This document shows, one piece after another, positions 1 to 64,000 of a stretch of DNA of 64,000 nucleotides. This DNA comes from Synechococcus sp. LTW-R (GTDB lineage Bacteria; Cyanobacteriota; Cyanobacteriia; PCC-6307; Cyanobiaceae). A program made the position numbers and the translations under genes. Within the stretch, counting starts at the first letter, position 1. Each line of letters begins with the position of its first letter. The notes under the pieces were generated by a model that saw nothing but the letters and a program-made list of their open reading frames with translations, ran no database searches and was not told the DNA's origin. The stretch lies in assembly GCF_014217875.1 (NCBI RefSeq), contig NZ_CP059060.1, positions 1,984,001-2,048,000 of the forward strand, read 5' to 3'.

Positions 1-700
1 CGCCGCTTTGGGGTTGGGCCTCGAGCCGCGCTTCCTGGACGAGGCCACGGCTCAGCAGCTGGCCGCGCATCACCCCCGGGAGGCAGCCGCTGCTCAGGGG
101 TGGCGTGAGCCATTGGCCCTGGCGTTGCACCAGCAGGTTGGCGGCGGTTCCGCAGCAGAGTTCACCGCTCGTGCTGAGGAGCAGGGCGTCATCGGCTCCT
201 GCCATTTGGGCTTCGCGGCGGGCCTGGATACCTTGCCCGTAGGCAAAGGTCTTGCATTGGCTCAGGCGGCTGGAGCCGTTGCGCCGCTCATGGCGACTCA
301 CGATTGCCCGCACGGCTGAAAACTGGGGGGTGGTCGCACTGAGCTGCAGCCAGAAGCGCGGCGCGAGGGACTCCGGGCGGTCCAGACCGCGGCCGCCACT
401 GCCTCCACTCCAGTTCAGCCGCAGGGCGCCATGGCCATCGGGTAGATCGCAACGGGCAATCGCCTCCTCCACCAGCGGTTCGACCACGGCCGCCTGGGGC
501 GGCTCGGGTAGGCCCAGCAGCGCCGCACTCTGGCGCCAGCGCTCGAGGTGGGGCTCCAGCAACCGGGCGCGTCCATCCAGCACCAGCACCGTTTCAAACA
601 GACCGTCGGCCAGCAGGAGACCGCGGTCATTGAGGGGGAGTTCGGGCGCGTTCGCCTCCACCCAGCGGCCATCGATCCAGCTCAGGCTGCGGCCCTTCAT
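1..700 (-). CDS. pabC: Class IV aminotransferase, probable 4-amino-4-deoxychorismate lyase (3' end outside window)
   Basis: This would cleave aminodeoxychorismate to p-aminobenzoate and pyruvate with PLP in folate synthesis. The ATG is at 700-698 and 233 residues are visible before the window edge, so the C-terminus is missing. The N-terminal SWIDGRWV and NDRGLLLADGLFETV stretches and the CKTFAYG segment (Lys150, the expected PLP lysine) are typical of fold-type IV aminotransferases such as PabC and IlvE. The start overlaps the stop of pabB as ATGA, which points to translational coupling and favours PabC over a branched-chain aminotransferase. Family assignment is firm; substrate assignment rests on context. 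Confidence 0.8.
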   Translation of the reverse strand, partial: MKGRSLSWIDGRWVEANAPELPLNDRGLLLADGLFETVLVLDGRARLLEPHLERWRQSAALLGLPEPPQAAVVEPLVEEAIARCDLPDGHGALRLNWSGGSGGRGLDRPESLAPRFWLQLSATTPQFSAVRAIVSRHERRNGSSRLSQCKTFAYGQGIQARREAQMAGADDALLLSTSGELCCGTAANLLVQRQGQWLTPPLSSGCLPGVMRGQLLSRGLVQEARLEAQPQSG

Positions 701-2001
701 CCCAGGGCCTCCAGCAGCGGGTTCAGCTTCCAGCCCAATTCGTCGGCTTCGGCCTGGGGATCGGAGTCAGCGACGATGCCGCAGCCCGCATGGCAGCGCA
801 GGGTGGTGCCGTGTTGGAGCACGGTGCGGATCAGGATGCTGCTGTCGAAGCTGCCATCCCAATCCCGCCGAAGCAAGGAGCCGCAGTAGGGCCCCCGCGC
901 CACCGGCTCCAGTTCGGCGATGCGCTGGCAGGCCCGCAGCTTCGGTGCCCCGGTGATGGAGCCCCCCGGCCAGCAGGCCTGCAGGAGGTCGACCCAACTG
1001 GTGCCCGCCCGCAGTTGGCCGGTGACCACCGAGGTGAGGTGGTGGACCTGGGCGTAGCTCTCGAGGCCCACCAATTGCGGTACCTGGATCGAGCCGCTCT
1101 CGCAGACGCGGCCGAGGTCGTTGCGCAAGAGATCGACGATCATCACGTTCTCGGCGCGGTCCTTGCTGCTGCAGACCAACTCCGCCGCCTGATCGGCGTC
1201 TTGCTGGGTATCGACCATGCGCGGCCGGGTGCCTTTAATCGGGCGCGTTTCGACCTTGCCGCTTGGGCTGACCTGCAGGAAGCGTTCCGGCGAGGCCGAG
1301 ATCACCGCTTCCCCGGGGGCGACCACGAGGCCGGCAAAGGGGGCTGGGCAGCGCCGCCGCAAACGCTCAAACAGGCCCAAGGGTTCAGCGGGGGCCTCCA
1401 GTGGACTGGAGCAGCAGGCCGTGAGGTTCGCCTGAAAGATGTCGCCGCTGGCGATGCGTTCACGGATCCGCTGGACCCCTGCGCTGAATTCTTCCGGGCT
1501 GCTGTGCCAGTGCCAGTGGGAAATAGGCGTTGGCTCCGTGGGGTTGGCCTGGGTTCCAGCCAGTGCCTCCGCCCAGGTGGCCATGGCCTCCAGACGTGTG
1601 GGGTCGAGCCCCTCCAGCCAGAGCCTCTGCTCCTGCAGGTCGAAGCGAAAGATCGGATCGTGGCGGGCGATCCAGAGGGTCGCCATCGCATCGGCCTTCC
1701 AGTGGGCCGAAGGTTCCACCCAGGCGGCGGCTTCGTAGCTGAGCCAGCCGCACCAATGCCCCTCCCCCAGCTGGCGCAACGCCGTGAAGGGATTGCGACT
1801 GCCGCTCTCCTCCGGGAGGCCGCGGCAGACGATCTGCTCGAGCGGATCGGCGGCCAAGCTGGCCCAGCGCCCCAGGCTGCTGCCGTCCCCATCGAGCCAG
1901 ATCAGCCCCTCCGAGCCGAAGCGCGCGGCGAGGTGGCGGGCGAGGTCAGCGGGTTCGATCCAGGGGAGCGGCCGTTGGCTGGGCTGTGGAGCGCTGCCCA
2001 T
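697..2001 (-). CDS. pabB: Aminodeoxychorismate synthase component I
   Basis: The protein has 434 residues and belongs to the chorismate-utilising family (PabB, TrpE, MenF). The C-terminal catalytic domain carries ASPERFL, PIKGTRPR and GSITGAPKLRA. Lys256 in PIKGT marks PabB, because TrpE has Ala at that place. With a glutaminase partner it converts chorismate to aminodeoxychorismate; no glutaminase gene is in the window. The 3' end overlaps the downstream aminotransferase by four bases, matching a pab operon. Three bases separate its ATG from the stop of queC, so queC, pabB and pabC may share a transcript although the pathways differ. Confidence 0.9.
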   Translation of the reverse strand: MGSAPQPSQRPLPWIEPADLARHLAARFGSEGLIWLDGDGSSLGRWASLAADPLEQIVCRGLPEESGSRNPFTALRQLGEGHWCGWLSYEAAAWVEPSAHWKADAMATLWIARHDPIFRFDLQEQRLWLEGLDPTRLEAMATWAEALAGTQANPTEPTPISHWHWHSSPEEFSAGVQRIRERIASGDIFQANLTACCSSPLEAPAEPLGLFERLRRRCPAPFAGLVVAPGEAVISASPERFLQVSPSGKVETRPIKGTRPRMVDTQQDADQAAELVCSSKDRAENVMIVDLLRNDLGRVCESGSIQVPQLVGLESYAQVHHLTSVVTGQLRAGTSWVDLLQACWPGGSITGAPKLRACQRIAELEPVARGPYCGSLLRRDWDGSFDSSILIRTVLQHGTTLRCHAGCGIVADSDPQAEADELGWKLNPLLEALG

Positions 2002-2004
2002 CGT

Positions 2005-2697
2005 TTAGGGGCTCGTCAGGTCGGGGCGCCCGGCCTCGATCAGGGCCGCATCGCGAATGCGGCAGCTGTCGCAGACGCCGCATGGATGCTCGCCGCCGCT
2101 GTAGCAACTCCAGGTCTGCTCAATCGGTACCCCCAAGCGCAGCGCCTCCTGGACGATCTTGGTTTTGCTCCACTCCACCAGGGGCGCCCAGAGCTGGGTG
2201 CCATGGCCCTCTCGGCCGGCCTTGCTGGCTAGGTCCGCCAGGGTCTGGAAGGCGCCCAGGTAATCCGGGCGGCAATCCGGGTAGCCGGAGTAGTCGACCG
2301 CATTGACCCCCAGCACCAAGCGTTCGGCGCCGCGGGCTTCCGCCAGGCTGAGGCCGATGCTGATGAACACCGTGTTGCGCCCCGGGACGTAGGTGCTGGG
2401 GATCACCCCGTCCTGCACCCCCGTGTTGGGAACCTCCATGGCGGGGTCCGTCAGGGCTGAGCCACCCCAGGCCGCCAGGTTGACGCTGATGCTGTGGTGT
2501 TCGGCCAGGCCCAGGGCCTGCGCCACCGCGGCGGCGGCCTGGAGTTCGCGCCGATGGCGCTGGCCGTAGTCAAAGGAGAGGCCGATGACGCGGTAGCCCT
2601 CCGCTTGGGCGAGGGCGGCGGCGGTGGCGGAATCCAGCCCTCCGGAGAGCAGGGCGATGGCGGTGGGCAAGGTTTCGGTGGAGGGCACCGTCTCCAT
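2005..2697 (-). CDS. queC: 7-cyano-7-deazaguanine synthase
   Basis: QueC converts 7-carboxy-7-deazaguanine to preQ0 with ATP and ammonia, on the path to queuosine. The N-terminal SGGLDSATA is the ATP pyrophosphatase loop and the C-terminal cluster [15 protein letters not shown] supplies the zinc cysteines. The frame is open upstream to a GTG at 2730, which would overlap queE by 19 bases. I chose the ATG at 2697 (METVPSTE), which starts just after the queE stop and gives 230 residues, close to the usual family length. It lies directly downstream of queE, which makes its substrate. Confidence 0.92.
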
Positions 2698-2711
2698 GAT
2701 GCCCACTCGCC

Positions 2712-5005
<2,294 letters not shown>

Positions 5006-5046
5006 TCAATGTACCGGCCGGATCTAGGGGCCCCAGCTGCTAAGGC

Positions 5047-5532
5047 CTATTGATCGAGGAGGCTGCGCAGCATCCAGGCGGTTTTCTCGTGGATCTGCAG
5101 CCGTTGGGTCAGCAGGTCTGCGGTCGGTTCATCACTGGCGGCATCGGCCAGCGGGAAGATGCTGCGCGCGGTCCTGGCAACGGACTCATGGCCGCTGACC
5201 AGCAGCCGGACCATCTCTAGGGCGGGGGGCTGCTGGGGCGCTTCGGCAATCGAGGCCAGTTGGCCCAGGGCCGTGCCGCCATGGGGCGCGACGACCCCCA
5301 GGGCACGGATGCGCTCGGCGATGACATCCAGGGCGGTCCAGAGCTCCGTGTACTGGTCCATGAACATCAGGTGGAGCGTGTTGAACATCGGCCCCGTGAC
5401 GTTCCAGTGGAAGCCGTGGGTGTTGCCGTAAAGGACGTAGGTGTCCGCGAGCAGGCGGCTCAGGCCCTCAGCGATCTCCTGCCGCTGGGCTTCAGGGATG
5501 CCGATGTCGATGCTGGGCATGGTGCTGGCCAT
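5047..5532 (-). CDS. dps: Dps-family ferritin-like DNA-binding/iron storage protein
   Basis: The 161-residue protein is a single four-helix Dps domain. [11 protein letters not shown] and [21 protein letters not shown]-type helices carry the His and Asp/Glu residues of the inter-subunit ferroxidase site. Dps dodecamers oxidise ferrous iron with peroxide and protect DNA during oxidative or nutrient stress, which fits a photosynthetic host. It stands between pyrG and a sigma-factor gene, all on the minus strand, with 38 bases to the sigma stop. Whether this form binds DNA cannot be told from the short N-terminus. Confidence 0.9.
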
Positions 5533-5570
5533 CTCTCGTGCGCGCGTCTGCCCGAGTGATAGCTGGATTT

Positions 5571-6719
5571 TCAGCCGCTGGGAGCGCTGTCTCCGTCGAT
5601 GTTCAGCAAGTAGTCGTGCACCCGGCAGCGGCGCTGGGGTTGCCGCAGTTTCAGGAGGGCCCGGGTTTCGATCTGACGGACCCGCTCGCGGGAGAGGTGC
5701 AGGTCTTCGCCGATCTGGGAGAGGGTCTGGGGGGTGTCGTTCTCCAGGCCGAAGCGCAGGCGGATCACCTCGGCTTCACGGCCGCTGAGTTCCTCCAGGA
5801 GGGCTTCGAGGTCGTCGTGCAGTTGGGTCTTTGTGAGGGCCTGTTCGGGGGTGGCGTGGCCGTCCTCCAGCAGTTCCCCCAGCTCGGTGTCCATGTCGCG
5901 GCCCACCCGGGTGTCGAGGGAGACCGAGCGCGGCACCCGCATCAGGGTCATGCGGATCACCTCTTCGCTTAGGCCCAGTTCCTTAGAGAGGTCGGCGACG
6001 GAGGCCAGGCGGCCGTGTTCGCTGGCGATTTGCCGTTGGGCTTTTTTGATGCGGTTGAGCTTCTCGGTGACGTGGACCGGCAGGCGGATCGTGCGGCTTT
6101 GCGTCGCGATCGCCCGGGTGATCCCCTGGCGAATCCACCAGTAGGCGTAGGTGCTGAAGCGGAAGCCCCGGGTGGGGTCGTATTTCTCCACGGCCCGCTC
6201 GAGGCCGAGGGTGCCCTCTTGCACCAGGTCCAGCAGCTCCATGCCCCGTTGCTGGTACTTCTTGGCGACGGCCACCACCAGGCGCAGGTTGGCCTGAATC
6301 ATCCGGTCCCTGGCCCGCCGCCCTTGGTGCAGGGCTTGCTTGAGCTCACCACTGCTCAACGCCGAGAGGCGTGCCCAAGCCGCGTGGCCGGCCTTGAGGG
6401 CTTCTTTCAGGTCAGCGCCGCTGCGTTGTTGGTGCTCGGACCACAGCTGCAGGCTGGGCCAGTGCCCCAGATGGGAGGCCAGCTGCTGGCGGCTGTGCTC
6501 CAGGTCCACCAGGGCCTGCAGCTCCTTGGATTGCTTGGCGAGGGTCCGGCGCTCCTGCAGCAGTTGCTCTCGGCGCTGGACCAGGCGAGCCAGGGTGAGC
6601 TCCTCCTCGTGGCTGAGCAGGTCAACGCGACCGATGTCCTGCAGGTAGAGGCGCACCAGATCACTGCTGCCGCGCTTGCTGCCGGAGTGTGCTGGTGGAC
6701 GGGGAGGACATTTGGCCAT
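5571..6719 (-). CDS. Group 2 RNA polymerase sigma factor (sigma-70 family)
   Basis: The 382-residue protein has region 1.2 ([21 protein letters not shown]), region 2 with the core-binding and -10 recognition helices ([20 protein letters not shown]), region 3, and region 4 with the -35 recognition helix ([20 protein letters not shown]). It lacks the long acidic 1.1 region of a primary sigma factor. The YLQDIGR signature is typical of cyanobacterial group 2 sigma factors used under stress, light or nutrient change. Which group member (SigB/C/D/E type) it is cannot be decided from sequence alone. A short palindrome lies just upstream of the start. Confidence 0.9.
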
Positions 6720-6752
6720 AGGCCGATGGCGATTGCCACCATCAAGCTTCAG

Positions 6753-6766
6753 GTCTCAACTGAGAC
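6753..6766. promoter_or_regulatory. Palindrome upstream of the sigma-factor gene
   Basis: GTCTCA-AC-TGAGAC is a perfect 6+6 inverted repeat in the 92-base gap before the sigma gene, 34 to 47 bases from the start codon. The position suits an operator. It does not match the cyanobacterial LexA or NtcA consensus as I know them. A 14-base palindrome can occur by chance, so this is only a candidate. Confidence 0.3.
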
Positions 6767-6811
6767 AGTGCCCTAAAGCCTTTGTTTGTATTCGGGTTCT
6801 GCCCTGAAGGA

Positions 6812-8635
6812 TCAGTCCTCTTCGTCCACCCAGGTGCTGGCCACATGCAGCTCCTGCAGCTGCTTCTCGGCCACACCGCCGGGGGCGTTGGTCATCAGGC
6901 AGCGTGCCTGCTGGGTCTTGGGGAAGGCGATGGTGTCGCGGATCGACTCCTCGCCCGCCAGCAGCATCACCATCCGGTCCAGGCCAAAGGCCAAGCCGCC
7001 GTGCGGCGGGGCGCCCATGTCGAGGGCTTCCATCAGGAAGCCGAACTGGGCATTGGCTTCTTCGAGGGGCAGGCCCACGGTTTCCAACACCTGGCGCTGC
7101 AGCGCCGAGTCGTGGATGCGCAGGGAGCCGCCGCCGAGCTCAAGGCCGTTGAGCACCAGGTCATAGGCCTGGGCGCGGGCCCCGGGCAGGGTCTGGGCCC
7201 ACTGGCTGGCATCGCTGCCCAAATCATCCGTATTGGGGGCGCAGAAGGGATGGTGCAGCGCCTCGTAGCGGTTCTCGTCCGCGTTGAACTCGAACATTGG
7301 GAAATCCACCACCCAGAGGAAGTTCCAGCTGTCGTTCTCGCCGTCGGCTTTGACCATGCCCAGTTCCCGGGCCAGGTACTGGCGCACGCGGTCCAGGGCC
7401 TTGTTCACGGTGGCGGTGTCGCCCGCACCAAACAGGATCAAGGTGCCGGGCTTGGCGCCGGTGCGCTCGAGCAGTTCGGCCTTCTTCTCGTCGCTGAGGT
7501 TGTCCTTGATGGCACCGATCGTGTCGATCTCGCCGCCTTCGCGGACCCGGATGAAGGCCAGACCACCGGCCCCCGCTTTTTGCGCTTCGCTGAAGACGTC
7601 CCCGCCGGGCTTGATGCGCACGTTGGAGACGGCGTCATTGCCGCCAGGGACGGCGATGCATTTGACCGAGCCGCCGGAGGCCACGGCGCCGCTGAAGACC
7701 TTGAAGCCCATGTCGGCCACGAGGTCGCTGACGTTCACCAGCTCCATGCCGTAGCGGGTGTCGGGGCGATCGGTGCCATAGCGCTCCATGGCGTCGTGCC
7801 AGGTCAGCCGCGGGAAGGGGCGGGGCAGATCAATGCCTTTCACGCTCTTCCAGATGGCCGTGATCAGGGATTCATTGAGCTCCAGGATCTGCTCTTGATC
7901 CATGAAGCTCATCTCCATGTCCAGCTGGGTGAATTCCGGCTGGCGATCGGCCCGCAGGTCCTCATCGCGGAAGCAGCGCGCCACTTGGTAGTAGCGCTCG
8001 ATGCCGCCCACCATCAGCAACTGCTTGAACAGCTGAGGGGATTGGGGCAGGGCAAACCACTCGCCGCCGCAGACACGGCTGGGGAGGATGTAGTCGCGGG
8101 CGCCCTCAGGGGTGGAGCGGGTCAGGACCGGGGTTTCCACCTCGATGAAGCCCTGCTCTTCGAGGAAGCGGCGCGCCGCCTGGATGGTCTGGGCCCGCAA
8201 CCTCAGGTTGCTGTTCATGCGCTCGCGGCGCAGGTCCAGGTAGCGGTGGCGCAGCCGCAGCTCTTCGCGGGTGTTCTCCTCGTCGTGCACCGAGACCGCG
8301 AAGGGCAGGTTGCCCTTGACGCTGTTCAGGACGGTGATGGCGCTGGCCAGCACCTCGATTTGGCCGGTGGGGAGCTTGTCGTTGATCGCATCGGCGGGGC
8401 GCTCGCGCACCTTCCCTTCCACCTGGATGACGGTCTCGTTGCGGAGATGTTCCGCCACGGCGAACATCTCGGCGCCGTTGTCGGGGTCGACGGTGATCTG
8501 AACGGTGCCGCTGCGGTCGCGCAGGTCGATGAAGATCACACCGCCGTGGTCACGGCTGCGGTCCACCCAGCCGCACAGCTGCACAGCCTGGCCGGTGGCG
8601 CTCTGACGCAGGTCGCCGCATCCGTGGCTGCGCAT
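6812..8635 (-). CDS. aspS: Aspartyl-tRNA synthetase
   Basis: This class II synthetase charges tRNA-Asp. It has 607 residues, the size of the bacterial type with an inserted GAD domain. The N-terminal OB fold ([20 protein letters not shown]) binds the anticodon, motif 2 contains the [18 protein letters not shown]-type loop, and motif 3 ends in [14 protein letters not shown]. It may be discriminating or act also on tRNA-Asn; the window has no evidence on that. It stands alone between the sigma gene and gcvT. Confidence 0.97.
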
Positions 8636-8680
8636 GTGGAAACAAGTGGGTGATCGGCGATTGTCCCACTTGGGGTGGGC

Positions 8681-9793
8681 TTAGCGCCGGTAGAAGGGGC
8701 GCCGCACCACCTCTGCGGCTTCGGCCTTGCCCCGAATTTCGACCGCGAGGGGAGTCCCGAGCTTGGCGGCGCCGGTGGCCACGCTGGCCAGGGCAATCCC
8801 GGCCTGCAGGCTCGGGGACCAGGTGCCGCTGGTGACGGTTCCAACCACCTCTCCGTCCTGCAGGACCGGATAGCCATGGCGGGGGATGGCCCGGCCCTGG
8901 AGCTTCAGTCCGACCAGGCGTCGCTTGAGACCGTCCGCGGTTTGTTGCTCGAGGACCGGGCGGCCGATGAAGTCCTTGGGCATCTCCAGATGCACCAGCC
9001 AGCCCAGGCTGGCCTCCAAGGGGGAGGTGCGGGCATCCATGTCACTGCCATAGAGATGCATGCCGGCTTCCAGGCGCAGGGTGTCGCGGGCGCCGAGGCC
9101 GCAGGGTTTCACGCCCCGCTCGAGGCAGGTCCGCCAGAAGTGTTGCCCGGCCTCCGCGGAGAGCAGCAGCTCAAAGCCGTCCTCTCCGGTGTAACCGGTG
9201 CGGCCCACAAAAGCCTCGCCGATGCCAGGCAGTGTCAGCTCGCGGTGGCCAAAGCGCGGGAGTCCGGCCAGGGTGCAGCCGGCCAGTGCCTCCAGGTGCT
9301 GTGCGGCATCCGGTCCCTGGAGGGCCAGGAGCGTGCCGGATCCCTTCAGGTCGATCAGTTCGATGCCTGCCGGCTCCAATTGGCTGCGCATCCAGGCCGT
9401 ATCGCTTTCGGCGCAGGCGGCATTGATGACCAGCACGAGCTCATGGACCTGCTTGCTCTCCAGCCAGCCCCGGTCGTAAATGATCAGGTCGTCCCGGATG
9501 CCCCCCTCGGCATTGAGCAGGACGGAATAGCAGGCTTCGCCGGGACCGATCCGAAAGAGATCGCTGGGCACGAGGCCCTGCATGGCGTCCTTGACGTTCG
9601 CTCCCCGCAGCCGCAGGACACCCATATGGGAGATGTCAAAGAGGCCGCAGTGGCTGCGCACGGCCTGGTGCTCGTCGATCAAGCCGCTGAATTGCACGGC
9701 CATCTCCCAGCCGGCGAAGGGCACCATTCGGCCGCCCGCCTCCCGCGCCGCATCGAACAGGGGCGTGCGCTGGAGGGAAGGCGAAGCGGCCAT
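8681..9793 (-). CDS. gcvT: Glycine cleavage T protein (aminomethyltransferase)
   Basis: GcvT transfers the methylene group from the H-protein lipoyl arm to tetrahydrofolate and releases ammonia. The 370-residue protein starts with LFDAAREAGGRMVPFAGWEMAV and GLFDISHMGVLRLRG, both family hallmarks, and ends with the C-terminal barrel domain. The other glycine cleavage genes of this window, gcvH and gcvP, are about 28 kb away on the other strand. No glycine riboswitch is visible in the region upstream of the start. Confidence 0.95.
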   Translation of the reverse strand: MAASPSLQRTPLFDAAREAGGRMVPFAGWEMAVQFSGLIDEHQAVRSHCGLFDISHMGVLRLRGANVKDAMQGLVPSDLFRIGPGEACYSVLLNAEGGIRDDLIIYDRGWLESKQVHELVLVINAACAESDTAWMRSQLEPAGIELIDLKGSGTLLALQGPDAAQHLEALAGCTLAGLPRFGHRELTLPGIGEAFVGRTGYTGEDGFELLLSAEAGQHFWRTCLERGVKPCGLGARDTLRLEAGMHLYGSDMDARTSPLEASLGWLVHLEMPKDFIGRPVLEQQTADGLKRRLVGLKLQGRAIPRHGYPVLQDGEVVGTVTSGTWSPSLQAGIALASVATGAAKLGTPLAVEIRGKAEAAEVVRRPFYRR

Positions 9794-9898
9794 GGCGGTC
9801 CAATGCTCAGGCGGATCCTATGGATCTCTTTCAACAAGAGGAAGAGAACCCGGAGCTTTTCGCCGTTCTGTGGCCGGCTTGGGACGGCGTGATTACTT

Positions 9899-10156
9899 TT
9901 GGCAGCCCAAGCCCTCAGAGCGATAGGCCCGCGTCCCTGCTGTAGAAGTTGCCGCCACTGCGCCTCTCCGAAAGGGGTGGAGTTGGGCTGGTGCCGTCTG
10001 CGCAAGCTGCCGATTCATCCGGAGCTGGCCGGGGAGTTGTGGTGCCACCACTGGACGGCTAGGCCGCCTCGCCTTCCCGTGGTGGGTCAGGGCGACGGTC
10101 TGCAATCGGCGACGCGCGATCGCCAGTTGGCCCTGACGGACGTTCTCGAAAACTGA
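9899..10156 (+). CDS. Small Cys-rich protein of unknown function
   Basis: I do not recognise a named family. The frame encodes up to 85 residues from a TTG at 9899. Cysteines occur as CCRSCRHC (a CX2C plus CX2C arrangement) followed by GWCRLRKLPIHPE and LWCHHW, a spacing that suggests a small zinc- or metal-binding fold. The stop is followed within three bases by a good terminator hairpin on the same strand (10159-10191), which supports a real transcript ending here. The start is uncertain because only TTG or other rare codons are available, and no clear ribosome binding site is visible. It diverges from gcvT. Confidence 0.5.
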   Translation: MAAQALRAIGPRPCCRSCRHCASPKGVELGWCRLRKLPIHPELAGELWCHHWTARPPRLPVVGQGDGLQSATRDRQLALTDVLEN

Positions 10157-10158
10157 AG

Positions 10159-10191
10159 CAAAACCGAAGATCCCCTGTTCTTTGGCTTTTG
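10159..10191 (+). terminator. Rho-independent terminator, possibly bidirectional
   Basis: CCGAAGA (10164-10170) pairs with TCTTTGG (10179-10185) around an 8-base loop. It is flanked by CAAAA on the left and TTTTG on the right, which can extend the stem or serve as U-tract in either direction. It directly follows the Cys-rich small gene. Confidence 0.6.
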
Positions 10192-10272
10192 TCGTCTGGG
10201 TGTCCTGGTTTGTCCGCTTGAAAGTGTCAAGCTGTCGCGATCAGGTTTCTGAGTTGCGGAGGTTTGAGGTCC

Positions 10273-10668
10273 ATGGTCACTTCCACCGTCGCGACTCCGA
10301 TTGAGCTGATGTCCGCCCAGGTGGACTCCGAGACCCTCTCGTTCCCCACGGGGGCCGCGATCTTCAGCAGCGGCCAGAGCGCCAACGCCATCTATGGCGT
10401 GCGGCGCGGCATCGTCGAAGTGATTGATGGCAGCGGTGCCAAGCTCTGCTGCCGCCCCGGCGAGCTCTTCAGCTACGAGGACATCGTCTGGAAGGACGGG
10501 GTCTACCGCAATGACGCCGTCGCCCGGACCCCAGTGGAGTTGGTGAAGCTCGACCGCCTGCGCTTCCTGAACCTGCTGCACAACCACCCCACCCTGGCGG
10601 TGCAGCTGATTGCCCAACAGCACGAGCGGCTGCGGGAGCAGCGCGCCAGCGGCACCTGCGCCTACTGA
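10273..10668 (+). CDS. Single cyclic-nucleotide-binding-domain protein (Crp-like N-terminal fold without HTH)
   Basis: The 131-residue protein contains one Crp/Fnr-type beta-roll domain: FPTGAAIFSSGQSANAIYGVRRGIVEVI, then CRPGELFSYEDI and the C-helix start FLNLLHNHPTLAVQLIAQQHERL. It ends where a DNA-binding helix-turn-helix would begin, so it is unlikely to be a classical regulator on its own. The Glu and Arg of the cAMP-binding PBC motif are not obvious, so the ligand is unknown. The frame is open to a TTG at 10264, but ATG at 10273 is preferred. It is convergent with speB and only one base separates the two stops. Confidence 0.75.
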   Translation: MVTSTVATPIELMSAQVDSETLSFPTGAAIFSSGQSANAIYGVRRGIVEVIDGSGAKLCCRPGELFSYEDIVWKDGVYRNDAVARTPVELVKLDRLRFLNLLHNHPTLAVQLIAQQHERLREQRASGTCAY

Positions 10669-10669
10669 A

Positions 10670-11524
10670 TCAGCGATCCAGCAGGAACAGCAGGCTGCGA
10701 ACCACCTTGGCGGCCAGAACGCTGCTGACCCCGGTGGGATCGAGCATCGGCGCTAGCTCCACCACATCGGCCGCCACCAGGTTGTGGTGACGGAGCTCAT
10801 TGACCAGGGCCGCAAAGTCGCTCCAGAGGAACCCACCCGGTTCCGGGGTGCCCGTGCCGGCCATCACGGCCGGGTCAAACCAGTCCAGATCCACCGTGAG
10901 ATAGAGCGGCTTGCCGCGCAGGGGCTTCAGCGCTTCCGCCATTCGCGCGATCGCCACCAGTCGCCCGGTCTGGCGCAGCTCTGAAAACTCCTCGCGGGTG
11001 CCGCTGCGGATGGCGATCTGCAGCAGCTGTTGGCTGGGGAGGACCTCCAGGCAGCGGCGCATCGCGCAGGCATGGCTGTGGTTGGCCCCCAGCCATTCGT
11101 GGCGCAGGTCCGCGTGGGCATCGAGTTGCACGAGCACCAGGTCGGGGTGCTGTTCGGCCACGGCGGCGACCGCCCCGGAGCTGATCGAGTGTTCCCCCCC
11201 CAGCATCAGTGGTTTCAGGCCCAGCCCCAGGACCGCTTCGGTGGCCTGCTTCACGGCGGCGACCACCGGCTCGGGGGCGCCAAAGGGGATGTCCACGGCG
11301 CCGAGGTCGGCGATGGCCAACTCCTCGAGATCCCGGTCGAGCTGGGGGCAGTAGCTCTCGAGGCCCGGGCTGACTTCGCGGATGGCGGCTGGCCCAAAGC
11401 GGGTCCCGGGCCGGAAGGAGGTGGTGCCGTCGTAGGGCACGCCAAACAGGCCCACCCGGCAGCCGGCGGGATCCCGCTGGCTGCCCATGTAAATGGCGCC
11501 GTCGCTGTCAAAGAGGTCGTTCAT
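10670..11524 (-). CDS. speB: Agmatinase/arginase-family ureohydrolase
   Basis: The protein (284 residues) carries the binuclear manganese-site motifs [14 protein letters not shown] and VDLDWFDPA followed by GTGTPEPGG. The most likely reaction is agmatine to putrescine plus urea, because the next gene upstream is spermidine synthase and the two overlap as ATGA. Arginine decarboxylase (speA) lies elsewhere in the window, so the agmatine route is complete. Arginase-family enzymes of cyanobacteria include a nickel-dependent guanidine hydrolase, so substrate should not be taken as proven; the speE coupling argues for agmatine. Confidence 0.87.
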
Positions 11525-12390
11525 GCGTTGATCGCGCGTTCGATGGCGGCGGGGATGGCGTCAAAGGCGCCGCGCTGCCAGCGGGGACTCCAGATCTCAC
11601 AGCCATCGACGACGGCCGCGGCACGGGAGGGATCCGGCTCCAGATAGCGGCGGCCGTCGATGGCGGCGAAGGTCCAACTCCACCAACCACTCGGGTACAT
11701 CGGCACCCAGCCGTACATCGGATCGGCGTGGCCAAAGACCTCGCGGATCACCTTCACGGTGTCGATATGGACTTGGCGGAAGGCCTCCGGCGATTCGCTT
11801 TGGGTGGCGAAGACACCGCCGGGCTTGAGGATGCGGCGGCACTGCTCAAAGAAGGCGCGGTTGAACAGGCCTTCGGCGGGGCCCGCCGGATCGGAGCCAT
11901 CGACGATGACGACGTCGTAGCTGGCGTCCGCGGCGTTGGCCGCCCAAGCGATCCCGTCGCCAACGGTCAGGTGGAAGCGGGGATCACTCCAGCAGCCTCC
12001 TCCGATGGAGGGGAGGTGCTCCTGGCTCCACTCCACCACCAGCCCGTCGATTTCCACCATGTCCAGGTGCTGCACCCCGGGGTGGCGCAGGCACTCACGG
12101 GCGGTGCCGCCATCGCCACCGCCAATCACCAGCACCCGCTCCACCGCGGCGGCACTGCAGAGGGCGGGGTGCACGATCGACTCGTGGTAGTGCCGCTCCT
12201 GGCGCTCGGCGGTCATCCAGCAGCCGTCGAGCAGCAGCCCTTTGCCGTAGCGCTCGCTCTCGATGATCGTGACCCGCTGGAACGGGGACTGGTCCTCGGC
12301 AATCACCCGCCCGGCGAGGCCATAGCGGACACCATCAAAGACTTCGTCGACCCAGCCGGGTGTCGGAGCGGGAGCGGCACTGTCGGCCAT
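11521..12390 (-). CDS. speE: Spermidine synthase (polyamine aminopropyltransferase)
   Basis: SpeE transfers an aminopropyl group from decarboxylated SAM to putrescine. The 289-residue form starts at ATG 12390 (MADSAAPAP); the open frame before it is Arg/Ser-rich and lies inside the upstream gene. Motifs include [11 protein letters not shown], the nucleotide-binding [25 protein letters not shown] and [14 protein letters not shown]. It overlaps the 3' end of the Coq4-like gene by 56 bases and speB by four, so all three are probably on one transcript. No SAM decarboxylase gene is seen here. Confidence 0.93.
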
Positions 12391-13225
12391 CGCGAGGGCG
12401 CGGTGAGATCTCTCCAGATTTGCGCACCGCCGCCCCCCGCTTGAACGACGCCTCGCCCTCCAGGACCGCACTGATCTCGGGGTTGCTGCTCCAGCTCCAG
12501 GGGCCGCTGGTCACCGCCTCGATCTGTAGCTCCTGGCGCAATTCCGCGAGGTTGCGCTCCATCAGCTGCTCCCAGGGCAACGCGAACAGGGGCTTGGCGT
12601 TGGCCCCCATCTCCAGCCCTTCACTGATGCGGCCAAAGGCGTAGGCCGCCGTGTGGGCCCGCTCGGCGTGGGTCTCGAGTTCATCGATTGGGGTGTCATC
12701 CCGGAACCAATTGAGCAGCAGGGCCATCAGGTCGGTGAAGGCCAATCCGGGGTGGGAAAACTGGGCGACGCTGACGCTGATCACCCCCAATTCGCCGAAG
12801 TTGTCCAGGCTGAATCCCGTGAGGATGTGGTGCAGGTCATGGGTCGCATAGACCCGGTAGTTGATGTAGTCGGCGTCGGTTTCGAGGTTCCCGAAGAAGC
12901 TCGGTTCCGGGAAGAAATTGATGTCGTAGCCCAGGGCCCCCAGCACGGCGGCGTAGGTGTGTCCCAGGCTTCCCTTGGGGAGGGCCTTGAGGGCGGCCGT
13001 GTCGTAGGGCCCGCTCAGCTGCCGGGCCTGTATGAGTCGCTGGGCCTCCGGGTCCCGCGCGAGGCGCTTGCGGCAGAGCTGCATCGGGCTGGACTTCCGC
13101 AGCCGGTGGGAGAGCTCAAAGACGTTTTGGGCGGACTCCCCGCCGCCGGCGGCCAGGTCCATGAGCTCAAGGAAGCCGTGGATCTGTTCAGGGCTGGCGA
13201 GGCGATCGAGGTAGCGAAAACCCAT
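12335..13225 (-). CDS. Coq4-like protein
   Basis: The protein has 296 residues. Tyr126-Ala-Thr-His129-Asp130-Leu-His-His133 gives the HDXXH metal-binding motif, followed by Glu145 in NFGELGV, as in the Coq4 family. Eukaryotic Coq4 acts in ubiquinone synthesis, with recent work assigning oxidative decarboxylation at ring carbon 1. Cyanobacteria make plastoquinone, so a role in that ring chemistry is an inference. The last 25 or so residues are Arg/Ser-rich and lie over the start of speE, so the C-terminal tail may be recent read-through rather than a conserved part. Confidence 0.8.
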
Positions 13226-13268
13226 GGGGGTTCAGCGCGGGACCCTCAAGCTAGAAACGGTTTTCCGT

Positions 13269-14078
13269 TCAGACCGCACCCTGCTGCTCGCTGCGGATCT
13301 GGGCCTTGGCCTGCTGCCAGAGGGTCTCCAGTTCGCGAATGCTGCGTCCTTGAAGGTCGCCGCCTAGGGCGGCCTCGACCCGGGAGAAGCGATCGAGGAA
13401 GCGGTGGTTGGTGCCGGCCAGCCCGGACTCCGGGTCGATGCCGCACCATCGGGCCACGTTCACCAGGGTGAAGAGAACATCCCCGAGTTCCTCTTGGGCG
13501 TGGGCCTTGTCCCCTGAGGCCACCGCTTCCTTGAGTTCATCGAGCTCCTCGTGGACCTTCTCCCAGACCCCCTCCATGGCGTCCCACTCGAAGCCGGCCT
13601 TGGCGGCTTTCTTGGAGATGGTCATTGCCCCGGCCAGGGCGGGTTGACCACGCACCTTGCCGGCCAGGCGGTCGCTGAGGGGGCTGGCCGAGGGCGGGGC
13701 CTCGCCCTTTTCACTGGCCTTGATCGCCTCCCAGGTTTCCTTCACCGCCGCGCTGTCTGGGGCGACGGCATCGCCGAAGACGTGGGGGTGGCGCCGGATC
13801 AATTTCTCGCTGATCCCCCGGGCGATGGCCTCGAGGTCGAAGCGCTGCTCCTCCTGGGCGATCTGGGCATGGAGCACCACCTGCAATAGGAGGTCGCCGA
13901 GCTCTTCTTTGAGGTGGGCGTCATCCCCGTAGCGAATGGCGTCGGCCACCTCGTGGGCCTCCTCGAGCACGTAGGGGACGAGGGACTGGTGGGTTTGCTC
14001 CAGGTCCCAGGGGCAGCCCCCATCGGGATCCCGCAGCTTGGCCACCACCGCGATCAGCTCTTGAAGGGCATCGCTCAT
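13269..14078 (-). CDS. mazG: Nucleoside triphosphate pyrophosphohydrolase
   Basis: MazG hydrolyses (d)NTPs to monophosphates and pyrophosphate, cleaning non-canonical nucleotides. The 269-residue protein has two MazG domains: the first carries CPWDLEQTHQSLVPYVLEEAHEV and EELGDLLLQVVLHA, the second WEKVHEELDELKEA and EELGDVLFTLVNVARW. The acidic EEXXE and EXXD residues that bind magnesium are present in both. The gene is on the minus strand between a methyltransferase gene upstream and the Coq4-like gene downstream. Confidence 0.93.
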   Translation of the reverse strand: MSDALQELIAVVAKLRDPDGGCPWDLEQTHQSLVPYVLEEAHEVADAIRYGDDAHLKEELGDLLLQVVLHAQIAQEEQRFDLEAIARGISEKLIRRHPHVFGDAVAPDSAAVKETWEAIKASEKGEAPPSASPLSDRLAGKVRGQPALAGAMTISKKAAKAGFEWDAMEGVWEKVHEELDELKEAVASGDKAHAQEELGDVLFTLVNVARWCGIDPESGLAGTNHRFLDRFSRVEAALGGDLQGRSIRELETLWQQAKAQIRSEQQGAV

Positions 14079-14107
14079 GGGAAGGGGCCAGCTGCCCCCT
14101 CACGATC

Positions 14108-14794
14108 TCATTGACCGCGGGGCCTGCGGCTGAACCAGAGCCGGTTGAAGAGCGCCTGCAGCAGTGGCGTGGGGGGCTCCATCTGGGCCAGCCGCAACTG
14201 CGTGGCCAGGCGATCGGGATCGAGCGAGAAGACCCCGGCATTGCGGGAGGCCATGACGCGCTCGATGGCTTCGGACTCCAGGCCTTGGGCGTGGAAGCGG
14301 GCGCGGGCGATCGCCTGCCAGAGCTCCAGGTCCGCGTCCTTCTCTTCACTGAAGCTGCTGAGCACCAGCACCCCCCCTGGGCCGACGCGGGCACAGAGCT
14401 GTTGGAGAACTGGTTCTTGCTCCGCCGGTGGCAGCAGGTGCAGGACGTTCTGGCAGATCACCGCGTCAAAACGGCCCGCCACCTCCGTGAGCGCGTTGGG
14501 CCCCCAGGCGATGCGCTCGCCTGCTTGGGTTTCCGCAATCACGGCGCTGCAAAACCCGCGCATCTGCTCGCTCGGCTCCACCAGCTGCAGGGTTGCCCCG
14601 GGCATGGCCCGCAGCAGGCTTGGCAGTTCTTCCCCTGCCCCCGGTCCCACCACAAGCGCCGATGCGGCCGTTGGCACCAGGGCACCGAGCGTGGCCGCGG
14701 CGAGCTCCAGGTGGGCGTCGTAGGCGGGAATGAGCCGGCGAATGCGCTGGTCGTAGTGGCGGCCGTAGTCGCCATCGAAGTCAAGGCGTGCCAT
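14108..14794 (-). CDS. Class I SAM-dependent methyltransferase of unknown substrate
   Basis: The start is ATG 14794 (MARLDFDGDYGRHYDQRIRR), giving 228 residues; the frame is open further upstream but that part lies over the next gene. The fold shows the SAM-binding segment SALVVGPGAGEELPSLL, the acidic LVEPSEQM strand and FDAVICQNVLHLLPP. The YDQRIRRLIPAYD N-terminus resembles small-molecule methyltransferases of the Methyltransf_25 type. The substrate cannot be named. It precedes mazG by 29 bases on the same strand. Confidence 0.8.
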   Translation of the reverse strand: MARLDFDGDYGRHYDQRIRRLIPAYDAHLELAAATLGALVPTAASALVVGPGAGEELPSLLRAMPGATLQLVEPSEQMRGFCSAVIAETQAGERIAWGPNALTEVAGRFDAVICQNVLHLLPPAEQEPVLQQLCARVGPGGVLVLSSFSEEKDADLELWQAIARARFHAQGLESEAIERVMASRNAGVFSLDPDRLATQLRLAQMEPPTPLLQALFNRLWFSRRPRGQ

Positions 14795-14817
14795 CGCGCG
14801 GAGCCGTTGCCTTTGCT

Positions 14818-15291
14818 TTAGCGACGTCTCCCCATCCGTGGCATCGGGTCCCCGTCCTGCAGGAGGTGCAACCAGGCGCTGGCTTCGATCCCGATCAGGG
14901 CAACCAGCAGCAACCGTTCGGGCCGGCTCCACTGCTGCTGCAGCCAGCGCAGCAGGTCCGTGCTGGCCGGGGGGTGGGTGAGGCCTGTCAGCAGCAGGGC
15001 GAGGCCGGTGAGGTAACCGACGCGCACCAGGGTGCCCAGCACCGGCGAGTGGGAGAGAACCGAGCGATGGCGCAGGGCCTTCCGGTAGGGCCACCACAGC
15101 CTGCGAAGCGGCCCCCAGCGCTGGTAGGGACGGGAGTTCGTGTCGAGATCGGGGGAGAGCCAGAGGCCGCCGATCAGGAAGGCCAGGCCACTGACGAGTG
15201 CTCCGAGGGGGCCCAACCAGGGCCACCAGAGCAGTCCGTAGGGCAGGGCCAGCCAGCAGGTGGCGCGGTCGTGTTGCTGGCCGCTGGCCAT
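14818..15291 (-). CDS. Putative metal-binding membrane protein (DUF2227-like)
   Basis: The 157-residue protein has two or three hydrophobic segments (roughly residues 12-45 and 90-105). Between them lies a conserved-looking polar block SPDLDTNSRPYQRWGPL, LRRLWWPYRKALRHRSVLSH, whose Asp and His residues suggest metal binding. This arrangement matches the cyanobacterial DUF2227 family as I know it. The function is unknown. It lies 23 bases upstream of the methyltransferase and diverges from tRNA-Val. Confidence 0.65.
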   Translation of the reverse strand: MASGQQHDRATCWLALPYGLLWWPWLGPLGALVSGLAFLIGGLWLSPDLDTNSRPYQRWGPLRRLWWPYRKALRHRSVLSHSPVLGTLVRVGYLTGLALLLTGLTHPPASTDLLRWLQQQWSRPERLLLVALIGIEASAWLHLLQDGDPMPRMGRRR

Positions 15292-15329
15292 CGCTGGGGG
15301 TGAGTGCTGCCCTGCAGAATGCCGTAACC

Positions 15330-15401
<72 letters not shown>

Positions 15402-15410
15402 TCACCGCTG

Positions 15411-16949
15411 TTAGTGAGCAGAGGACAGTTCACCTCCGCGGCCGCCCGCCTCTTCCGCCACGCCGATCCGGGCGAACAGGTTCAGGCTCTCGTCGTTGAG
15501 GTTGATCACCTCGACCTGGCTGCCGCCGAGCTTGAGCTTGCGGATCACCTGGTCGAGAGCACTCACACCGCTTTGATCCCAGATGTGGGCCTCGCCCATG
15601 TCGATGGTGACGCGGGCGGGATGCTCGTGCAGCTCAAAGCCCTGCCGGAAGTAGATGCTGCTGACGAAGAACAGCTGACCGCGGACGCGGTAGATGCGGT
15701 GCTCGCTGCCGCTGAGCTCGCTGCTGACCTCGATCACCTTGGCCACTTTGCGGCTGAAGAGGATCCCCGCCAGGGCGACACCGGAGAGCAGGCCCACCGC
15801 CAGGTTGTGGGTCAACACGGTGACCACCACCGTCAGGAGCATCACCGAGGTGTCGCTCTTGGGGATGCGGCGGATGCTGCGGATCGAATCCCAGTTGGCG
15901 GTGTTGATGGCGATCATCACCATCACGCCCACCAGGGTGGCCATGGGGATCTGATTCACCCACTGGCTGGCCAGCAGGATCATCGTCAGCAGGCTCACGC
16001 CCGAGGTGAGGGTGGAGAGGCGGGTGCGGCCGCCGTAGCCGACGTTCATCACCGATTGGCCCACCAGGGCGCAGCCGGCCATGCCGCCGAAGAACGAACT
16101 GACGATGTTGCCGATGCCTTGGCCGCGGGCCTCCTGGTTTTTGTGGGATGAGCTGTCGGTGACGTCGTCGAGGATGTCCTGGGTCAGGAAGGTCTCCATC
16201 AGGCCCACCAGGGAAATGGCCAGGGCCGTCGGCAGGATCAGGCCCAGGGTGCCCGTGGTGAAGGGAACCTGCGGGATGCCGAATTGGGGAAGGCCGCTTG
16301 GCAGGGTGCCGAGGCTGCTCACGGTGGGCACGTCGAGGCCCATGCGAATCGAGATCCCCGTCGAGATCAAGATCGCCACCAGGGCGGAGGGAACGACCTT
16401 GGTGAAGCGCGGCATCAAGTAGATGATCGCCAGGGTCAGGGTCATCAGGCCCCAGACCGCCGGCAGCTGCCCCGCGGTGACCGCCACCTTCTCGGGGTGG
16501 AAGAAATCAAGCCCCAGTTGGGGCAGTTGCGCCAGGAAGATCAGGATCGCCAGGGCGTTCACAAAGCCCGCCATGACCGGCTGGGGCACGAAGCGCATCT
16601 GGTGGGCCAGCCGCAGGTAGCCCCAGGCGATCTGCAGAACCCCCGTCAGGATCCCGGCCGCCAGCAGGTACTGCAGGCCCATGCCTTCGCCGAGGGCGTT
16701 GCCCTGCTCCACCAGCCCGGTCATCAGGAGGGCGGTGGAGCCCGTGGCCGAGGTGATCATCGCGGTGCGCCCGCCGAACACGGCGAGGGTCACCGAGAGC
16801 ATGAAGGCGCCGAACAGGCCGACCCGTGGGTCCACGCCGGCGATGCCGGAGAAGGCAATGGCCTCCGGGATCATCGCGAAGGCCACCACCAGGCCCGAGA
16901 GGATGTCGCGATGGGGCTTGCCCCACCATTCTTTGAGGGCGAAAGTCAT
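15411..16949 (-). CDS. SulP-family inorganic anion transporter with STAS domain
   Basis: The protein (512 residues from ATG 16949; the frame opens at a GTG at 16994) has about ten to twelve hydrophobic segments starting with [25 protein letters not shown] and a family block [18 protein letters not shown]. The C-terminal STAS domain carries [20 protein letters not shown]. SulP proteins move sulfate, bicarbonate or other anions; cyanobacterial BicA is a sodium-dependent bicarbonate transporter of this family. The exact substrate cannot be read from sequence, so no symbol is given. Confidence 0.88.
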
Positions 16950-16980
16950 AGGGCCTGCGGCTGCTGTCGTCTGGCGTTCC

Positions 16981-17910
16981 CTACTGGGAATCACCCGCTG
17001 GGGCCGACCCTATCAGTGCTGCACTGACGCTCCAGAGGCGTGCACAGGCCTCGGCGTCCAGCGCTCGAGGGGGCATGCGGCATGCGGTTGGGTAGCCCCG
17101 CAGGTTGCCGAACCCTCCCGGTCCGTAGAACACCCCGGCCTTGGCGTCCGGTGCCGTCGCCGCAAAGAGCTGGGGTAGGGCCCCCATGGCGGCGCTCTGG
17201 AAGAGCGGATCCATCAGGCGGTAAGCCAGCCCCTCGAGCTTGGCGTTTTTGGCGGCCACGGAGGTGGGCTGCAGGTTGGTGCGGGCTAGCCCCGGGTGGG
17301 CCACGAGTGAGAGAACGCTGGAGCCCTCCTGCTCGAGCTGGCGCTGCAGCTCGAGGGCCGTCATGGCGTTGGCGAGCTTGCTTTGGCCGTAGGCATCCCA
17401 GGGCCGGTAGCGCGTCTCGCCCTGCAGATCGTCGAATTGGATGCGGCCGAAGTAGGCCGCCCCTGAGCTCACATGCACGACCCGGCCGCTGGCGCTCTGC
17501 TTCAGCAGGGGTAGCAGGGCTTGGGTCAAGGCGACATGGCCCAGGTGGTTCACCGCGAATTGCAGCTCGAAGCCCTGGCGGCTCAAGGTCCGTGGCGGTG
17601 CCATCACCCCAGCGTTATTGAGCAGCAGATCAAGGCGCTCCACCTCGGCGGCGGCCCGCTGCACGCTCCTTAGGTCCGCCAGGTCCAGTTCCAGCGGGAT
17701 CAGCGCTCCGCCGGTTTCCGCGTGCAAGGCCGCGGCTGTCTTGTTCGCCTTCTCCAAGCTGCGGCAGGCCAGCAGCACGGTGGCGCCCTTGGCGGCCAGG
17801 GCCCGCGCGCTCTCGAGGCCCAAGCCACTGTTGGCGCCGGTGATCAGGGCGGTCCGCCCCCGTTGATCGGGGATGTCAGCGGCGGTCCAGGGCACGGCGG
17901 GGTCGGGCAC
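16981..17910 (-). CDS. Short-chain dehydrogenase/reductase
   Basis: The enzyme (309 residues) is a classical Rossmann-fold [26 protein letters not shown] binds the nucleotide (TGXXXGXG), LLACRS follows, NNAGVMAPP is the structural motif, and YGQSKLAN supplies the Tyr and Lys catalytic residues. The pattern resembles retinol dehydrogenase and protochlorophyllide reductase-like SDRs, which prefer NADP. I chose GTG 17910, which overlaps the stop of the methyltransferase as TAGTG; the longer open frame is that gene's shadow. The substrate is unknown. Confidence 0.85.
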
Positions 17911-18725
17911 TACGGCACCAATCGTCTCGCCCGCAGTTCCAGCACCGTGGGCCCGACCCAGAAACTGCCGGGGTCTGAGGCGGCCGCCTGGATCTGCTCG
18001 AGCGCTTCGCTTTGATCGGCGGTGCTCCAGAGCCCAAGCCGTTGGAGCTGCAGTCCGTAGACCGCGACAAAGCGCTCCATCCACTGGGCCGCCATCGATC
18101 CCTGGGAACCCAGGACGGGCAGGGGGAGTAGCTCCTCGATCTGCCAGCCCCGAGCACTCAGCAGGGACGGCAGCCTGCGGTTCACGTCCGGGTCTCCGCC
18201 GGCCGCGCGGAAGCTCTGCTGGCAGGCCTGCCCGAAGCGCGCCACCGCTTCCGCCTGGGGATGCAGGGCGAAGGTGTCCCAGTGGACGTATTCGTGGACG
18301 AGCAGCTGGGCGCCGATGGGCAGGCAGCGCTCCAGGCCCGCCAGTAGGGGCTTGAGGTCCGGCAGAAACATCGCTAGCCAGCGGCACCAGGCCAGATCAA
18401 AGTGCTCGTCCGGCCAGGGATCCTTCAGCAGGTCGTGCTCGCGGACCTCGAGCTGTGGCAGACCGTTCCTTTGGGCCAGGGCTTGGGCCTCGGCGGCGTA
18501 GTCCGCGCTGAGCTCCAGCCCCAGGACCCGGCCGGTGGCGCCCACGCGGGCCGCCAGGTCAGCGGCAGCAAAACCAGGGCCGGCGCCCAGATCGAGCACC
18601 CTCTGCCCGCTCTGGATGCCGGCTCGCGTCCAGGCCGCTTCACTGATGGGGGACCAGAGCTCGTGCTGAAAGCGCAGCCGCTCCAGTTCGCTCTGATGGG
18701 TTCCGAGGACGTAGTCCGAGGCCAT
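17910..18725 (-). CDS. Class I SAM-dependent methyltransferase
   Basis: The 271-residue protein begins MASDYVLGTHQSELERL and has the SAM-binding motif VLDLGAGPGFAAADLA, the acidic LGLELSADY strand and the post-motif CRWLAMFLPDL. The opening YVLGTHQSELERLRFQH is typical of a group of small-molecule methyltransferases with a UbiE/COQ5-like core. The target is unknown. It is coupled by a one-base stop/start overlap to the SDR gene, which suggests both act on one metabolite. Confidence 0.8.
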   Translation of the reverse strand: MASDYVLGTHQSELERLRFQHELWSPISEAAWTRAGIQSGQRVLDLGAGPGFAAADLAARVGATGRVLGLELSADYAAEAQALAQRNGLPQLEVREHDLLKDPWPDEHFDLAWCRWLAMFLPDLKPLLAGLERCLPIGAQLLVHEYVHWDTFALHPQAEAVARFGQACQQSFRAAGGDPDVNRRLPSLLSARGWQIEELLPLPVLGSQGSMAAQWMERFVAVYGLQLQRLGLWSTADQSEALEQIQAAASDPGSFWVGPTVLELRARRLVP

Positions 18726-18736
18726 CGCCCCGCGGC

Positions 18737-18991
18737 TCAGTCTTCGGGGAACAGCAGGGAGGCGAGTTCGTCGGGATCCACGTCGTAGACGCGGGCCAGG
18801 CTGGTCTCGATCGCTGCGGTGACCTCGCCGGGCAGGAAGCGCATGGCGCTGAGGGCGTCGTCGGTGATCTCGTCGGTCAGAAGCTTGTCGCCGCCAAGCT
18901 TCTCGTCATTGATGACGGCCATCACCCAGCTCTGATAGGAGTACACCAGATCGGAAAACTCCAGATCGGCGTCGTTGAAGTCGAGGGCCAT
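18737..18991 (-). CDS. Conserved small acidic cyanobacterial protein of unknown function
   Basis: The 84-residue protein starts at ATG 18991 (MALDFNDADLEFSDLVYSYQSW) and is strongly acidic with no cysteines or membrane segment. I recognise the type as a short conserved picocyanobacterial protein but know no function. The codon use matches its neighbours. It lies 11 bases upstream of the methyltransferase and diverges from the gene pair at 19045, with 53 bases between. Confidence 0.75.
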   Translation of the reverse strand: MALDFNDADLEFSDLVYSYQSWVMAVINDEKLGGDKLLTDEITDDALSAMRFLPGEVTAAIETSLARVYDVDPDELASLLFPED

Positions 18992-19044
18992 GGCTCGGCG
19001 TTCACTTGACCGCAGTCTGCACACCGATGGGGAGGATGGATGTC

Positions 19045-19503
19045 ATGACAACTGCATCTCCTGACCCACTGGCCCTGCAGGCGACCTTGGTGGATTTCGC
19101 CTTGGCGGAGTTGGTGCGCCAGAACCGCGAAAGCTTTCCGCCCCTCTGGAGCGGTGAGAGCTGGGCGAAATTGCTGATTTGGCTGGCCCTGAACTGCGGC
19201 TGCAGTGGCGACGAGGCGGGCCTGAAGACCTTCGCGGAGTCCATCGGTGCGGTGCAGACCGCACGGATGCGCCGGGTCTTTTTCGAGCGGGAGCTGGGGG
19301 ATCTGGAATTGCAGTTGATGGCCGATCCCGCAGAACAGCAGGTCTTGGTTTTGCCCCAGGGCCCCGCTGAGGAGGTGCTCGACTTCGATCGCATCGCCCA
19401 TGCCCTGGAGCGTGTCGGTTTGAGCGAGTGGCTGCCGGTGGAGCGCGAGCGCTGGCAACGTCTTGATTCCCTCGTGGCGATTCCCTGGCTGGAGTCCCTC
19501 TGA
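19045..19503 (+). CDS. Hypothetical protein coupled to a 2OG oxygenase
   Basis: The protein has 152 residues from ATG 19045 (MTTASPDPLALQ); ATG 19036 and an earlier frame opening are alternatives. It is acidic and mostly helical in appearance, with a central WLALNCGCSGDEAGLKTFAESIG stretch. I see no known motif. Its TGA overlaps the ATG of the 2OG-Fe(II) oxygenase as TGATG, so the two products are made together and may work together. Confidence 0.7.
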   Translation: MTTASPDPLALQATLVDFALAELVRQNRESFPPLWSGESWAKLLIWLALNCGCSGDEAGLKTFAESIGAVQTARMRRVFFERELGDLELQLMADPAEQQVLVLPQGPAEEVLDFDRIAHALERVGLSEWLPVERERWQRLDSLVAIPWLESL

Positions 19504-20126
19504 TGGAGCTGATCGCCCGCTACAGCAACCCTGGTTTTGAGGCCCTCTCCGATGGGGTGATGGCCTTCTTTGATCGTCGCGAGGACCTGCAGCGCCCTGG
19601 GGTGGCGTTTGGGCCCGATGGAGCTGAGCCCGCCAAGGTCTCGACCGATATCAGCCTGGTGGCGATCGACCGCTCGGACCCCGAGGCCTTCGCCTTGGCG
19701 GAGGTGATCCTGAGGGGGGTGACGGCTGGCCTGGAGCGCTACCTGCAGGAGCGGCAGCTGTTCCGCGACTGTTGCCCGGATCAGGAGCTCTTCGTCAATC
19801 CGATCTTCAACCTGCAGCGCTATGCCCCCGGTGAGGGCTTCAAGCGCTGGCATTGCGACTGGACCATTAGCGATGAGGCCACCGAGCCGGTGCACCGCGT
19901 CTTGGCCTGGATCTTGTACTGCAACAGCGTTGAGGAGGCCGGCACCGAGTTCCACTGGCAGGGGCACCACGAAGAGGCCCAGCGCGGCAAGCTCGTTTTG
20001 TTTCCCGCCGGGCCCTCCCACATTCACCGCGGCCGGGTGAATCAGAGCGAGAGCAAAACCATCGCCACCGGTTGGATCAACGCCGGCAGCCGCGAGGCCT
20101 ATCTCAAACGCCTGGCGGCGGGCTAA
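19503..20126 (+). CDS. 2-oxoglutarate/Fe(II)-dependent oxygenase (prolyl-4-hydroxylase-like)
   Basis: The 207-residue protein has a double-stranded beta-helix core. His117 and Asp119 in RWHCDW form the HXD iron motif, His175 in SHIHRGRV is the likely distal ligand, and Lys185 in SKTIATGWIN is placed to bind 2-oxoglutarate. LQRYAPGEGF before the HXD matches prolyl 4-hydroxylase-like proteins. The target, a protein or small molecule, is not known. It is translationally coupled to the preceding hypothetical gene. Confidence 0.82.
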   Translation: MELIARYSNPGFEALSDGVMAFFDRREDLQRPGVAFGPDGAEPAKVSTDISLVAIDRSDPEAFALAEVILRGVTAGLERYLQERQLFRDCCPDQELFVNPIFNLQRYAPGEGFKRWHCDWTISDEATEPVHRVLAWILYCNSVEEAGTEFHWQGHHEEAQRGKLVLFPAGPSHIHRGRVNQSESKTIATGWINAGSREAYLKRLAAG

Positions 20127-20175
20127 GGCGCCGGCGGCCCTTTGCGAGCATGGGTGGATTGCCTGATCTGCTCCC

Positions 20176-22956
20176 GTGACCGAGGCCACCGCCGCTGCTC
20201 CTGCCACCGCTGCGGAGGCTCTGTCCAAGACGTACGACCCGGTGGGTACCGAGGCCCGTTGGCAGCAGGCCTGGGAAACCCAAGGCGCCTTTCACCCCGA
20301 CCCGAAGGCCCCCGGTGAGCCGTTTTCGGTGGTGATTCCACCGCCAAACGTGACCGGCAGCCTGCACATGGGCCACGCCTTCAACACGGCCCTGATTGAC
20401 ACGATCGTCCGCTTCCAGCGGCTCCAGGGCAAAAACGTGTTGTGCCTGCCCGGCACCGACCACGCCTCGATCGCAGTCCAGACGATCCTGGAGAAGCAGC
20501 TCAAAGCCGACGGCAAGCGCAAGGAAGACCTCGGCCGTGAGGCCTTCCTGGAGAAGGCCTGGGAGTGGAAGGCCCAGAGCGGCGGCACGATCGTCGGGCA
20601 GCTGCGTCGCCTCGGTTATTCGGTGGATTGGCGCCGGGAGCGCTTCACCCTCGACGCCGGCTGCAGCGAAGCGGTGATCGAGGCCTTCAACCGCCTGCAC
20701 GAGCAGGGCTTGATCTACCGGGGCGAGTACCTGGTGAATTGGTGCCCCGCCTCCGGGTCAGCCGTGAGCGATCTGGAGGTGGAGATGAAGGAGGTGGATG
20801 GCCACCTCTGGCACTTCCGCTATCCCCTGAGCAGCGGCCAGGGCTTCCTGGAGGTGGCGACGACCCGCCCCGAAACCCTCCTCGGCGACACCGGCGTGGC
20901 GGTGAACCCGAAGGACCCCCGCTATGCGGAGCTGGTGGGCCAGACCCTGACCCTGCCGCTGGTGGGTAGGGAGATTCCGATCGTGGCCGACGACCACGTC
21001 GATGCCGAGTTCGGGACGGGCTGCGTCAAGGTCACCCCCGCCCACGACCCCAATGACTTCGCGATCGGTCAGCGCCACAACCTGCCGCTGATCACGGTGA
21101 TGGCGAAGGACGGCTCGATGAATGAGGCCGCCGGTCGCTTCCAGGGCCTCGATCGCTTTGAGGCGCGCAAGGCCGTGGTGGCGGCGATGGAGGAGGAGGG
21201 CTTCCTGGTGAAGGTGGAGGACTACCGCCACAGCGTTCCCTTCTCCGACCGGGGCAAGGTGCCCGTCGAGCCCCTGCTCTCCACCCAGTGGTTTGTCAAA
21301 ACCGAGCCCTTGGCGGCCCGCTGCCGCGAGGCCCTCGAGAACGCCGATCCCCGCTTTGTGCCGGAGCGTTGGAGCAAGGTCTACCGCGACTGGCTCACCG
21401 ACATTCGCGATTGGTGCATCTCCCGCCAGCTCTGGTGGGGCCACCGCATCCCCGCTTGGTTTGTGGTCAGTGAGACCGGCGGTGTGATCACCGATTCCAC
21501 CCCCTATGTGGTTGCCCGTGATGCAGCGGAAGCCCAGGCCAAAGCGGACGCCCAGTTCGGTGCGGGTGCCGCCCTGGAGCAGGATCCGGACGCCCTCGAC
21601 ACCTGGTTCTCCAGTGGTCTCTGGCCCTTCTCCACCATGGGATGGCCCAATGCTGAGGCGGCGGATCTGCAGCGCTGGTACCCCACCAGCGTGCTGGTGA
21701 CGGGCTTCGACATCATCTTTTTCTGGGTGGCCCGGATGACGATGATGGCCGGCGCCTTCACCGGGAAGATGCCCTTCCAGGACGTCTACATCCACGGCCT
21801 GGTGCGGGATGAGAACAACCGCAAGATGAGCAAGTCGGCGGGCAACGGCATCGATCCGCTGCTGCTGATCGACCGCTACGGCGCCGACGCCCTGCGCTTT
21901 GCCCTGGTGCGTGAGGTGGCAGGTGCCGGCCAGGACATTCGCCTGGATTACGACCGCAAGTCGGACACCTCCGCGACGGTGGAGGCCTCACGCAACTTCG
22001 CCAACAAGCTCTGGAACGTCACCCGCTTTGCCCTGATGAACCTGGGCGGCGAGACCCCCGCGAGCCTGGGTGAGCCCGATCCCGCGGCCCTGCAGCTGGC
22101 GGACCGTTGGATCCTCTCGCGGTTGGCCCGTGTGAACCGCGAGAGCGCTGAGCGCTACGGCAGCTATGGCCTCGGCGAGGCGGCGAAGGGGCTCTATGAA
22201 TTCGCCTGGAACGAGCTCTGCGACTGGTACGTCGAGCTGATCAAGCGCCGCTTGAACCCCGGCGAGAACCCCAGCGCTGAAGCCCTGGCGGATCAACGCA
22301 CGGCCCGCCAGGTGCTGGCCAAGGCGCTGAATGAATTGCTGGTGATGCTGCATCCCCTGATGCCCCACCTCTGCGAGGAGCTCTGGCATGGCCTCAACGG
22401 CGAGCTGGAGGAGACGTTCCTGGCGCTGCAGCCCTGGCCGACCCTCGACGTCTCGGCCCTGGATGACGACCTAGAGGCGTCTTTCGCCGACTTGATTGAG
22501 GCGATTCGCGTGGTGCGCAACCTGCGGGCGGTGGCAGGCCTGAAGCCCAGCCAGAGCGTTCCGGTGCGGTTCGTGACCGGCCGCAGTGCCTTGGCGTCGG
22601 TGCTCAGTGCCGCCACCGCGGACATCACGGCCTTGACCCGCGCGGAGCGGGTGGAGGTACTCGACCCCGCCGCCGCTGAGGCCAATCCCGCCGCGAAGGC
22701 CCTGGCCGGGGTGAGCGGTGAACTGCAGGTGTTGCTGCCGATCGACGGTCTGGTGGATCTCGATGCGCTGCGGGGCCGCCTGGAGAAGGACATCGCCAAG
22801 GCGGAGAAGGAGATCAAGGGGCTCTCGGGTCGCCTCTCCAATCCCAACTTCGCCTCGAAGGCTCCCCCTGAGGTGGTGGCGGAGTGCCAGGCCAACTTGG
22901 CGGAGGCGGAGGCCCAGGCGGAGCTGGCCCGCAAGCGCCTGGTCGACCTGGGTTGA
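20176..22956 (+). CDS. valS: Valyl-tRNA synthetase
   Basis: ValS charges tRNA-Val. The 926-residue class I enzyme has the HIGH-like motif as HMGHAFN (about residue 56), the editing (CP1) domain with [11 protein letters not shown], and the KMSKS motif as [11 protein letters not shown]. The last 70 residues form the C-terminal coiled coil that contacts tRNA. Translation starts at a GTG (20176). Its TGA overlaps the ATG of the following membrane protein. Confidence 0.97.
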
Positions 22957-23545
22957 TGGACTGGCAGAGCTGGCTCCCGGTTCTGCAGTCCCCCGCGGGG
23001 GCCCTGCTGTTCATCCCTCTCTATGCGGTTTGGGTGACGTTGCTGTTGCCGGGGGTCTGGGCGTCGATGTTGGCCGGCGCCTTGTACGGCACGTGGTGGG
23101 GCAGCTTGATCGTCTTCATTGGGGCCTGCCTCGGGGCTGAAGCGGCCTTTTTGCTGGGACGGACCTGGCTGCGCGGTTGGGCGATGGGCCGGCTTGAGGC
23201 GTTCCCCAAGCTGCAGGCGGTGGAGCAGGCGGTCAGCCGTGAAGGCTTGAAGCTGGTCCTTCTGACTCGCCTCTCGCCAGCGTTTCCGTTCTCCTTGCTC
23301 AACCTGGCCTATGGCCTGAGCGAGGTCAGCCTGCGCGATTACACGCTTGGTCTGATCGGGATCATCCCCGGCACGATCCTGTTCTGCGGCTTGGGGGCCC
23401 TCGCCGGTGATGTGGCCCGCTTCGGTGACGTGCTGAGCGGTGAGGCGGATCCCTTCACCTGGACCCTCCGGGTGGTGGGGATTGCCGCCACGGTGGCCTC
23501 GGTCTGGCTGGTGGGCCGGGCCGCCCAGCGGGCCCTCAAGGCGGC

Positions 23546-23561
<16 letters not shown>
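22956..23561 (+). CDS. DedA/TVP38/TMEM64-family membrane protein
   Basis: The 201-residue protein starts at ATG 22956 inside the valS stop (TGATG). It has about five hydrophobic segments. The central block GALYGTWWGSLIVFIGACLGAEAAFLLGR and the later LTRLSPAFPFSLLNLAYGL match the VTT (SNARE-associated) domain, which contains re-entrant loops and is linked to lipid scrambling or undecaprenyl-phosphate recycling in other bacteria. The substrate here is unknown. Its last 16 bases overlap the convergent small gene next to ligA. Confidence 0.85.
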
Positions 23562-25755
<2,194 letters not shown>

Positions 25756-26184
25756 TCAGGCAGCGGCCATCTTTTGAATGCGATCAACTTTCCAGTCGTC
25801 CTCGACCTTCACGAAGGTGAAGTCCAGGGGCAGCTCGGCGTTGTCTTCGGCCTTGAGCTTCACGGTCAGGGTGATTTGGTCCTCCTGGATGCGGGGACGC
25901 CCGGACTTGAGGTTGCGGTACTTGTTCAGCTGCAGGCCAGCCAGGAAGCGAATGAACTGCTGCCGGTTCACGTGGGAGCGGTAGTTCTTCGTGGTCAGCA
26001 GGTAGGCGGCGTCAATGCGGCCGGAGGCCACCTGGGTGAAGAACTGCTTGATTACGGGATTGATGCCCCGGGCTTCCAGCACCAGCTTGACGGCGCTGAT
26101 GGTCCAGTACAGGAGCAGGGCCCCGGCGCCAGCCAACAGGGCTTTGGTGCCGATCTGAGAAATCAGGGCCGTATTGAGGTCCAT
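25756..26184 (-). CDS. Membrane-anchored hypothetical protein (NTF2-like fold possible)
   Basis: I chose ATG 26184 (MDLNTALISQIG), giving 142 residues; the earlier open frame is low complexity. One membrane segment (ALLAGAGALLLYWTISAVKLV, about residues 12-32) is followed by a soluble domain: FFTQVASGRIDAAYLLTT, then DFTFVKVEDDWKVDRIQ. The pattern of a helix-rich start and a beta-rich end with a closing W-K-V-D strand resembles small NTF2-like or DUF4864-type domains, but this is a weak assignment. It lies 12 bases upstream of ligA on the same strand. Confidence 0.65.
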   Translation of the reverse strand: MDLNTALISQIGTKALLAGAGALLLYWTISAVKLVLEARGINPVIKQFFTQVASGRIDAAYLLTTKNYRSHVNRQQFIRFLAGLQLNKYRNLKSGRPRIQEDQITLTVKLKAEDNAELPLDFTFVKVEDDWKVDRIQKMAAA

Positions 26185-26221
26185 CGCGCCCGGGACGAGT
26201 ACATGCGGCTCATGAGTCTGA

Positions 26222-26237
26222 CTGACGGGCCCGTCAG
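26222..26237. promoter_or_regulatory. 16-base perfect palindrome in a divergent promoter region
   Basis: CTGACGGGCCCGTCAG is its own reverse complement and sits in the 83-base gap between the divergent membrane-protein and SprT genes. The place suits an operator acting on both. There is no T-run, so it is not a terminator. No regulator is known for it. Confidence 0.4.
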
Positions 26238-26267
26238 AATGCGGCGTAGCCGTCCAGCTCCTCCGGC

Positions 26268-26798
26268 GTGCCCCTCGCACCGCTGCTGCCGCTTTATCAC
26301 CGCCTCAACCGCGAGCACTTCGAGGGTTCCCTGGCCAGCGCCGATGGGACCAGCCTGGTGAGCGTGCGTTGGAGCGATGGACGCATGCGGCGCAGCGCCG
26401 GTCTGTATCGCTATGGCCCCGGTGTCAGCGAGATCGTTCTCTCGCGACCCCTGCTCGAACCGCTGCCCCTGGAGGCCTGCCTCAGCACGCTCTGCCACGA
26501 GATGATCCACGCCTGGATCCATTGGGTGGTGCGGGCCGACGAGGTCCACGGTCCCCACTTCCGGGCGCGGATGGCGGCCATTAATGGGGCGCAGCAGGAG
26601 TTTCAAGTCAGCGTCCGCCACAGTTTTCCGGTGCCGGCGCAACCGGCGAAGTGGCTGGCCCGTTGCCCGGGCTGCGGTTTGCAGTCCCCCTATCGCCGCC
26701 GCCGCCAGGGGGTGGCCTGCCGGCGCTGCTGCGATCGCTTTGAAGGGGGCCGTTGGAGCGCCCGTTTCCAGCTGGTCTTCGAGCGCTCCGCCGCCTAA
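26268..26798 (+). CDS. SprT-like zinc metalloprotease domain protein
   Basis: The 176-residue protein starts at a GTG. His77-Glu78-Met-Ile-His81 in LCHEMIHAWIHW is the HEXXH zinc protease motif, with His94 or His97 in DEVHGPHF as the third ligand. A C-terminal zinc ribbon is formed by CPGCGLQ and CRRCCDRF. SprT/Spartan proteins act on DNA-protein crosslinks in eukaryotes; bacterial versions are poorly studied. Loss of motif residues is not seen, so activity is plausible. Confidence 0.85.
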   Translation: MPLAPLLPLYHRLNREHFEGSLASADGTSLVSVRWSDGRMRRSAGLYRYGPGVSEIVLSRPLLEPLPLEACLSTLCHEMIHAWIHWVVRADEVHGPHFRARMAAINGAQQEFQVSVRHSFPVPAQPAKWLARCPGCGLQSPYRRRRQGVACRRCCDRFEGGRWSARFQLVFERSAA

Positions 26799-26807
26799 GT
26801 TCCGCCC

Positions 26808-26912
26808 ATGGCCACGGTTCTTTGGGTTTGGCAGCTCAGCGGCGTCTCGATCGCCCTGCTGGGCCTTGGGCGTGAGCGCTGGTTGCGTGCCCGCCGCTTG
26901 GGCCGGGGCTAG
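26808..26912 (+). CDS. Possible 34-residue membrane peptide
   Basis: An ATG at 26808 opens a frame of 34 residues (MATVLWVWQLSGVSIALLG then a basic end RERWLRARR). The hydrophobic start and positive tail look like a small single-pass membrane protein. It fits exactly between two genes on the same strand and leaves 19 bases to the next start. No SD is clear. Random open frames of this length are common in high-GC DNA. Confidence 0.35.
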   Translation: MATVLWVWQLSGVSIALLGLGRERWLRARRLGRG

Positions 26913-26931
26913 GTCTCACTAGCCTGAGTTG

Positions 26932-27546
26932 ATGCGCGACTCCTACGACGACTGGTCCTCCGAGCGGCCCGAGCGCCCGGCGTACCGCCGTGGGGAGCGA
27001 GGCCTGGACCAACGGATGGACCAGTGGGTGTCAGCGGGTCGCCAGTTCGTCGATGGTGTCTCCGGCGCCCGTCCCGGTGGTCGTCGCGCTTCATCAGGCC
27101 TGCGCCTGGATCAGGTCGGACGTTGGGTGGAGGACAAGATCGATTGGCTGCTGGAGGACGATGACGGCTGGCGGGAGTCCTGGGAAGAGCCTGCGTCGCC
27201 AGCCCAGAGCCGTCGTCAACCCTTAGACGCGATCTCCCGCCGGGGCCGATCCGTTCGCCCCCCTGTTCGCGTTGAGGCTCAGCCGCAGCCCAGTGTCCCG
27301 GCGTCGGCCCAAGAACCTGCCGAGCCCGATGCTTGGCCGGAAGACGACAGCTTCACGCTGAACCGCTGGAAGCGCGAGACCAGCCCACGGATGCCGGATC
27401 CCACGCGTTCGGATCGCTCCAGTTCAAATCGAGCCGGTTCAGATCGAACCAGCTCAGATCGAACAGTGGAGGTCGTTGATCCTCAGCCGTTCGATGCCGG
27501 CCTGGGCAGGTCGTTGCCCCGCTCAACCCGGCGGCGGTCACGCTGA
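26932..27546 (+). CDS. Hypothetical low-complexity protein
   Basis: The protein has 204 residues from ATG 26932. The N-terminal part (YDDWSSERPERPAYRRGE, then QVGRWVEDKIDWLLEDDD) looks folded and acidic; from about residue 85 it turns into a disordered Pro/Arg/Ser region with a short repeat of the kind SDRSSSNRAGSDRTSSDR. I recognise no domain. The last 64 bases overlap a convergent gene, so the very C-terminus may not be conserved. Confidence 0.6.
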   Translation: MRDSYDDWSSERPERPAYRRGERGLDQRMDQWVSAGRQFVDGVSGARPGGRRASSGLRLDQVGRWVEDKIDWLLEDDDGWRESWEEPASPAQSRRQPLDAISRRGRSVRPPVRVEAQPQPSVPASAQEPAEPDAWPEDDSFTLNRWKRETSPRMPDPTRSDRSSSNRAGSDRTSSDRTVEVVDPQPFDAGLGRSLPRSTRRRSR

Positions 27547-27839
27547 ACCTGGTGCTTGGAGCGCCGGGTTCGGGCTCTCCGTTCTTGGACCTGGAAGGGA
27601 CAGCCCTGCTCGCGCAGTTGGGCGTTCACGGGTGCAATTAATTCGCGAGGAACGTCCTCGGCCATTTGCTCGACGCTGGTGCTGATCGAGGCGCAGCCGT
27701 CGGAGAGCAGTTCAAGGAGGGAGGCCCACTGCTCGACGAGGGTGGGCTGGGGCGGACTGGTGCTGGTGTGGGGCCGTCTGCGTGAGCGGCTCCTGAGGGG
27801 AATCACGGTCATGACCATCGCTTGCGTTAGGTCAATCAT
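27483..27839 (-). CDS. Hypothetical small protein
   Basis: The frame encodes up to 118 residues. Its middle section VEQWASLLELLSDGCASISTSVEQMAEDVPREL reads as amphipathic helix typical of real coding sequence, while both ends are Arg-rich. Starts at 27839, 27818 and 27812 are all possible; none has a clear SD. It converges on the low-complexity gene with a 64-base overlap. No family is recognised. Confidence 0.5.
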   Translation of the reverse strand: MIDLTQAMVMTVIPLRSRSRRRPHTSTSPPQPTLVEQWASLLELLSDGCASISTSVEQMAEDVPRELIAPVNAQLREQGCPFQVQERRARTRRSKHQVQRDRRRVERGNDLPRPASNG

Positions 27840-27909
27840 CCCGCCAGCACACCTAGGCGCAACCTGTCAACCCTTTTCTGGTTCAACTCGTAACACCTGC
27901 AAGAAAATG

Positions 27910-28527
27910 TTATGGAGTTTTGTGTTCTGCGGGGCCGAGCCAGCGCTCCAGAAGCGGTGAGAAGACTTCTCGGATCACGGTGAGCTCCCGGCCGCCGCGG
28001 AAAAAGCGGTAGTGCCGGCTCCAGTAGGGGCCGGCCATGCCAAATCCGTCCTCCAGCCAGGGGGCCTGCACGCGCGCAAGGCCATCCACCTCCCGGTAGA
28101 GCTCGGCGCGGTTCGCGGTGAGGCTCGTCCAGATCGGCTGGTTGCGGGCCTGCAGATGGCGCTCCGCTTGCTGCTGGTTCCACCAGCTCTCGGCCCAGGC
28201 CAGGGTGAGGGGGCCGCAGCGCAGCCAGACCTGGCGCCGCAGCAAGGGGGGCTCGAGCTCTTCCACCTCCTGGGGCGCTTCGCTGGCCACCTGCTGGTCG
28301 GCCTGCATCGCGATCACTTCCACCTGAACGGGCTGCCCGGTGAGTGACTGGAGGTGCCGGGTGGGACTGCCATCCCCGAGAAGCAGCAGGCGCCAGGGGC
28401 CGCTGAGTTGGGGGCCATCGCTGCTCGCGTCGCTGCACAGTCCTGCCGCCACGGCCTCAGGCGCGGCTTGCCAGAGGGGCTGGGGCGAGGGCCAGAGTTC
28501 GGTGGCTTGCTGCGGGCTGCTCAGCAT
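27910..28527 (-). CDS. Chorismate lyase (chorismate-pyruvate lyase, cyanobacterial type)
   Basis: The enzyme removes pyruvate from chorismate to give 4-hydroxybenzoate, the ring precursor of plastoquinone in cyanobacteria. The 205-residue form begins at ATG 28527 (MLSSPQQATELWP), which avoids the upstream gene; the open frame reaches 28584. Conserved-looking parts are PIWTSLTANRAELYREVDGL, GPYWSRHYRFF and ELTVIREVFSP, matching the DUF98/UbiC-like fold of cyanobacterial chorismate lyases. The assignment comes from pattern memory, not alignment. Confidence 0.75.
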   Translation of the reverse strand: MLSSPQQATELWPSPQPLWQAAPEAVAAGLCSDASSDGPQLSGPWRLLLLGDGSPTRHLQSLTGQPVQVEVIAMQADQQVASEAPQEVEELEPPLLRRQVWLRCGPLTLAWAESWWNQQQAERHLQARNQPIWTSLTANRAELYREVDGLARVQAPWLEDGFGMAGPYWSRHYRFFRGGRELTVIREVFSPLLERWLGPAEHKTP

Positions 28528-28534
28528 CTTGGCG

Positions 28535-29209
28535 TCAAAGACCGGCTCCGATGCTGACGCGCCGGCGCATCCCATTGCGTTCAATCACGGCCCCATCGCT
28601 CTGGATGGCCACCAGGCGCCAACCGCTGCTGCCGATCTGCTCTCCGACGAGCGCGTTGCTGGAGCTGGCGCCCTGCTGAAAGATGGCCGACCCCCGTTGG
28701 CCGGGGATTTGGACCACGCCGACCAATTCGGGCAGTGCGGGCTGCGGCTGCGCTGAGCTGGTCGCGGGTTCCAGGGCAGCTGGAACTGCGGGAAGCGGCG
28801 GCAGCTGGGCAATCCAGGCTTCCTCCACCGGCGGCGGCGGGAGCGAGGTGCTGGGGGCAGGTTCGTCGCTGGGGCTGAGGTTGTGCAGGTCGCTCAGCAG
28901 ACGGGCATTGCGCTCCAGCCGCAATTGGCGTTGGGCGGTGCTCCAGCCCTGCCAGAGCCCCACGCTGGCGCCGAGGGAGCAGAGGATCACCGCGGCGATG
29001 ACCCATTGCTTGGCGCGTAGGCGCTCGGCGATCGACGTTGCGGCTGCACTGCTCGCCGGGGTTGGCGTTGCTTCGCGGACGTCGACTTCGATCGTCTCCT
29101 GCAGCTCAGGTGCCGGGTCGCTGTTGGGATGGAAGACCCGATCCATCACCTGCTCGGCCTTGAGCTCCCAGTAGGCCCTTGAGGTGTTGGTGGAGCGGAG
29201 AGTGCTCAC
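28535..29209 (-). CDS. Single-pass membrane protein of unknown function
   Basis: The 224-residue protein has a soluble N-terminus (RAYWELKAEQVMDRVFHP), one membrane segment near residues 69-87 (WVIAAVILCSLGASVGLW), a coiled-coil-like stretch (STAQRQLRLERNARLLSDL), a Pro-rich linker and a C-terminal small beta domain (LVGVVQIPGQRGSAIFQ ... WRLVAIQSDGAVIERNG). That C-terminal domain resembles PilP/GspC-like periplasmic domains, but no pilus genes are nearby. It lies directly upstream of chorismate lyase. Confidence 0.65.
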   Translation of the reverse strand: MSTLRSTNTSRAYWELKAEQVMDRVFHPNSDPAPELQETIEVDVREATPTPASSAAATSIAERLRAKQWVIAAVILCSLGASVGLWQGWSTAQRQLRLERNARLLSDLHNLSPSDEPAPSTSLPPPPVEEAWIAQLPPLPAVPAALEPATSSAQPQPALPELVGVVQIPGQRGSAIFQQGASSSNALVGEQIGSSGWRLVAIQSDGAVIERNGMRRRVSIGAGL

Positions 29210-29233
29210 ACGGGGCAGCGCTGTCGCCGAACC

Positions 29234-31156
29234 TTATCGGCTTTGCGGGCTGCTGACGAGGGTGTTGTTGCGGCGACTCTCCAACTCCAGCCAGAGCATC
29301 AGGGCCGTCACGTCGGCATGGCTGACCCCGGGAATCCGCGAGGCCTGCCCCAGGTTGCTCGGTTGGATGGCGCTGAGTTTCTCGCGGGCTTCCCGCGAGA
29401 GGGTGCCGATGCGCTCGTAATCGATGCCCTCGGGGATGCGGCGCTCGGCTTGCTTTTTCAGTTGATCGATTTGCTGCTGCTGCCGGGCCAGGTAGCCGCT
29501 GTACTTGATGTCGATCTCGGCCCCTTCGCGCACGTCCAGGGGGAGCTCGGCTTCGGCGAGGCCATGGCGTACCAGGTCTCCGCTGTGGAATCCCGGACGC
29601 CGCAGGAGGTCGGCAAGGGTGATCGATCCCTTGATGGCTGCCTTGGTTTCCTCGACCACTGCCGGTGCCACAGGGTCACTGACCTTCAGGCGGACGCTCT
29701 CGAGACGTTGTTTTTCGGCCTCGATCGCCTCCTGTTTGCGCTCGTAGATCCCCCAGCGACGGTCATCGATCAAGCCCAGCTCACGCCCGAGGGGTGTCAG
29801 CCTGCGGTCGGCGTTGTCTCCGCGCAGCACCAGGCGGTATTCGCTGCGGCTAGTCAGCACCCGGTAGGGCTCCCGCAGATCCTTGGTGATCAGGTCATCG
29901 ATCATCGTGCCGATGTAGCTCCCCTCCCGCGGGAAGTGGACGGGCTCCTGCTGCCGCAGCTGACGCACGGCATTGAGGCCCGCCACGAGCCCTTGGGCTG
30001 CCGCTTCCTCGTAGCCGGTGGTGCCGTTGAGTTGGCCGGCACTAAAGAGGCCTTTGACCCGTTTGGTCTCCAGGGAGGGCTTGAGCTGGGTGGCGGGCAG
30101 GTAGTCGTAATCGACGGCGTAGGCCGGGCGCAGCATCACGCACTGCTCCAGGCCCGGCAGGGTGCGCAGCAGCTCCAGTTGCAGCCGCTCCGGTAGCCCC
30201 GTGGAGAAGCCCTGGACGTAGATCTCCGGGGTGTCTCGGCCCTCGGGCTCCAGGAAGATCTGGTGGCTGTCCTTGTCGGCAAAGCGCACGATCTTGTCTT
30301 CGATCGAGGGGCAGTAGCGGGGCCCCTTGCTGTCGATGACCCCGCCGTAGATCGGGGTGAGGTGCAGGTTGTCTCGGATCAGCTGGTGGGTGGCCGCGGT
30401 TGTGCGGGTGATGTGGCAGCTCATCTGCTCTCCACTGACCCAGCTGGCGGGATCAAAGGAGAAGTAGCGATCGGCGGCGTCGCTGGGTTGCTCCTCCAGT
30501 TGATCGAGGGCGATGCTGCGGCGATCCACCCGGGCCGGGGTTCCGGTCTTGAGGCGGTCCGTCTGGAAGCCCAGTTCCTGCAGGGCCTCGGTCAGACCTT
30601 CGGCGGCCTGCTCACCGGCGCGGCCGGCGGACATGGATTGATGCCCTACCCAGATCTGCCCGCCCAGGAAGGTGCCGGCGGTCAGGATCACGGCCCCAGC
30701 GCTGTAGGTGCTGCCGAAGTAGGTGCGCACGCCCTGGATGACGGCGTCCTCGACCACGAGTCCGGTCACCATCGCCTCGCGCAGGGCCAGGTTGGGGGTG
30801 TGCTGCAGCAGTTGCAGCATCTGACGGGAGTACTGGCGTTTGTCGGTTTGGGCGCGCAGGGCCCAGACCGCGGGTCCGCGGCTGGCGTTCAGGACCCGTT
30901 TCTGCAGGGCCGTGGCATCCGCGAGCCGTCCGATCACGCCGCCGAGGGCATCCACCTCGTGGACTAGCTGACTCTTGGCCGGACCGCCCACCGCCGGATT
31001 GCAGGGCTGCCAGGCGATCCGGTCGAGGTTGAGGGAGAAGAGTGCGGTGCTGCAGCCCAAGCGCGCCGCGGTGATGGCCGCTTCGCAGCCGGCATGACCG
31101 CCGCCGACGACGATCACGTCGAAGTGCTCGATCGGGGCGAAGTCAGCGGAAACCAT
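29234..31156 (-). CDS. mnmG: tRNA uridine-5-carboxymethylaminomethyl modification enzyme
   Basis: MnmG (GidA) with MnmE installs carboxymethylaminomethyl groups on wobble uridines. The 640-residue protein starts with the FAD-binding loop [21 protein letters not shown]. It contains the family signatures [15 protein letters not shown] and [21 protein letters not shown], and the C-terminal helical domain that binds MnmE. Length and motifs are normal. It is followed upstream by dnaB on the same strand with nine bases between. Confidence 0.97.
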
Positions 31157-31165
31157 GGGTTGACG

Positions 31166-32581
31166 CTACGGCGCCGCCAGGTTGCGGAAGCGGGTGTACT
31201 GCGGCTCAAACAGCAGCTTGACCGTGCCCACCGGCCCGTTCCGGTGCTTGGTCACGATGATCTCGGTGATGCCCCGGTCGGCCGTGTCAGGGTTGTAGTA
31301 CTCGTCCCGGTAGATCATCAGCACTAGGTCGGCGTCCTGCTCGATCGAGCCCGATTCCCGCAGGTCACTGAGCATCGGTCGCTTGTTGGTCCGGGATTCC
31401 ACGCCCCGGCTCAGCTGGGAGAGGGCGATGACCGGCACGTTCAGTTCACGGGCCATCTGTTTGAGGCCTCGGGTGATGCGGGACAGCTCCTGGACGCGGT
31501 TGTCCGAGCCGCCCCCTTCCATGAGCTGCAGGTAGTCGATGATCACGACCCCGAGCTCCTTGCCGCTTTCGGCCATCAGCCGCCGGCAGAGGGAGCGCAT
31601 CTCGAGCACCCCCACGTTGGGTTTGTCGTCGATGTAGATCGGAATCTGCCCGAGGGTGCTGATGCCTTGTCCCAGCAGCGGCCACTCCTCGGGTTGCAGC
31701 CGGCCGGTCCGCAGCCGGCCGCTCTCGATGCCCACCTCCATGGCCAATAGGCGGTAGGTCAGCTGCTCTTTGCTCATCTCCAAGGAGAAGACGCAGACCG
31801 GCAGGTTGTGGAGCTGGGCGACGTTCTTGGCCAGGTTCAGCGTGATCGCGGTCTTCCCCATGGCGGGGCGTCCGGCCACGATGATCAGGTCGCTGCGCTG
31901 CAGCCCCTGGGTCATGGCATCGAGGTCGTAGAAGTTGACCGGGATGCCGGCCACGGCCGTTCCCAGGGAGCGGCTCTCGATCTCGTTAAAGGTGGCCGTC
32001 AGGATTTCAGCCGTGGGGGTCAGGCCCGTGCTGGGTTTCTCCTGGCTGATGGCAAAGATCTTCTGCTCGGCCTCATCGAGCACCTGCTCCATGGGCTTGC
32101 CCTGATCGAAGCCCAGCTGGATCACCTCATTGCCTGAGCGGATCAGCTGACGGCGCAGGAACTTGTCCATCACCAGGCGCGCGACCTGGTCGATCGAGGC
32201 CGTGGAGAGGGTGCGCTCCACGAGCTCCACCAGCCGGCTGCTGCCGCCGACCTTCTCGAGGGCGCCGGTGTCCGCCAACCAGGCGGTCATAGCCGTCAGG
32301 TCGGTGGGTTTGCCCTGGCTGTGCAGCATCAAGGCGGTGCGATAGATCTCCCGGTGGGCTGAGAGATAGAAGGCCTCCGGTTGCAGCACGTCGGCCACGC
32401 GGCCGATGGCATCCGGGTCCAGCAGGATCCCGCCCAGGACCGCTTCTTCGGCCTCCAGGTTCTGGGGCGGCACCCCGTCGGGCATCGCCTCGAAACGCTC
32501 GTCCTCCCGTGGCCGGCCCCGGGGCGCCCCGCGGCCGCCGCCCTCCTCGGCGTCGCTTTGGTTCAGGGGAACGCTCACCAT
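31166..32581 (-). CDS. dnaB: Replicative DNA helicase
   Basis: DnaB is the hexameric fork helicase. The 471-residue protein has the N-terminal helical domain (NLEAEEAVLGGILLDPDAIG), the linker, and the RecA-like motor with Walker A GRPAMGKTAITL, Walker B VVIIDYLQLM and the C-terminal RDEYYNPDT motif. Many cyanobacterial dnaB genes carry an intein; none is present here, since the motor domain is continuous. It is upstream of mnmG and downstream of rplI, from which a strong terminator separates it. Confidence 0.97.
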   Translation of the reverse strand: MVSVPLNQSDAEEGGGRGAPRGRPREDERFEAMPDGVPPQNLEAEEAVLGGILLDPDAIGRVADVLQPEAFYLSAHREIYRTALMLHSQGKPTDLTAMTAWLADTGALEKVGGSSRLVELVERTLSTASIDQVARLVMDKFLRRQLIRSGNEVIQLGFDQGKPMEQVLDEAEQKIFAISQEKPSTGLTPTAEILTATFNEIESRSLGTAVAGIPVNFYDLDAMTQGLQRSDLIIVAGRPAMGKTAITLNLAKNVAQLHNLPVCVFSLEMSKEQLTYRLLAMEVGIESGRLRTGRLQPEEWPLLGQGISTLGQIPIYIDDKPNVGVLEMRSLCRRLMAESGKELGVVIIDYLQLMEGGGSDNRVQELSRITRGLKQMARELNVPVIALSQLSRGVESRTNKRPMLSDLRESGSIEQDADLVLMIYRDEYYNPDTADRGITEIIVTKHRNGPVGTVKLLFEPQYTRFRNLAAP

Positions 32582-32599
32582 TGCTTTGGGAGGGGCTGC

Positions 32600-32636
32600 A
32601 AAGAAAAAGCCGTCAGTCCCGTTGGGGCCTGACGGC
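32600..32636 (-). terminator. Rho-independent terminator of rplI
   Basis: On the minus strand GCCGTCAG pairs with CTGACGGC (8 bp) around a 12-base loop and is followed by TTTTTCTTT. It lies 60 bases after the rplI stop and just before dnaB, so it isolates the two transcripts. Confidence 0.88.
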
Positions 32637-32696
32637 GAAGGGGGTGCTCATTGTGGCGGGAACCCTGGGGTTCGCCTAGACCACGTTGAACGGTTC

Positions 32697-33155
32697 TTAG
32701 TGGCTGACCACTTCGAGGTTGATCTCGGCGGTGACGGCGCTGTGGAGCTTGACCTGCACCTTGTAGGTGCCGGTGCGGTGGATTTCGGGGACGATGATGT
32801 CGCGGCGATCCACTTCCTTTTTGGTGGCGGCCTCGATGGCCTCAGCCACGTCGGCGTTGGTCACGGTGCCGAAGAGCACGTCGTCGCCACCGGTCTGCTT
32901 CTTGACGGTGAAGCGGCCGATGGTGTCGAGGGCAGTGCGGAAGTCCAGGGCTTCCTGCTTGAGGGCGGCCTGACGCTCGGCTTCCTTGGCGCGGCGGTGC
33001 TCCACCTGCTTCAGGACCGCGGGGGTCAGGGGAACAGCTTTGCCTTGGGGCAGGAGGAAGTTGCGGGCATAACCGGGGGCAACTTCCACCAGGTCACCGT
33101 TCTTGCCCAGGCTCAGGACGTCCTCGCTGAGGACTACGGATACACGCTTAGCCAT
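32697..33155 (-). CDS. rplI: 50S ribosomal protein L9
   Basis: L9 binds 23S rRNA near the L1 stalk. The 152-residue protein has the N-terminal RNA-binding domain with the family signature [22 protein letters not shown], a long connecting helix ([23 protein letters not shown]) and the C-terminal domain. The start [13 protein letters not shown] is standard. It ends in a clear terminator. Confidence 0.97.
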
Positions 33156-33193
33156 GGGGTTGCAGTCGAACGATCAGCGAATTTGGCGATTGA

Positions 33194-34096
33194 TCAGACT
33201 ACGCCACCACTTGCGGCCTGTGCTAGCAGCGGCGCGGGCAGGCGCACCTGGGTAGCGAGTCCCAGCCGTTGCAGCAGCTGGATGTGCATCCAGGTGAGGT
33301 CCGGTTCGCGCCAGCCCCAGCCGTGGCGAGCGGAGTGGGGATAGGCGTGGTGGGTGTTGTGCCAGCCCTCGCCAAAGGTCAGGGCGGCCACCCAGGGGTT
33401 GTTGCGGGAGCCGTCGCCACTGCTGTGGCGAATGTAGCCCCAGCGGTGGGTGGCGGAATTCACCAACCAGGTGCAGTGGTAGACGAGCACCAGGCGCAGG
33501 GGAATGCCCCAGAGCACCAGGGCCCAGCCGCCGGCGCCGGTGACGCTGCCAATCCAGAAGAGCAGTCCTGCGAGGGGCAACTGCAGCACCAGGAACCAGC
33601 GGTTCAGCCAGCGGTAGTAGGGGTCCTTGGCCAGGTCCCCTGTGAAGTGCGGGATGGCCCGCTCGGCCGGGATGTCGCGGAACATCCAGCCCATGTGGCT
33701 CCACCAGAAGCCGCGATGGCTGTTGTGGTGATCTGAATCCGTATCCGAAAACTTGTGGTGGTGGCGGTGCAGCCCGACCCAGTCAATCGGGCCTTGCTGG
33801 CAGCTCAGGGCACCGCAGGTGGCAAAGAAGCGCTCGAGCCATTGCGGAAGCCGCAGCGCCCGGTGGGAGAGCAGCCGGTGGTAGCCGATGGTGACCCCGA
33901 GGCAGGCCGTGACCCAATAGAGGATCAGCAGGGTCGCGGTGGATCCCCAGCTCCAGAACTGCGGAAGTAGGGCGATGAGGGCCAGGCCATGCAGGGCGGC
34001 CATGAAGCTGATGACTGCCCAGTTGCGGGGAAGTTTGGTGATGGGCGTTTGGGCGTGGTTGGCCCAAGCGCTGCTGCGGCTGATGGTGGCGGTCAT
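33194..34096 (-). CDS. Membrane acyl (fatty-acid) desaturase, delta-9 type
   Basis: The 300-residue protein starts at ATG 34096 (MTATISRSSAW) behind the SD GGGAGG. It has the three histidine boxes of membrane desaturases: HRLLSH, HRHHH (in GLHRHHHKFSD) and HNTHH (in GEGWHNTHHAYP), and four hydrophobic segments. These bind a di-iron centre; the enzymes of this class introduce the first double bond in membrane acyl chains. A divergent HTH gene and an inverted repeat lie in its promoter region. A paralogue follows two genes later. Confidence 0.9.
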   Translation of the reverse strand: MTATISRSSAWANHAQTPITKLPRNWAVISFMAALHGLALIALLPQFWSWGSTATLLILYWVTACLGVTIGYHRLLSHRALRLPQWLERFFATCGALSCQQGPIDWVGLHRHHHKFSDTDSDHHNSHRGFWWSHMGWMFRDIPAERAIPHFTGDLAKDPYYRWLNRWFLVLQLPLAGLLFWIGSVTGAGGWALVLWGIPLRLVLVYHCTWLVNSATHRWGYIRHSSGDGSRNNPWVAALTFGEGWHNTHHAYPHSARHGWGWREPDLTWMHIQLLQRLGLATQVRLPAPLLAQAASGGVV

Positions 34097-34103
34097 GCCC
34101 CCT

Positions 34104-34159
34104 CCCGATACGGACGCGGTGTTCTCGCTAAAATGGTAGCAGTACGGATCCGTATCGGG
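34104..34159. promoter_or_regulatory. Divergent operator/promoter between desaturase and HTH regulator
   Basis: CCCGATACGGA (34104-34114) and TCCGTATCGGG (34149-34159) form an 11-base perfect inverted repeat. The right arm sits in a 12-base palindrome TACGGATCCGTA and touches the GTG start of the regulator; the left arm lies just upstream of the desaturase SD. Between them TAAAAT (34129-34134) is a possible -10 box for the regulator. The arrangement suggests autoregulation and control of the desaturase. Confidence 0.6.
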
Positions 34160-34935
34160 TGAATTATCGGGACGAACTCGAAGCGGGCCGTGATGCATTC
34201 GGGCATCTGATCAAGGTCTGGCACGAGCGGAACGGTTGGAGTCAGAGGGTTTTGCCGGCCTTGGCGGAGCGCCTGGAGCTCGGCCGGGTCCACAATTCCC
34301 AGCTCTCCAACCTGCGCAATCGCAAGTTGGCCTCCCCGGGGCCGGAACTGTTCGTGGCGCTGGGGCGCATCAATGAGCTGTTGGCGGCCCAGGGGTCTGC
34401 GGGGCTCTCAGCTGAGCTCGAGCAGCAGGTCAGCGATCAGCCCGAGTTGCTGGCCGCCCTGCAGGCCTCATCCCTGGCGCTGCTGAGTGATTCCGGTGAA
34501 GCCTTGGGCCCGGCGCAGCTCTTCGAGATCTTTGTCGGCCTGCGCCAGCCGCCCGGGGCCTTTGACCTGCGCATCGACGCGGTGGAAGCCGCAGGCCTGA
34601 GCGCGGCCTTGGCGGAGCTGCTGACCGCGGGGCGTCCCTGGCGTCTCTGCCGGGAGCAATTGATCGCGGCCTATCCCGCCGAGAAGCGGCAGCGGCGGGA
34701 GCGTTTCGCTGAGGTCATGGCCGGTCAGCGGGAGTACAGCGCGGAGGAGCTCGACGCGGAATTGGCTGACCTGCGCCGGACCCTGGCGGTGCTCGGCGCG
34801 GCGGATGAGCAGGAGCTCAGCGCCGACCAATTTCTGGATCTCTTGCGCCAAAAAGCCCGACTGCTGGAGCAGCCGGGCCAAGGGGACGGGGAGTCTGATC
34901 TGGCGGAGGCGATCCGCCGACAGTTGCAGGCTTAG
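34159..34935 (+). CDS. XRE-like helix-turn-helix regulator, possible desaturase regulator
   Basis: The 258-residue protein starts at GTG 34159. Residues about 16-60 (LIKVWHERNGWSQRVLPALAE ... SQLSNLRNRKLASPG) read as an XRE-type helix-turn-helix; the rest is a helical, Leu/Glu/Gln-rich region with no known domain. It lies between two desaturases: divergent from the first over an inverted repeat, and convergent with the second by a four-base overlap. A role in adjusting membrane unsaturation is inferred from this location only. Confidence 0.7.
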   Translation: MNYRDELEAGRDAFGHLIKVWHERNGWSQRVLPALAERLELGRVHNSQLSNLRNRKLASPGPELFVALGRINELLAAQGSAGLSAELEQQVSDQPELLAALQASSLALLSDSGEALGPAQLFEIFVGLRQPPGAFDLRIDAVEAAGLSAALAELLTAGRPWRLCREQLIAAYPAEKRQRRERFAEVMAGQREYSAEELDAELADLRRTLAVLGAADEQELSADQFLDLLRQKARLLEQPGQGDGESDLAEAIRRQLQA

Positions 34936-35795
34936 CCGCTGTAGCGGGCTTCGCGAACGCGCTTCGCCCAGCCCAGCTTGCGCAGCAGCTTGATGTGCTG
35001 CCAGGTGATGTCGAACTCAAACCAGCGCAGGCCGTGGCGGGCACTGGAGGGGTGGGCGTGATGGTTGTTGTGCCAGCCCTCACCGAAGCTCAGAATCGCG
35101 ACCCACCAGCAATTGCGCGACAGGTCCGGGCAGTCGAAGTTGCGGTAGCCGAAGGCGTGGGTGGCGGAATTCACCAGCCAGGTCACGTGATAGACGAGCA
35201 CCAGGCGCAGGGGGATGGACCAGAGCACTAGGCCGAGTCCGCCACCGTGGACTTGGGCGGCGTTGCCGTACCAATAGAGAGCGGCGCCCAGGGGGATCTG
35301 CAGCAGCAGGAACCAGCGGTCCAGCCAGCGGTAGAGCGGGTCCTGGAGCATGTCGCCGGTGAAGCGATGGATCTCCTTGATCGCGGGGATCTCATGGAGC
35401 ATCCAATCGCTGTGGGCCCACCACAGACCGCGGGCGGCGTCGTGGTGATCGTTGGGCTGGTCGGAGAACTTGTGGTGGTGACGGTGCAGGCCGACCCACT
35501 CGATCGGACCGCTCTGGCATGCCAGGGTGCCCATCACCACGAGGACGCGCTCGACCCACTTGGGCGCGACAAAACTCCGGTGGGCCACCAGACGGTGCAG
35601 GCCCAGGGTGACGCCGATCACGGTTGTCCAGTACAGGACCGCGAGGACGGCAACCCCTTGCCAGCTCCAGTACTGGGGCAGCAGGGCAAAGACGGCGCCG
35701 ATGTGGATCGCCAGCATGAAGCCGGTGGTCCCGGACTTGTATTTCTTCTGACTACGGGGAAGTTGAGCGCGGGGCACCACCAAAGCGGCGCGCAT
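34932..35795 (-). CDS. Second membrane acyl desaturase, delta-9 type
   Basis: The chosen start is ATG 35795 (MRAALVVPRAQLP) behind an SD of AGGAGG, giving 287 residues and aligning well with the N-terminus of the paralogue. The frame opens further to 35966 and a TTG at 35897 behind AGGAG is an alternative; that extension is low complexity. Histidine boxes HRLVAH, HRHHH and HNNHH are intact. Sequence agreement with the desaturase at 33194 is high across the core, so the two arose by duplication and may differ in substrate or temperature response. Confidence 0.9.
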   Translation of the reverse strand: MRAALVVPRAQLPRSQKKYKSGTTGFMLAIHIGAVFALLPQYWSWQGVAVLAVLYWTTVIGVTLGLHRLVAHRSFVAPKWVERVLVVMGTLACQSGPIEWVGLHRHHHKFSDQPNDHHDAARGLWWAHSDWMLHEIPAIKEIHRFTGDMLQDPLYRWLDRWFLLLQIPLGAALYWYGNAAQVHGGGLGLVLWSIPLRLVLVYHVTWLVNSATHAFGYRNFDCPDLSRNCWWVAILSFGEGWHNNHHAHPSSARHGLRWFEFDITWQHIKLLRKLGWAKRVREARYSG

Positions 35796-36080
35796 CCGAG
35801 CCTCCTGGGCCGCGGTGTACCCATTGGATCCGCCGGCTTGGTCCGCCCCGTCGCGTTGGGAGGCGGCCGCAGCAGCGGTGTCGTGGGCTAGGACCAAAGT
35901 GAACTCCTGAAGGGGGCGCAGGCGTCGGGTCGCTGGGGTGCTCCAACGGGGGAGCCTGCGCACCAATGGCCTGGGATGTCGATCTGCAGCGCAGGGCTGT
36001 AGTTAAGACATCAGTTCGAAAAATCTAGACGGCTGGGCCACCGGCACGCGGGAGCAGCATGGGTTCACCTGTGCATCGCC

Positions 36081-37379
36081 ATGACCTCCTCCCACCAGGC
36101 CTGGGCTGCTGATCAATTGGCGCTCGCCCTTGCCCGCACGGCTCCGGTGGCTGAGCAGCGGCGGGCGGGAATTAAGCCCCGGCTGCAGCGGGTTCTGGAT
36201 GCCTTTGCCGCGGAACGTCTTGGGGTGCACCATTTCGCCTCCGTCAGTGGCTATGGCCATGGGGACCTGGGTCGGGAGGTGCTGGACCGGGTCTTTGCCC
36301 GGGTTCTGCAGGCGGAGGCCGCGGCGGTGCGTCTGCAATTCGTGAGCGGCACCCACGCCATCGCCGCTGCTCTCTATGGCGTGTTGCGGCCCGGTGATCG
36401 GCTGTTGGCCCTCACCGGGCGCCCCTACGACACCTTGGAAGAGGTGATCGGCATCCGGGGCGAGGGCCAGGGGTCCTTGGCGGAATTTGGAGTCGCCTAC
36501 GACGAGCTGGACCTCCTGCCCGATGGCAGCGTCGATGAGGCGGGGATCGCGGAGGCCTTGGCCCAGCCCACCCGCATGGTGCTGATCCAGCGCAGCTGCG
36601 GCTACAGCTGGCGCCCTTCACTGACCGTGGCCCAGATCGGCGGGCTGGTGGAGCGGGTCAAGGCGATTCAGCCCGGTTGTTTGGTCTTCGTCGACAACTG
36701 CTACGGCGAGTTGGTGGAGCTGCAGGAGCCCACCGCCGTGGGGGCGGACCTGATGGCGGGCTCCTTGATCAAGAACCTCGGCGGCACGATTGCCCCCACC
36801 GGTGGTTATGTCGCCGGCCGTGAGGAGCTGGTGGAGCAGGCCTGCTGCCGGCTGACCGCCCCGGGGATCGGCAGTGAAGGGGGTACGGGCTTTGACCTCC
36901 ATCGCCTCCTCTTCCAAGGACTGTTTTTGGCGCCGCAGATGGTGACGGAGGCCCTGCTTTGTGCGGAGCTCACCGCGGCTGTGTTCGATGGCTTGGGCTA
37001 TGCGGTCAAGCCCCTGGTGGGCGGCGTCCGCAGTGACGTCATCCAGGCGGTGCGCCTGGAGTCCCCCGAGCCGCTGAAGGCGGTCTGCCGCGCCTTCCAG
37101 ACCTGCTCACCCGTGGGCTCCTATCTCGATCCGATCCCTGCACCGATGCCGGGTTACGCCAGTGAGTTGGTGATGGCCGGCGGCACGTTCATTGACGGCA
37201 GCACCAGCGAGTTCTCCGCCGATGGTCCCCTGCGGGAGCCCTATGTCCTGTACGCCCAGGGCGGCACAACCCAGGCCCACGCGGAGCTCGCCTTGGAGCG
37301 GGCCCTGTTGGCCTTGGCTGAATCCCATTACAAGGGTGGCCCCGGGAACAACCGCACCCCCGCAAATTCGACAAACTGA
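36081..37379 (+). CDS. PLP-dependent methionine gamma-lyase-like protein (aluminium-resistance family)
   Basis: The 432-residue protein belongs to the fold-type I family often labelled aluminium resistance or methionine gamma-lyase-like. LQFVSGTHAIAAALYGVLRPGD begins the cofactor domain, VFVDNCYGELVE holds the Asp of the pyridine-nitrogen contact, and SLIKNLGGTIAPTGGYVAG places the PLP lysine. The true reaction of this family is not well known. It is followed by gcvH with 27 bases between. Confidence 0.8.
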   Translation: MTSSHQAWAADQLALALARTAPVAEQRRAGIKPRLQRVLDAFAAERLGVHHFASVSGYGHGDLGREVLDRVFARVLQAEAAAVRLQFVSGTHAIAAALYGVLRPGDRLLALTGRPYDTLEEVIGIRGEGQGSLAEFGVAYDELDLLPDGSVDEAGIAEALAQPTRMVLIQRSCGYSWRPSLTVAQIGGLVERVKAIQPGCLVFVDNCYGELVELQEPTAVGADLMAGSLIKNLGGTIAPTGGYVAGREELVEQACCRLTAPGIGSEGGTGFDLHRLLFQGLFLAPQMVTEALLCAELTAAVFDGLGYAVKPLVGGVRSDVIQAVRLESPEPLKAVCRAFQTCSPVGSYLDPIPAPMPGYASELVMAGGTFIDGSTSEFSADGPLREPYVLYAQGGTTQAHAELALERALLALAESHYKGGPGNNRTPANSTN

Positions 37380-37406
37380 GCGTCACCTTTTGCTGCGGCG
37401 CGGCCC

Positions 37407-37796
37407 ATGGGTCTGCACTATCCCGATGACTGCCGCTACTCGGACAGTCACGAGTACGTGAAGTCCGAAGGCGAGCTGGTGCGCGTTGGCATCAGCGCCT
37501 TTGCGGTCGGTCAGCTCGGCGACATCGTTTTTGTCGAGTTGCCCGAGGTGGGCGACAGCCTGACCCAGGGCTCGAGCTTCGGTTCGGTGGAATCGGTGAA
37601 GGCGGTCGAGGACATGCTCTCCCCGATTGACGGGACGGTGGAGGCCCGCAATGAAGCGGTCCTGGCGAGCCCGGAGGAGCTCCAGAACGATCCCTACGGC
37701 GAGGGTTGGTTGCTGTTGGTCCGACCGTCGGCTCCCGCCCAGGTCGATGGGCTGATGGATGCGGCCAGCTACGGCGCCAAGGTCGACGGCCACTGA
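37407..37796 (+). CDS. gcvH: Glycine cleavage H protein
   Basis: GcvH carries the aminomethyl group on a lipoyl arm. The 129-residue protein has the lipoylation lysine Lys65 in [15 protein letters not shown], with the standard FVELPEVGD strand before it. Its TGA overlaps the ATG of gcvP (TGATG), so H and P proteins are co-translated. The T protein is encoded far away in this window. Confidence 0.96.
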
Positions 37797-40723
37797 TGGA
37801 GTTGAGCACCTTTGTTCAGCGCCACATCGGTCCGACCCCGGCCGAGCAGCAGACGATGCTGCGGGATCTGGGGCTGGCTGATCTGGAGTCCCTGGTGCGC
37901 CAGGTGGTCCCTGAGGCGATTCGCCTCGAGCCCGCCCAGGCTCTCGAGGGGTTACCCGCGGGTTGCCAGGAGGCCCAGGCGCTGACGGAGCTGCAGCAGA
38001 TCGCGGCGGCCAATGAGATGCGCCGCTCGCTGATCGGCCTGGGCTACTACGGCTGCATTACCCCGGCGCTGATCCAGCGTCATGTCTTCGAGAACCCGGC
38101 TTGGTACACGGCCTACACCCCCTATCAAGCGGAGATCAGCCAGGGGCGGCTGGAGGCGCTGCTCAATTTCCAGACCCTGATTAGCGAGCTCACGGGCCTG
38201 CCAATCGCCAACGCCTCGCTGCTGGATGAGGCCACGGCAGCGGCCGAGGCGATGGCCCTGAGCCTGGGGGCCTGCCGCAACCGCAAGGCCCGCCGTTTCC
38301 TGGTGGATGAAGCGGTCTTCCCGCAGACCTGGGCGGTCCTGGAGACCCGGGCTGAACCGCTGGAGCTCGTCCTGGAGCGGGTCAAGCCCCAGGAGCTGTT
38401 GGAGCGCCCGGAGGCCTTCAGTGATGCCTTTGGTCTGCTGTTGCAGTTGCCCGGCAGTTCCGGTGCCCTCTGGAACCCCGGGGCCGTCATTGCTGCGGCG
38501 CGCGACGCGGGCGTGATCGTGACGGCCGCCGTCGATCCCATGGCCCAGGTGCTGATTGCGCCGGTGGCCGAACTGGGGGTCGAGATTGCGGTGGGCAGCA
38601 CCCAACGCCTGGGGATTCCCTTGGGTTTTGGCGGACCCCATGCGGCCTTCTTCGCGACCACCCCAACCCACCAGCGCAAGATCCCGGGGCGTCTGGTGGG
38701 GCAGTCGGTGGATGCGGAGGGCCATCCGGCGCTGCGCTTGGCCCTGCAGACCCGCGAGCAGCACATTCGCCGGGACAAGGCCACCAGCAACATCTGCACC
38801 GCCCAGGTTCTGCTGGCGGTGATGGCCAGCTTCTACGCGGTGCACCACGGTCCCGATGGCCTAACGGCGATCGCCCGCCGCTTGGTGTTGCTGCGGGAGT
38901 TGCTGCGCCGCGGTCTGGACACCCTGGGACACCCCGCCGAGCTGACGCCTGGCTTGGACACCCTGCGGGTGCGCTGCGCCGATGGAGCGGAATTGATCGC
39001 TCGGGCGGCGGCGGCGGGCTTCAACCTGCGCCCCGAGACCGACGGCTTTGCGATCAGCCTCGATGAGCTGAGCGACCTCGAGGAGCTGCAACGGCTGCTC
39101 TCCGCCCTGGCGGCCCTGCCCCAAACGGCTCCAGATCTGACCCAGCTGGAGCACGTCTTGCTGCAGGAGACCCAGGGGCAGCCGATCGAAGAGCGGCTCT
39201 GGGGAACCCTGGTGCCCCGCCGCAGCCGCCCCTGGCTGCAGCAGCCGGTCTTCCACCGCTACCGCAGCGAGACCGAGCTGCTTCGCTACATCCAGCGGCT
39301 TGTCTCCAAGGACTTCTCCTTGGTCCACGGGATGATTCCGCTGGGCAGCTGCACGATGAAGCTGAATGCGGCGGCCGAGCTGCTGCCGGTCAGTTGGCCG
39401 GGGTTCGCCGGTCTGCATCCCTTCGCGCCAGCGCACCAGAGCGCGGGGTATCGCCGCCTGGTGGCAGACCTTGAGCACTGGCTGGCGGCCATCACCGGCT
39501 TTGCCGGGGTCTCCCTGCAGCCCAACGCGGGCTCCCAAGGGGAATACGCCGGACTGCTGGTGATTCGCGCTTACCACCGCAGCCGCGGCGACGCCCAGCG
39601 CCGGGTGTGCTTAATCCCCACCAGTGCCCATGGCACAAACCCCGCCAGTGCCGTGATGGCGGGCTTGAAGGTGGTGGCCGTTGCCTGCGACGACCAGGGG
39701 AACATCGATCGGGCTGATCTGCAGGCCAAGGTCGAAGCCCACCGGGAGGAGCTGGCGGCCCTGATGGTCACCTACCCCTCCACCCATGGGGTGTTTGAAG
39801 AGGGCATCCGCGAGATCTGCGCGTTGGTGCATGCGCACGGCGGTCAGGTCTACCTCGATGGCGCCAACCTCAATGCCCAGGTGGGCCTGGCCAAGCCCGG
39901 TGCCTATGGCGCCGATGTGTGCCATCTCAACCTGCACAAGACCTTCTGTATTCCCCATGGCGGTGGTGGCCCGGGCGTGGGGCCGATCGCCGTGGCTTCG
40001 CACCTGGTGCCCTTCCTGCCCGGCCATCCCGCCGCGGAGGCTTGTGGGGGCGATCAGGCCATCGGTCCGATCAGCGCGGCCCCCTGGGGCAGCGCCAGCA
40101 TTCTTCCGATCAGTTGGATGTACATCCGGATGATGGGCGGCGCCGGCCTGCGCCAAGCCAGTGCGGTCTCCCTGCTGGCCGCCAACTGGCTGGCTCATCA
40201 ACTGGAGGATCACTTCCCGGTCCTCTATCGCGGCCAATCGGGACGGGTGGCCCACGAATGCATCTTTGATTTACGGCCGCTGAAGCGCAGTGCCGGCTTG
40301 GAAGTGGATGACCTTGCCAAGCGCTTGATGGACTACGGCTTCCATGCCCCGACGGTGAGTTGGCCGGTGGCCGGCACGGTGATGGTGGAGCCCACGGAAA
40401 GCGAGGGGTTGGCCGAGCTGCAGCGCTTCTGCGACGCGATGGCTGCGATCCGCGCAGAGGCTGCGGCGATTGAGTCGGGGGCGATGGATCCTGAGAACAA
40501 TCCCCTCAAACGTGCACCCCATACGTTGTCAGCGGTGACGGCGGATGTTTGGGACCGTCCCTATAGCCGTCAGCAGGCGGCTTACCCCCAGGGAGAGGAG
40601 GCGCAGCAGGGCAAGCTTTGGCCGGCGGTGGCCCGCATTGATAACGCCTTTGGTGACCGCAACTTGGTTTGTACCTGCCCTTCTGTTGAGGAAATGGCCG
40701 TTTCATCGCCAACGGCGGCTTGA
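37796..40723 (+). CDS. gcvP: Glycine dehydrogenase (decarboxylating), P protein
   Basis: GcvP decarboxylates glycine and loads the H protein; in cyanobacteria it also serves photorespiratory glycolate metabolism. Start ATG 37796 gives 975 residues, the usual homodimer length with two related halves. The PLP lysine lies in [18 protein letters not shown], and the glycine-rich loop and [12 protein letters not shown] segment are intact. The longer open frame upstream is only a shadow over gcvH. Confidence 0.97.
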
Positions 40724-40745
40724 TTAGGGTTTAAATTCACTTGCA

Positions 40746-40783
40746 AAGGGAAAAGTGCAGAATTTCTTTCTGCTAGTTCCCTT
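40746..40783 (+). other. Nested hairpin after gcvP
   Basis: AAGGGAA (40746-40752) pairs with TTCCCTT (40777-40783), and inside it GCAGAA (40757-40762) pairs with TTCTGC (40768-40773). It lies 23 bases past the gcvP stop in an AT-richer gap. No T-run follows, so it may be a processed 3' end, a weak terminator or part of the next gene's leader. Confidence 0.45.
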
Positions 40784-40806
40784 GATTTCCCACCAATATC
40801 TGCTGC

Positions 40807-40828
40807 AACTGCAGTCATCGCTGTAGTT
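40807..40828 (+). promoter_or_regulatory. Leader hairpin before the 83-residue protein
   Basis: AACTGCAG pairs with CTGTAGTT (8 bp, one G-U) around TCATCG. The stem ends directly before the SD-like AAGGGGG and ATG 40840. It would hold the ribosome site next to a stable stem. A role in control of translation is possible but not shown. Confidence 0.4.
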
Positions 40829-40839
40829 CAAGGGGGCCC

Positions 40840-41091
40840 ATGAGCGACGAGACCAAAATCACCACCCTCGAAGACCAGCAGGGCGTGAAGCTTCCCTCCC
40901 TGCAGGGCAGCCTCAACCAAGCAGCGATGACCGGTCAGACCCTTCGGGTCGAAGGCACCAACGTGGTGCGCGTTCCCTTCGGCGTTCGCCGTCCCCGCCG
41001 CGCCCGTCCGGCGCGCCCGGATCATTGGGCCACCGTGGTGCTGCCGTTCCAGGCTGGTGGCTCCACCCCGCCCCCGCCGCAGGCCGCCTAG
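40840..41091 (+). CDS. Small picocyanobacterial protein of unknown function
   Basis: The 83-residue protein has an acidic N-terminus (MSDETKITTLEDQQG), a basic core VPFGVRRPRRARPARPDHW and a Pro-rich tail. The strong SD (AAGGGGG) and a structured leader support expression. I believe similar proteins are common in marine Synechococcus, but know no function. The basic core could bind nucleic acid. It overlaps the convergent 68-residue gene by four bases. Confidence 0.65.
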   Translation: MSDETKITTLEDQQGVKLPSLQGSLNQAAMTGQTLRVEGTNVVRVPFGVRRPRRARPARPDHWATVVLPFQAGGSTPPPPQAA

Positions 41092-41294
41092 TCGGCGTTC
41101 TGGCCAAGGCGCCAGTCAATTAAGGCTTTGACGTCTTCCACGGAGCTCGCTGGTGCGCGAAAGGGCAGCAGCTTCATCGGGCTGCGTTCAGGCCTGACCA
41201 TCCAGGACAGGTCCTTCTGTGGGATCAAGACGAAGCCGCGATAGCGAACAATCCAGCGCTGGGAGGTTGGACTGGGGTTGGTGAGCGCTCCCAT
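41088..41294 (-). CDS. Small conserved cyanobacterial protein
   Basis: The 68-residue protein reads RWIVRYRGFVLIPQKDLSW, then PMKLLPFRAPASSVEDVKALIDWRL, a beta-rich start and helical end that look like a compact folded domain. No motif for an enzyme is visible. Its codon use agrees with real genes of the region. It lies downstream of flv1 on the same strand with a gap of about 100 bases that holds two short hairpins. Confidence 0.65.
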   Translation of the reverse strand: MGALTNPSPTSQRWIVRYRGFVLIPQKDLSWMVRPERSPMKLLPFRAPASSVEDVKALIDWRLGQNAD

Positions 41295-41395
41295 CCATCG
41301 GCGTGGCGTCAGAAATGTATTTCAGCCCTTGTGGGGCTGAGCTCCCCTGAATTCAGGTTTTCTTCCGCTGCAGATCACGAGATCTTGCAGGTCGT

Positions 41396-43225
41396 TCAAT
41401 AGTTGGCACCGCTACGGCGCTGGTGGACGGCGGTGGTGGCTTCGCCATCCAGCAGGGCGCCGGATCCCACCTGGGCGTAGATCAGCCAGTGGTCGCCGCA
41501 CTCCATGCGCTGTTTGACGCTGCAGTCCAACCAGGCCAGGGCGTCGGGGAGGATCGGCTGACCGCCGGGGCTCTCCTCCAGGTCCAGGCCCGCGAAGCGG
41601 TCGGCACCGGGAGCAAAGGGCTGGAGGAACTGCTTCATCGGTCCGCTCTCACGGCCGGAGGCCAGCACGTTGAGGGCGAAGGAATCGCCGACGTGCAGCA
41701 GGGCTTCCACGGCCCGGTCCTTGGCGACGGCCACGGTCAGGCCCGGCGGGGTAAAGCTCGCCTGGCTGACCCAGCTGGCGACCATGGCGCCGCTGAGTTG
41801 GCTTTCGCCACTGCCCTTGCGGGTGGTGAGCACGCAGAGGGACCCGATGACCCGACCAAGGGCGAGGACGGCGGGGTTGCTGCGGCTTTCGCTGAGGCCG
41901 CCGCTACTGGCGCTGCGGCGTTGGGCCTTGCGTTGGGCCGTGATCAAGCTGCGGCCGAGGCCGGTTCCGGTTTCCTCGAGGGTTTTGATCGTGGAGGCAT
42001 CGGGGCTGAACTTCACCCGGATTGGCTCAAAGGCGAACGTGAAGCCGCCGTCCCGCAGCTTGCTCTCCAACAGATCAATCGCCTCACCGCTCCAGCCGAA
42101 GCTGCCGAAGACGCCAACGGGTTTGGAGCGGTCCCCTTCGGCGAGCACCGTGCCCAGGGCCGAGACGATCGGCGTTGGGGCATGGCCCCCCAGGGTGGGG
42201 GAGCCGATGAGCAGCGCATCGCAACTGCGGATCGTCTCCAGCAGTTTTTCGGCGGGGGTGAATTCGCAGTTGACGCTCTCGACCCGCACGCCGGTGCGGG
42301 AGACCCCTTGGGCGAGGGCGTCGGCGATGGCGGCGGTGTTGCCGTAGGCGCTGGCGAAGAGCAGGGCCACCGAGAGGCTGGAGCGTTCCTGGGATTCACC
42401 CCAGCGGCGGTAGTCCACCAGCAGGCTGCGCCAGCTCTCGGCAATGGCCGGGCCATGGCCGGGGGCGATGCAGCGGATGGAGAGCTCATCGAGGCGGTTG
42501 AGTACTGCTTCCACCTGGCGGGCCATCGGCGCCATCAGGCAGTCATAGAAGTACCGCCGGTCTTCCTCGGTGCTGCTGCGGTTCGCTTCCGCCCAGTCCT
42601 GGCTGCAGAGGTGGGCCGAGAAGAACTTGCCGCTCATCAGCAGGCCGGTGGTCTCCTCGAAGGCCATCAGGGCACCGGGCCAGCGCGGGGTTGGCGCGGA
42701 GAGCAGGTTGATCGTGTAGCCGTCGGGGCGCTCGATGCTGTCTTCGCCCCGCACCACGGTCAGGGGCGGGAGCGGCGGTAGGGCCGGGGGTTCCGCTTCG
42801 CCGGCGGGTGTGGGTTTGCGCTGGGCCCAGAGGTCCTGGAGCAGCTTGGCGCCGGGGTTGGAGGCGATCAGCCTCAGCTTGTCCCAGCGCCGGGCCAGCT
42901 CATGCAGCAGGGCAATTCGGTTGGGGTTGACGTGGCTGACGACCACCTGCAGCTCGGTGCTGCTGGGCACGAGGGCCGCAAGCTGCTCGAGGTAGGGCTC
43001 CGCGAAGGAGGCGCCGGGGGGGTGGACCAAGAGCGCGGCGGCGCTGCCGATCTGCTCGCCCTCTCCATTCCTGGGCAGGAACAGAAAGCTGTTGGCCGTC
43101 GTGCCGCGCTCCAGGCCGTATTCGACCTCAAAGCGCAGGCGCTTGGGGCTGAGGCACCGCAGGCAGACCAGTCCCGGTTCAACCGGCAGCTGGATGACCT
43201 GCCGTTCTGCAGTGGCGCTGGCCAT
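41396..43225 (-). CDS. flv1: Flavodiiron protein, Flv1 type
   Basis: Flv1 works with Flv3 to reduce oxygen to water downstream of photosystem I. The 609 residues comprise a beta-lactamase-like diiron domain, a flavodoxin domain (ALLFASAYGNTAAIADAL) and a C-terminal flavin reductase-like domain (GAMVASWVSQASFTPPGL). At the diiron motif the sequence reads VVVSHVNPNR instead of HXEXDH, so canonical ligands are replaced, as is known for Flv1 and Flv2 partners. The ATG overlaps the TGA of flv3, giving a one-to-one operon. Confidence 0.9.
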   Translation of the reverse strand: MASATAERQVIQLPVEPGLVCLRCLSPKRLRFEVEYGLERGTTANSFLFLPRNGEGEQIGSAAALLVHPPGASFAEPYLEQLAALVPSSTELQVVVSHVNPNRIALLHELARRWDKLRLIASNPGAKLLQDLWAQRKPTPAGEAEPPALPPLPPLTVVRGEDSIERPDGYTINLLSAPTPRWPGALMAFEETTGLLMSGKFFSAHLCSQDWAEANRSSTEEDRRYFYDCLMAPMARQVEAVLNRLDELSIRCIAPGHGPAIAESWRSLLVDYRRWGESQERSSLSVALLFASAYGNTAAIADALAQGVSRTGVRVESVNCEFTPAEKLLETIRSCDALLIGSPTLGGHAPTPIVSALGTVLAEGDRSKPVGVFGSFGWSGEAIDLLESKLRDGGFTFAFEPIRVKFSPDASTIKTLEETGTGLGRSLITAQRKAQRRSASSGGLSESRSNPAVLALGRVIGSLCVLTTRKGSGESQLSGAMVASWVSQASFTPPGLTVAVAKDRAVEALLHVGDSFALNVLASGRESGPMKQFLQPFAPGADRFAGLDLEESPGGQPILPDALAWLDCSVKQRMECGDHWLIYAQVGSGALLDGEATTAVHQRRSGANY

Positions 43226-44964
43226 CAGTAATGGTTCCCCACTTTGCGGTGGTGGACGGCGGTGCGGGCCTCGGTGTCCGAGACATTCCCCTGCTCCACC
43301 TCGCCGTAGATGATCCAGTGGTCGGGGCCCTCCATCCGCTGGCTGACGCGGCAGCCGAGGAAGGCCAGGGCATCGCCGAGGACTGGGCCGCCATTGGCGA
43401 CGCCCTCGAGGGTGCTGACGCCGGCGAAGCGATCCGCCCCCGGCGGGAAGCGCTTGAGGAAGTGCCGCATCAGGTCCTGGTAGTTGTCCTCCCGCAGGAT
43501 GTTGAGCACGAAGCGATCGCCCACCTGCAGCAGGGCTTCGATGGCCCGGTCCTTGGCGACGGCCACGGTGATGCCGGGGGGATCAAAACTGGCCTGGCTG
43601 ACCCAGCTGGCGACCATCGCGGAGGCGCGCTCCTCCTGACGGGCGGTCACCACGTAGAGGCCTCCGGAGAGACGACCGAGGGCTTTGTCGAGATCGCCAT
43701 CGAGGGACTTCATGGCCGCGATGGTCTTGGCTCGGGTGAGGAGTTGACCGAGGTCGGTGCCGGCTTCTTCGCAGCGCTGGTAGTCGTTGCCATCGGGAAC
43801 CTGGCGCACCCGCAGGGGCTCGAAGGCCTCCTTCTGGCCCATGCTGCGCAGCTGCGTGGCGACCGCGTCAATCGGCTCGTCGTTGCCGCCGTAGGCGTCG
43901 TAGCTGCCGATCCACTGTTTGGGTTTCAGGGCCGCCAGCAGGGTGCCGATGGAGGCCTGGAGTTCGGGGTCAGGATTGGCGGGCCAGGTTGGGACGACGA
44001 CGGCGCTCGCTTCACCAATCAAGGCGCTGAGTTCCTGGGCGTCGGTGGCTCGCAGGTCCACGAGTTGCACCTGGGCTTCGGCTTTACCGATGCCCCTGGC
44101 AATGGCCTGGCTGAGGCGGTCGCAGAAGCCGTATTGGCTGAGGTAGCAAACGGCGGCATAGGCCTCCCCTTTGCTGCGGTCGCTGCTCCAGTCCTTGTAG
44201 TCCCCCATCCAGAGGTTGAGGTGGTGGCGTAGCAGCGGACCGTGGCCGGTGGCGATCGTGTTGATGGTGCCCTCGAGGCCATCCATGCGCTTCATCGCCT
44301 GGAGGACACTGCGGGCGTTGGGGCCCATCAGGCAGTCGTAATAGAAGCGGAAGTCCGGAGCCAGGGCGCCGGGGTCCAGATCGAAGGTGTCCTCGGAGCA
44401 GTAGTGCATCCCGAAGGCATCGCAGGTGTAGAGGATCCCGGTGCCGTGGTCGAAGGAAAAGATGGTGTCCGGCCAGTGCAGGTTGGGGGCACTGAGGAAC
44501 TCAAAGTGGTGTTGGATCCCGCTCTCGGGGTTGGTGCCCAGGTCGAGTTCATCGCCGCTTTTGACCGCGCGGCTCTTGAAGGGTCGATGCACCTGGTTTT
44601 CCAGGAATTGAATCGCGACCTTGGAGCCCACGACTTCAATGTCGGGGTTGAGGTCGATGACGTGACCCACCAGGCCGGAGTGGTCCGGTTCGGTGTGGCT
44701 GACGATCAGGACGTCGATCGCTTTGGGATCGATCTGCTCCTTGAGCAGGTCCAGCCAGGTCCCTTCGAACTTGAGGTGGCTGGTGTCGATTAAGGCGGTG
44801 CGCTCGCCCCGCACCAGAAAGCTGTTGTAGGTCGTGCCGTTGCGCAGGCCGAACTCAATGTCGAAGCGGCTGCGGTCCCAGTCCAGGGAGCGGATCGTGG
44901 TGGTGTCGCTGGCGATGGCCTCGCACTGCAGGCTCAGCCGGGGCGTGCTGGCAACGACAGCCAT
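43225..44964 (-). CDS. flv3: Flavodiiron protein, Flv3 type
   Basis: The 579-residue protein has the same three domains as its neighbour but a canonical diiron motif, VSHTEPDHSG (HXEXDH). The flavodoxin part includes PTWPANPDPELQAS and the flavin reductase part AMVASWVSQASFDPPG. Flv3 forms the hetero-oligomer with Flv1 that removes excess electrons under fluctuating light. It is the first gene of the pair. The assignment of 1 versus 3 follows the ligand pattern and gene pairing. Confidence 0.9.
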   Translation of the reverse strand: MAVVASTPRLSLQCEAIASDTTTIRSLDWDRSRFDIEFGLRNGTTYNSFLVRGERTALIDTSHLKFEGTWLDLLKEQIDPKAIDVLIVSHTEPDHSGLVGHVIDLNPDIEVVGSKVAIQFLENQVHRPFKSRAVKSGDELDLGTNPESGIQHHFEFLSAPNLHWPDTIFSFDHGTGILYTCDAFGMHYCSEDTFDLDPGALAPDFRFYYDCLMGPNARSVLQAMKRMDGLEGTINTIATGHGPLLRHHLNLWMGDYKDWSSDRSKGEAYAAVCYLSQYGFCDRLSQAIARGIGKAEAQVQLVDLRATDAQELSALIGEASAVVVPTWPANPDPELQASIGTLLAALKPKQWIGSYDAYGGNDEPIDAVATQLRSMGQKEAFEPLRVRQVPDGNDYQRCEEAGTDLGQLLTRAKTIAAMKSLDGDLDKALGRLSGGLYVVTARQEERASAMVASWVSQASFDPPGITVAVAKDRAIEALLQVGDRFVLNILREDNYQDLMRHFLKRFPPGADRFAGVSTLEGVANGGPVLGDALAFLGCRVSQRMEGPDHWIIYGEVEQGNVSDTEARTAVHHRKVGNHY

Positions 44965-45038
44965 GGGATCACCAGGGGGGTGGGTGAACTCTACGGAGCT
45001 TCTCCAGGGAGCTGGCTAATGACCTTTGGCATGGCCAG

Positions 45039-45065
45039 AAAAAAGCCCTGGCGTTTGGCCAGGGC
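45039..45065 (-). terminator. Rho-independent terminator of hsp20
   Basis: On the minus strand GCCCTGGC pairs with GCCAGGGC (8 bp, 5-base loop) and is followed by TTTTTT. It lies 43 bases downstream of the hsp20 stop and isolates it from flv3. Confidence 0.9.
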
Positions 45066-45107
45066 TCGGTCCCGTCTCTCTCTGGTTGGTGTGATCGTTC
45101 TGGTCGC

Positions 45108-45503
45108 TTAGCCCTCCACCTTCACGGAAACGGTGGTCATGGTTTGGGCCTTGGGGGCGGTGACCAGCAGCAGCCCGTCGCGGTAGTGGGCCTCGAGGCC
45201 CTCCCGGTCGATGCCGGAGGGGAAGCGGAAGCTGCGGCTCCAGGTGCCGTAGCGGAATTCGCTCAGGAGCGGCGCTTGGGCGTCGGCGGCCTCCTCGGGG
45301 GCGAGGCGCTCGGCGCTGATGACGAGGGTGCGATCGGTGGCTTTGACATCGATCGAGTCACGCTTCACGCCCGGCAGTTCCAAGGTGATGGCGAAGCCAG
45401 CCTCGGTTTCACGCACTTCAGCGGCGGGGACGCGCTCAGCGGTGTGCAGCTGCTGCTCGAGTTGTTCGAACAGATCAAAGGGTGATTGGCGCAGGGTCAG
45501 CAT
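45108..45503 (-). CDS. Small heat-shock protein, Hsp20/alpha-crystallin family
   Basis: The 131-residue protein has the alpha-crystallin domain: VRETEAGFAITLELPGVKRDSIDVKATDRTL-type strands, then FRYGTWSRSFRFPSGIDREGLEAHYRDGLLLVTAPK, which includes the dimerisation loop. It holds unfolded proteins without ATP and protects thylakoid and soluble proteins in cyanobacteria. SD GGAGGA precedes the ATG. Upstream GCGGG/CCCGC can pair near the start and might act as a weak RNA thermometer, but this is speculative. Confidence 0.88.
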   Translation of the reverse strand: MLTLRQSPFDLFEQLEQQLHTAERVPAAEVRETEAGFAITLELPGVKRDSIDVKATDRTLVISAERLAPEEAADAQAPLLSEFRYGTWSRSFRFPSGIDREGLEAHYRDGLLLVTAPKAQTMTTVSVKVEG

Positions 45504-45664
45504 GGCTGTTCCTCCAAGACTTGACTGGGCGGGGTGTTGCCCGCAACGCCAATGTGGCCCCGCTGAATGAGAACTAAGAGAGCGAGAACCGACCCTCTCA
45601 GTACGGCCCTCACCCCTCGGGTTCGGTTGCTACGCCTGGGTTGTCGTGGGAGCCGAACCGCTGT

Positions 45665-46159
45665 TCAGAGCCACCACCAATCGCTGAAGGCCGCCGCCTG
45701 GCCGCAGGGGCGTCCATCGGGGTCACTCAGGCACCAGAGCCGGGCGTTGTGGATTTGAAAGCGCCGGCCCGTGCTGCTGATGCGGATGCCGCTGTAGCCC
45801 TCGATCGCCTGTTGCTGCAACGCTTGCTGCAGCGCCAGGGAGCGGCTTTGGCGCTCTTGGGCTTCGGCGGTCAGGCGCGAGGGCATGCCGACCATGGCGC
45901 CCCAGGGGCGCTCCCAGAGTTGAAGGGCCGCGGCGTTGGCGTAGGTCAGGCAGGGGTCGCTGCTGCCGTCATGGGCCAGCACGACGAGATCCGCCGAGAA
46001 GAGTTCTTGGGCCGATGGGGCCAGGGTTCGGCCAAAGGCCTGGGTGTGGGAGCGGAGGATCCGCTCGGCCAAATGCCGCTTCCCGGGGGTGAGCCAAGGG
46101 GCGGGTGCTTGCTCGAGTTGTTGCCGCCTCAGGCGGTGGCGCCGATCCCTCAGAGGCAC
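45665..46159 (-). CDS. MEKHLA (PAS-like) domain protein
   Basis: The 164-residue protein carries a PAS-like core: HDGSSDPCLTYANAAALQLW, then MVGMPSRLTAEAQERQSR, which matches the MEKHLA domain, and ends with a Trp-rich strand AAAFSDWWWL. No kinase or other output domain is attached. Such stand-alone proteins are found in cyanobacteria and their ligand is unknown. The next gene upstream (SWIM protein) ends one base away on the same strand. Confidence 0.72.
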   Translation of the reverse strand: MPLRDRRHRLRRQQLEQAPAPWLTPGKRHLAERILRSHTQAFGRTLAPSAQELFSADLVVLAHDGSSDPCLTYANAAALQLWERPWGAMVGMPSRLTAEAQERQSRSLALQQALQQQAIEGYSGIRISSTGRRFQIHNARLWCLSDPDGRPCGQAAAFSDWWWL

Positions 46160-46160
46160 C

Positions 46161-47054
46161 TCAGTCGTCCTGGTTGCTGCCGGCGGCCATCGCGGTGGCC
46201 ATCGCAGTGGAACCGAAGCTGGCCCCCTGGGCCTTCAGGTGTTCGACGAATTGCTTGCCGGCCTCGGGGAAGCGGCCGTCTTCTGCCAAGGGGATCGCGC
46301 CGGCTTCATCCAAACCGGTGTCCCCCTCCATGGCTGGGGTGATCACCACCAGGCCCGGATCCAGGGCTGCTCCGTAGCGCCACCAGCGTTTGGGCTCGCG
46401 GATCGAGATCGGTGCTGGGTTGGCTTGAGGGGTGACCGCCGGCTCTGCATCGGGGTTGGCCTTGGCCTCTTTGGCTTTCTTGGCGAGCAGGGCCCTGCGC
46501 TTCACGGCCAGGTCGCTGAGCAGCTGGGCGCGGGTGCGGCCCCGCAGCTGGAAGAGGACGAAGGGGTCTTCGCTGAAGCGCTCCCCCATCAAGTAGTAGA
46601 CGGCGCTGACGTGCTTGCAGGGGTTGACCTTGTCCGGGCAGGTGCATTCGCTGCGCACCTCCTGCAACTTGAAGGGGAAGAGGCGCTTGCCACTGGCCGC
46701 GAAGGCGCGCTCGATGTCCTGCGGCATCACCCCCGCCAGGAGTTGGGCGGACCAACGGGCTTTTTGGCCGAGGGCCTCGAGGACGTAGTTCCAGTCCTCG
46801 TCGTTGAGGACATCCAGCCAGAGCTTCACCTTGTAAGGGTCTTCGCCGCTGCCCTGCACCCGGGCGTGAACGCGGCGGCCTTCAAAGCGGATCGAGAGGA
46901 CATTGCCTTCGCGGGCGTAGGCCCAGGCCCGCTCCAAGCGCTTCTTGAAGCGATAGCCGTTGATCAGCTCCATCCACTGCTCAACCCACCAGGGCTGCTG
47001 GCTCAAGCCCTCATCGCCGAGCTGGGTGGTGATGCCGTTGGAGGAAAGGGTCAT
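46161..47054 (-). CDS. SWIM zinc-finger protein
   Basis: The 297-residue protein contains one SWIM finger: CTCPDKVNPCKHVSAVYYLM supplies the CXC...CXH zinc ligands. The N-terminus (WWVEQWMELINGYRFKKRLERAW) is aromatic and basic. SWIM proteins often accompany SNF2 helicases and are thought to bind DNA or proteins. The gene follows the SNF2 gene by four bases on the same strand, so they are probably one operon and one functional unit. Confidence 0.87.
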   Translation of the reverse strand: MTLSSNGITTQLGDEGLSQQPWWVEQWMELINGYRFKKRLERAWAYAREGNVLSIRFEGRRVHARVQGSGEDPYKVKLWLDVLNDEDWNYVLEALGQKARWSAQLLAGVMPQDIERAFAASGKRLFPFKLQEVRSECTCPDKVNPCKHVSAVYYLMGERFSEDPFVLFQLRGRTRAQLLSDLAVKRRALLAKKAKEAKANPDAEPAVTPQANPAPISIREPKRWWRYGAALDPGLVVITPAMEGDTGLDEAGAIPLAEDGRFPEAGKQFVEHLKAQGASFGSTAMATAMAAGSNQDD

Positions 47055-47058
47055 GGGA

Positions 47059-50000
47059 TTAGTCCTCGCTGAGGGTGACGAGTTCTTTGAGTTGGCTCAC
47101 ATCCATGCCGCCGAGCCAATCCTCACCGGAGCCCACGATGTCTTCGGCGAGTTTCGACTTCTCTTTGATCATGCGGTCGATGCGCTCTTCGACGGAGCCG
47201 CTGGTGATGAACTTGTGGACCATCACCCGGTTCTGCTGGCCGATGCGGTAGGCCCGGTCGGTGGCCTGGTTTTCCACCGCGGGGTTCCACCAGCGGTCGA
47301 TGTGGAAGACGTGACTGGCGCGGGTCAGGTTCAGGCCAACGCCGCCGGCCTTGAGGGACAGCAGGAAGAGTTGCGGGCCGCGGGGGTCGTCTTGGAAGCG
47401 GTCGACCATGGCCTGACGCTCGGTCTTGCTGGTGCTGCCGTAGAGGAAGGGCACCTCTTGGCGCCACTTGTGCTCGAGGTGGGCCTTGAGGAGGTGGCCC
47501 CATTCGGCGAACTGGGTGAAGAGCAGGGCCCGATCGCCGGCCTCCACCACTTCCTCGAGGATCTCCTCGAGCCGCTGCACCTTGGCGCTCCGGGCGGCGA
47601 ACTCCTTGAAGAAGCTGGCATCCGCGTCCGCGGGGTCCTGCTTGAGGGCGAGGGCCGGGTGGTTGCAGATCTGCTTGAGCTTTGTGAGCAGGGCCAGCAC
47701 CTGACCGTGTTTCTGGCCCAGGGACGCCCGGGCGATCGCATCGAGGCTCTCGTCTACGGTCTTGGAGTAAAGCTTTTTCTGCTCGGGGGCCAGACCCACC
47801 CATTCGCTCAGTTCCACCTTTTCGGGCAGGTCGGAAATGATCGACTTGTCGGTCTTCAGGCGGCGGAGGATGAAGGGGCCCACGCGGCCCTTCAGGTCCC
47901 GTAGGGATGACATGTCGCCGTAGCGCTCGATCGGCATCCGGTAGCGCTGGCGGAAGAACGGCTCATCGCCGAGCACCTTGGGATTGAGGAAATCCATCAG
48001 GGCCCAGAGCTCGCTCACCCGGTTCTCCACCGGGGTGCCGGTCAGGGCAATGCGGAAGCGGGGACCCTTGCCGGGGCGTCCCATGTCTCGGGCCGCCATG
48101 GACTGCTTGGCGGTGTGGTTTTTGATCGCCTGGGCTTCATCGATTACGACCCCCTGCCAGTCGACCTTGTCCAGCAGCTCGCTGTCCCGTTGCAGCAGGC
48201 CATAGGTGGTCAGGACCAGATCCACGCCCTTCAGTGCTTTTTTGAGGGCTTCCGCGCTGGAGGGGCGGCGGGGGCCGTAGTGCTCGTTGACCGTCAGGTC
48301 CGGGGTAAAGGCCGCGGCTTCCCGCTTCCAGTTCGTCAGCACCGAGGTGGGGGCCACGAGCAGCACGGGGCGCTTGAGCTCCTCTTCGGCCTTGAGGTGT
48401 TGGAGGAAGGCCAAGAGCTGAATCGTTTTGCCCAGACCCATGTCGTCGGCCAGGCAGGCGCCCTGATCGAAGCGGTGCAGGAAGGCCAGCCAGCCCAGGC
48501 CGCGCTCCTGGTAGGGCCTCAGTTGCCCGGCAAAGCCAGGGGGCGCCGGCAGGGGATCGGGGGCCTTCTGTTGGTGGTACTGCTCGAGGACCGCCTGCAG
48601 GCGGGGCCCGGCGGTGAAGGCGTGAACCGGCAGCCGCGCCAGGGTCTCGCCCTCGTTGCCCGTGATGCGCAGGGCGTCATCGAGGCTGAAGGGCGGCTCC
48701 GAGGAGCAGAACTTCTCGGCGTTCTTGAGGTCCAGCGGCCGCAATTCGATCCAGGCGCCTTTGTGTTGCACCAGGGGGCTGCGCTTGGCCGAGAGCTTCT
48801 CGAGGTCCTTCAGGTTCAGCGTGACCCCGCCGATCATGAATTCCCAGCGCCAATCCAGGCTTTCGCCGAGTGTGAAGCCGCGGGATTTCTCGGGCAGCTC
48901 GGCCGTGATCGCCAAGCCCAGGCGGCTGGCCAGGCCCCCGGAGAGGCTGGCCGGGAGGACCACACCGACACCCACATCCCGCAGACGGGCCGCGGCGGTG
49001 CGCACCAGAACAAAGGCCTCCGCGGGGGTGAGCTGCATCGCCTCGGGAGTCGCGGCATCGAGGCCCCGCTCCAGCGGCTCAAAGGCCAAGAGGGCCCGGC
49101 CTAGGCCCTCCAGCAGCAGCGCCCCGGGCTGCTCCAGTTGCAGTTCACCGAGGGCCAGGGTGCTGTCGCCCGCGGCCCAGACCAGGCCGGCCGGCAACCG
49201 CAGGGTCGGGTCAGCCTCCGCTTGAAGGCCGAATTTCAGCTCCCAGAGTTCCTCCCCTTCTGGCGGGGTGAAGAGCTCGAGGCAGGCCCGGGCAGGGGCG
49301 ACCTTGCCGGCGACGGTCTCGCGCCAGTGGTTGCTGGCGCCGCAGAGACGCTCCTGTTCTTCCTCGTCGAGTTTGAGCTTGCCGTCGCGGCTGGCGAGGC
49401 CCTCTTCCCAGGCCGCCAGCAGGGGGTCTAGGCCTGCTGCGCCCGGCTGGAAGGCTTCCCGCAGCTGCCCGTCCACCAGCTTGTCGACGATGCTCGCCAC
49501 CAGGAGCCGATTGGAGCGGGGACGGCCGCAGGCCAACTGGGGATCGGGGCTGGAGGCGGCCACCACCTGGGGCATCTGGGAGGCCAGCTCCTCCAGCCGG
49601 CGGCGGTCGTCTTCCCGGTTGAGTAGCGGGCGCCAGCTGGCTTTGCCGTCCGCGCTCTCCGGCAGCCAGCGGCCCCGGGCGATCAGGCTGAGGCACCAGC
49701 GCTGGACGTGGCACCACCAGAGCAGGTCATCCCCCAGGCCCGCCTCATAGGCGCCTGAGAGGGGCAATTGATTGAGCCATTCGGCAGCGGGGCCGGGTTT
49801 GAGGAACCAACCCTCCACCTGCCAGGGCCACCAGCTCAGGTCCTTGGGGAGGGGTTCCCCGGATTGCAGCGGTAGGCCACTCCAGCGGCTGCTGTCTGTG
49901 CTCTTGGTGCCGCGGCTTTGCTGCTGGCGGCTAGGCAGGGTCAGGGTGACGGTGGCCTGACGCAGGTCCTCGGACCAGAAGTTGTTGTCGTCGAGCCAGG

Positions 50001-50178
50001 TCGCCAGATCGTCCAGATCCAGGCTCAGGGGGTGGAAGGGGGCCTCTTCCTGTGGGCTGACGGGTTCAGCCACACGCCAGGTATCCGCCCAGATCAAGAG
50101 GCCGGCGGTGGGCGCCTTGCCTTTGGCGAAGCTCCCCGCCGGGACGACGGGCAGCCAGGTGGCATGCAGCAGGCTCAT
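47059..50178 (-). CDS. SNF2-family DEAD/DEAH-box ATPase
   Basis: The 1039-residue protein has a long N-terminal bacterial SNF2-associated region (about residues 1-560) and a two-lobe SNF2 motor. Motif I is DDMGLGKTIQLLAF, motif II DEAQAIKN, motif III LTGTPVENR, and motifs V-VI SLKAGGVGLNLTRA and ATDRAYRIGQ. Such ATPases translocate on double-stranded DNA; HepA/RapA-like members act on RNA polymerase. It heads the SWIM and MEKHLA genes. The biological target is unknown. Confidence 0.92.
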   Translation of the reverse strand: MSLLHATWLPVVPAGSFAKGKAPTAGLLIWADTWRVAEPVSPQEEAPFHPLSLDLDDLATWLDDNNFWSEDLRQATVTLTLPSRQQQSRGTKSTDSSRWSGLPLQSGEPLPKDLSWWPWQVEGWFLKPGPAAEWLNQLPLSGAYEAGLGDDLLWWCHVQRWCLSLIARGRWLPESADGKASWRPLLNREDDRRRLEELASQMPQVVAASSPDPQLACGRPRSNRLLVASIVDKLVDGQLREAFQPGAAGLDPLLAAWEEGLASRDGKLKLDEEEQERLCGASNHWRETVAGKVAPARACLELFTPPEGEELWELKFGLQAEADPTLRLPAGLVWAAGDSTLALGELQLEQPGALLLEGLGRALLAFEPLERGLDAATPEAMQLTPAEAFVLVRTAAARLRDVGVGVVLPASLSGGLASRLGLAITAELPEKSRGFTLGESLDWRWEFMIGGVTLNLKDLEKLSAKRSPLVQHKGAWIELRPLDLKNAEKFCSSEPPFSLDDALRITGNEGETLARLPVHAFTAGPRLQAVLEQYHQQKAPDPLPAPPGFAGQLRPYQERGLGWLAFLHRFDQGACLADDMGLGKTIQLLAFLQHLKAEEELKRPVLLVAPTSVLTNWKREAAAFTPDLTVNEHYGPRRPSSAEALKKALKGVDLVLTTYGLLQRDSELLDKVDWQGVVIDEAQAIKNHTAKQSMAARDMGRPGKGPRFRIALTGTPVENRVSELWALMDFLNPKVLGDEPFFRQRYRMPIERYGDMSSLRDLKGRVGPFILRRLKTDKSIISDLPEKVELSEWVGLAPEQKKLYSKTVDESLDAIARASLGQKHGQVLALLTKLKQICNHPALALKQDPADADASFFKEFAARSAKVQRLEEILEEVVEAGDRALLFTQFAEWGHLLKAHLEHKWRQEVPFLYGSTSKTERQAMVDRFQDDPRGPQLFLLSLKAGGVGLNLTRASHVFHIDRWWNPAVENQATDRAYRIGQQNRVMVHKFITSGSVEERIDRMIKEKSKLAEDIVGSGEDWLGGMDVSQLKELVTLSED

Positions 50179-50196
50179 GGAGGCGGGGCCTGGGGT

Positions 50197-50643
50197 TCAG
50201 GGGCGCCGCTGGATCGGTTCAACCCGGGTCACGACAAGTCGCGATAGGGCCATCGATCCGTGCAACACCAGCGCGGCGCCGATCAGCGGCAACCAAGCAC
50301 GAATGAACCCCATCATCACAGTTGGCGCGACCTCAGCCAAGGTCTGGGGCCAAGGTTCCTGGAGCGGCCAGGGCAAAAGCGCCGGTAGGCCGAGGCTGTG
50401 GATGCCGCAGACCGCTCCGACGAGGCCCGCCTGCAGGTGGCTGTCGTTGGGGTCCACCCGCTGCAGGTGGAAGGCCAGGAGGCCATAGAAAAAGCCGCAG
50501 CCGCCAGCCCTCAGGGCCGATTCCAAGCCGAGTGGCAGCCCCAAGATCAAGGCGCTGAAGCCAGCCCCCAGGGCCCAGGCGATCGAGCGCAGCCGCAGTT
50601 CGGCCCGGCTGGGCTCAGCGGTGGCGGGGGAGGCGGCGCTCAT
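50197..50643 (-). CDS. Hypothetical membrane protein
   Basis: The 148-residue protein has three hydrophobic segments (about residues 22-55, 78-95 and 105-130), with small Gly-rich turns such as [13 protein letters not shown] and [19 protein letters not shown]. The soluble tail is short and basic. No domain is recognised. It lies 18 bases upstream of the SNF2 gene on the same strand and diverges from alaS. Confidence 0.6.
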
Positions 50644-50684
50644 GCTGCGCGATCATGCCGGGTTCAGGCTCGTTTTGCTTCGCC

Positions 50685-53321
50685 ATGGCCGCCGCTCCCC
50701 GCACTGGTGCTGAGATTCGTGCGGCCTTCCTCGACTTCTACGAGCAGCGGGGCCACAAGCCGATGGCCAGCGCCTCCCTGGTGCCGGAGGACCCGACGGT
50801 TCTGCTGACCATTGCCGGGATGCTGCCGTTTAAGCCGGTGTTTCTCGGTCAGCAGCCCCGGCCTTCGGCCCGCGCGACCAGCAGCCAGAAGTGCATTCGC
50901 ACCAACGACATCGAAAACGTGGGGCGCACGGCGCGACACCACACGTTCTTCGAGATGCTCGGGAACTTCTCCTTTGGCGACTACTTCAAGGAGCAGGCCA
51001 TCCAGTGGGCCTGGGAGCTGAGCACCACGGTGTTTGGTATTAGCCCCAAGAACTTGGTGGTCAGCGTCTTCCGCGAGGACGACGAAGCCGAGCAGATCTG
51101 GCGCGACGTGGTGGGGGTGAACCCCAAGCGGATCATCCGGATGGATGAGGCCGACAACTTCTGGGCCTCGGGTCCCACCGGCCCTTGCGGCCCATGCTCG
51201 GAGATCTATTACGACTTCGAGCCCGAACTGGGCGATGAGGGCATCGACCTCGAGGACGACAGCCGCTTCATCGAGTTTTACAACTTGGTGTTCATGCAGT
51301 ACAACCGCGACGCTGAGGGCAGCCTCACGCCGCTGGAGAACCGCAACATCGACACCGGGATGGGCCTCGAGCGTATGGCCCAAATCCTGCAAAAGGTTCC
51401 GAACAACTACGAGACCGACCTCATTTATCCGCTGATCGAGACCGCAGCCGGTCTGGCCGGGGTCGACTACAAGCAGCTCGACGCCAAGGGCCAGACCTCG
51501 CTGAAGGTGATCGGGGACCACAGCCGCGCGGTGACCCAGTTGATCTGTGATGGCGTCACCGCCAGCAACCTCGGCCGCGGTTACATCTTGCGCCGCCTGC
51601 TCCGTCGCGTGGTCCGCCACGGACGTCTCCTGGGCATCGACAAGCCCTTCCTGACGGCGATGGGTGAGGCGTCGATTGCCCTGATGCAGGCGGCCTATCC
51701 CCAGCTGCTCGAGCGCCAGGAGGTGATCCTGAGCGAGCTGAAGCGCGAAGAGGCGCGCTTCCTGGAAACCCTGGAGCGGGGCGAGAAGCTGCTGGCGGAT
51801 GTGCTCGCGGCCAAGCCCAAGCAGATCTCAGGCGAGCAGGCCTTTGAGCTCTACGACACCTACGGCTTCCCCCTGGAGTTGACCCAGGAGATCGCCGAGG
51901 AGCATGGCCTCGCGGTCGACCTGGATGGCTTTGAACAGGCCATGGAGGCCCAGCGCCAACGGGCGAAGGCCGCGGCGGTGAGCATCGATCTGACCCTGCA
52001 GGACGCCATCGATCAGATGGCGGCCGACCTGGAGGCCACCCGCTTCCAGGGCTATGAGCTGCTGGACCACAGCAGCAGCGTTCAGGCGCTGGTGGTCAAT
52101 GGTGAACCGGCGGAACGGGCCGAGGCTGGTGACAATGTTCAGCTGGTCCTCGACACCACGCCCTTCTACGGCGAAGGCGGTGGTCAGGTCGGCGACCGCG
52201 GGGTGTTGAGCGGAGACGGCTTGATCGTCGCGATTGAGGCCGTGAGCCGGAACCGCAGCGTCTTTGTCCACAGCGGCCGGGTGGAGCGCGGCAGCGTGAG
52301 CGTCGGCGATGTCGTCCACGGCCAGGTGGATCGGGCCTGCCGCCGGCGTGCCCAGGCGAACCACACGGCAACCCACCTCTTGCAGTCGGCCCTCAAGCAG
52401 GTTGTCGACCCCGGGATCGGTCAGGCCGGCTCCCTGGTTGATTTCGATCGCCTGCGTTTTGACTTCCATTGCCCCCGGGCGATCACGGCCGAGGAGCTCG
52501 AGCAGATCGAGATCCTGATCAACGGTTGGATCGCCGAGGCCCACAGCCTCGAGGTGCAGGAGATGGCGATCGAGAAGGCCAAGGCCGCCGGCGCCGTGGC
52601 GATGTTCGGTGAGAAATACGCCGACGTGGTTCGGGTCGTCGATGTTCCAGGCGTGTCGATGGAGCTCTGTGGCGGCACCCACGTCAGCAACACCGCTGAG
52701 ATCGGCCTGTTCAAGATCGTCAGCGAAAGCGGCGTGGCCGCGGGCATCCGCCGCATTGAGGCGGTGGCGGGTGCGGCGGTGCTCGCCTACCTGAATGAGC
52801 GCGACGCGGTGGTGAAGCAGCTCGGCGAGCGCTTCAAGGCCCAACCGGCAGAGATCGTTGAGCGGGTCGTCAGCCTGCAGAGCGAGCTGAAGGCGAGCCA
52901 GAAGGCGCTGGCCGCTGCGCGCGAGGAACTGGCCTTGGCGAAATCCGCGGCCCTGGCGAGCCAGGCCGAAGCGGTCGGCGAGTGCCAGGTGCTGATCAGC
53001 CGCCTGGATGGCGTGGAAGGTGGTGGCCTGCAGAGCGCCGCCCAGGGGCTTGTGGATCAACTCGGCGATGGAGCCGCCGTGGTCCTCGGTGGCCTGCCGG
53101 ATCCATCGGATCTGGGCAAGGTGATCCTGGTGGCCGCCTTCGGCAAAGGTGTGATCGCCAAGGGCCAGCAGGCTGGCAAGTTCATTGGCGCCGTGGCCAA
53201 GGCCTGCGGTGGCGGTGGTGGCGGGCGGCCGAACCTGGCGCAGGCCGGTGGTCGCGATGGTGCAGCCCTGGATGCCGCGCTGGAGCAGGCCAAAGGTGAG
53301 CTGACCGCGGCCCTGGCCTGA
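50685..53321 (+). CDS. alaS: Alanyl-tRNA synthetase
   Basis: AlaS charges tRNA-Ala and edits misactivated Ser and Gly. Start ATG 50685 ([19 protein letters not shown]) gives 878 residues. The class II catalytic core, editing domain with HTATHLL and the zinc site [11 protein letters not shown], and the C-terminal oligomerisation domain ([17 protein letters not shown]) are present. Length is normal. It is followed by a small gene with a structured leader. Confidence 0.97.
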
Positions 53322-53378
53322 TCCAGACAGCTCCGGAACCGTTCTCCTGGCGTTGCCAGGGGAGCGGCAGCAGGGGAA

Positions 53379-53404
53379 TCCTGCAGGCAAGACCTGCCGC
53401 AGGA
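53379..53404 (+). promoter_or_regulatory. SD-sequestering hairpin before the 63-residue protein
   Basis: TCCTGC (53379-53384) pairs with GCAGGA (53399-53404), and above a bulged A, GGCA (53386-53389) pairs with TGCC (53395-53398) around AGACC. The 3' arm includes the first four bases of the SD AGGAGAG (53401-53407) that serves ATG 53413, so the stem would limit ribosome access. Confidence 0.5.
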
Positions 53405-53412
53405 GAGTCCCG

Positions 53413-53604
53413 ATGGCGAGCTCCTTTGAAATTCATGCCCGGCACCACTGGAGCTTCCAGTTGGTGCTGATGGGCAGCCGACTGCAACTGGAGGGTTGCC
53501 GCGATGGGGAGGAGCCCCTGCGCTGTTCCACCTGGCTGGAGCCCCAAGACACCCCCCTGGATGTGGCCCATGAGCTGATGGCCCACCCCAGCTGCGCTGT
53601 CTGA
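53413..53604 (+). CDS. Small picocyanobacterial protein of unknown function
   Basis: The 63-residue protein begins MASSFEIHARHHWSFQLVLM and continues SRLQLEGCRDGEE, a short beta-strand rich sequence, ending with VAHELMAHPSCAV. SD AGGAG stands eight bases before the ATG. Similar short proteins occur in marine Synechococcus as far as I recall, without known function. It lies between alaS and the convergent speA, four bases from the speA stop. Confidence 0.6.
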   Translation: MASSFEIHARHHWSFQLVLMGSRLQLEGCRDGEEPLRCSTWLEPQDTPLDVAHELMAHPSCAV

Positions 53605-53608
53605 GCGA

Positions 53609-55543
53609 TTAGCTCTGCAGGTAAGTCGTTTGCCTGAGGCTGGTCTCCAGGTGATCCATTAGGCGCTGGGTTTCTTGGATCTTGAGGCTTCCTTTTTGGA
53701 TGGCAGCCTCACTCGTCACCCGCAGTCGCTCCAGCAGGACCTCCGGGTCGTGTTCCATCGCTTCGAGGACTTCGGCGTTGGTGTCTCCCCGCACGACATG
53801 GTCCACCTGGTAGCCGCCGCCTGGTGAAAGGCGGATGTGGACCGCGTTGGTGGCGCCAAACAGGTTGTGGAGGTTGCCCATCACCTCCTGATAGGCCCCG
53901 CCCAGGAATAGGCCGATCAAGTAAGGCTCACCCGGCTTCAGGCCGTGGAGCTCCAGCAGCGGTTTGCTTTGGCCCTGGGCGATGAACCGCGCCAGCTTTC
54001 CATCGGAGTCGCAGGTCAGGTCCGCGAAGTGCCCGAGCTGCTCGGGCTGTTCGTTCAGCCGGTGAATCGGCAGCAGCGGGAAGAGTTGCTCAATCGCCCA
54101 GCTGTCGGGGGCGGAGCGAAAGACCGACAAATTGGCGTAGAACGTCGCGGCTAGTTCGGCCTTGAGGTTGCTCAGTTCCTCGGGGATCGCCTCATTGCTC
54201 GGCAGTTTTTGGGCAATGGCCTGGGCGCACGCCCAGGTGAGCTGTTCGGCCACGGAGCGTTCCGGAAGGCTGAGGTAGCCCAGGCGGAAGGTGTTCAGCG
54301 CGTCGTCTTTGAATTTGAGCGCGTCGTTCCAGGTCTCCTGCAGCTTCGAGAGGTCGCGATCGCCCTGCCCATCGACGGCTTCAATCTCCGCGAGGGTTTG
54401 GCGCAGGTTGCGGACTGTGAGTGCTTCCTCGCCATCGGCGGCGGGGTAGTCACTGGGCACGGTGCTTTGGCCAAGCACGTTGAACACCAGCACTGAAAAG
54501 TGGCTGGCGATGGCGCGGCCGCTTTCGCTGACCAGGGTGGGAACGGGAACAGCGTGGGGCTCGCAGCATTCCCGGACAGTCGCGACGACGTCGTTGGCGT
54601 AGTTCTGTAGCGAATAGTTCGTTGAGGCCGATGTGGCCGTTCGGCTGCCGTCGTAGTCGACCCCGAGCCCACCACCCACATCCAGGAATCCCATCGGGGC
54701 GCCGAGCTTGGTCAGTTCGACGTAGATCTGCCCGGCTTCCTGCAGGGCGTCCTTGAGAACGGCAATGTCATTGATCTGACTGCCCACATGGAAGTGGAGC
54801 AGCTTCAGGTCGTTGAGCAGGTTGGCCTTCTTCAGGGCCTCGACCGTGGCGAGGAGTTCGGGGATGGCCAACCCAAATTTCGCCTTGGCGCCGACGGAGC
54901 TGCCCCAGCGTCCGGTGCTGCGGCTGGAGAGCTTGGCTCGGATGCCAATAAAGGGTGCGGCGCCCAGATCTTGGCTCGCCTGGATGATCCGTTCGACTTC
55001 GTCGGCTTGCTCGATCACGACCACCGGTTGGCGGCCGAGGCGTCTGGCGAGGATGGCCGTCTCGATGTAGCGCTGATCCTTGTAGCCGTTGCAGATCAGC
55101 AGCGCCTCGGGGTCATCCACCAAGGAAAGGGCGATCAGCAGTTCTGCTTTGCTGCCGGCCTCTAGACCGAAGTGCCAGCGCTTGCCGCAGGCCACGAGCT
55201 CCTCGACGACATGGCGTTGCTGGTTGCACTTCACGGGGAAGACCCCCTGGTAGCGACCGGAGTAGCCGTATTGGGCGATGGCGCGCTCAAAGGCGGCGTG
55301 CAGTCGCTCGAGCCGGTCTTCGAGGATGTCGTCGAAGCGGATCAGCAGTGGGAGCCCGAGGCTGCGACCTTCCAGGCCCTGGACGAGATCCAGTAGATCC
55401 AGGCTGCCGCCCCGCTCCCCTTTGGGCTGCACGCTGATGTGGCCGCGGGCGTTGACCGAGAAATAAGGATCCCCCCAGCGGTCGATGCCGTAGAGGGCTG
55501 CGCTGTCGGCTGCGCTCCAGCTGGCGTTTTCAGCGGAGACCAT
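53609..55543 (-). CDS. speA: Biosynthetic arginine decarboxylase
   Basis: SpeA makes agmatine from arginine with PLP. ATG 55543 (MVSAENASW) gives 644 residues; the open frame reaches 55690 but that part is out of character. The PLP lysine lies in [15 protein letters not shown], the glycine-rich phosphate loop in [14 protein letters not shown], and [11 protein letters not shown] is a fold-type III signature. Together with speB and speE in this window it completes a spermidine route. It diverges from ndk. Confidence 0.95.
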
Positions 55544-55658
55544 CGAGCCGGCGGCGGGGCAATGCCGGAAATCTAAGGACTCGTGCCCGGGGCGCCACGT
55601 GTGCTTGCCAAGCGGTAGGGCGGCCACGGACGATGGGCCGGATCTGACGTTTTTTGTT

Positions 55659-56117
55659 ATGGCTGCCGAGCGCACCTTTGTTGCCATCAAGCCCGATGGT
55701 GTTCAGCGCGGTTTGGTGGGCGAGATCCTCGGCCGCTTCGAGCGCAAGGGCTTCAAGCTCGTGGGCCTCAAGCAGCTCACCCCCAGCCGTGAACTGGCCG
55801 AGAGCCACTACGGCGTCCACCGCGAGCGCCCCTTCTTCGCTGGCCTGGTGGACTTCATCACCTCCGGTCCCGTCGTGGCCATGGTTTGGGAAGGCGACGG
55901 CGTGATCGCCAGCGCCCGCAAGCTGATCGGCGCCACCAAGCCCCTGGAAGCTGAGCCCGGCACCATCCGTGGCGACCTCGCCGTGAACATCGGCCGCAAC
56001 GTCATTCACGGTTCCGACGCCCCCGAAACCGCTCAGTTCGAGATCGGCCTCTGGTTCCAGGCTTCTGAGCTCAGCGATTGGACCCCTTCGGATCAGGGCT
56101 GGCGCGTCGAGGGCTGA
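55659..56117 (+). CDS. ndk: Nucleoside diphosphate kinase
   Basis: Ndk transfers phosphate between nucleoside di- and triphosphates through a phosphohistidine. The 152-residue protein starts [19 protein letters not shown], and His117 in [10 protein letters not shown] is the active-site histidine. The earlier in-frame start codon at 55599 would add 20 unusual residues and is rejected. The gene ends in a clear terminator. Confidence 0.97.
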
Positions 56118-56136
56118 TCCCTCCCCTTTCAACGAG

Positions 56137-56165
56137 ACCGGGGAGCGCAAGCCCCCGGTTTTTTT
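56137..56165 (+). terminator. Rho-independent terminator of ndk
   Basis: ACCGGGG (56137-56143) pairs with CCCCGGT (56153-56159) around a short loop and is followed by a run of T to 56165. It lies 20 bases after the ndk stop; the T-run touches the end of the convergent thiO gene. Confidence 0.9.
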
Positions 56166-57291
56166 ATGCCGCGCGCTGGTCGCGTTCTGCAAAGCGTTTC
56201 CAGCTGAAAGCACCCAGCAGCTGCGCTTCATCCGGCGTTAGCTCTTCGCCAAGAAGACACTTGCGCAAGAGCTGGGCGGTGACCGCGGCTAGCAGAACCC
56301 CATTGCGGTGGTGCCCCGCCGCCAGCCAGAGGCCTGAGATCGCGCTGCCCCCCAGCAGGGGGCCTTCGTCGGGGGTGCAGGGCCTGAAGCCCCACCAGCG
56401 CTCCATCGGTGGCCAGTGTTGGGCCTCAGGGAGGAGAGCCGCGATGCCCGCCTGCAGTTGCCTTTGGCCAAAGGGGGTCAGCCCGGTGGTGAATCCGGCA
56501 TCCCGTTCGCTGGTGGCTCCGACCACCAGCAGGCCGTCTTCCCGAGGGACCAGATAGGTGCCCGGGCCGAAGATCACGCGGGGTAGGGCCTCTTTGGGGC
56601 CCTGCAGCGAGAGCATCTGCCCTTTCACCGGATAGATCGGCAGCTCCGGCAGCAGCTCGGCACTCCAGGCTCCGCAGCAGAGCACGGCCTCACGGGCTTC
56701 GATGGTCTGGAGGTCGCCTTCGGCGTTGCGGACGCGGATCCCCTGGAGCATTTGGTCCTGCTGGAGCAGCTCGAGGACTTCAACGCCCTCCTGGAAGCGG
56801 ACACCCAGGTCGACGCAGGAGCGCTCCAGGGCGCGCATCAGTTGGCGGCGGTTGTCGATTTGTCCGTCCTGCTGGAAGAGCAGTCCGGCCTGCCAGCCTG
56901 GTCCGATGCCTGGGATTTCACGCTCGAGGCCAGCGCGATCGAGGGCTTGCCCCCAGGGAGCCGTGGGATAGACGTCACGCTCCGTCTCCGAGGCGAAGGG
57001 CACCACGATCCCGCAGTCCCGCAGCCCGCAGGAGAGGCCGCTGTCGGCTTCGATCTGCTCGACCCAGCCGGGGATCCGCCGCAGGCTGTCCTGGCCGAGG
57101 CGCAGCAGATCACCGCTGAGCCCTTCGGCATGGGGCGCGAGCATCCCGGCGGCCACAAACCCAGCTGCTTCGCTGCGTTGGCGGCTGAGCACCTCAACGG
57201 AGCGTCCGGCCCGGGCAAGCTGATGGGCCAGGGCGAGACCCATGAGGCCGCCACCGAGGATCAGAACTCCGTTGCCCTGGGCGGCTGTCAT
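56164..57291 (-). CDS. thiO: Glycine oxidase for thiazole synthesis
   Basis: ThiO oxidises glycine to dehydroglycine for the thiazole ring of thiamine. The 375-residue FAD enzyme starts with the nucleotide loop VLILGGGLMGLALAHQLARAG; VKGQMLSLQGP and RWWGFRPCTPDEGPLLG belong to the DAO family, with late GHHRNGVLLA. In many cyanobacteria ThiO is fused to ThiG; here it is a separate protein. A closely related D-amino-acid oxidase function cannot be excluded. Confidence 0.85.
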   Translation of the reverse strand: MTAAQGNGVLILGGGLMGLALAHQLARAGRSVEVLSRQRSEAAGFVAAGMLAPHAEGLSGDLLRLGQDSLRRIPGWVEQIEADSGLSCGLRDCGIVVPFASETERDVYPTAPWGQALDRAGLEREIPGIGPGWQAGLLFQQDGQIDNRRQLMRALERSCVDLGVRFQEGVEVLELLQQDQMLQGIRVRNAEGDLQTIEAREAVLCCGAWSAELLPELPIYPVKGQMLSLQGPKEALPRVIFGPGTYLVPREDGLLVVGATSERDAGFTTGLTPFGQRQLQAGIAALLPEAQHWPPMERWWGFRPCTPDEGPLLGGSAISGLWLAAGHHRNGVLLAAVTAQLLRKCLLGEELTPDEAQLLGAFSWKRFAERDQRAA

Positions 57292-57384
57292 GGCCGATCC
57301 AACCCGAACCGCCAGTGTTTCAGGTGATGCGCAGGGCTGACCAGCGGCCCTTCCATAGGATCAGGCGATTGACGGAGTTGGGAC

Positions 57385-58857
57385 ATGGCTGCTGAGGCCG
57401 CCTGGGAAGCAGTGATCGGCTTGGAGACCCATGTGCAACTGGGGACCAACAGCAAGATCTTCACCAGCGCCTCCACCACCTTTGGGGACGATCCCAACAC
57501 CCATATCGATCCGGTGGTTTGCGGTCTGCCGGGCACCCTTCCGGTGCTGAATCAGAAGGTGCTGGAGTACGCCGTCAAGGCGTCCATGGCCCTCAATCTG
57601 AATGTTGCTGAGCACAGCAAATTCGATCGCAAGCAATATTTCTATCCGGACCTGCCCAAGAACTACCAAATTTCCCAGTACGACGAACCGATCGCCGAGG
57701 ACGGTTGGATTGAGGTCGAAGTGGCTGAGAAAGGCAAAGAGACCTATCTCAAAAAGATTGGGATTGAGCGCCTCCACATGGAAGAGGACGCCGGCAAGTT
57801 GGTCCACGCCGGCAGTGACCGCCTCGCCGGCTCCACCCACTCCTTGGTGGACTACAACCGCGCTGGTGTAGCCCTCGCAGAGATTGTGAGCAAGCCCGAT
57901 CTGCGCACCGGCCGGGAGGCGGCGGAGTACGCCTCAGAGATCCGCCGCATCATGCGCTATTTAGGCGTCAGCGACGGAAACATGCAGGAGGGTTCCCTGC
58001 GCTGTGACGTCAACATCTCCGTGCGCCGCGGGCCGGATGCGCCCTTTGGCACGAAGGTGGAGATCAAGAACATGAACTCCTTCTCGGCCATCCAGAAGGC
58101 CTGTGAGTACGAGATTCAGCGTCAGATCAAGGCCTACGAAACGGGCGAACCGATCGTTCAGGAGACCCGCCTCTGGGATGAGGGCAAGCAGCTCACCAAG
58201 AGCATGCGCAGCAAGGAGGGAGCCAGCGATTACCGCTACTTCCCCGATCCTGACCTGGGACCGATTGAAGTCAGCGCCGAGCTCCAGGAAGGTTGGCGCT
58301 CTGAGTTGCCCGAGCTGCCGGCGGCCAAGCGCCACCGCTACGCCGAAAACCTCGGCCTCTCGCAATACGACGCCCGCGTGCTGACGGACGAGCGTCCGAT
58401 GGCGGAATTCTTCGAGGTGGCCGTGGCCACCGGAGCTGATCCCAAAGGTGTGTCGAACTGGATCACTGGTGACATTGCTGCCTACGTCAATGCCAACCGC
58501 CTGAGCTACTCGGAATTGGCTTTCCGCCCGGAACAGCTGGCGGAGATGGTGAAGCTGATCGATGGCGGCAAGATCAGCGGCAAAATCGCCAAGGAAATCC
58601 TTCCTGAGTTGCTGGAGAAGGGTGGTTCACCAGCCAAGATCGTCGATGAGCGGGGTCTGGGCATGATCAGCGACCCTGCCGCGATTACCGCAATTGTCGA
58701 AGAGCTTCTGGCCGCTCACCCCGCCGAAGTGGAAGCTTTCCGCGGCGGTAAGAACAAGCTTCAGGGCTTCTTTGTCGGCCAGCTCATGAAGAAGACCGGA
58801 GGCAAGGCTGATCCCAAACTCGCCAACCAGATCTTGAGTCAGAAGCTGAAGGGATAG
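57385..58857 (+). CDS. gatB: Asp/Glu-tRNA amidotransferase subunit B
   Basis: GatB is the kinase/amidase acceptor subunit of GatCAB, which converts Glu-tRNA-Gln (and Asp-tRNA-Asn) to the amide form. The 490-residue protein begins WEAVIGLETHVQLGTNSKIF and has the signature YFYPDLPKNYQISQYDEP and the C-terminal YqeY-like helical tail. GatA and GatC are not in the window. A terminator follows inside the end of the convergent coaE. Confidence 0.97.
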   Translation: MAAEAAWEAVIGLETHVQLGTNSKIFTSASTTFGDDPNTHIDPVVCGLPGTLPVLNQKVLEYAVKASMALNLNVAEHSKFDRKQYFYPDLPKNYQISQYDEPIAEDGWIEVEVAEKGKETYLKKIGIERLHMEEDAGKLVHAGSDRLAGSTHSLVDYNRAGVALAEIVSKPDLRTGREAAEYASEIRRIMRYLGVSDGNMQEGSLRCDVNISVRRGPDAPFGTKVEIKNMNSFSAIQKACEYEIQRQIKAYETGEPIVQETRLWDEGKQLTKSMRSKEGASDYRYFPDPDLGPIEVSAELQEGWRSELPELPAAKRHRYAENLGLSQYDARVLTDERPMAEFFEVAVATGADPKGVSNWITGDIAAYVNANRLSYSELAFRPEQLAEMVKLIDGGKISGKIAKEILPELLEKGGSPAKIVDERGLGMISDPAAITAIVEELLAAHPAEVEAFRGGKNKLQGFFVGQLMKKTGGKADPKLANQILSQKLKG

Positions 58858-58872
58858 TCCCTTCGTTTGTGG

Positions 58873-58904
58873 GGCATTCAGAGCATCATCTGAATGCCTT
58901 TCTT
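58873..58904 (+). terminator. Rho-independent terminator of gatB, overlapping the coaE 3' end
   Basis: GGCATTCAG (58873-58881) pairs with CTGAATGCC (58890-58898), nine perfect base pairs around an 8-base loop, followed by TTTCTT. It lies 16 bases after the gatB stop. The same bases encode the last residues of coaE on the other strand. Confidence 0.8.
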
Positions 58905-59504
58905 GAGATAGTGCTCCGAGCGGATTGACACCCTGTTGTCGATCAAGACATCGCTTAAAGGCCTTTTTTTGGCCAAGGGCCACTGAGCATTCATCCGTGC
59001 CTCGGCCTCGACGGCGCTCAGCCCATCGCGCTGCATGAGGCGCTCCAGTTGCTGCGCTTCGTCACAGTCCACGAGCCAGATCTCGCTGCAGAGTCCTTCG
59101 AGGCCGGCTTCGAAGAGCAGTGGAATCATCAGCACCACCGTTGGCTCCGCAACGAGCTCGGTGAGGGCTTGGTCAAAACGCCGGCGCACCAGCGGATGGA
59201 CTAGCTCCTCTAGCCAGCGCTTTTCGGAGGGGTCAGAAAAGACGATCGAGCCGAGGGCCCCGCGATTGACCGTCGGCCACTCCGGCCCCGTGCCATCTGC
59301 TCGAACGGAGTCGCCGTAGCGCTGCAGCACGGCTGCGGCACCCGTGCTGCCAGGAGCGAGGACCTCGCGGGCGTAGTGGTCGGCATCCAGAACGGGGAGC
59401 CCTTCGGCTTCCAGCAGCCGGCCCACTGTGCTTTTGCCCGTGGCAATGCCGCCGGTCAGGCCGATCCGTCGTTGCGCTCCGCACCAACGTGGCGACCGGC
59501 TCAT
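58878..59504 (-). CDS. coaE: Dephospho-CoA kinase
   Basis: CoaE makes CoA by phosphorylating dephospho-CoA. The 208-residue protein has the P-loop LTGGIATGKSTVG (about residues 16-27), VLDADHYARE and the LID-region signature LVHPLVRRRF. The C-terminus (HYLKKGIQMML) is encoded by the bases that form the gatB terminator. It diverges from argJ with a 55-base gap. Confidence 0.94.
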   Translation of the reverse strand: MSRSPRWCGAQRRIGLTGGIATGKSTVGRLLEAEGLPVLDADHYAREVLAPGSTGAAAVLQRYGDSVRADGTGPEWPTVNRGALGSIVFSDPSEKRWLEELVHPLVRRRFDQALTELVAEPTVVLMIPLLFEAGLEGLCSEIWLVDCDEAQQLERLMQRDGLSAVEAEARMNAQWPLAKKRPLSDVLIDNRVSIRSEHYLKKGIQMML

Positions 59505-59559
59505 TGAGGCAGGGCTGACTGCATTTCAGAATCGCAGGAGTTCCTGTCGCCCACCAGTT

Positions 59560-60789
59560 GTGACGCAGTCCTGGCGATCGATTGCAGGTGGCGTGACGGC
59601 GCCTCGGGGTTTTCAAGCCGCCGGGATGACCGCCGGACTGAAGGCCTCGGGCAAGCCGGACCTCTCGCTCTTGCTGGCCCCTGAGGGTGCCGTCTGTGCG
59701 GGGACCTTCACGACCTCGCTGGTGCGGGCAGCCTGCGTGGACCTCTGCGCCGACCGACTCGAGGCCAGTGGGGGCGTCGCCCGGGCGGTGCTCACCAACT
59801 CCGGTCAGGCCAACGCCTGCACGGGTGATCGCGGCCTGATTGACAGCATCCGCGCCACCCAGGCCGTGGCTGATCGCCTTGGGCTTGCCGCTGAAGAGGT
59901 CTTGATCTGCTCCACCGGAGTCATTGGGGTGCCGATCCCGATGGAGACCTTGTTGCAGGCCATCGACCCGCTGGCGGAAGGCCTCTCGTCGGAGGGTGGC
60001 CCTGCGGCAGCTCAGGCGATCCTCACCACGGACCTGATCGACAAGCAGATCGCCCTGGAGGCTGACCTGGGTGGTCAGACCGTTCGCATCGGCGGTATGG
60101 CGAAAGGCTCGGGAATGATCCACCCGAACATGGCCACGATGCTCGGTTATCTGAGCTGTGATGCCGGTGTTCCCGCGGAGGTTTGGCAGGGGATGGTCGC
60201 CCGTGCCGTGCAGCGCTCCTTCAATGCGATCACGGTCGACGGCGACACCAGCACGAACGACACCTATCTGGCCTTTGCAGGCGGTTCCGCCCTCGACCCG
60301 GCTCACTACGCGGCCCTGGAAGAGGGGGTGACTGCCGTCTCGCAGCACCTGGCCAAGGCCATTGCCCGGGATGGCGAAGGGGCCACCTGTCTCCTGGAAG
60401 TGCAGGTCGAAGGCGCCGCCAGTGAGGCGGACGCCCTGGCCATCGCCCGCACCGTTTGTGGGTCCTCCTTGGTCAAGACCGCCGTCCACGGCCGCGATCC
60501 GAACTGGGGCCGGATCGTGGCAGCGGCAGGTCGAGCCGGTGTTCCGTTCCAGCCCGGGGCCGTCGCGCTTTGGTTGGGGGAGCATCAGCTCATGGAGGCC
60601 GGTCAACCCCTGGTCTTCGATCGTGCGGCGGCCTCGGCCTACATGCGCGATCGGGCGTCCGGCGCCTACCTCTTGGATGACCGCGTTCAGATCCGCCTTG
60701 TGGTGGGCGACGGCCCAGGTCACGGCTTTGCTTGGGGCTGTGATCTCTCGGATCAGTACGTCCGCATCAACGCCGACTACACTACGTAG
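59560..60789 (+). CDS. argJ: Bifunctional ornithine acetyltransferase / N-acetylglutamate synthase
   Basis: ArgJ recycles acetyl groups in arginine synthesis and self-cleaves at a conserved Ala-Thr to create its N-terminal nucleophile. GTG 59560 (VTQSWRSIAGGVTAPRGF) gives 409 residues, the usual length; the open frame before it is a shadow over coaE. The cleavage site lies in IHPNMATMLGYLSCD. HGRDPNWGRI and the C-terminal YVRINADYTT are family marks. This is the last clear chromosomal gene before the AT-rich segment. Confidence 0.94.
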   Translation: MTQSWRSIAGGVTAPRGFQAAGMTAGLKASGKPDLSLLLAPEGAVCAGTFTTSLVRAACVDLCADRLEASGGVARAVLTNSGQANACTGDRGLIDSIRATQAVADRLGLAAEEVLICSTGVIGVPIPMETLLQAIDPLAEGLSSEGGPAAAQAILTTDLIDKQIALEADLGGQTVRIGGMAKGSGMIHPNMATMLGYLSCDAGVPAEVWQGMVARAVQRSFNAITVDGDTSTNDTYLAFAGGSALDPAHYAALEEGVTAVSQHLAKAIARDGEGATCLLEVQVEGAASEADALAIARTVCGSSLVKTAVHGRDPNWGRIVAAAGRAGVPFQPGAVALWLGEHQLMEAGQPLVFDRAAASAYMRDRASGAYLLDDRVQIRLVVGDGPGHGFAWGCDLSDQYVRINADYTT

Positions 60790-60832
60790 CTCAGGATGCC
60801 TGTATTTGCAAGGAGTCTTAGCTGCTGCAGTC

Positions 60833-60853
60833 GTTGGGTAACGGTTGGGTAAC
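60833..60853 (+). repeat. Direct repeat GTTGGGTAAC x2 with 11-base period
   Basis: GTTGGGTAAC occurs at 60833-60842 and 60844-60853. A spacing of one helical turn is typical of paired binding sites for one protein, for example arm-type integrase sites or a repressor. No such protein is in the window. Confidence 0.55.
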
Positions 60854-60904
60854 AGCCTTGATTCACGTGTGGCAGAACCAAAAAAACGTCTACAGACCCG
60901 CAAC

Positions 60905-60938
60905 TCACGCAAGCGTGAATCGTAGGTAGAAATACCTA
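60905..60938 (+). other. Two adjacent hairpins, one with a GAAA tetraloop
   Basis: TCACGC-AA-GCGTGA (60905-60918) and TAGGTA-GAAA-TACCTA (60923-60938) stand five bases apart. GAAA is a stable GNRA tetraloop, so the second could be an RNA element. No T-run follows on either strand. Function is unknown. Confidence 0.4.
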
Positions 60939-61035
60939 AAAGCTGCTGGTGACGAGTTGTTGAGACTGTTCGGCGCTGTCCAGCGTGGTGCGCATCTGCA
61001 GCAATGTCAGGTACGCAGGAGAGAAAAACCCAGTT

Positions 61036-61113
61036 ATGACGATGGGTTTCGGCTTCCGCTTTACCCAGGATTGTTTTGGACAGGCACCGTCCGTTGAAGT
61101 CTTCGTTCAGTAA
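61036..61113 (+). CDS. Possible 25-residue peptide
   Basis: An ATG at 61036 opens MTMGFGFRFTQDCFGQAPSV and ends at TAA 61111-61113. GGAG stands about 14 bases before the ATG. The length is too short to decide, and it may be chance. Confidence 0.15.
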   Translation: MTMGFGFRFTQDCFGQAPSVEVFVQ

Positions 61114-61256
61114 TTCAACTGAACCTCCTCCAGATGGGCCTGTAAGGCGCGCACGACTAGCTGTTGGGAGAGGTGGTATAGAAAGCGCGTATGCGTGCCT
61201 TCCTGGCTGCTAGAGACGGCGCAGAACGCACCGAATGCAATCAGGTTGAGCAGCAC
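61107..61256 (-). CDS. Possible membrane peptide or gene remnant
   Basis: The minus-strand frame is open from a stop at 61302-61304 to TGA at 61107. It contains a hydrophobic run FWLTVLLNLIAFGAFCAV followed by a soluble tail HTRFLYHLSQQLVVRALQ. No ATG exists; a GTG at 61256 would give 49 residues but cuts into the membrane segment. The amino-acid pattern looks like real coding sequence that has lost its start. Confidence 0.3.
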   Translation of the reverse strand: MLLNLIAFGAFCAVSSSQEGTHTRFLYHLSQQLVVRALQAHLEEVQLNY

Positions 61257-61342
61257 GGTGAGCCAGAAGAGTTCGACGAGGTTATGTAGGTCTTTGGAGA
61301 ACTAAATCCAATCCAATCCTTAAGTAATAAATGACTCATTCA

Positions 61343-61408
61343 GGGGGGTACTGAAAACAGCACCCCGGCACGGGGGGGTACTGCGTACTGGTACCTATGT
61401 AATACCCC
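61343..61408 (-). repeat. Paired hairpins and direct repeat at the composition boundary
   Basis: GGGGGGTACTG occurs at 61343-61353 and 61373-61383. On the minus strand GGGGTGCTG-TTTT-CAGTACCCC (61345-61366) forms nine pairs including one G-U, which would be an A-C mismatch on the plus strand. The second repeat opens another stem, GGGGTA/TACCCC (61375-61380 and 61403-61408). They follow the 117-residue minus-strand gene and may end its transcript, though no T-run is attached. Confidence 0.5.
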
Positions 61409-61422
61409 TTGAGAAAAATATT

Positions 61423-61776
61423 TTATTTTTTCTGGTATTTTACAGGGCTACCTTTACGTTCCTCCTTGTACTCATCCTGCCAAGTCCATGCCATCCATCC
61501 CATACGCCTAGCTTCTTCCATTCGGAACTTTTCCCCTGTCCTCTTCCACGACATAGGACCATAGACATAAGGGTTTTTATCGAGACCAAACTGTTTCCAC
61601 CATGACTCTTTGTATGTCCTGGATGAAGGATTGCAAGTCCGACAACTCCGTTCTAGAGCTCGTTCTACCTTTTTATTGGTAAGCGTTCCATTCACCTTGG
61701 TTACTGCTCCACAGTTAGAACAGGTGATTAGGGTAAGTGCTTTGTTATCTACATAAATTTGATTAGCGGTTTTCAT
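61423..61776 (-). CDS. Orphan zinc-ribbon-like protein
   Basis: The 117-residue protein starts MKTANQIYVDNKALTLITC. Cys19-X2-Cys22 and Cys45-X2-Cys48 form a likely zinc ribbon. The rest is basic and aromatic: SWWKQFGLDKNPYVYGPMSW, then MEEARRMGWMAWTWQDEY. I do not recognise the family. The AT-rich codons differ strongly from the chromosome genes. No clear SD precedes the ATG, which follows the structured RNA region on the same strand, so it may lie on the same transcript as the RNA polymerase. Confidence 0.7.
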   Translation of the reverse strand: MKTANQIYVDNKALTLITCSNCGAVTKVNGTLTNKKVERALERSCRTCNPSSRTYKESWWKQFGLDKNPYVYGPMSWKRTGEKFRMEEARRMGWMAWTWQDEYKEERKGSPVKYQKK

Positions 61777-61832
61777 TTTTTAGATGGGTTATTCGTTAAC
61801 CATCCGCACATGGCAGATGGCACGAACCCAAG

Positions 61833-61877
61833 ACGAGTTAACGGAATCGAACCGCTATTGAGTCACCAGACACTCGT
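61833..61877 (-). ncRNA. 45-nt tRNA-like minihelix, copy 1
   Basis: On the minus strand: ACGAGTG, linker TCTGGTGACTCAAT, T-arm AGCGG-TTCGATT-CCGTT, then AACTCGT. The outer strands pair over six positions with a G-A at the seventh; the inner stem has five pairs, one a G-U. The loop is a perfect T-loop. D and anticodon arms are absent. No CCA is encoded. Confidence 0.55.
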
Positions 61878-61940
61878 TACACATTAAGTAATGGATCACC
61901 AGACTTCACTGGTTTCCTGGAGAGTGACTTCTACAGGTAG

Positions 61941-61985
61941 TGGAACTAATGGAATCGAACCATTACATAGTCACCAGACATTCCA
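61941..61985 (-). ncRNA. 45-nt tRNA-like minihelix, copy 2
   Basis: On the minus strand: TGGAATG, linker TCTGGTGACTATGT, T-arm AATGG-TTCGATT-CCATT, then AGTTCCA. It has exactly the same segment lengths as copy 1 and the same ten-base linker start. Where stem bases differ from copy 1 pairing is kept. A perfect hairpin ATTCCTA-GTGGA-TAGGAAT (61985-62003) directly precedes it. Confidence 0.55.
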
Positions 61986-62609
61986 TTCCTATCCACTAGG
62001 AATTTTCCGTACTTTGCCGCTCCCTGAAAGAGAGGACTTTTTTTATGCATGTGTCTCCGCTAGCAAGCGAAGACTTGATGGTTAACGATCAGTCACCCAT
62101 CTGATCACCGCAGGTAACCACTCCTACGGCTAGACAACCAACTGGTAATGCTCCAGTTCTTAGATCACTTGATGGTTGTTGAATCAATACATGTATTTAA
62201 TACATACATTAACCAGCTAAAGCTTGTTATGTAATTCATCAGTATCCAAGTCGTGGATCACGATGGTAGTTAATGCATGTCGAGTCATGACAATCTACTA
62301 ATACCTGGTACTGATGTAATTTCATCATGTAGAGCCAGTGTCCTCGCCACAGTCAGTGTCGAGGCTGGGGTTAATTTCAGTCATACCGTCTTTCCGTCGA
62401 GTCAGCTAGAAAGACATAGCAGTATTCCAAGACGTTATGGAACTGCTCCCAAGGCTTAACCAAACCGAACCTTTCCTACTCCACACAAGTGGCATTCAGA
62501 TCAGCTCATTTCTTTTTATGCTAGTTCGCCTCTAGCTCGGATTACGAATGTAGTCCTTTCATATACCGGGAGGTTCTATGCCAGAGAGCAGTTATACCAA
62601 TGTAAGTCG

Positions 62610-64000
62610 CTAGTTAAACATGTATTTGGACTCGTAGACTGAATCAAGTGGTTGATCACCTTGCTTCAAGCGAGCGAGAGCCTCTGCATCTACTCCTAGA
62701 TCATCTGCAAGTCTTGCTAGTGGATCACCATCAACGATAGAAACAAAACCCTCTCGGATTCTCTGCATTGCTCTATCCATGTCTTTGGGTAGGACAAGAA
62801 CGCAGTCGTGAATGACGCTCAGTGGATGCTGCCAATCCGTGAAGGCCTCCTTCAGTAGTGCAGCGTCATAACTATGAACGACCGCAGGTATGAATGAAGA
62901 AACCTCCTTTGCCTTATTCACATCCTTGGAATTCCAGTCACCAATGACAATCTTTCCGTTGTAAGTCGTGTGCACTTCCTCCGTATGGTGGTTGTACTTC
63001 ACCAAATGGATAGTGTCATTCGTTGGTGTCTTCCAAACAAGTGATTGTGAGCCTTGTTCATGTGCAGTCTTAGCCAGTTTTCGTAGCCATTCCAACGCTT
63101 GAAATGCTGCTGGGAATACCTGTTTGGTAGCACCGTGGATAAGTTCGGCAAGTTCCCACAACACAGCTTGTGTCGGCAACTCTTCCTCACGGAGATCATT
63201 TGCTTCCACTGCTTTCAGTAGTGCGTCTTCAATACTTTCCTTGAAGCGAAACTCCTTTGCTCCATAGATTGCAGTCATCACAACTGGCTTACCAACTGAT
63301 CTGAACTTGAGGTACTTGATGAGGTACTGCTGACCTTTCTTGATAGCAAGAGCTTCCGCTTTCCTAAGAACCTCCATGTATGCATCTTCTGGTGGAGCGT
63401 CAGGAGTTGATGGAGCCAGAAGATTGGTGTTCTTCATCCCTACAGGATCTCGTCTCATCCCAGAGAGTATTTGCAATCCACTAGCAGTCGAATCAACCTG
63501 CAGTGGAACACGCCAGAACTTTTCTTTCCTGGTGGTGATTACGTCATACCATTCCAAGCACAGTTGCAAGAACGTCCAAGGCTCATCGGCTTTCTTCCAT
63601 ATCTCAACAGTATCCAGTGGCTTACTACCTACCTTCTCAATGAGTTCTTTGTTATCGATAGTCCAAAGAATCCGATCTCTCTTTGAGATCCTGGTGCCTT
63701 GGTATGCAGAACCAATCGCAGCATAGATCCAGTCCATGGCTTCCTGAGTGACATTGCAGCCATCACGGAACTTAAGTAGGGACTTTTCAAAGTCAGTAGC
63801 ACCAACAGGCGCTAACCAAGACTGTTGAGAGTAGAAGCGTCCACGCCAGTCAACCCACCACGACAAATAGAAGGTCTTGTGTTTGTACTCTTCCGCCATG
63901 AGTAATGACTTTCTGGTACGTACACATTTCCGATTTTCTTCGCCGTATGCTCTATGAAGTGCTGCAGTGATAGATCTCCATTCCTTTAGTCGTTCTGGAT
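62610..64000 (-). CDS. T7-type single-subunit RNA polymerase, C-terminal half (5' end outside window)
   Basis: The frame continues without a stop beyond the Met at 63899 to the window edge, adding WRSITAALHRAYGEEN-type sequence that matches the T7 enzyme just before its YNMDWRGR segment. About 462 residues are visible. Counted from Met 63899, SWWVDWRGR is near residue 13, Asp136 lies in VPLQVDSTASG (T7 Asp537), Lys204 and Tyr212 in KPVVMTAIYGAKEF (T7 Lys631 and Tyr639), His342 in VHSYDAALLK, and Asp365 in VIHDCVLVLP (T7 Asp812). All catalytic residues are present, so the part seen is not degraded. It would transcribe phage genes from its own promoters. Confidence 0.9.
   Translation of the reverse strand, partial: PERLKEWRSITAALHRAYGEENRKCVRTRKSLLMAEEYKHKTFYLSWWVDWRGRFYSQQSWLAPVGATDFEKSLLKFRDGCNVTQEAMDWIYAAIGSAYQGTRISKRDRILWTIDNKELIEKVGSKPLDTVEIWKKADEPWTFLQLCLEWYDVITTRKEKFWRVPLQVDSTASGLQILSGMRRDPVGMKNTNLLAPSTPDAPPEDAYMEVLRKAEALAIKKGQQYLIKYLKFRSVGKPVVMTAIYGAKEFRFKESIEDALLKAVEANDLREEELPTQAVLWELAELIHGATKQVFPAAFQALEWLRKLAKTAHEQGSQSLVWKTPTNDTIHLVKYNHHTEEVHTTYNGKIVIGDWNSKDVNKAKEVSSFIPAVVHSYDAALLKEAFTDWQHPLSVIHDCVLVLPKDMDRAMQRIREGFVSIVDGDPLARLADDLGVDAEALARLKQGDQPLDSVYESKYMFN

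Follow-up and report, generated by a model that had tools for sequence, protein, structure and literature searches.

How are two short stretches of the Synechococcus sp. LTW-R genome (one contig of 2.4 Mb) to be explained which, read as RNA, resemble the acceptor stem and T-arm of a tRNA joined by a short linker? Positions given without a locus handle refer to the window, by which we mean the whole stretch of 64,000 nucleotides that was analysed. Two 45-nt acceptor-plus-T-arm copies, as described in an earlier note on this DNA, are indeed present on the minus strand, at 61833–61877 (minihelix C, whose position and pair probabilities were computed) and at 61941–61985 (minihelix B). Both have, from 5' to 3', an acceptor strand of 6 nt, a linker of 15 nt, a T-arm of 5-7-5 nt with the loop UUCGAUU, one further nucleotide and a second acceptor strand of 6 nt. 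The respective parts are ACGAGU, GUCUGGUGACUCAAU, AGCGG-UUCGAUU-CCGUU, A and ACUCGU in minihelix C, and UGGAAU, GUCUGGUGACUAUGU, AAUGG-UUCGAUU-CCAUU, A and GUUCCA in minihelix B; the linker of both begins with GUCUGGUGAC and includes CUGG. An acceptor of 7 nt, as proposed previously, is borne out for six standard pairs but not for position 7, which is a G opposite A in both copies. The compensatory changes that had been listed between C and B are all found: acceptor pair 1 is A-U in C and U-A in B, pair 2 C-G and G-C, pair 5 G-C and A-U, and pair 6 U-A and U-G, while T-stem pair 2 changes from G-U to A-U and pair 3 from C-G to U-A.

Minihelix A, a third and weaker copy with this geometry, lies at 62134–62179 on the minus strand (acceptor ACAACC, a 16-nt linker, T-arm ACUGG-AGCAUUA-CCAGU, U, acceptor GGUUGU). 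Descriptor matches to it were obtained in LTW-R itself (L001) and in L007, L008, L010, L020 and L061; its loop is AGCAUUA, and relatives have AGCAUUA, UGCAAUU or UGCAAUA. Because RNAfold favours its T-stem only in part (probability 0.36–0.66), minihelix A is no more than a probable third element of this kind. Minihelix C folded in all three contexts tried (0.55–0.99). When minihelix B was folded with 30 or 80 nt of flanking sequence, RNAfold preferred a competing pairing (mean pair probability 0.00–0.02); the predicted fold of this copy is supported by comparative evidence but not by the thermodynamic model.

The comparative evidence starts with bacterial relatives. A structural descriptor (6-bp acceptor, 12–19 nt linker, 5-bp T-stem, UUCRANN loop) with which 0.56 Mb was scanned gave five distinct matches, all in the window locus or its relatives, and none in five block-shuffled sets of the same 0.56 Mb. 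Searching 300 family genomes at the DNA level yielded matches in 11 (LTW-R included), several of them short and possibly due to chance; in phage records there were just three short matches covering 3–4% of the query. A covariance model, R1, was then built from eight copies, taken from the window and related bacterial elements. It scored minihelices C and B at 64.4 and 66.2 bits, respectively, each sequence being itself in the model, and, at E values no higher than 6e-5, located 12 places in the 400 family genomes, spread over eight of them; the next match had an E value of 0.03. The positive genomes are G000 and, with matches to minihelix B, G133, G174, G180, G186, G288, G298 and G303. Ten of the 12 places are in the model or identical to a member, the new ones being that in G288 and the second copy in G298. 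At E values up to 1, R1 matched in 155 of the 400 genomes; among the matches listed these are mostly confined to the T-arm, and they were not counted. A scan of 194 genomes of the phylum added, besides LTW-R, a place in G052 which by eye resembles a further minihelix, and one in G482 which was set aside for its resemblance to tRNA-Sec.

Across the eight model copies 95.5% of cells pair, and their covariation score of 0.669 (shuffled mean 0.241) was equalled by none of 500 shuffles. Seven of 11 pairs changed on both sides, a count reached by 9 of 500 shuffles, and 13 further pair types were seen, which 74 of 500 shuffles also reached. Standard acceptor pairs are missing in the UW140 copy (one) and in the UW105 copy (two).

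Many more copies came from viral contigs, which were scanned with the pattern CTGGTGAY-N6-11-GGTTCRATTCC, i.e. without any reference to the acceptor. At least 120 stretches gave at least 129 matches, at least 92 of them distinct and not too close to the end of a locus. Among the matches listed, 76 of 92 have at least five contiguous acceptor pairs at the expected geometry; when upstream strands were swapped between viral matches, about 16% passed the same test, a figure that still includes swaps among related matches. Some of the 16 matches without a 5-bp acceptor resemble ordinary tRNA 3' halves (L112, L116, L138, L154), and two others (L166, L167) resemble coding sequence. A search of 80 of the 120 loci with R1 returned 79 matches at E values of up to 1. 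When 49 R1 matches, 10 of them bacterial, were aligned, 95.8% of cells paired and the covariation score was 0.794, versus 0.173 after shuffling; the alignment contains nine pairs with changes on both sides, a number reached by 377 of 500 shuffles. This alignment was fitted to the structure, and the model-free acceptor count (76 of 92) is the safer figure. The earlier note would have fallen had no more copies with compensatory changes turned up; they did, both among related bacterial elements and on numerous phage contigs, and they support its suggestion of a tRNA-like acceptor-plus-T-arm mimic or processing signal with a linker GG.

A second descriptor left the linker sequence free. It was run on 128 partly overlapping viral loci (1.04 Mb) which had been chosen by the CTGGTGA pattern or by a match to model R2 and are not a random sample, and it found 34 distinct elements in addition to 44 pattern-selected ones. 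A GG lies within the first 12 nt of the linker in 33 of the 34 structure-only elements, some of which are closely related. Five shuffled sets gave 1, 1, 1, 1 and 0 matches, with a GG in one of these four. Linker length ranges from 9 to 18 nt across minihelices. In a scan that allowed stacks of 11–14 and required the GG, the outermost pair begins with a 5' purine in 39 of 48 acceptor labels, and the stack measures 12 or 13, the 1-nt gap counted, in 37 of 48, some labels being shifted forms of one family. Features of mature tRNA ends are sparse. As judged by eye, CCA follows the acceptor directly or one base later in four of the 34 structure-only tails (L128, L154, L198, L233) and in none of 85 tails of pattern matches at the same two positions; position N-1 has no preference for U, and only 42 of 76 elements have A as the discriminator, both figures depending on the assumed helix end. 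Other structured RNAs were seen in two of the viral loci: a Pistol ribozyme, another RNA-cutting element, about 0.4 kb before the minihelix (L134:3983-4047), and a Glutamine-II riboswitch match (L139:1652-1705) immediately ahead of the minihelix at 1820.

Ordinary tRNA or tmRNA genes, made unrecognizable by sequence errors, do not account for these elements. In the window, ARAGORN and Rfam called only a tRNA-Val at 15330 and none of the minihelices. ARAGORN on 36 and Rfam on 27 of the at least 120 viral loci found tRNAs elsewhere and left the minihelices uncalled, with the exception of one L107 minihelix (within 6876–6969) that ARAGORN, but not Rfam, joins into a tRNA-Met. No tmRNA was detected by ARAGORN in the window or in the 36 viral loci, and a cyano_tmRNA match in the non-coding stretch of the window comprises only the 17-nt T-arm (10.6 bits, E 4.5). 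Together with the covariation across many copies these searches are our grounds for rejecting erroneous tRNA or tmRNA genes, and the view that the copies are not ordinary tRNA genes stands for all those tested, bar the one in L107.

In LTW-R the three minihelices share a non-coding stretch of about 830 nt (61777–62609, minus strand). It holds no ORF of at least 80 aa on either strand; two of 60 and 64 aa are on the opposite strand. Adjoining it at 62610–64000 on the minus strand, and running beyond the window end, is the C-terminal part of an 822-aa ORF for a T7-like single-subunit RNA polymerase (Pfam RNA_pol, E 6.2e-46; PHROG RNA polymerase, E 2.4e-136), which is 26–29% identical to cyanophage RNA polymerases among the 40 matches listed. 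The polymerase has matches at E 1e-10 or better in 32 of 400 family genomes, LTW-R included, and in 20 of the 31 others these reach 35–56% identity, partly over short or broken stretches. With L002:6610-9078, the loci L027–L041, L045, L046, L048, L052 and L055 make up a set of chromosomal T7-like polymerase genes that extends to these 20 genomes, some of the genes being broken. Polymerase patterns used as a guide into the viral contigs matched no stretch. A tie between this polymerase clade and the minihelices is not shown because R1 gave nothing convincing on the polymerase loci tested (best E 0.21, in L032; flanks of only 1.5 kb).

Downstream of the minihelices, at 61423–61776 on the minus strand, is a small ORF of 117 aa with CxxC pairs and no assigned function. 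It has relatives in 9 of 400 family genomes, LTW-R included, and none in phage records or viral contigs; used as a guide it led to five loci in genome contigs, among them Synechococcus sp. UW105, UW140 and AG-679-B05. This small CxxC protein family adjoins minihelices in Synechococcus-type genomes, has an NPYVYGPM-like stretch and resembles HNH and endonuclease VII PHROGs only weakly. An integrase gene, assigned by PHROG and by our reading of the tyrosine type, follows about 8 kb further on (L002:14304-15752), so that the region looks, from its gene content, like an integrated element of about 10 kb. Between the ends of this putative element, the search for attachment repeats returned only one 12-nt and one 11-nt match. 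By eye, a hairpin-like stretch followed by a T-run, reminiscent of a terminator, is seen on the plus strand at 62016–62045, just before the opposite-strand minihelix B, and an A-run plus hairpin occupies the corresponding place in L014, L015, L018, L020 and L061.

The occurrence of three minihelices in a row raises the possibility that they are structural modules of one large ornate RNA in the window element, similar to GOLLD and ROOL, which, according to the accessible part of the source, are large RNAs of phages and prophages often found near tRNA genes (PMC12286853). The predicted fold of a stretch of 835 nt surpasses that of 20 shuffles (z -4.3), and this much speaks for the earlier idea of anchors within a larger RNA. 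Rfam, by contrast, reported nothing at gathering thresholds on the stretch of about 830 nt, with weak matches only at E up to 10, and the GOLLD and ROOL covariance models had no match in the sequence searched (at gathering thresholds, at E up to 10 in the window stretch and at E up to 5 in six loci). As the phage minihelices, moreover, are mostly alone in short gaps between genes, we regard such an RNA as a highly improbable explanation.

Phage copies tend to keep clear of genes, mostly lying in the gaps between same-strand ones. In a sample of 54 elements, only two minihelices lie mainly inside ORFs of at least 100 aa, whereas 71% of random positions do so; of 100 ORFs next to a minihelix, 83 are on its strand. 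The sample comprises loci with a G+C content of up to 0.5, with 22 of 76 dropped for G+C or length, and many of its loci are related cyanopodoviruses. Model R2, which as expected matched all 20 virus records that had supplied loci, revealed same-strand series of 11 minihelices in G408 (31.7 kb), nine in G409, seven in G401, five in G417 and four in G400. The weakest members of these series have E values of 0.01–0.06 and a few matches are partial; G414, with five R2 matches on both strands and partly T-arm only, was not taken for a series. Several minihelices of G408 and G400 occupy the gap from one stop codon to the following start, as in G408, where an ORF ends at 5401, the minihelix occupies 5403–5447 and the next ORF begins at 5471. 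Two G408 minihelices, at 705 and 15715, fall inside opposite-strand ORF calls, and in G409 simple ORF calls clash with many minihelices and were not relied on. Rfam calls a tRNA only a few bases beyond the minihelix in three Lactobacillus-type loci (L127, L208, L220); the minihelices there may serve that tRNA rather than mRNAs.

Complete minihelices are also present in the isolates Syn5, LBR48 and JNU_P2. That of Syn5 (19841–19884) lies between the scaffolding gene, which ends at 19754, and the major capsid gene, which starts at 20017. The model picks up no more than the T-arm in S-RIP1, ahead of the capsid gene, the remainder being present by eye; the linker of this copy (L240, about 5658–5720) carries, by eye, an inserted hairpin, and linkers may hold an extra arm. 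A full match is absent from 10 of 12 cyanopodovirus records and from all four of a further set (P-SSP7, T-arm only), and R2 has no full match in T7, lambda or T4 (T4, T-arm only). In the Lactobacillus brevis phages JNU_P2 and LBR48 the minihelix is located between a gene for a hypothetical or membrane protein, whose end it overlaps in LBR48, and the integrase gene. None of the four isolate records viewed has an RNA feature annotated at the minihelix. In cyanopodovirus-like contigs ATTGG often follows the acceptor. The Syn5-type promoter, which the part of the source available to us gives as ATTGGGCACCCGTAA (PMC3950665), was considered and rejected: with up to three mismatches it was found in only 1 of 10 loci (L243, inside Syn5). 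Upstream of the major capsid gene S-B28 (L241), S-RIP2 (L251) and MedDCM C24 (L250) have a different hairpin with a kept loop CACCTCAGAGTCGGA, in the place where S-RIP1 and L117 have the minihelix.

Both cyanopodoviruses with the element have it as a single copy ahead of the major capsid gene, an arrangement that a gene-specific role would explain equally well. Minihelices might remain uncut and act in cis, as a 3' protector of the upstream gene or as a 5' structure of the downstream gene such as the major capsid gene of Syn5-like phages. Such a function in stability or translation would agree with the junction position, exemplified by the Syn5 copy between scaffolding and capsid genes, and with the different hairpin at the corresponding place in some relatives. 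A plain hairpin would be enough for it, however, and the T-loop, the linker GG (33 of 34), the purine start and the stack of 12–13 are left unexplained; we therefore consider an uncut cis element unlikely.

Next to nothing of our confidence rests on an element acting at the DNA level, be it an attachment site in a tRNA gene or a replication or packaging signal. The copies that adjoin integrase genes in the L. brevis phages and those of the window, which are in an integrase-bearing element, could be read in this sense; the series of copies could not, and covariation including G-U pairs as well as the common strand of 83 of 100 neighbouring ORFs favour RNA. In addition, integration sites in tRNA genes keep the 3' end of the tRNA and are not known to retain a 5' acceptor strand with a short linker behind it.

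We consider it moderately probable that the minihelices are tRNA-mimic RNA processing elements between genes. Their location where one gene gives way to the next, mostly on the coding strand, suggests that the transcript is cut there. In the model that we propose, acceptor and T-stem would stack coaxially into a helix of about 12 bp capped by the T-loop, on which the GG of the linker would dock, thereby rebuilding the elbow of a tRNA without a D-stem or an anticodon arm. The tRNA elbow is recognized by RNase P and RNase Z, as far as the available portion of the source goes (PMC4810234). Host RNase P would cut at the 5' side of the acceptor, RNase Z or exonucleases would perhaps trim the 3' side, and a polycistronic phage or element transcript would thereby be cut between genes. 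The covarying fold, the kept GG, the usual stack length, the 5' purine, the junction placement and the wide spread rest on the sequence data; the elbow contact, the enzymes and the cutting are inferred without RNA data. The rarity of CCA, the lack of an N-1 U preference, the disfavoured fold of copy B and the absence of the element from most of the cyanopodovirus records searched are against a role in processing.

The same enzymes figure in a different explanation, according to which the minihelices, once cut out, are decoys that act in trans: by binding RNase P, RNase Z, the CCA-adding enzyme, EF-Tu or SmpB they would alter host RNA metabolism. The linker CUGG is like that of the tmRNA D-loop, and the T-arm is the part that weakly matches cyano_tmRNA. 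The form of the minihelix is moreover that part of tRNA which several such proteins hold, to judge from what could be consulted of the source (PMC4810234). As intergenic positions and multiple copies per record point to a role in cis, we find a decoy quite unlikely. Returning to processing between genes, it is tempting to speculate that an unnamed family of anticodon-less tRNA top halves with their own elbow serves as general gene-junction punctuation in many unrelated phages and their mobile relatives, which would hand transcript maturation over to the tRNA-processing enzymes of the host rather than use RNase III sites or separate promoters. We put forward this extension only tentatively, as a possibility well worth considering.

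The earlier note knew of no described phage element of this form. Our literature search showed none either, many subscription papers, preprints and all supplements being outside its reach, but one qualification is due. Lacto-int, a candidate motif reported in 2010 from Lactobacillales and their phages, is described in the accessible part of the report as ambiguous as an RNA and has no Rfam number (Weinberg 2010, PMC2864571). Its name points to an integrase, and the L. brevis minihelix precedes one; without a comparison of consensus sequences, and given that the report was available only in part, Lacto-int may be the Lactobacillus subset of the minihelices. Likewise, unnamed candidates of a large survey, only a portion of which was accessible, could overlap with them (PMC8040213). 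Being short and recognizable, the minihelix could enter phage annotation. It also offers natural material for asking which parts of a tRNA satisfy RNase P and RNase Z, a problem that is mostly approached with synthetic constructs, and, if our reading is true, would show how some phages cut polycistronic RNA.

Among known systems, tRNA itself shares with the minihelices the T-arm, the acceptor stem and the contact between GG and T-loop, which is inferred in our case; the minihelices lack the anticodon arm. The tRNA-like domain of tmRNA consists of an acceptor, a D-loop without D-stem, and a T-arm, with a linker CUGG. Acceptor, stemless D-loop and T-arm recur in the minihelices, whereas the tag frame, the long P2 and the pseudoknots do not. 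The t-elements of plant mitochondria are tRNA-like processing signals at gene borders, where they mark a cut site; they resemble the minihelices in fold and location and differ in belonging to organelle transcripts. The RNase III sites between T7 genes are long hairpins; they are structured intergenic cut sites of a phage with a single-subunit RNA polymerase, as the minihelices may be cut sites, but the enzyme is RNase III. Minimal RNase P substrates are laboratory constructs which, in the part of the source that was accessible, have 12 bp from the T-loop to the cut (PMC11143913) and, like the minihelices, consist of an acceptor and T-stem stack with a T-loop cap and neither D- nor anticodon arm. 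They are synthetic and have 3' residues that bind the GGU of the enzyme; the phage minihelices, by contrast, occur in nature, contain GG in the linker and for the most part encode no CCA. By analogy we propose that minihelices may work in the manner of t-elements or of minimal RNase P substrates, without claiming membership in either class in the absence of cleavage data. If this is true, phages and their relatives would possess a natural counterpart of the minimal RNase P substrates studied in vitro.
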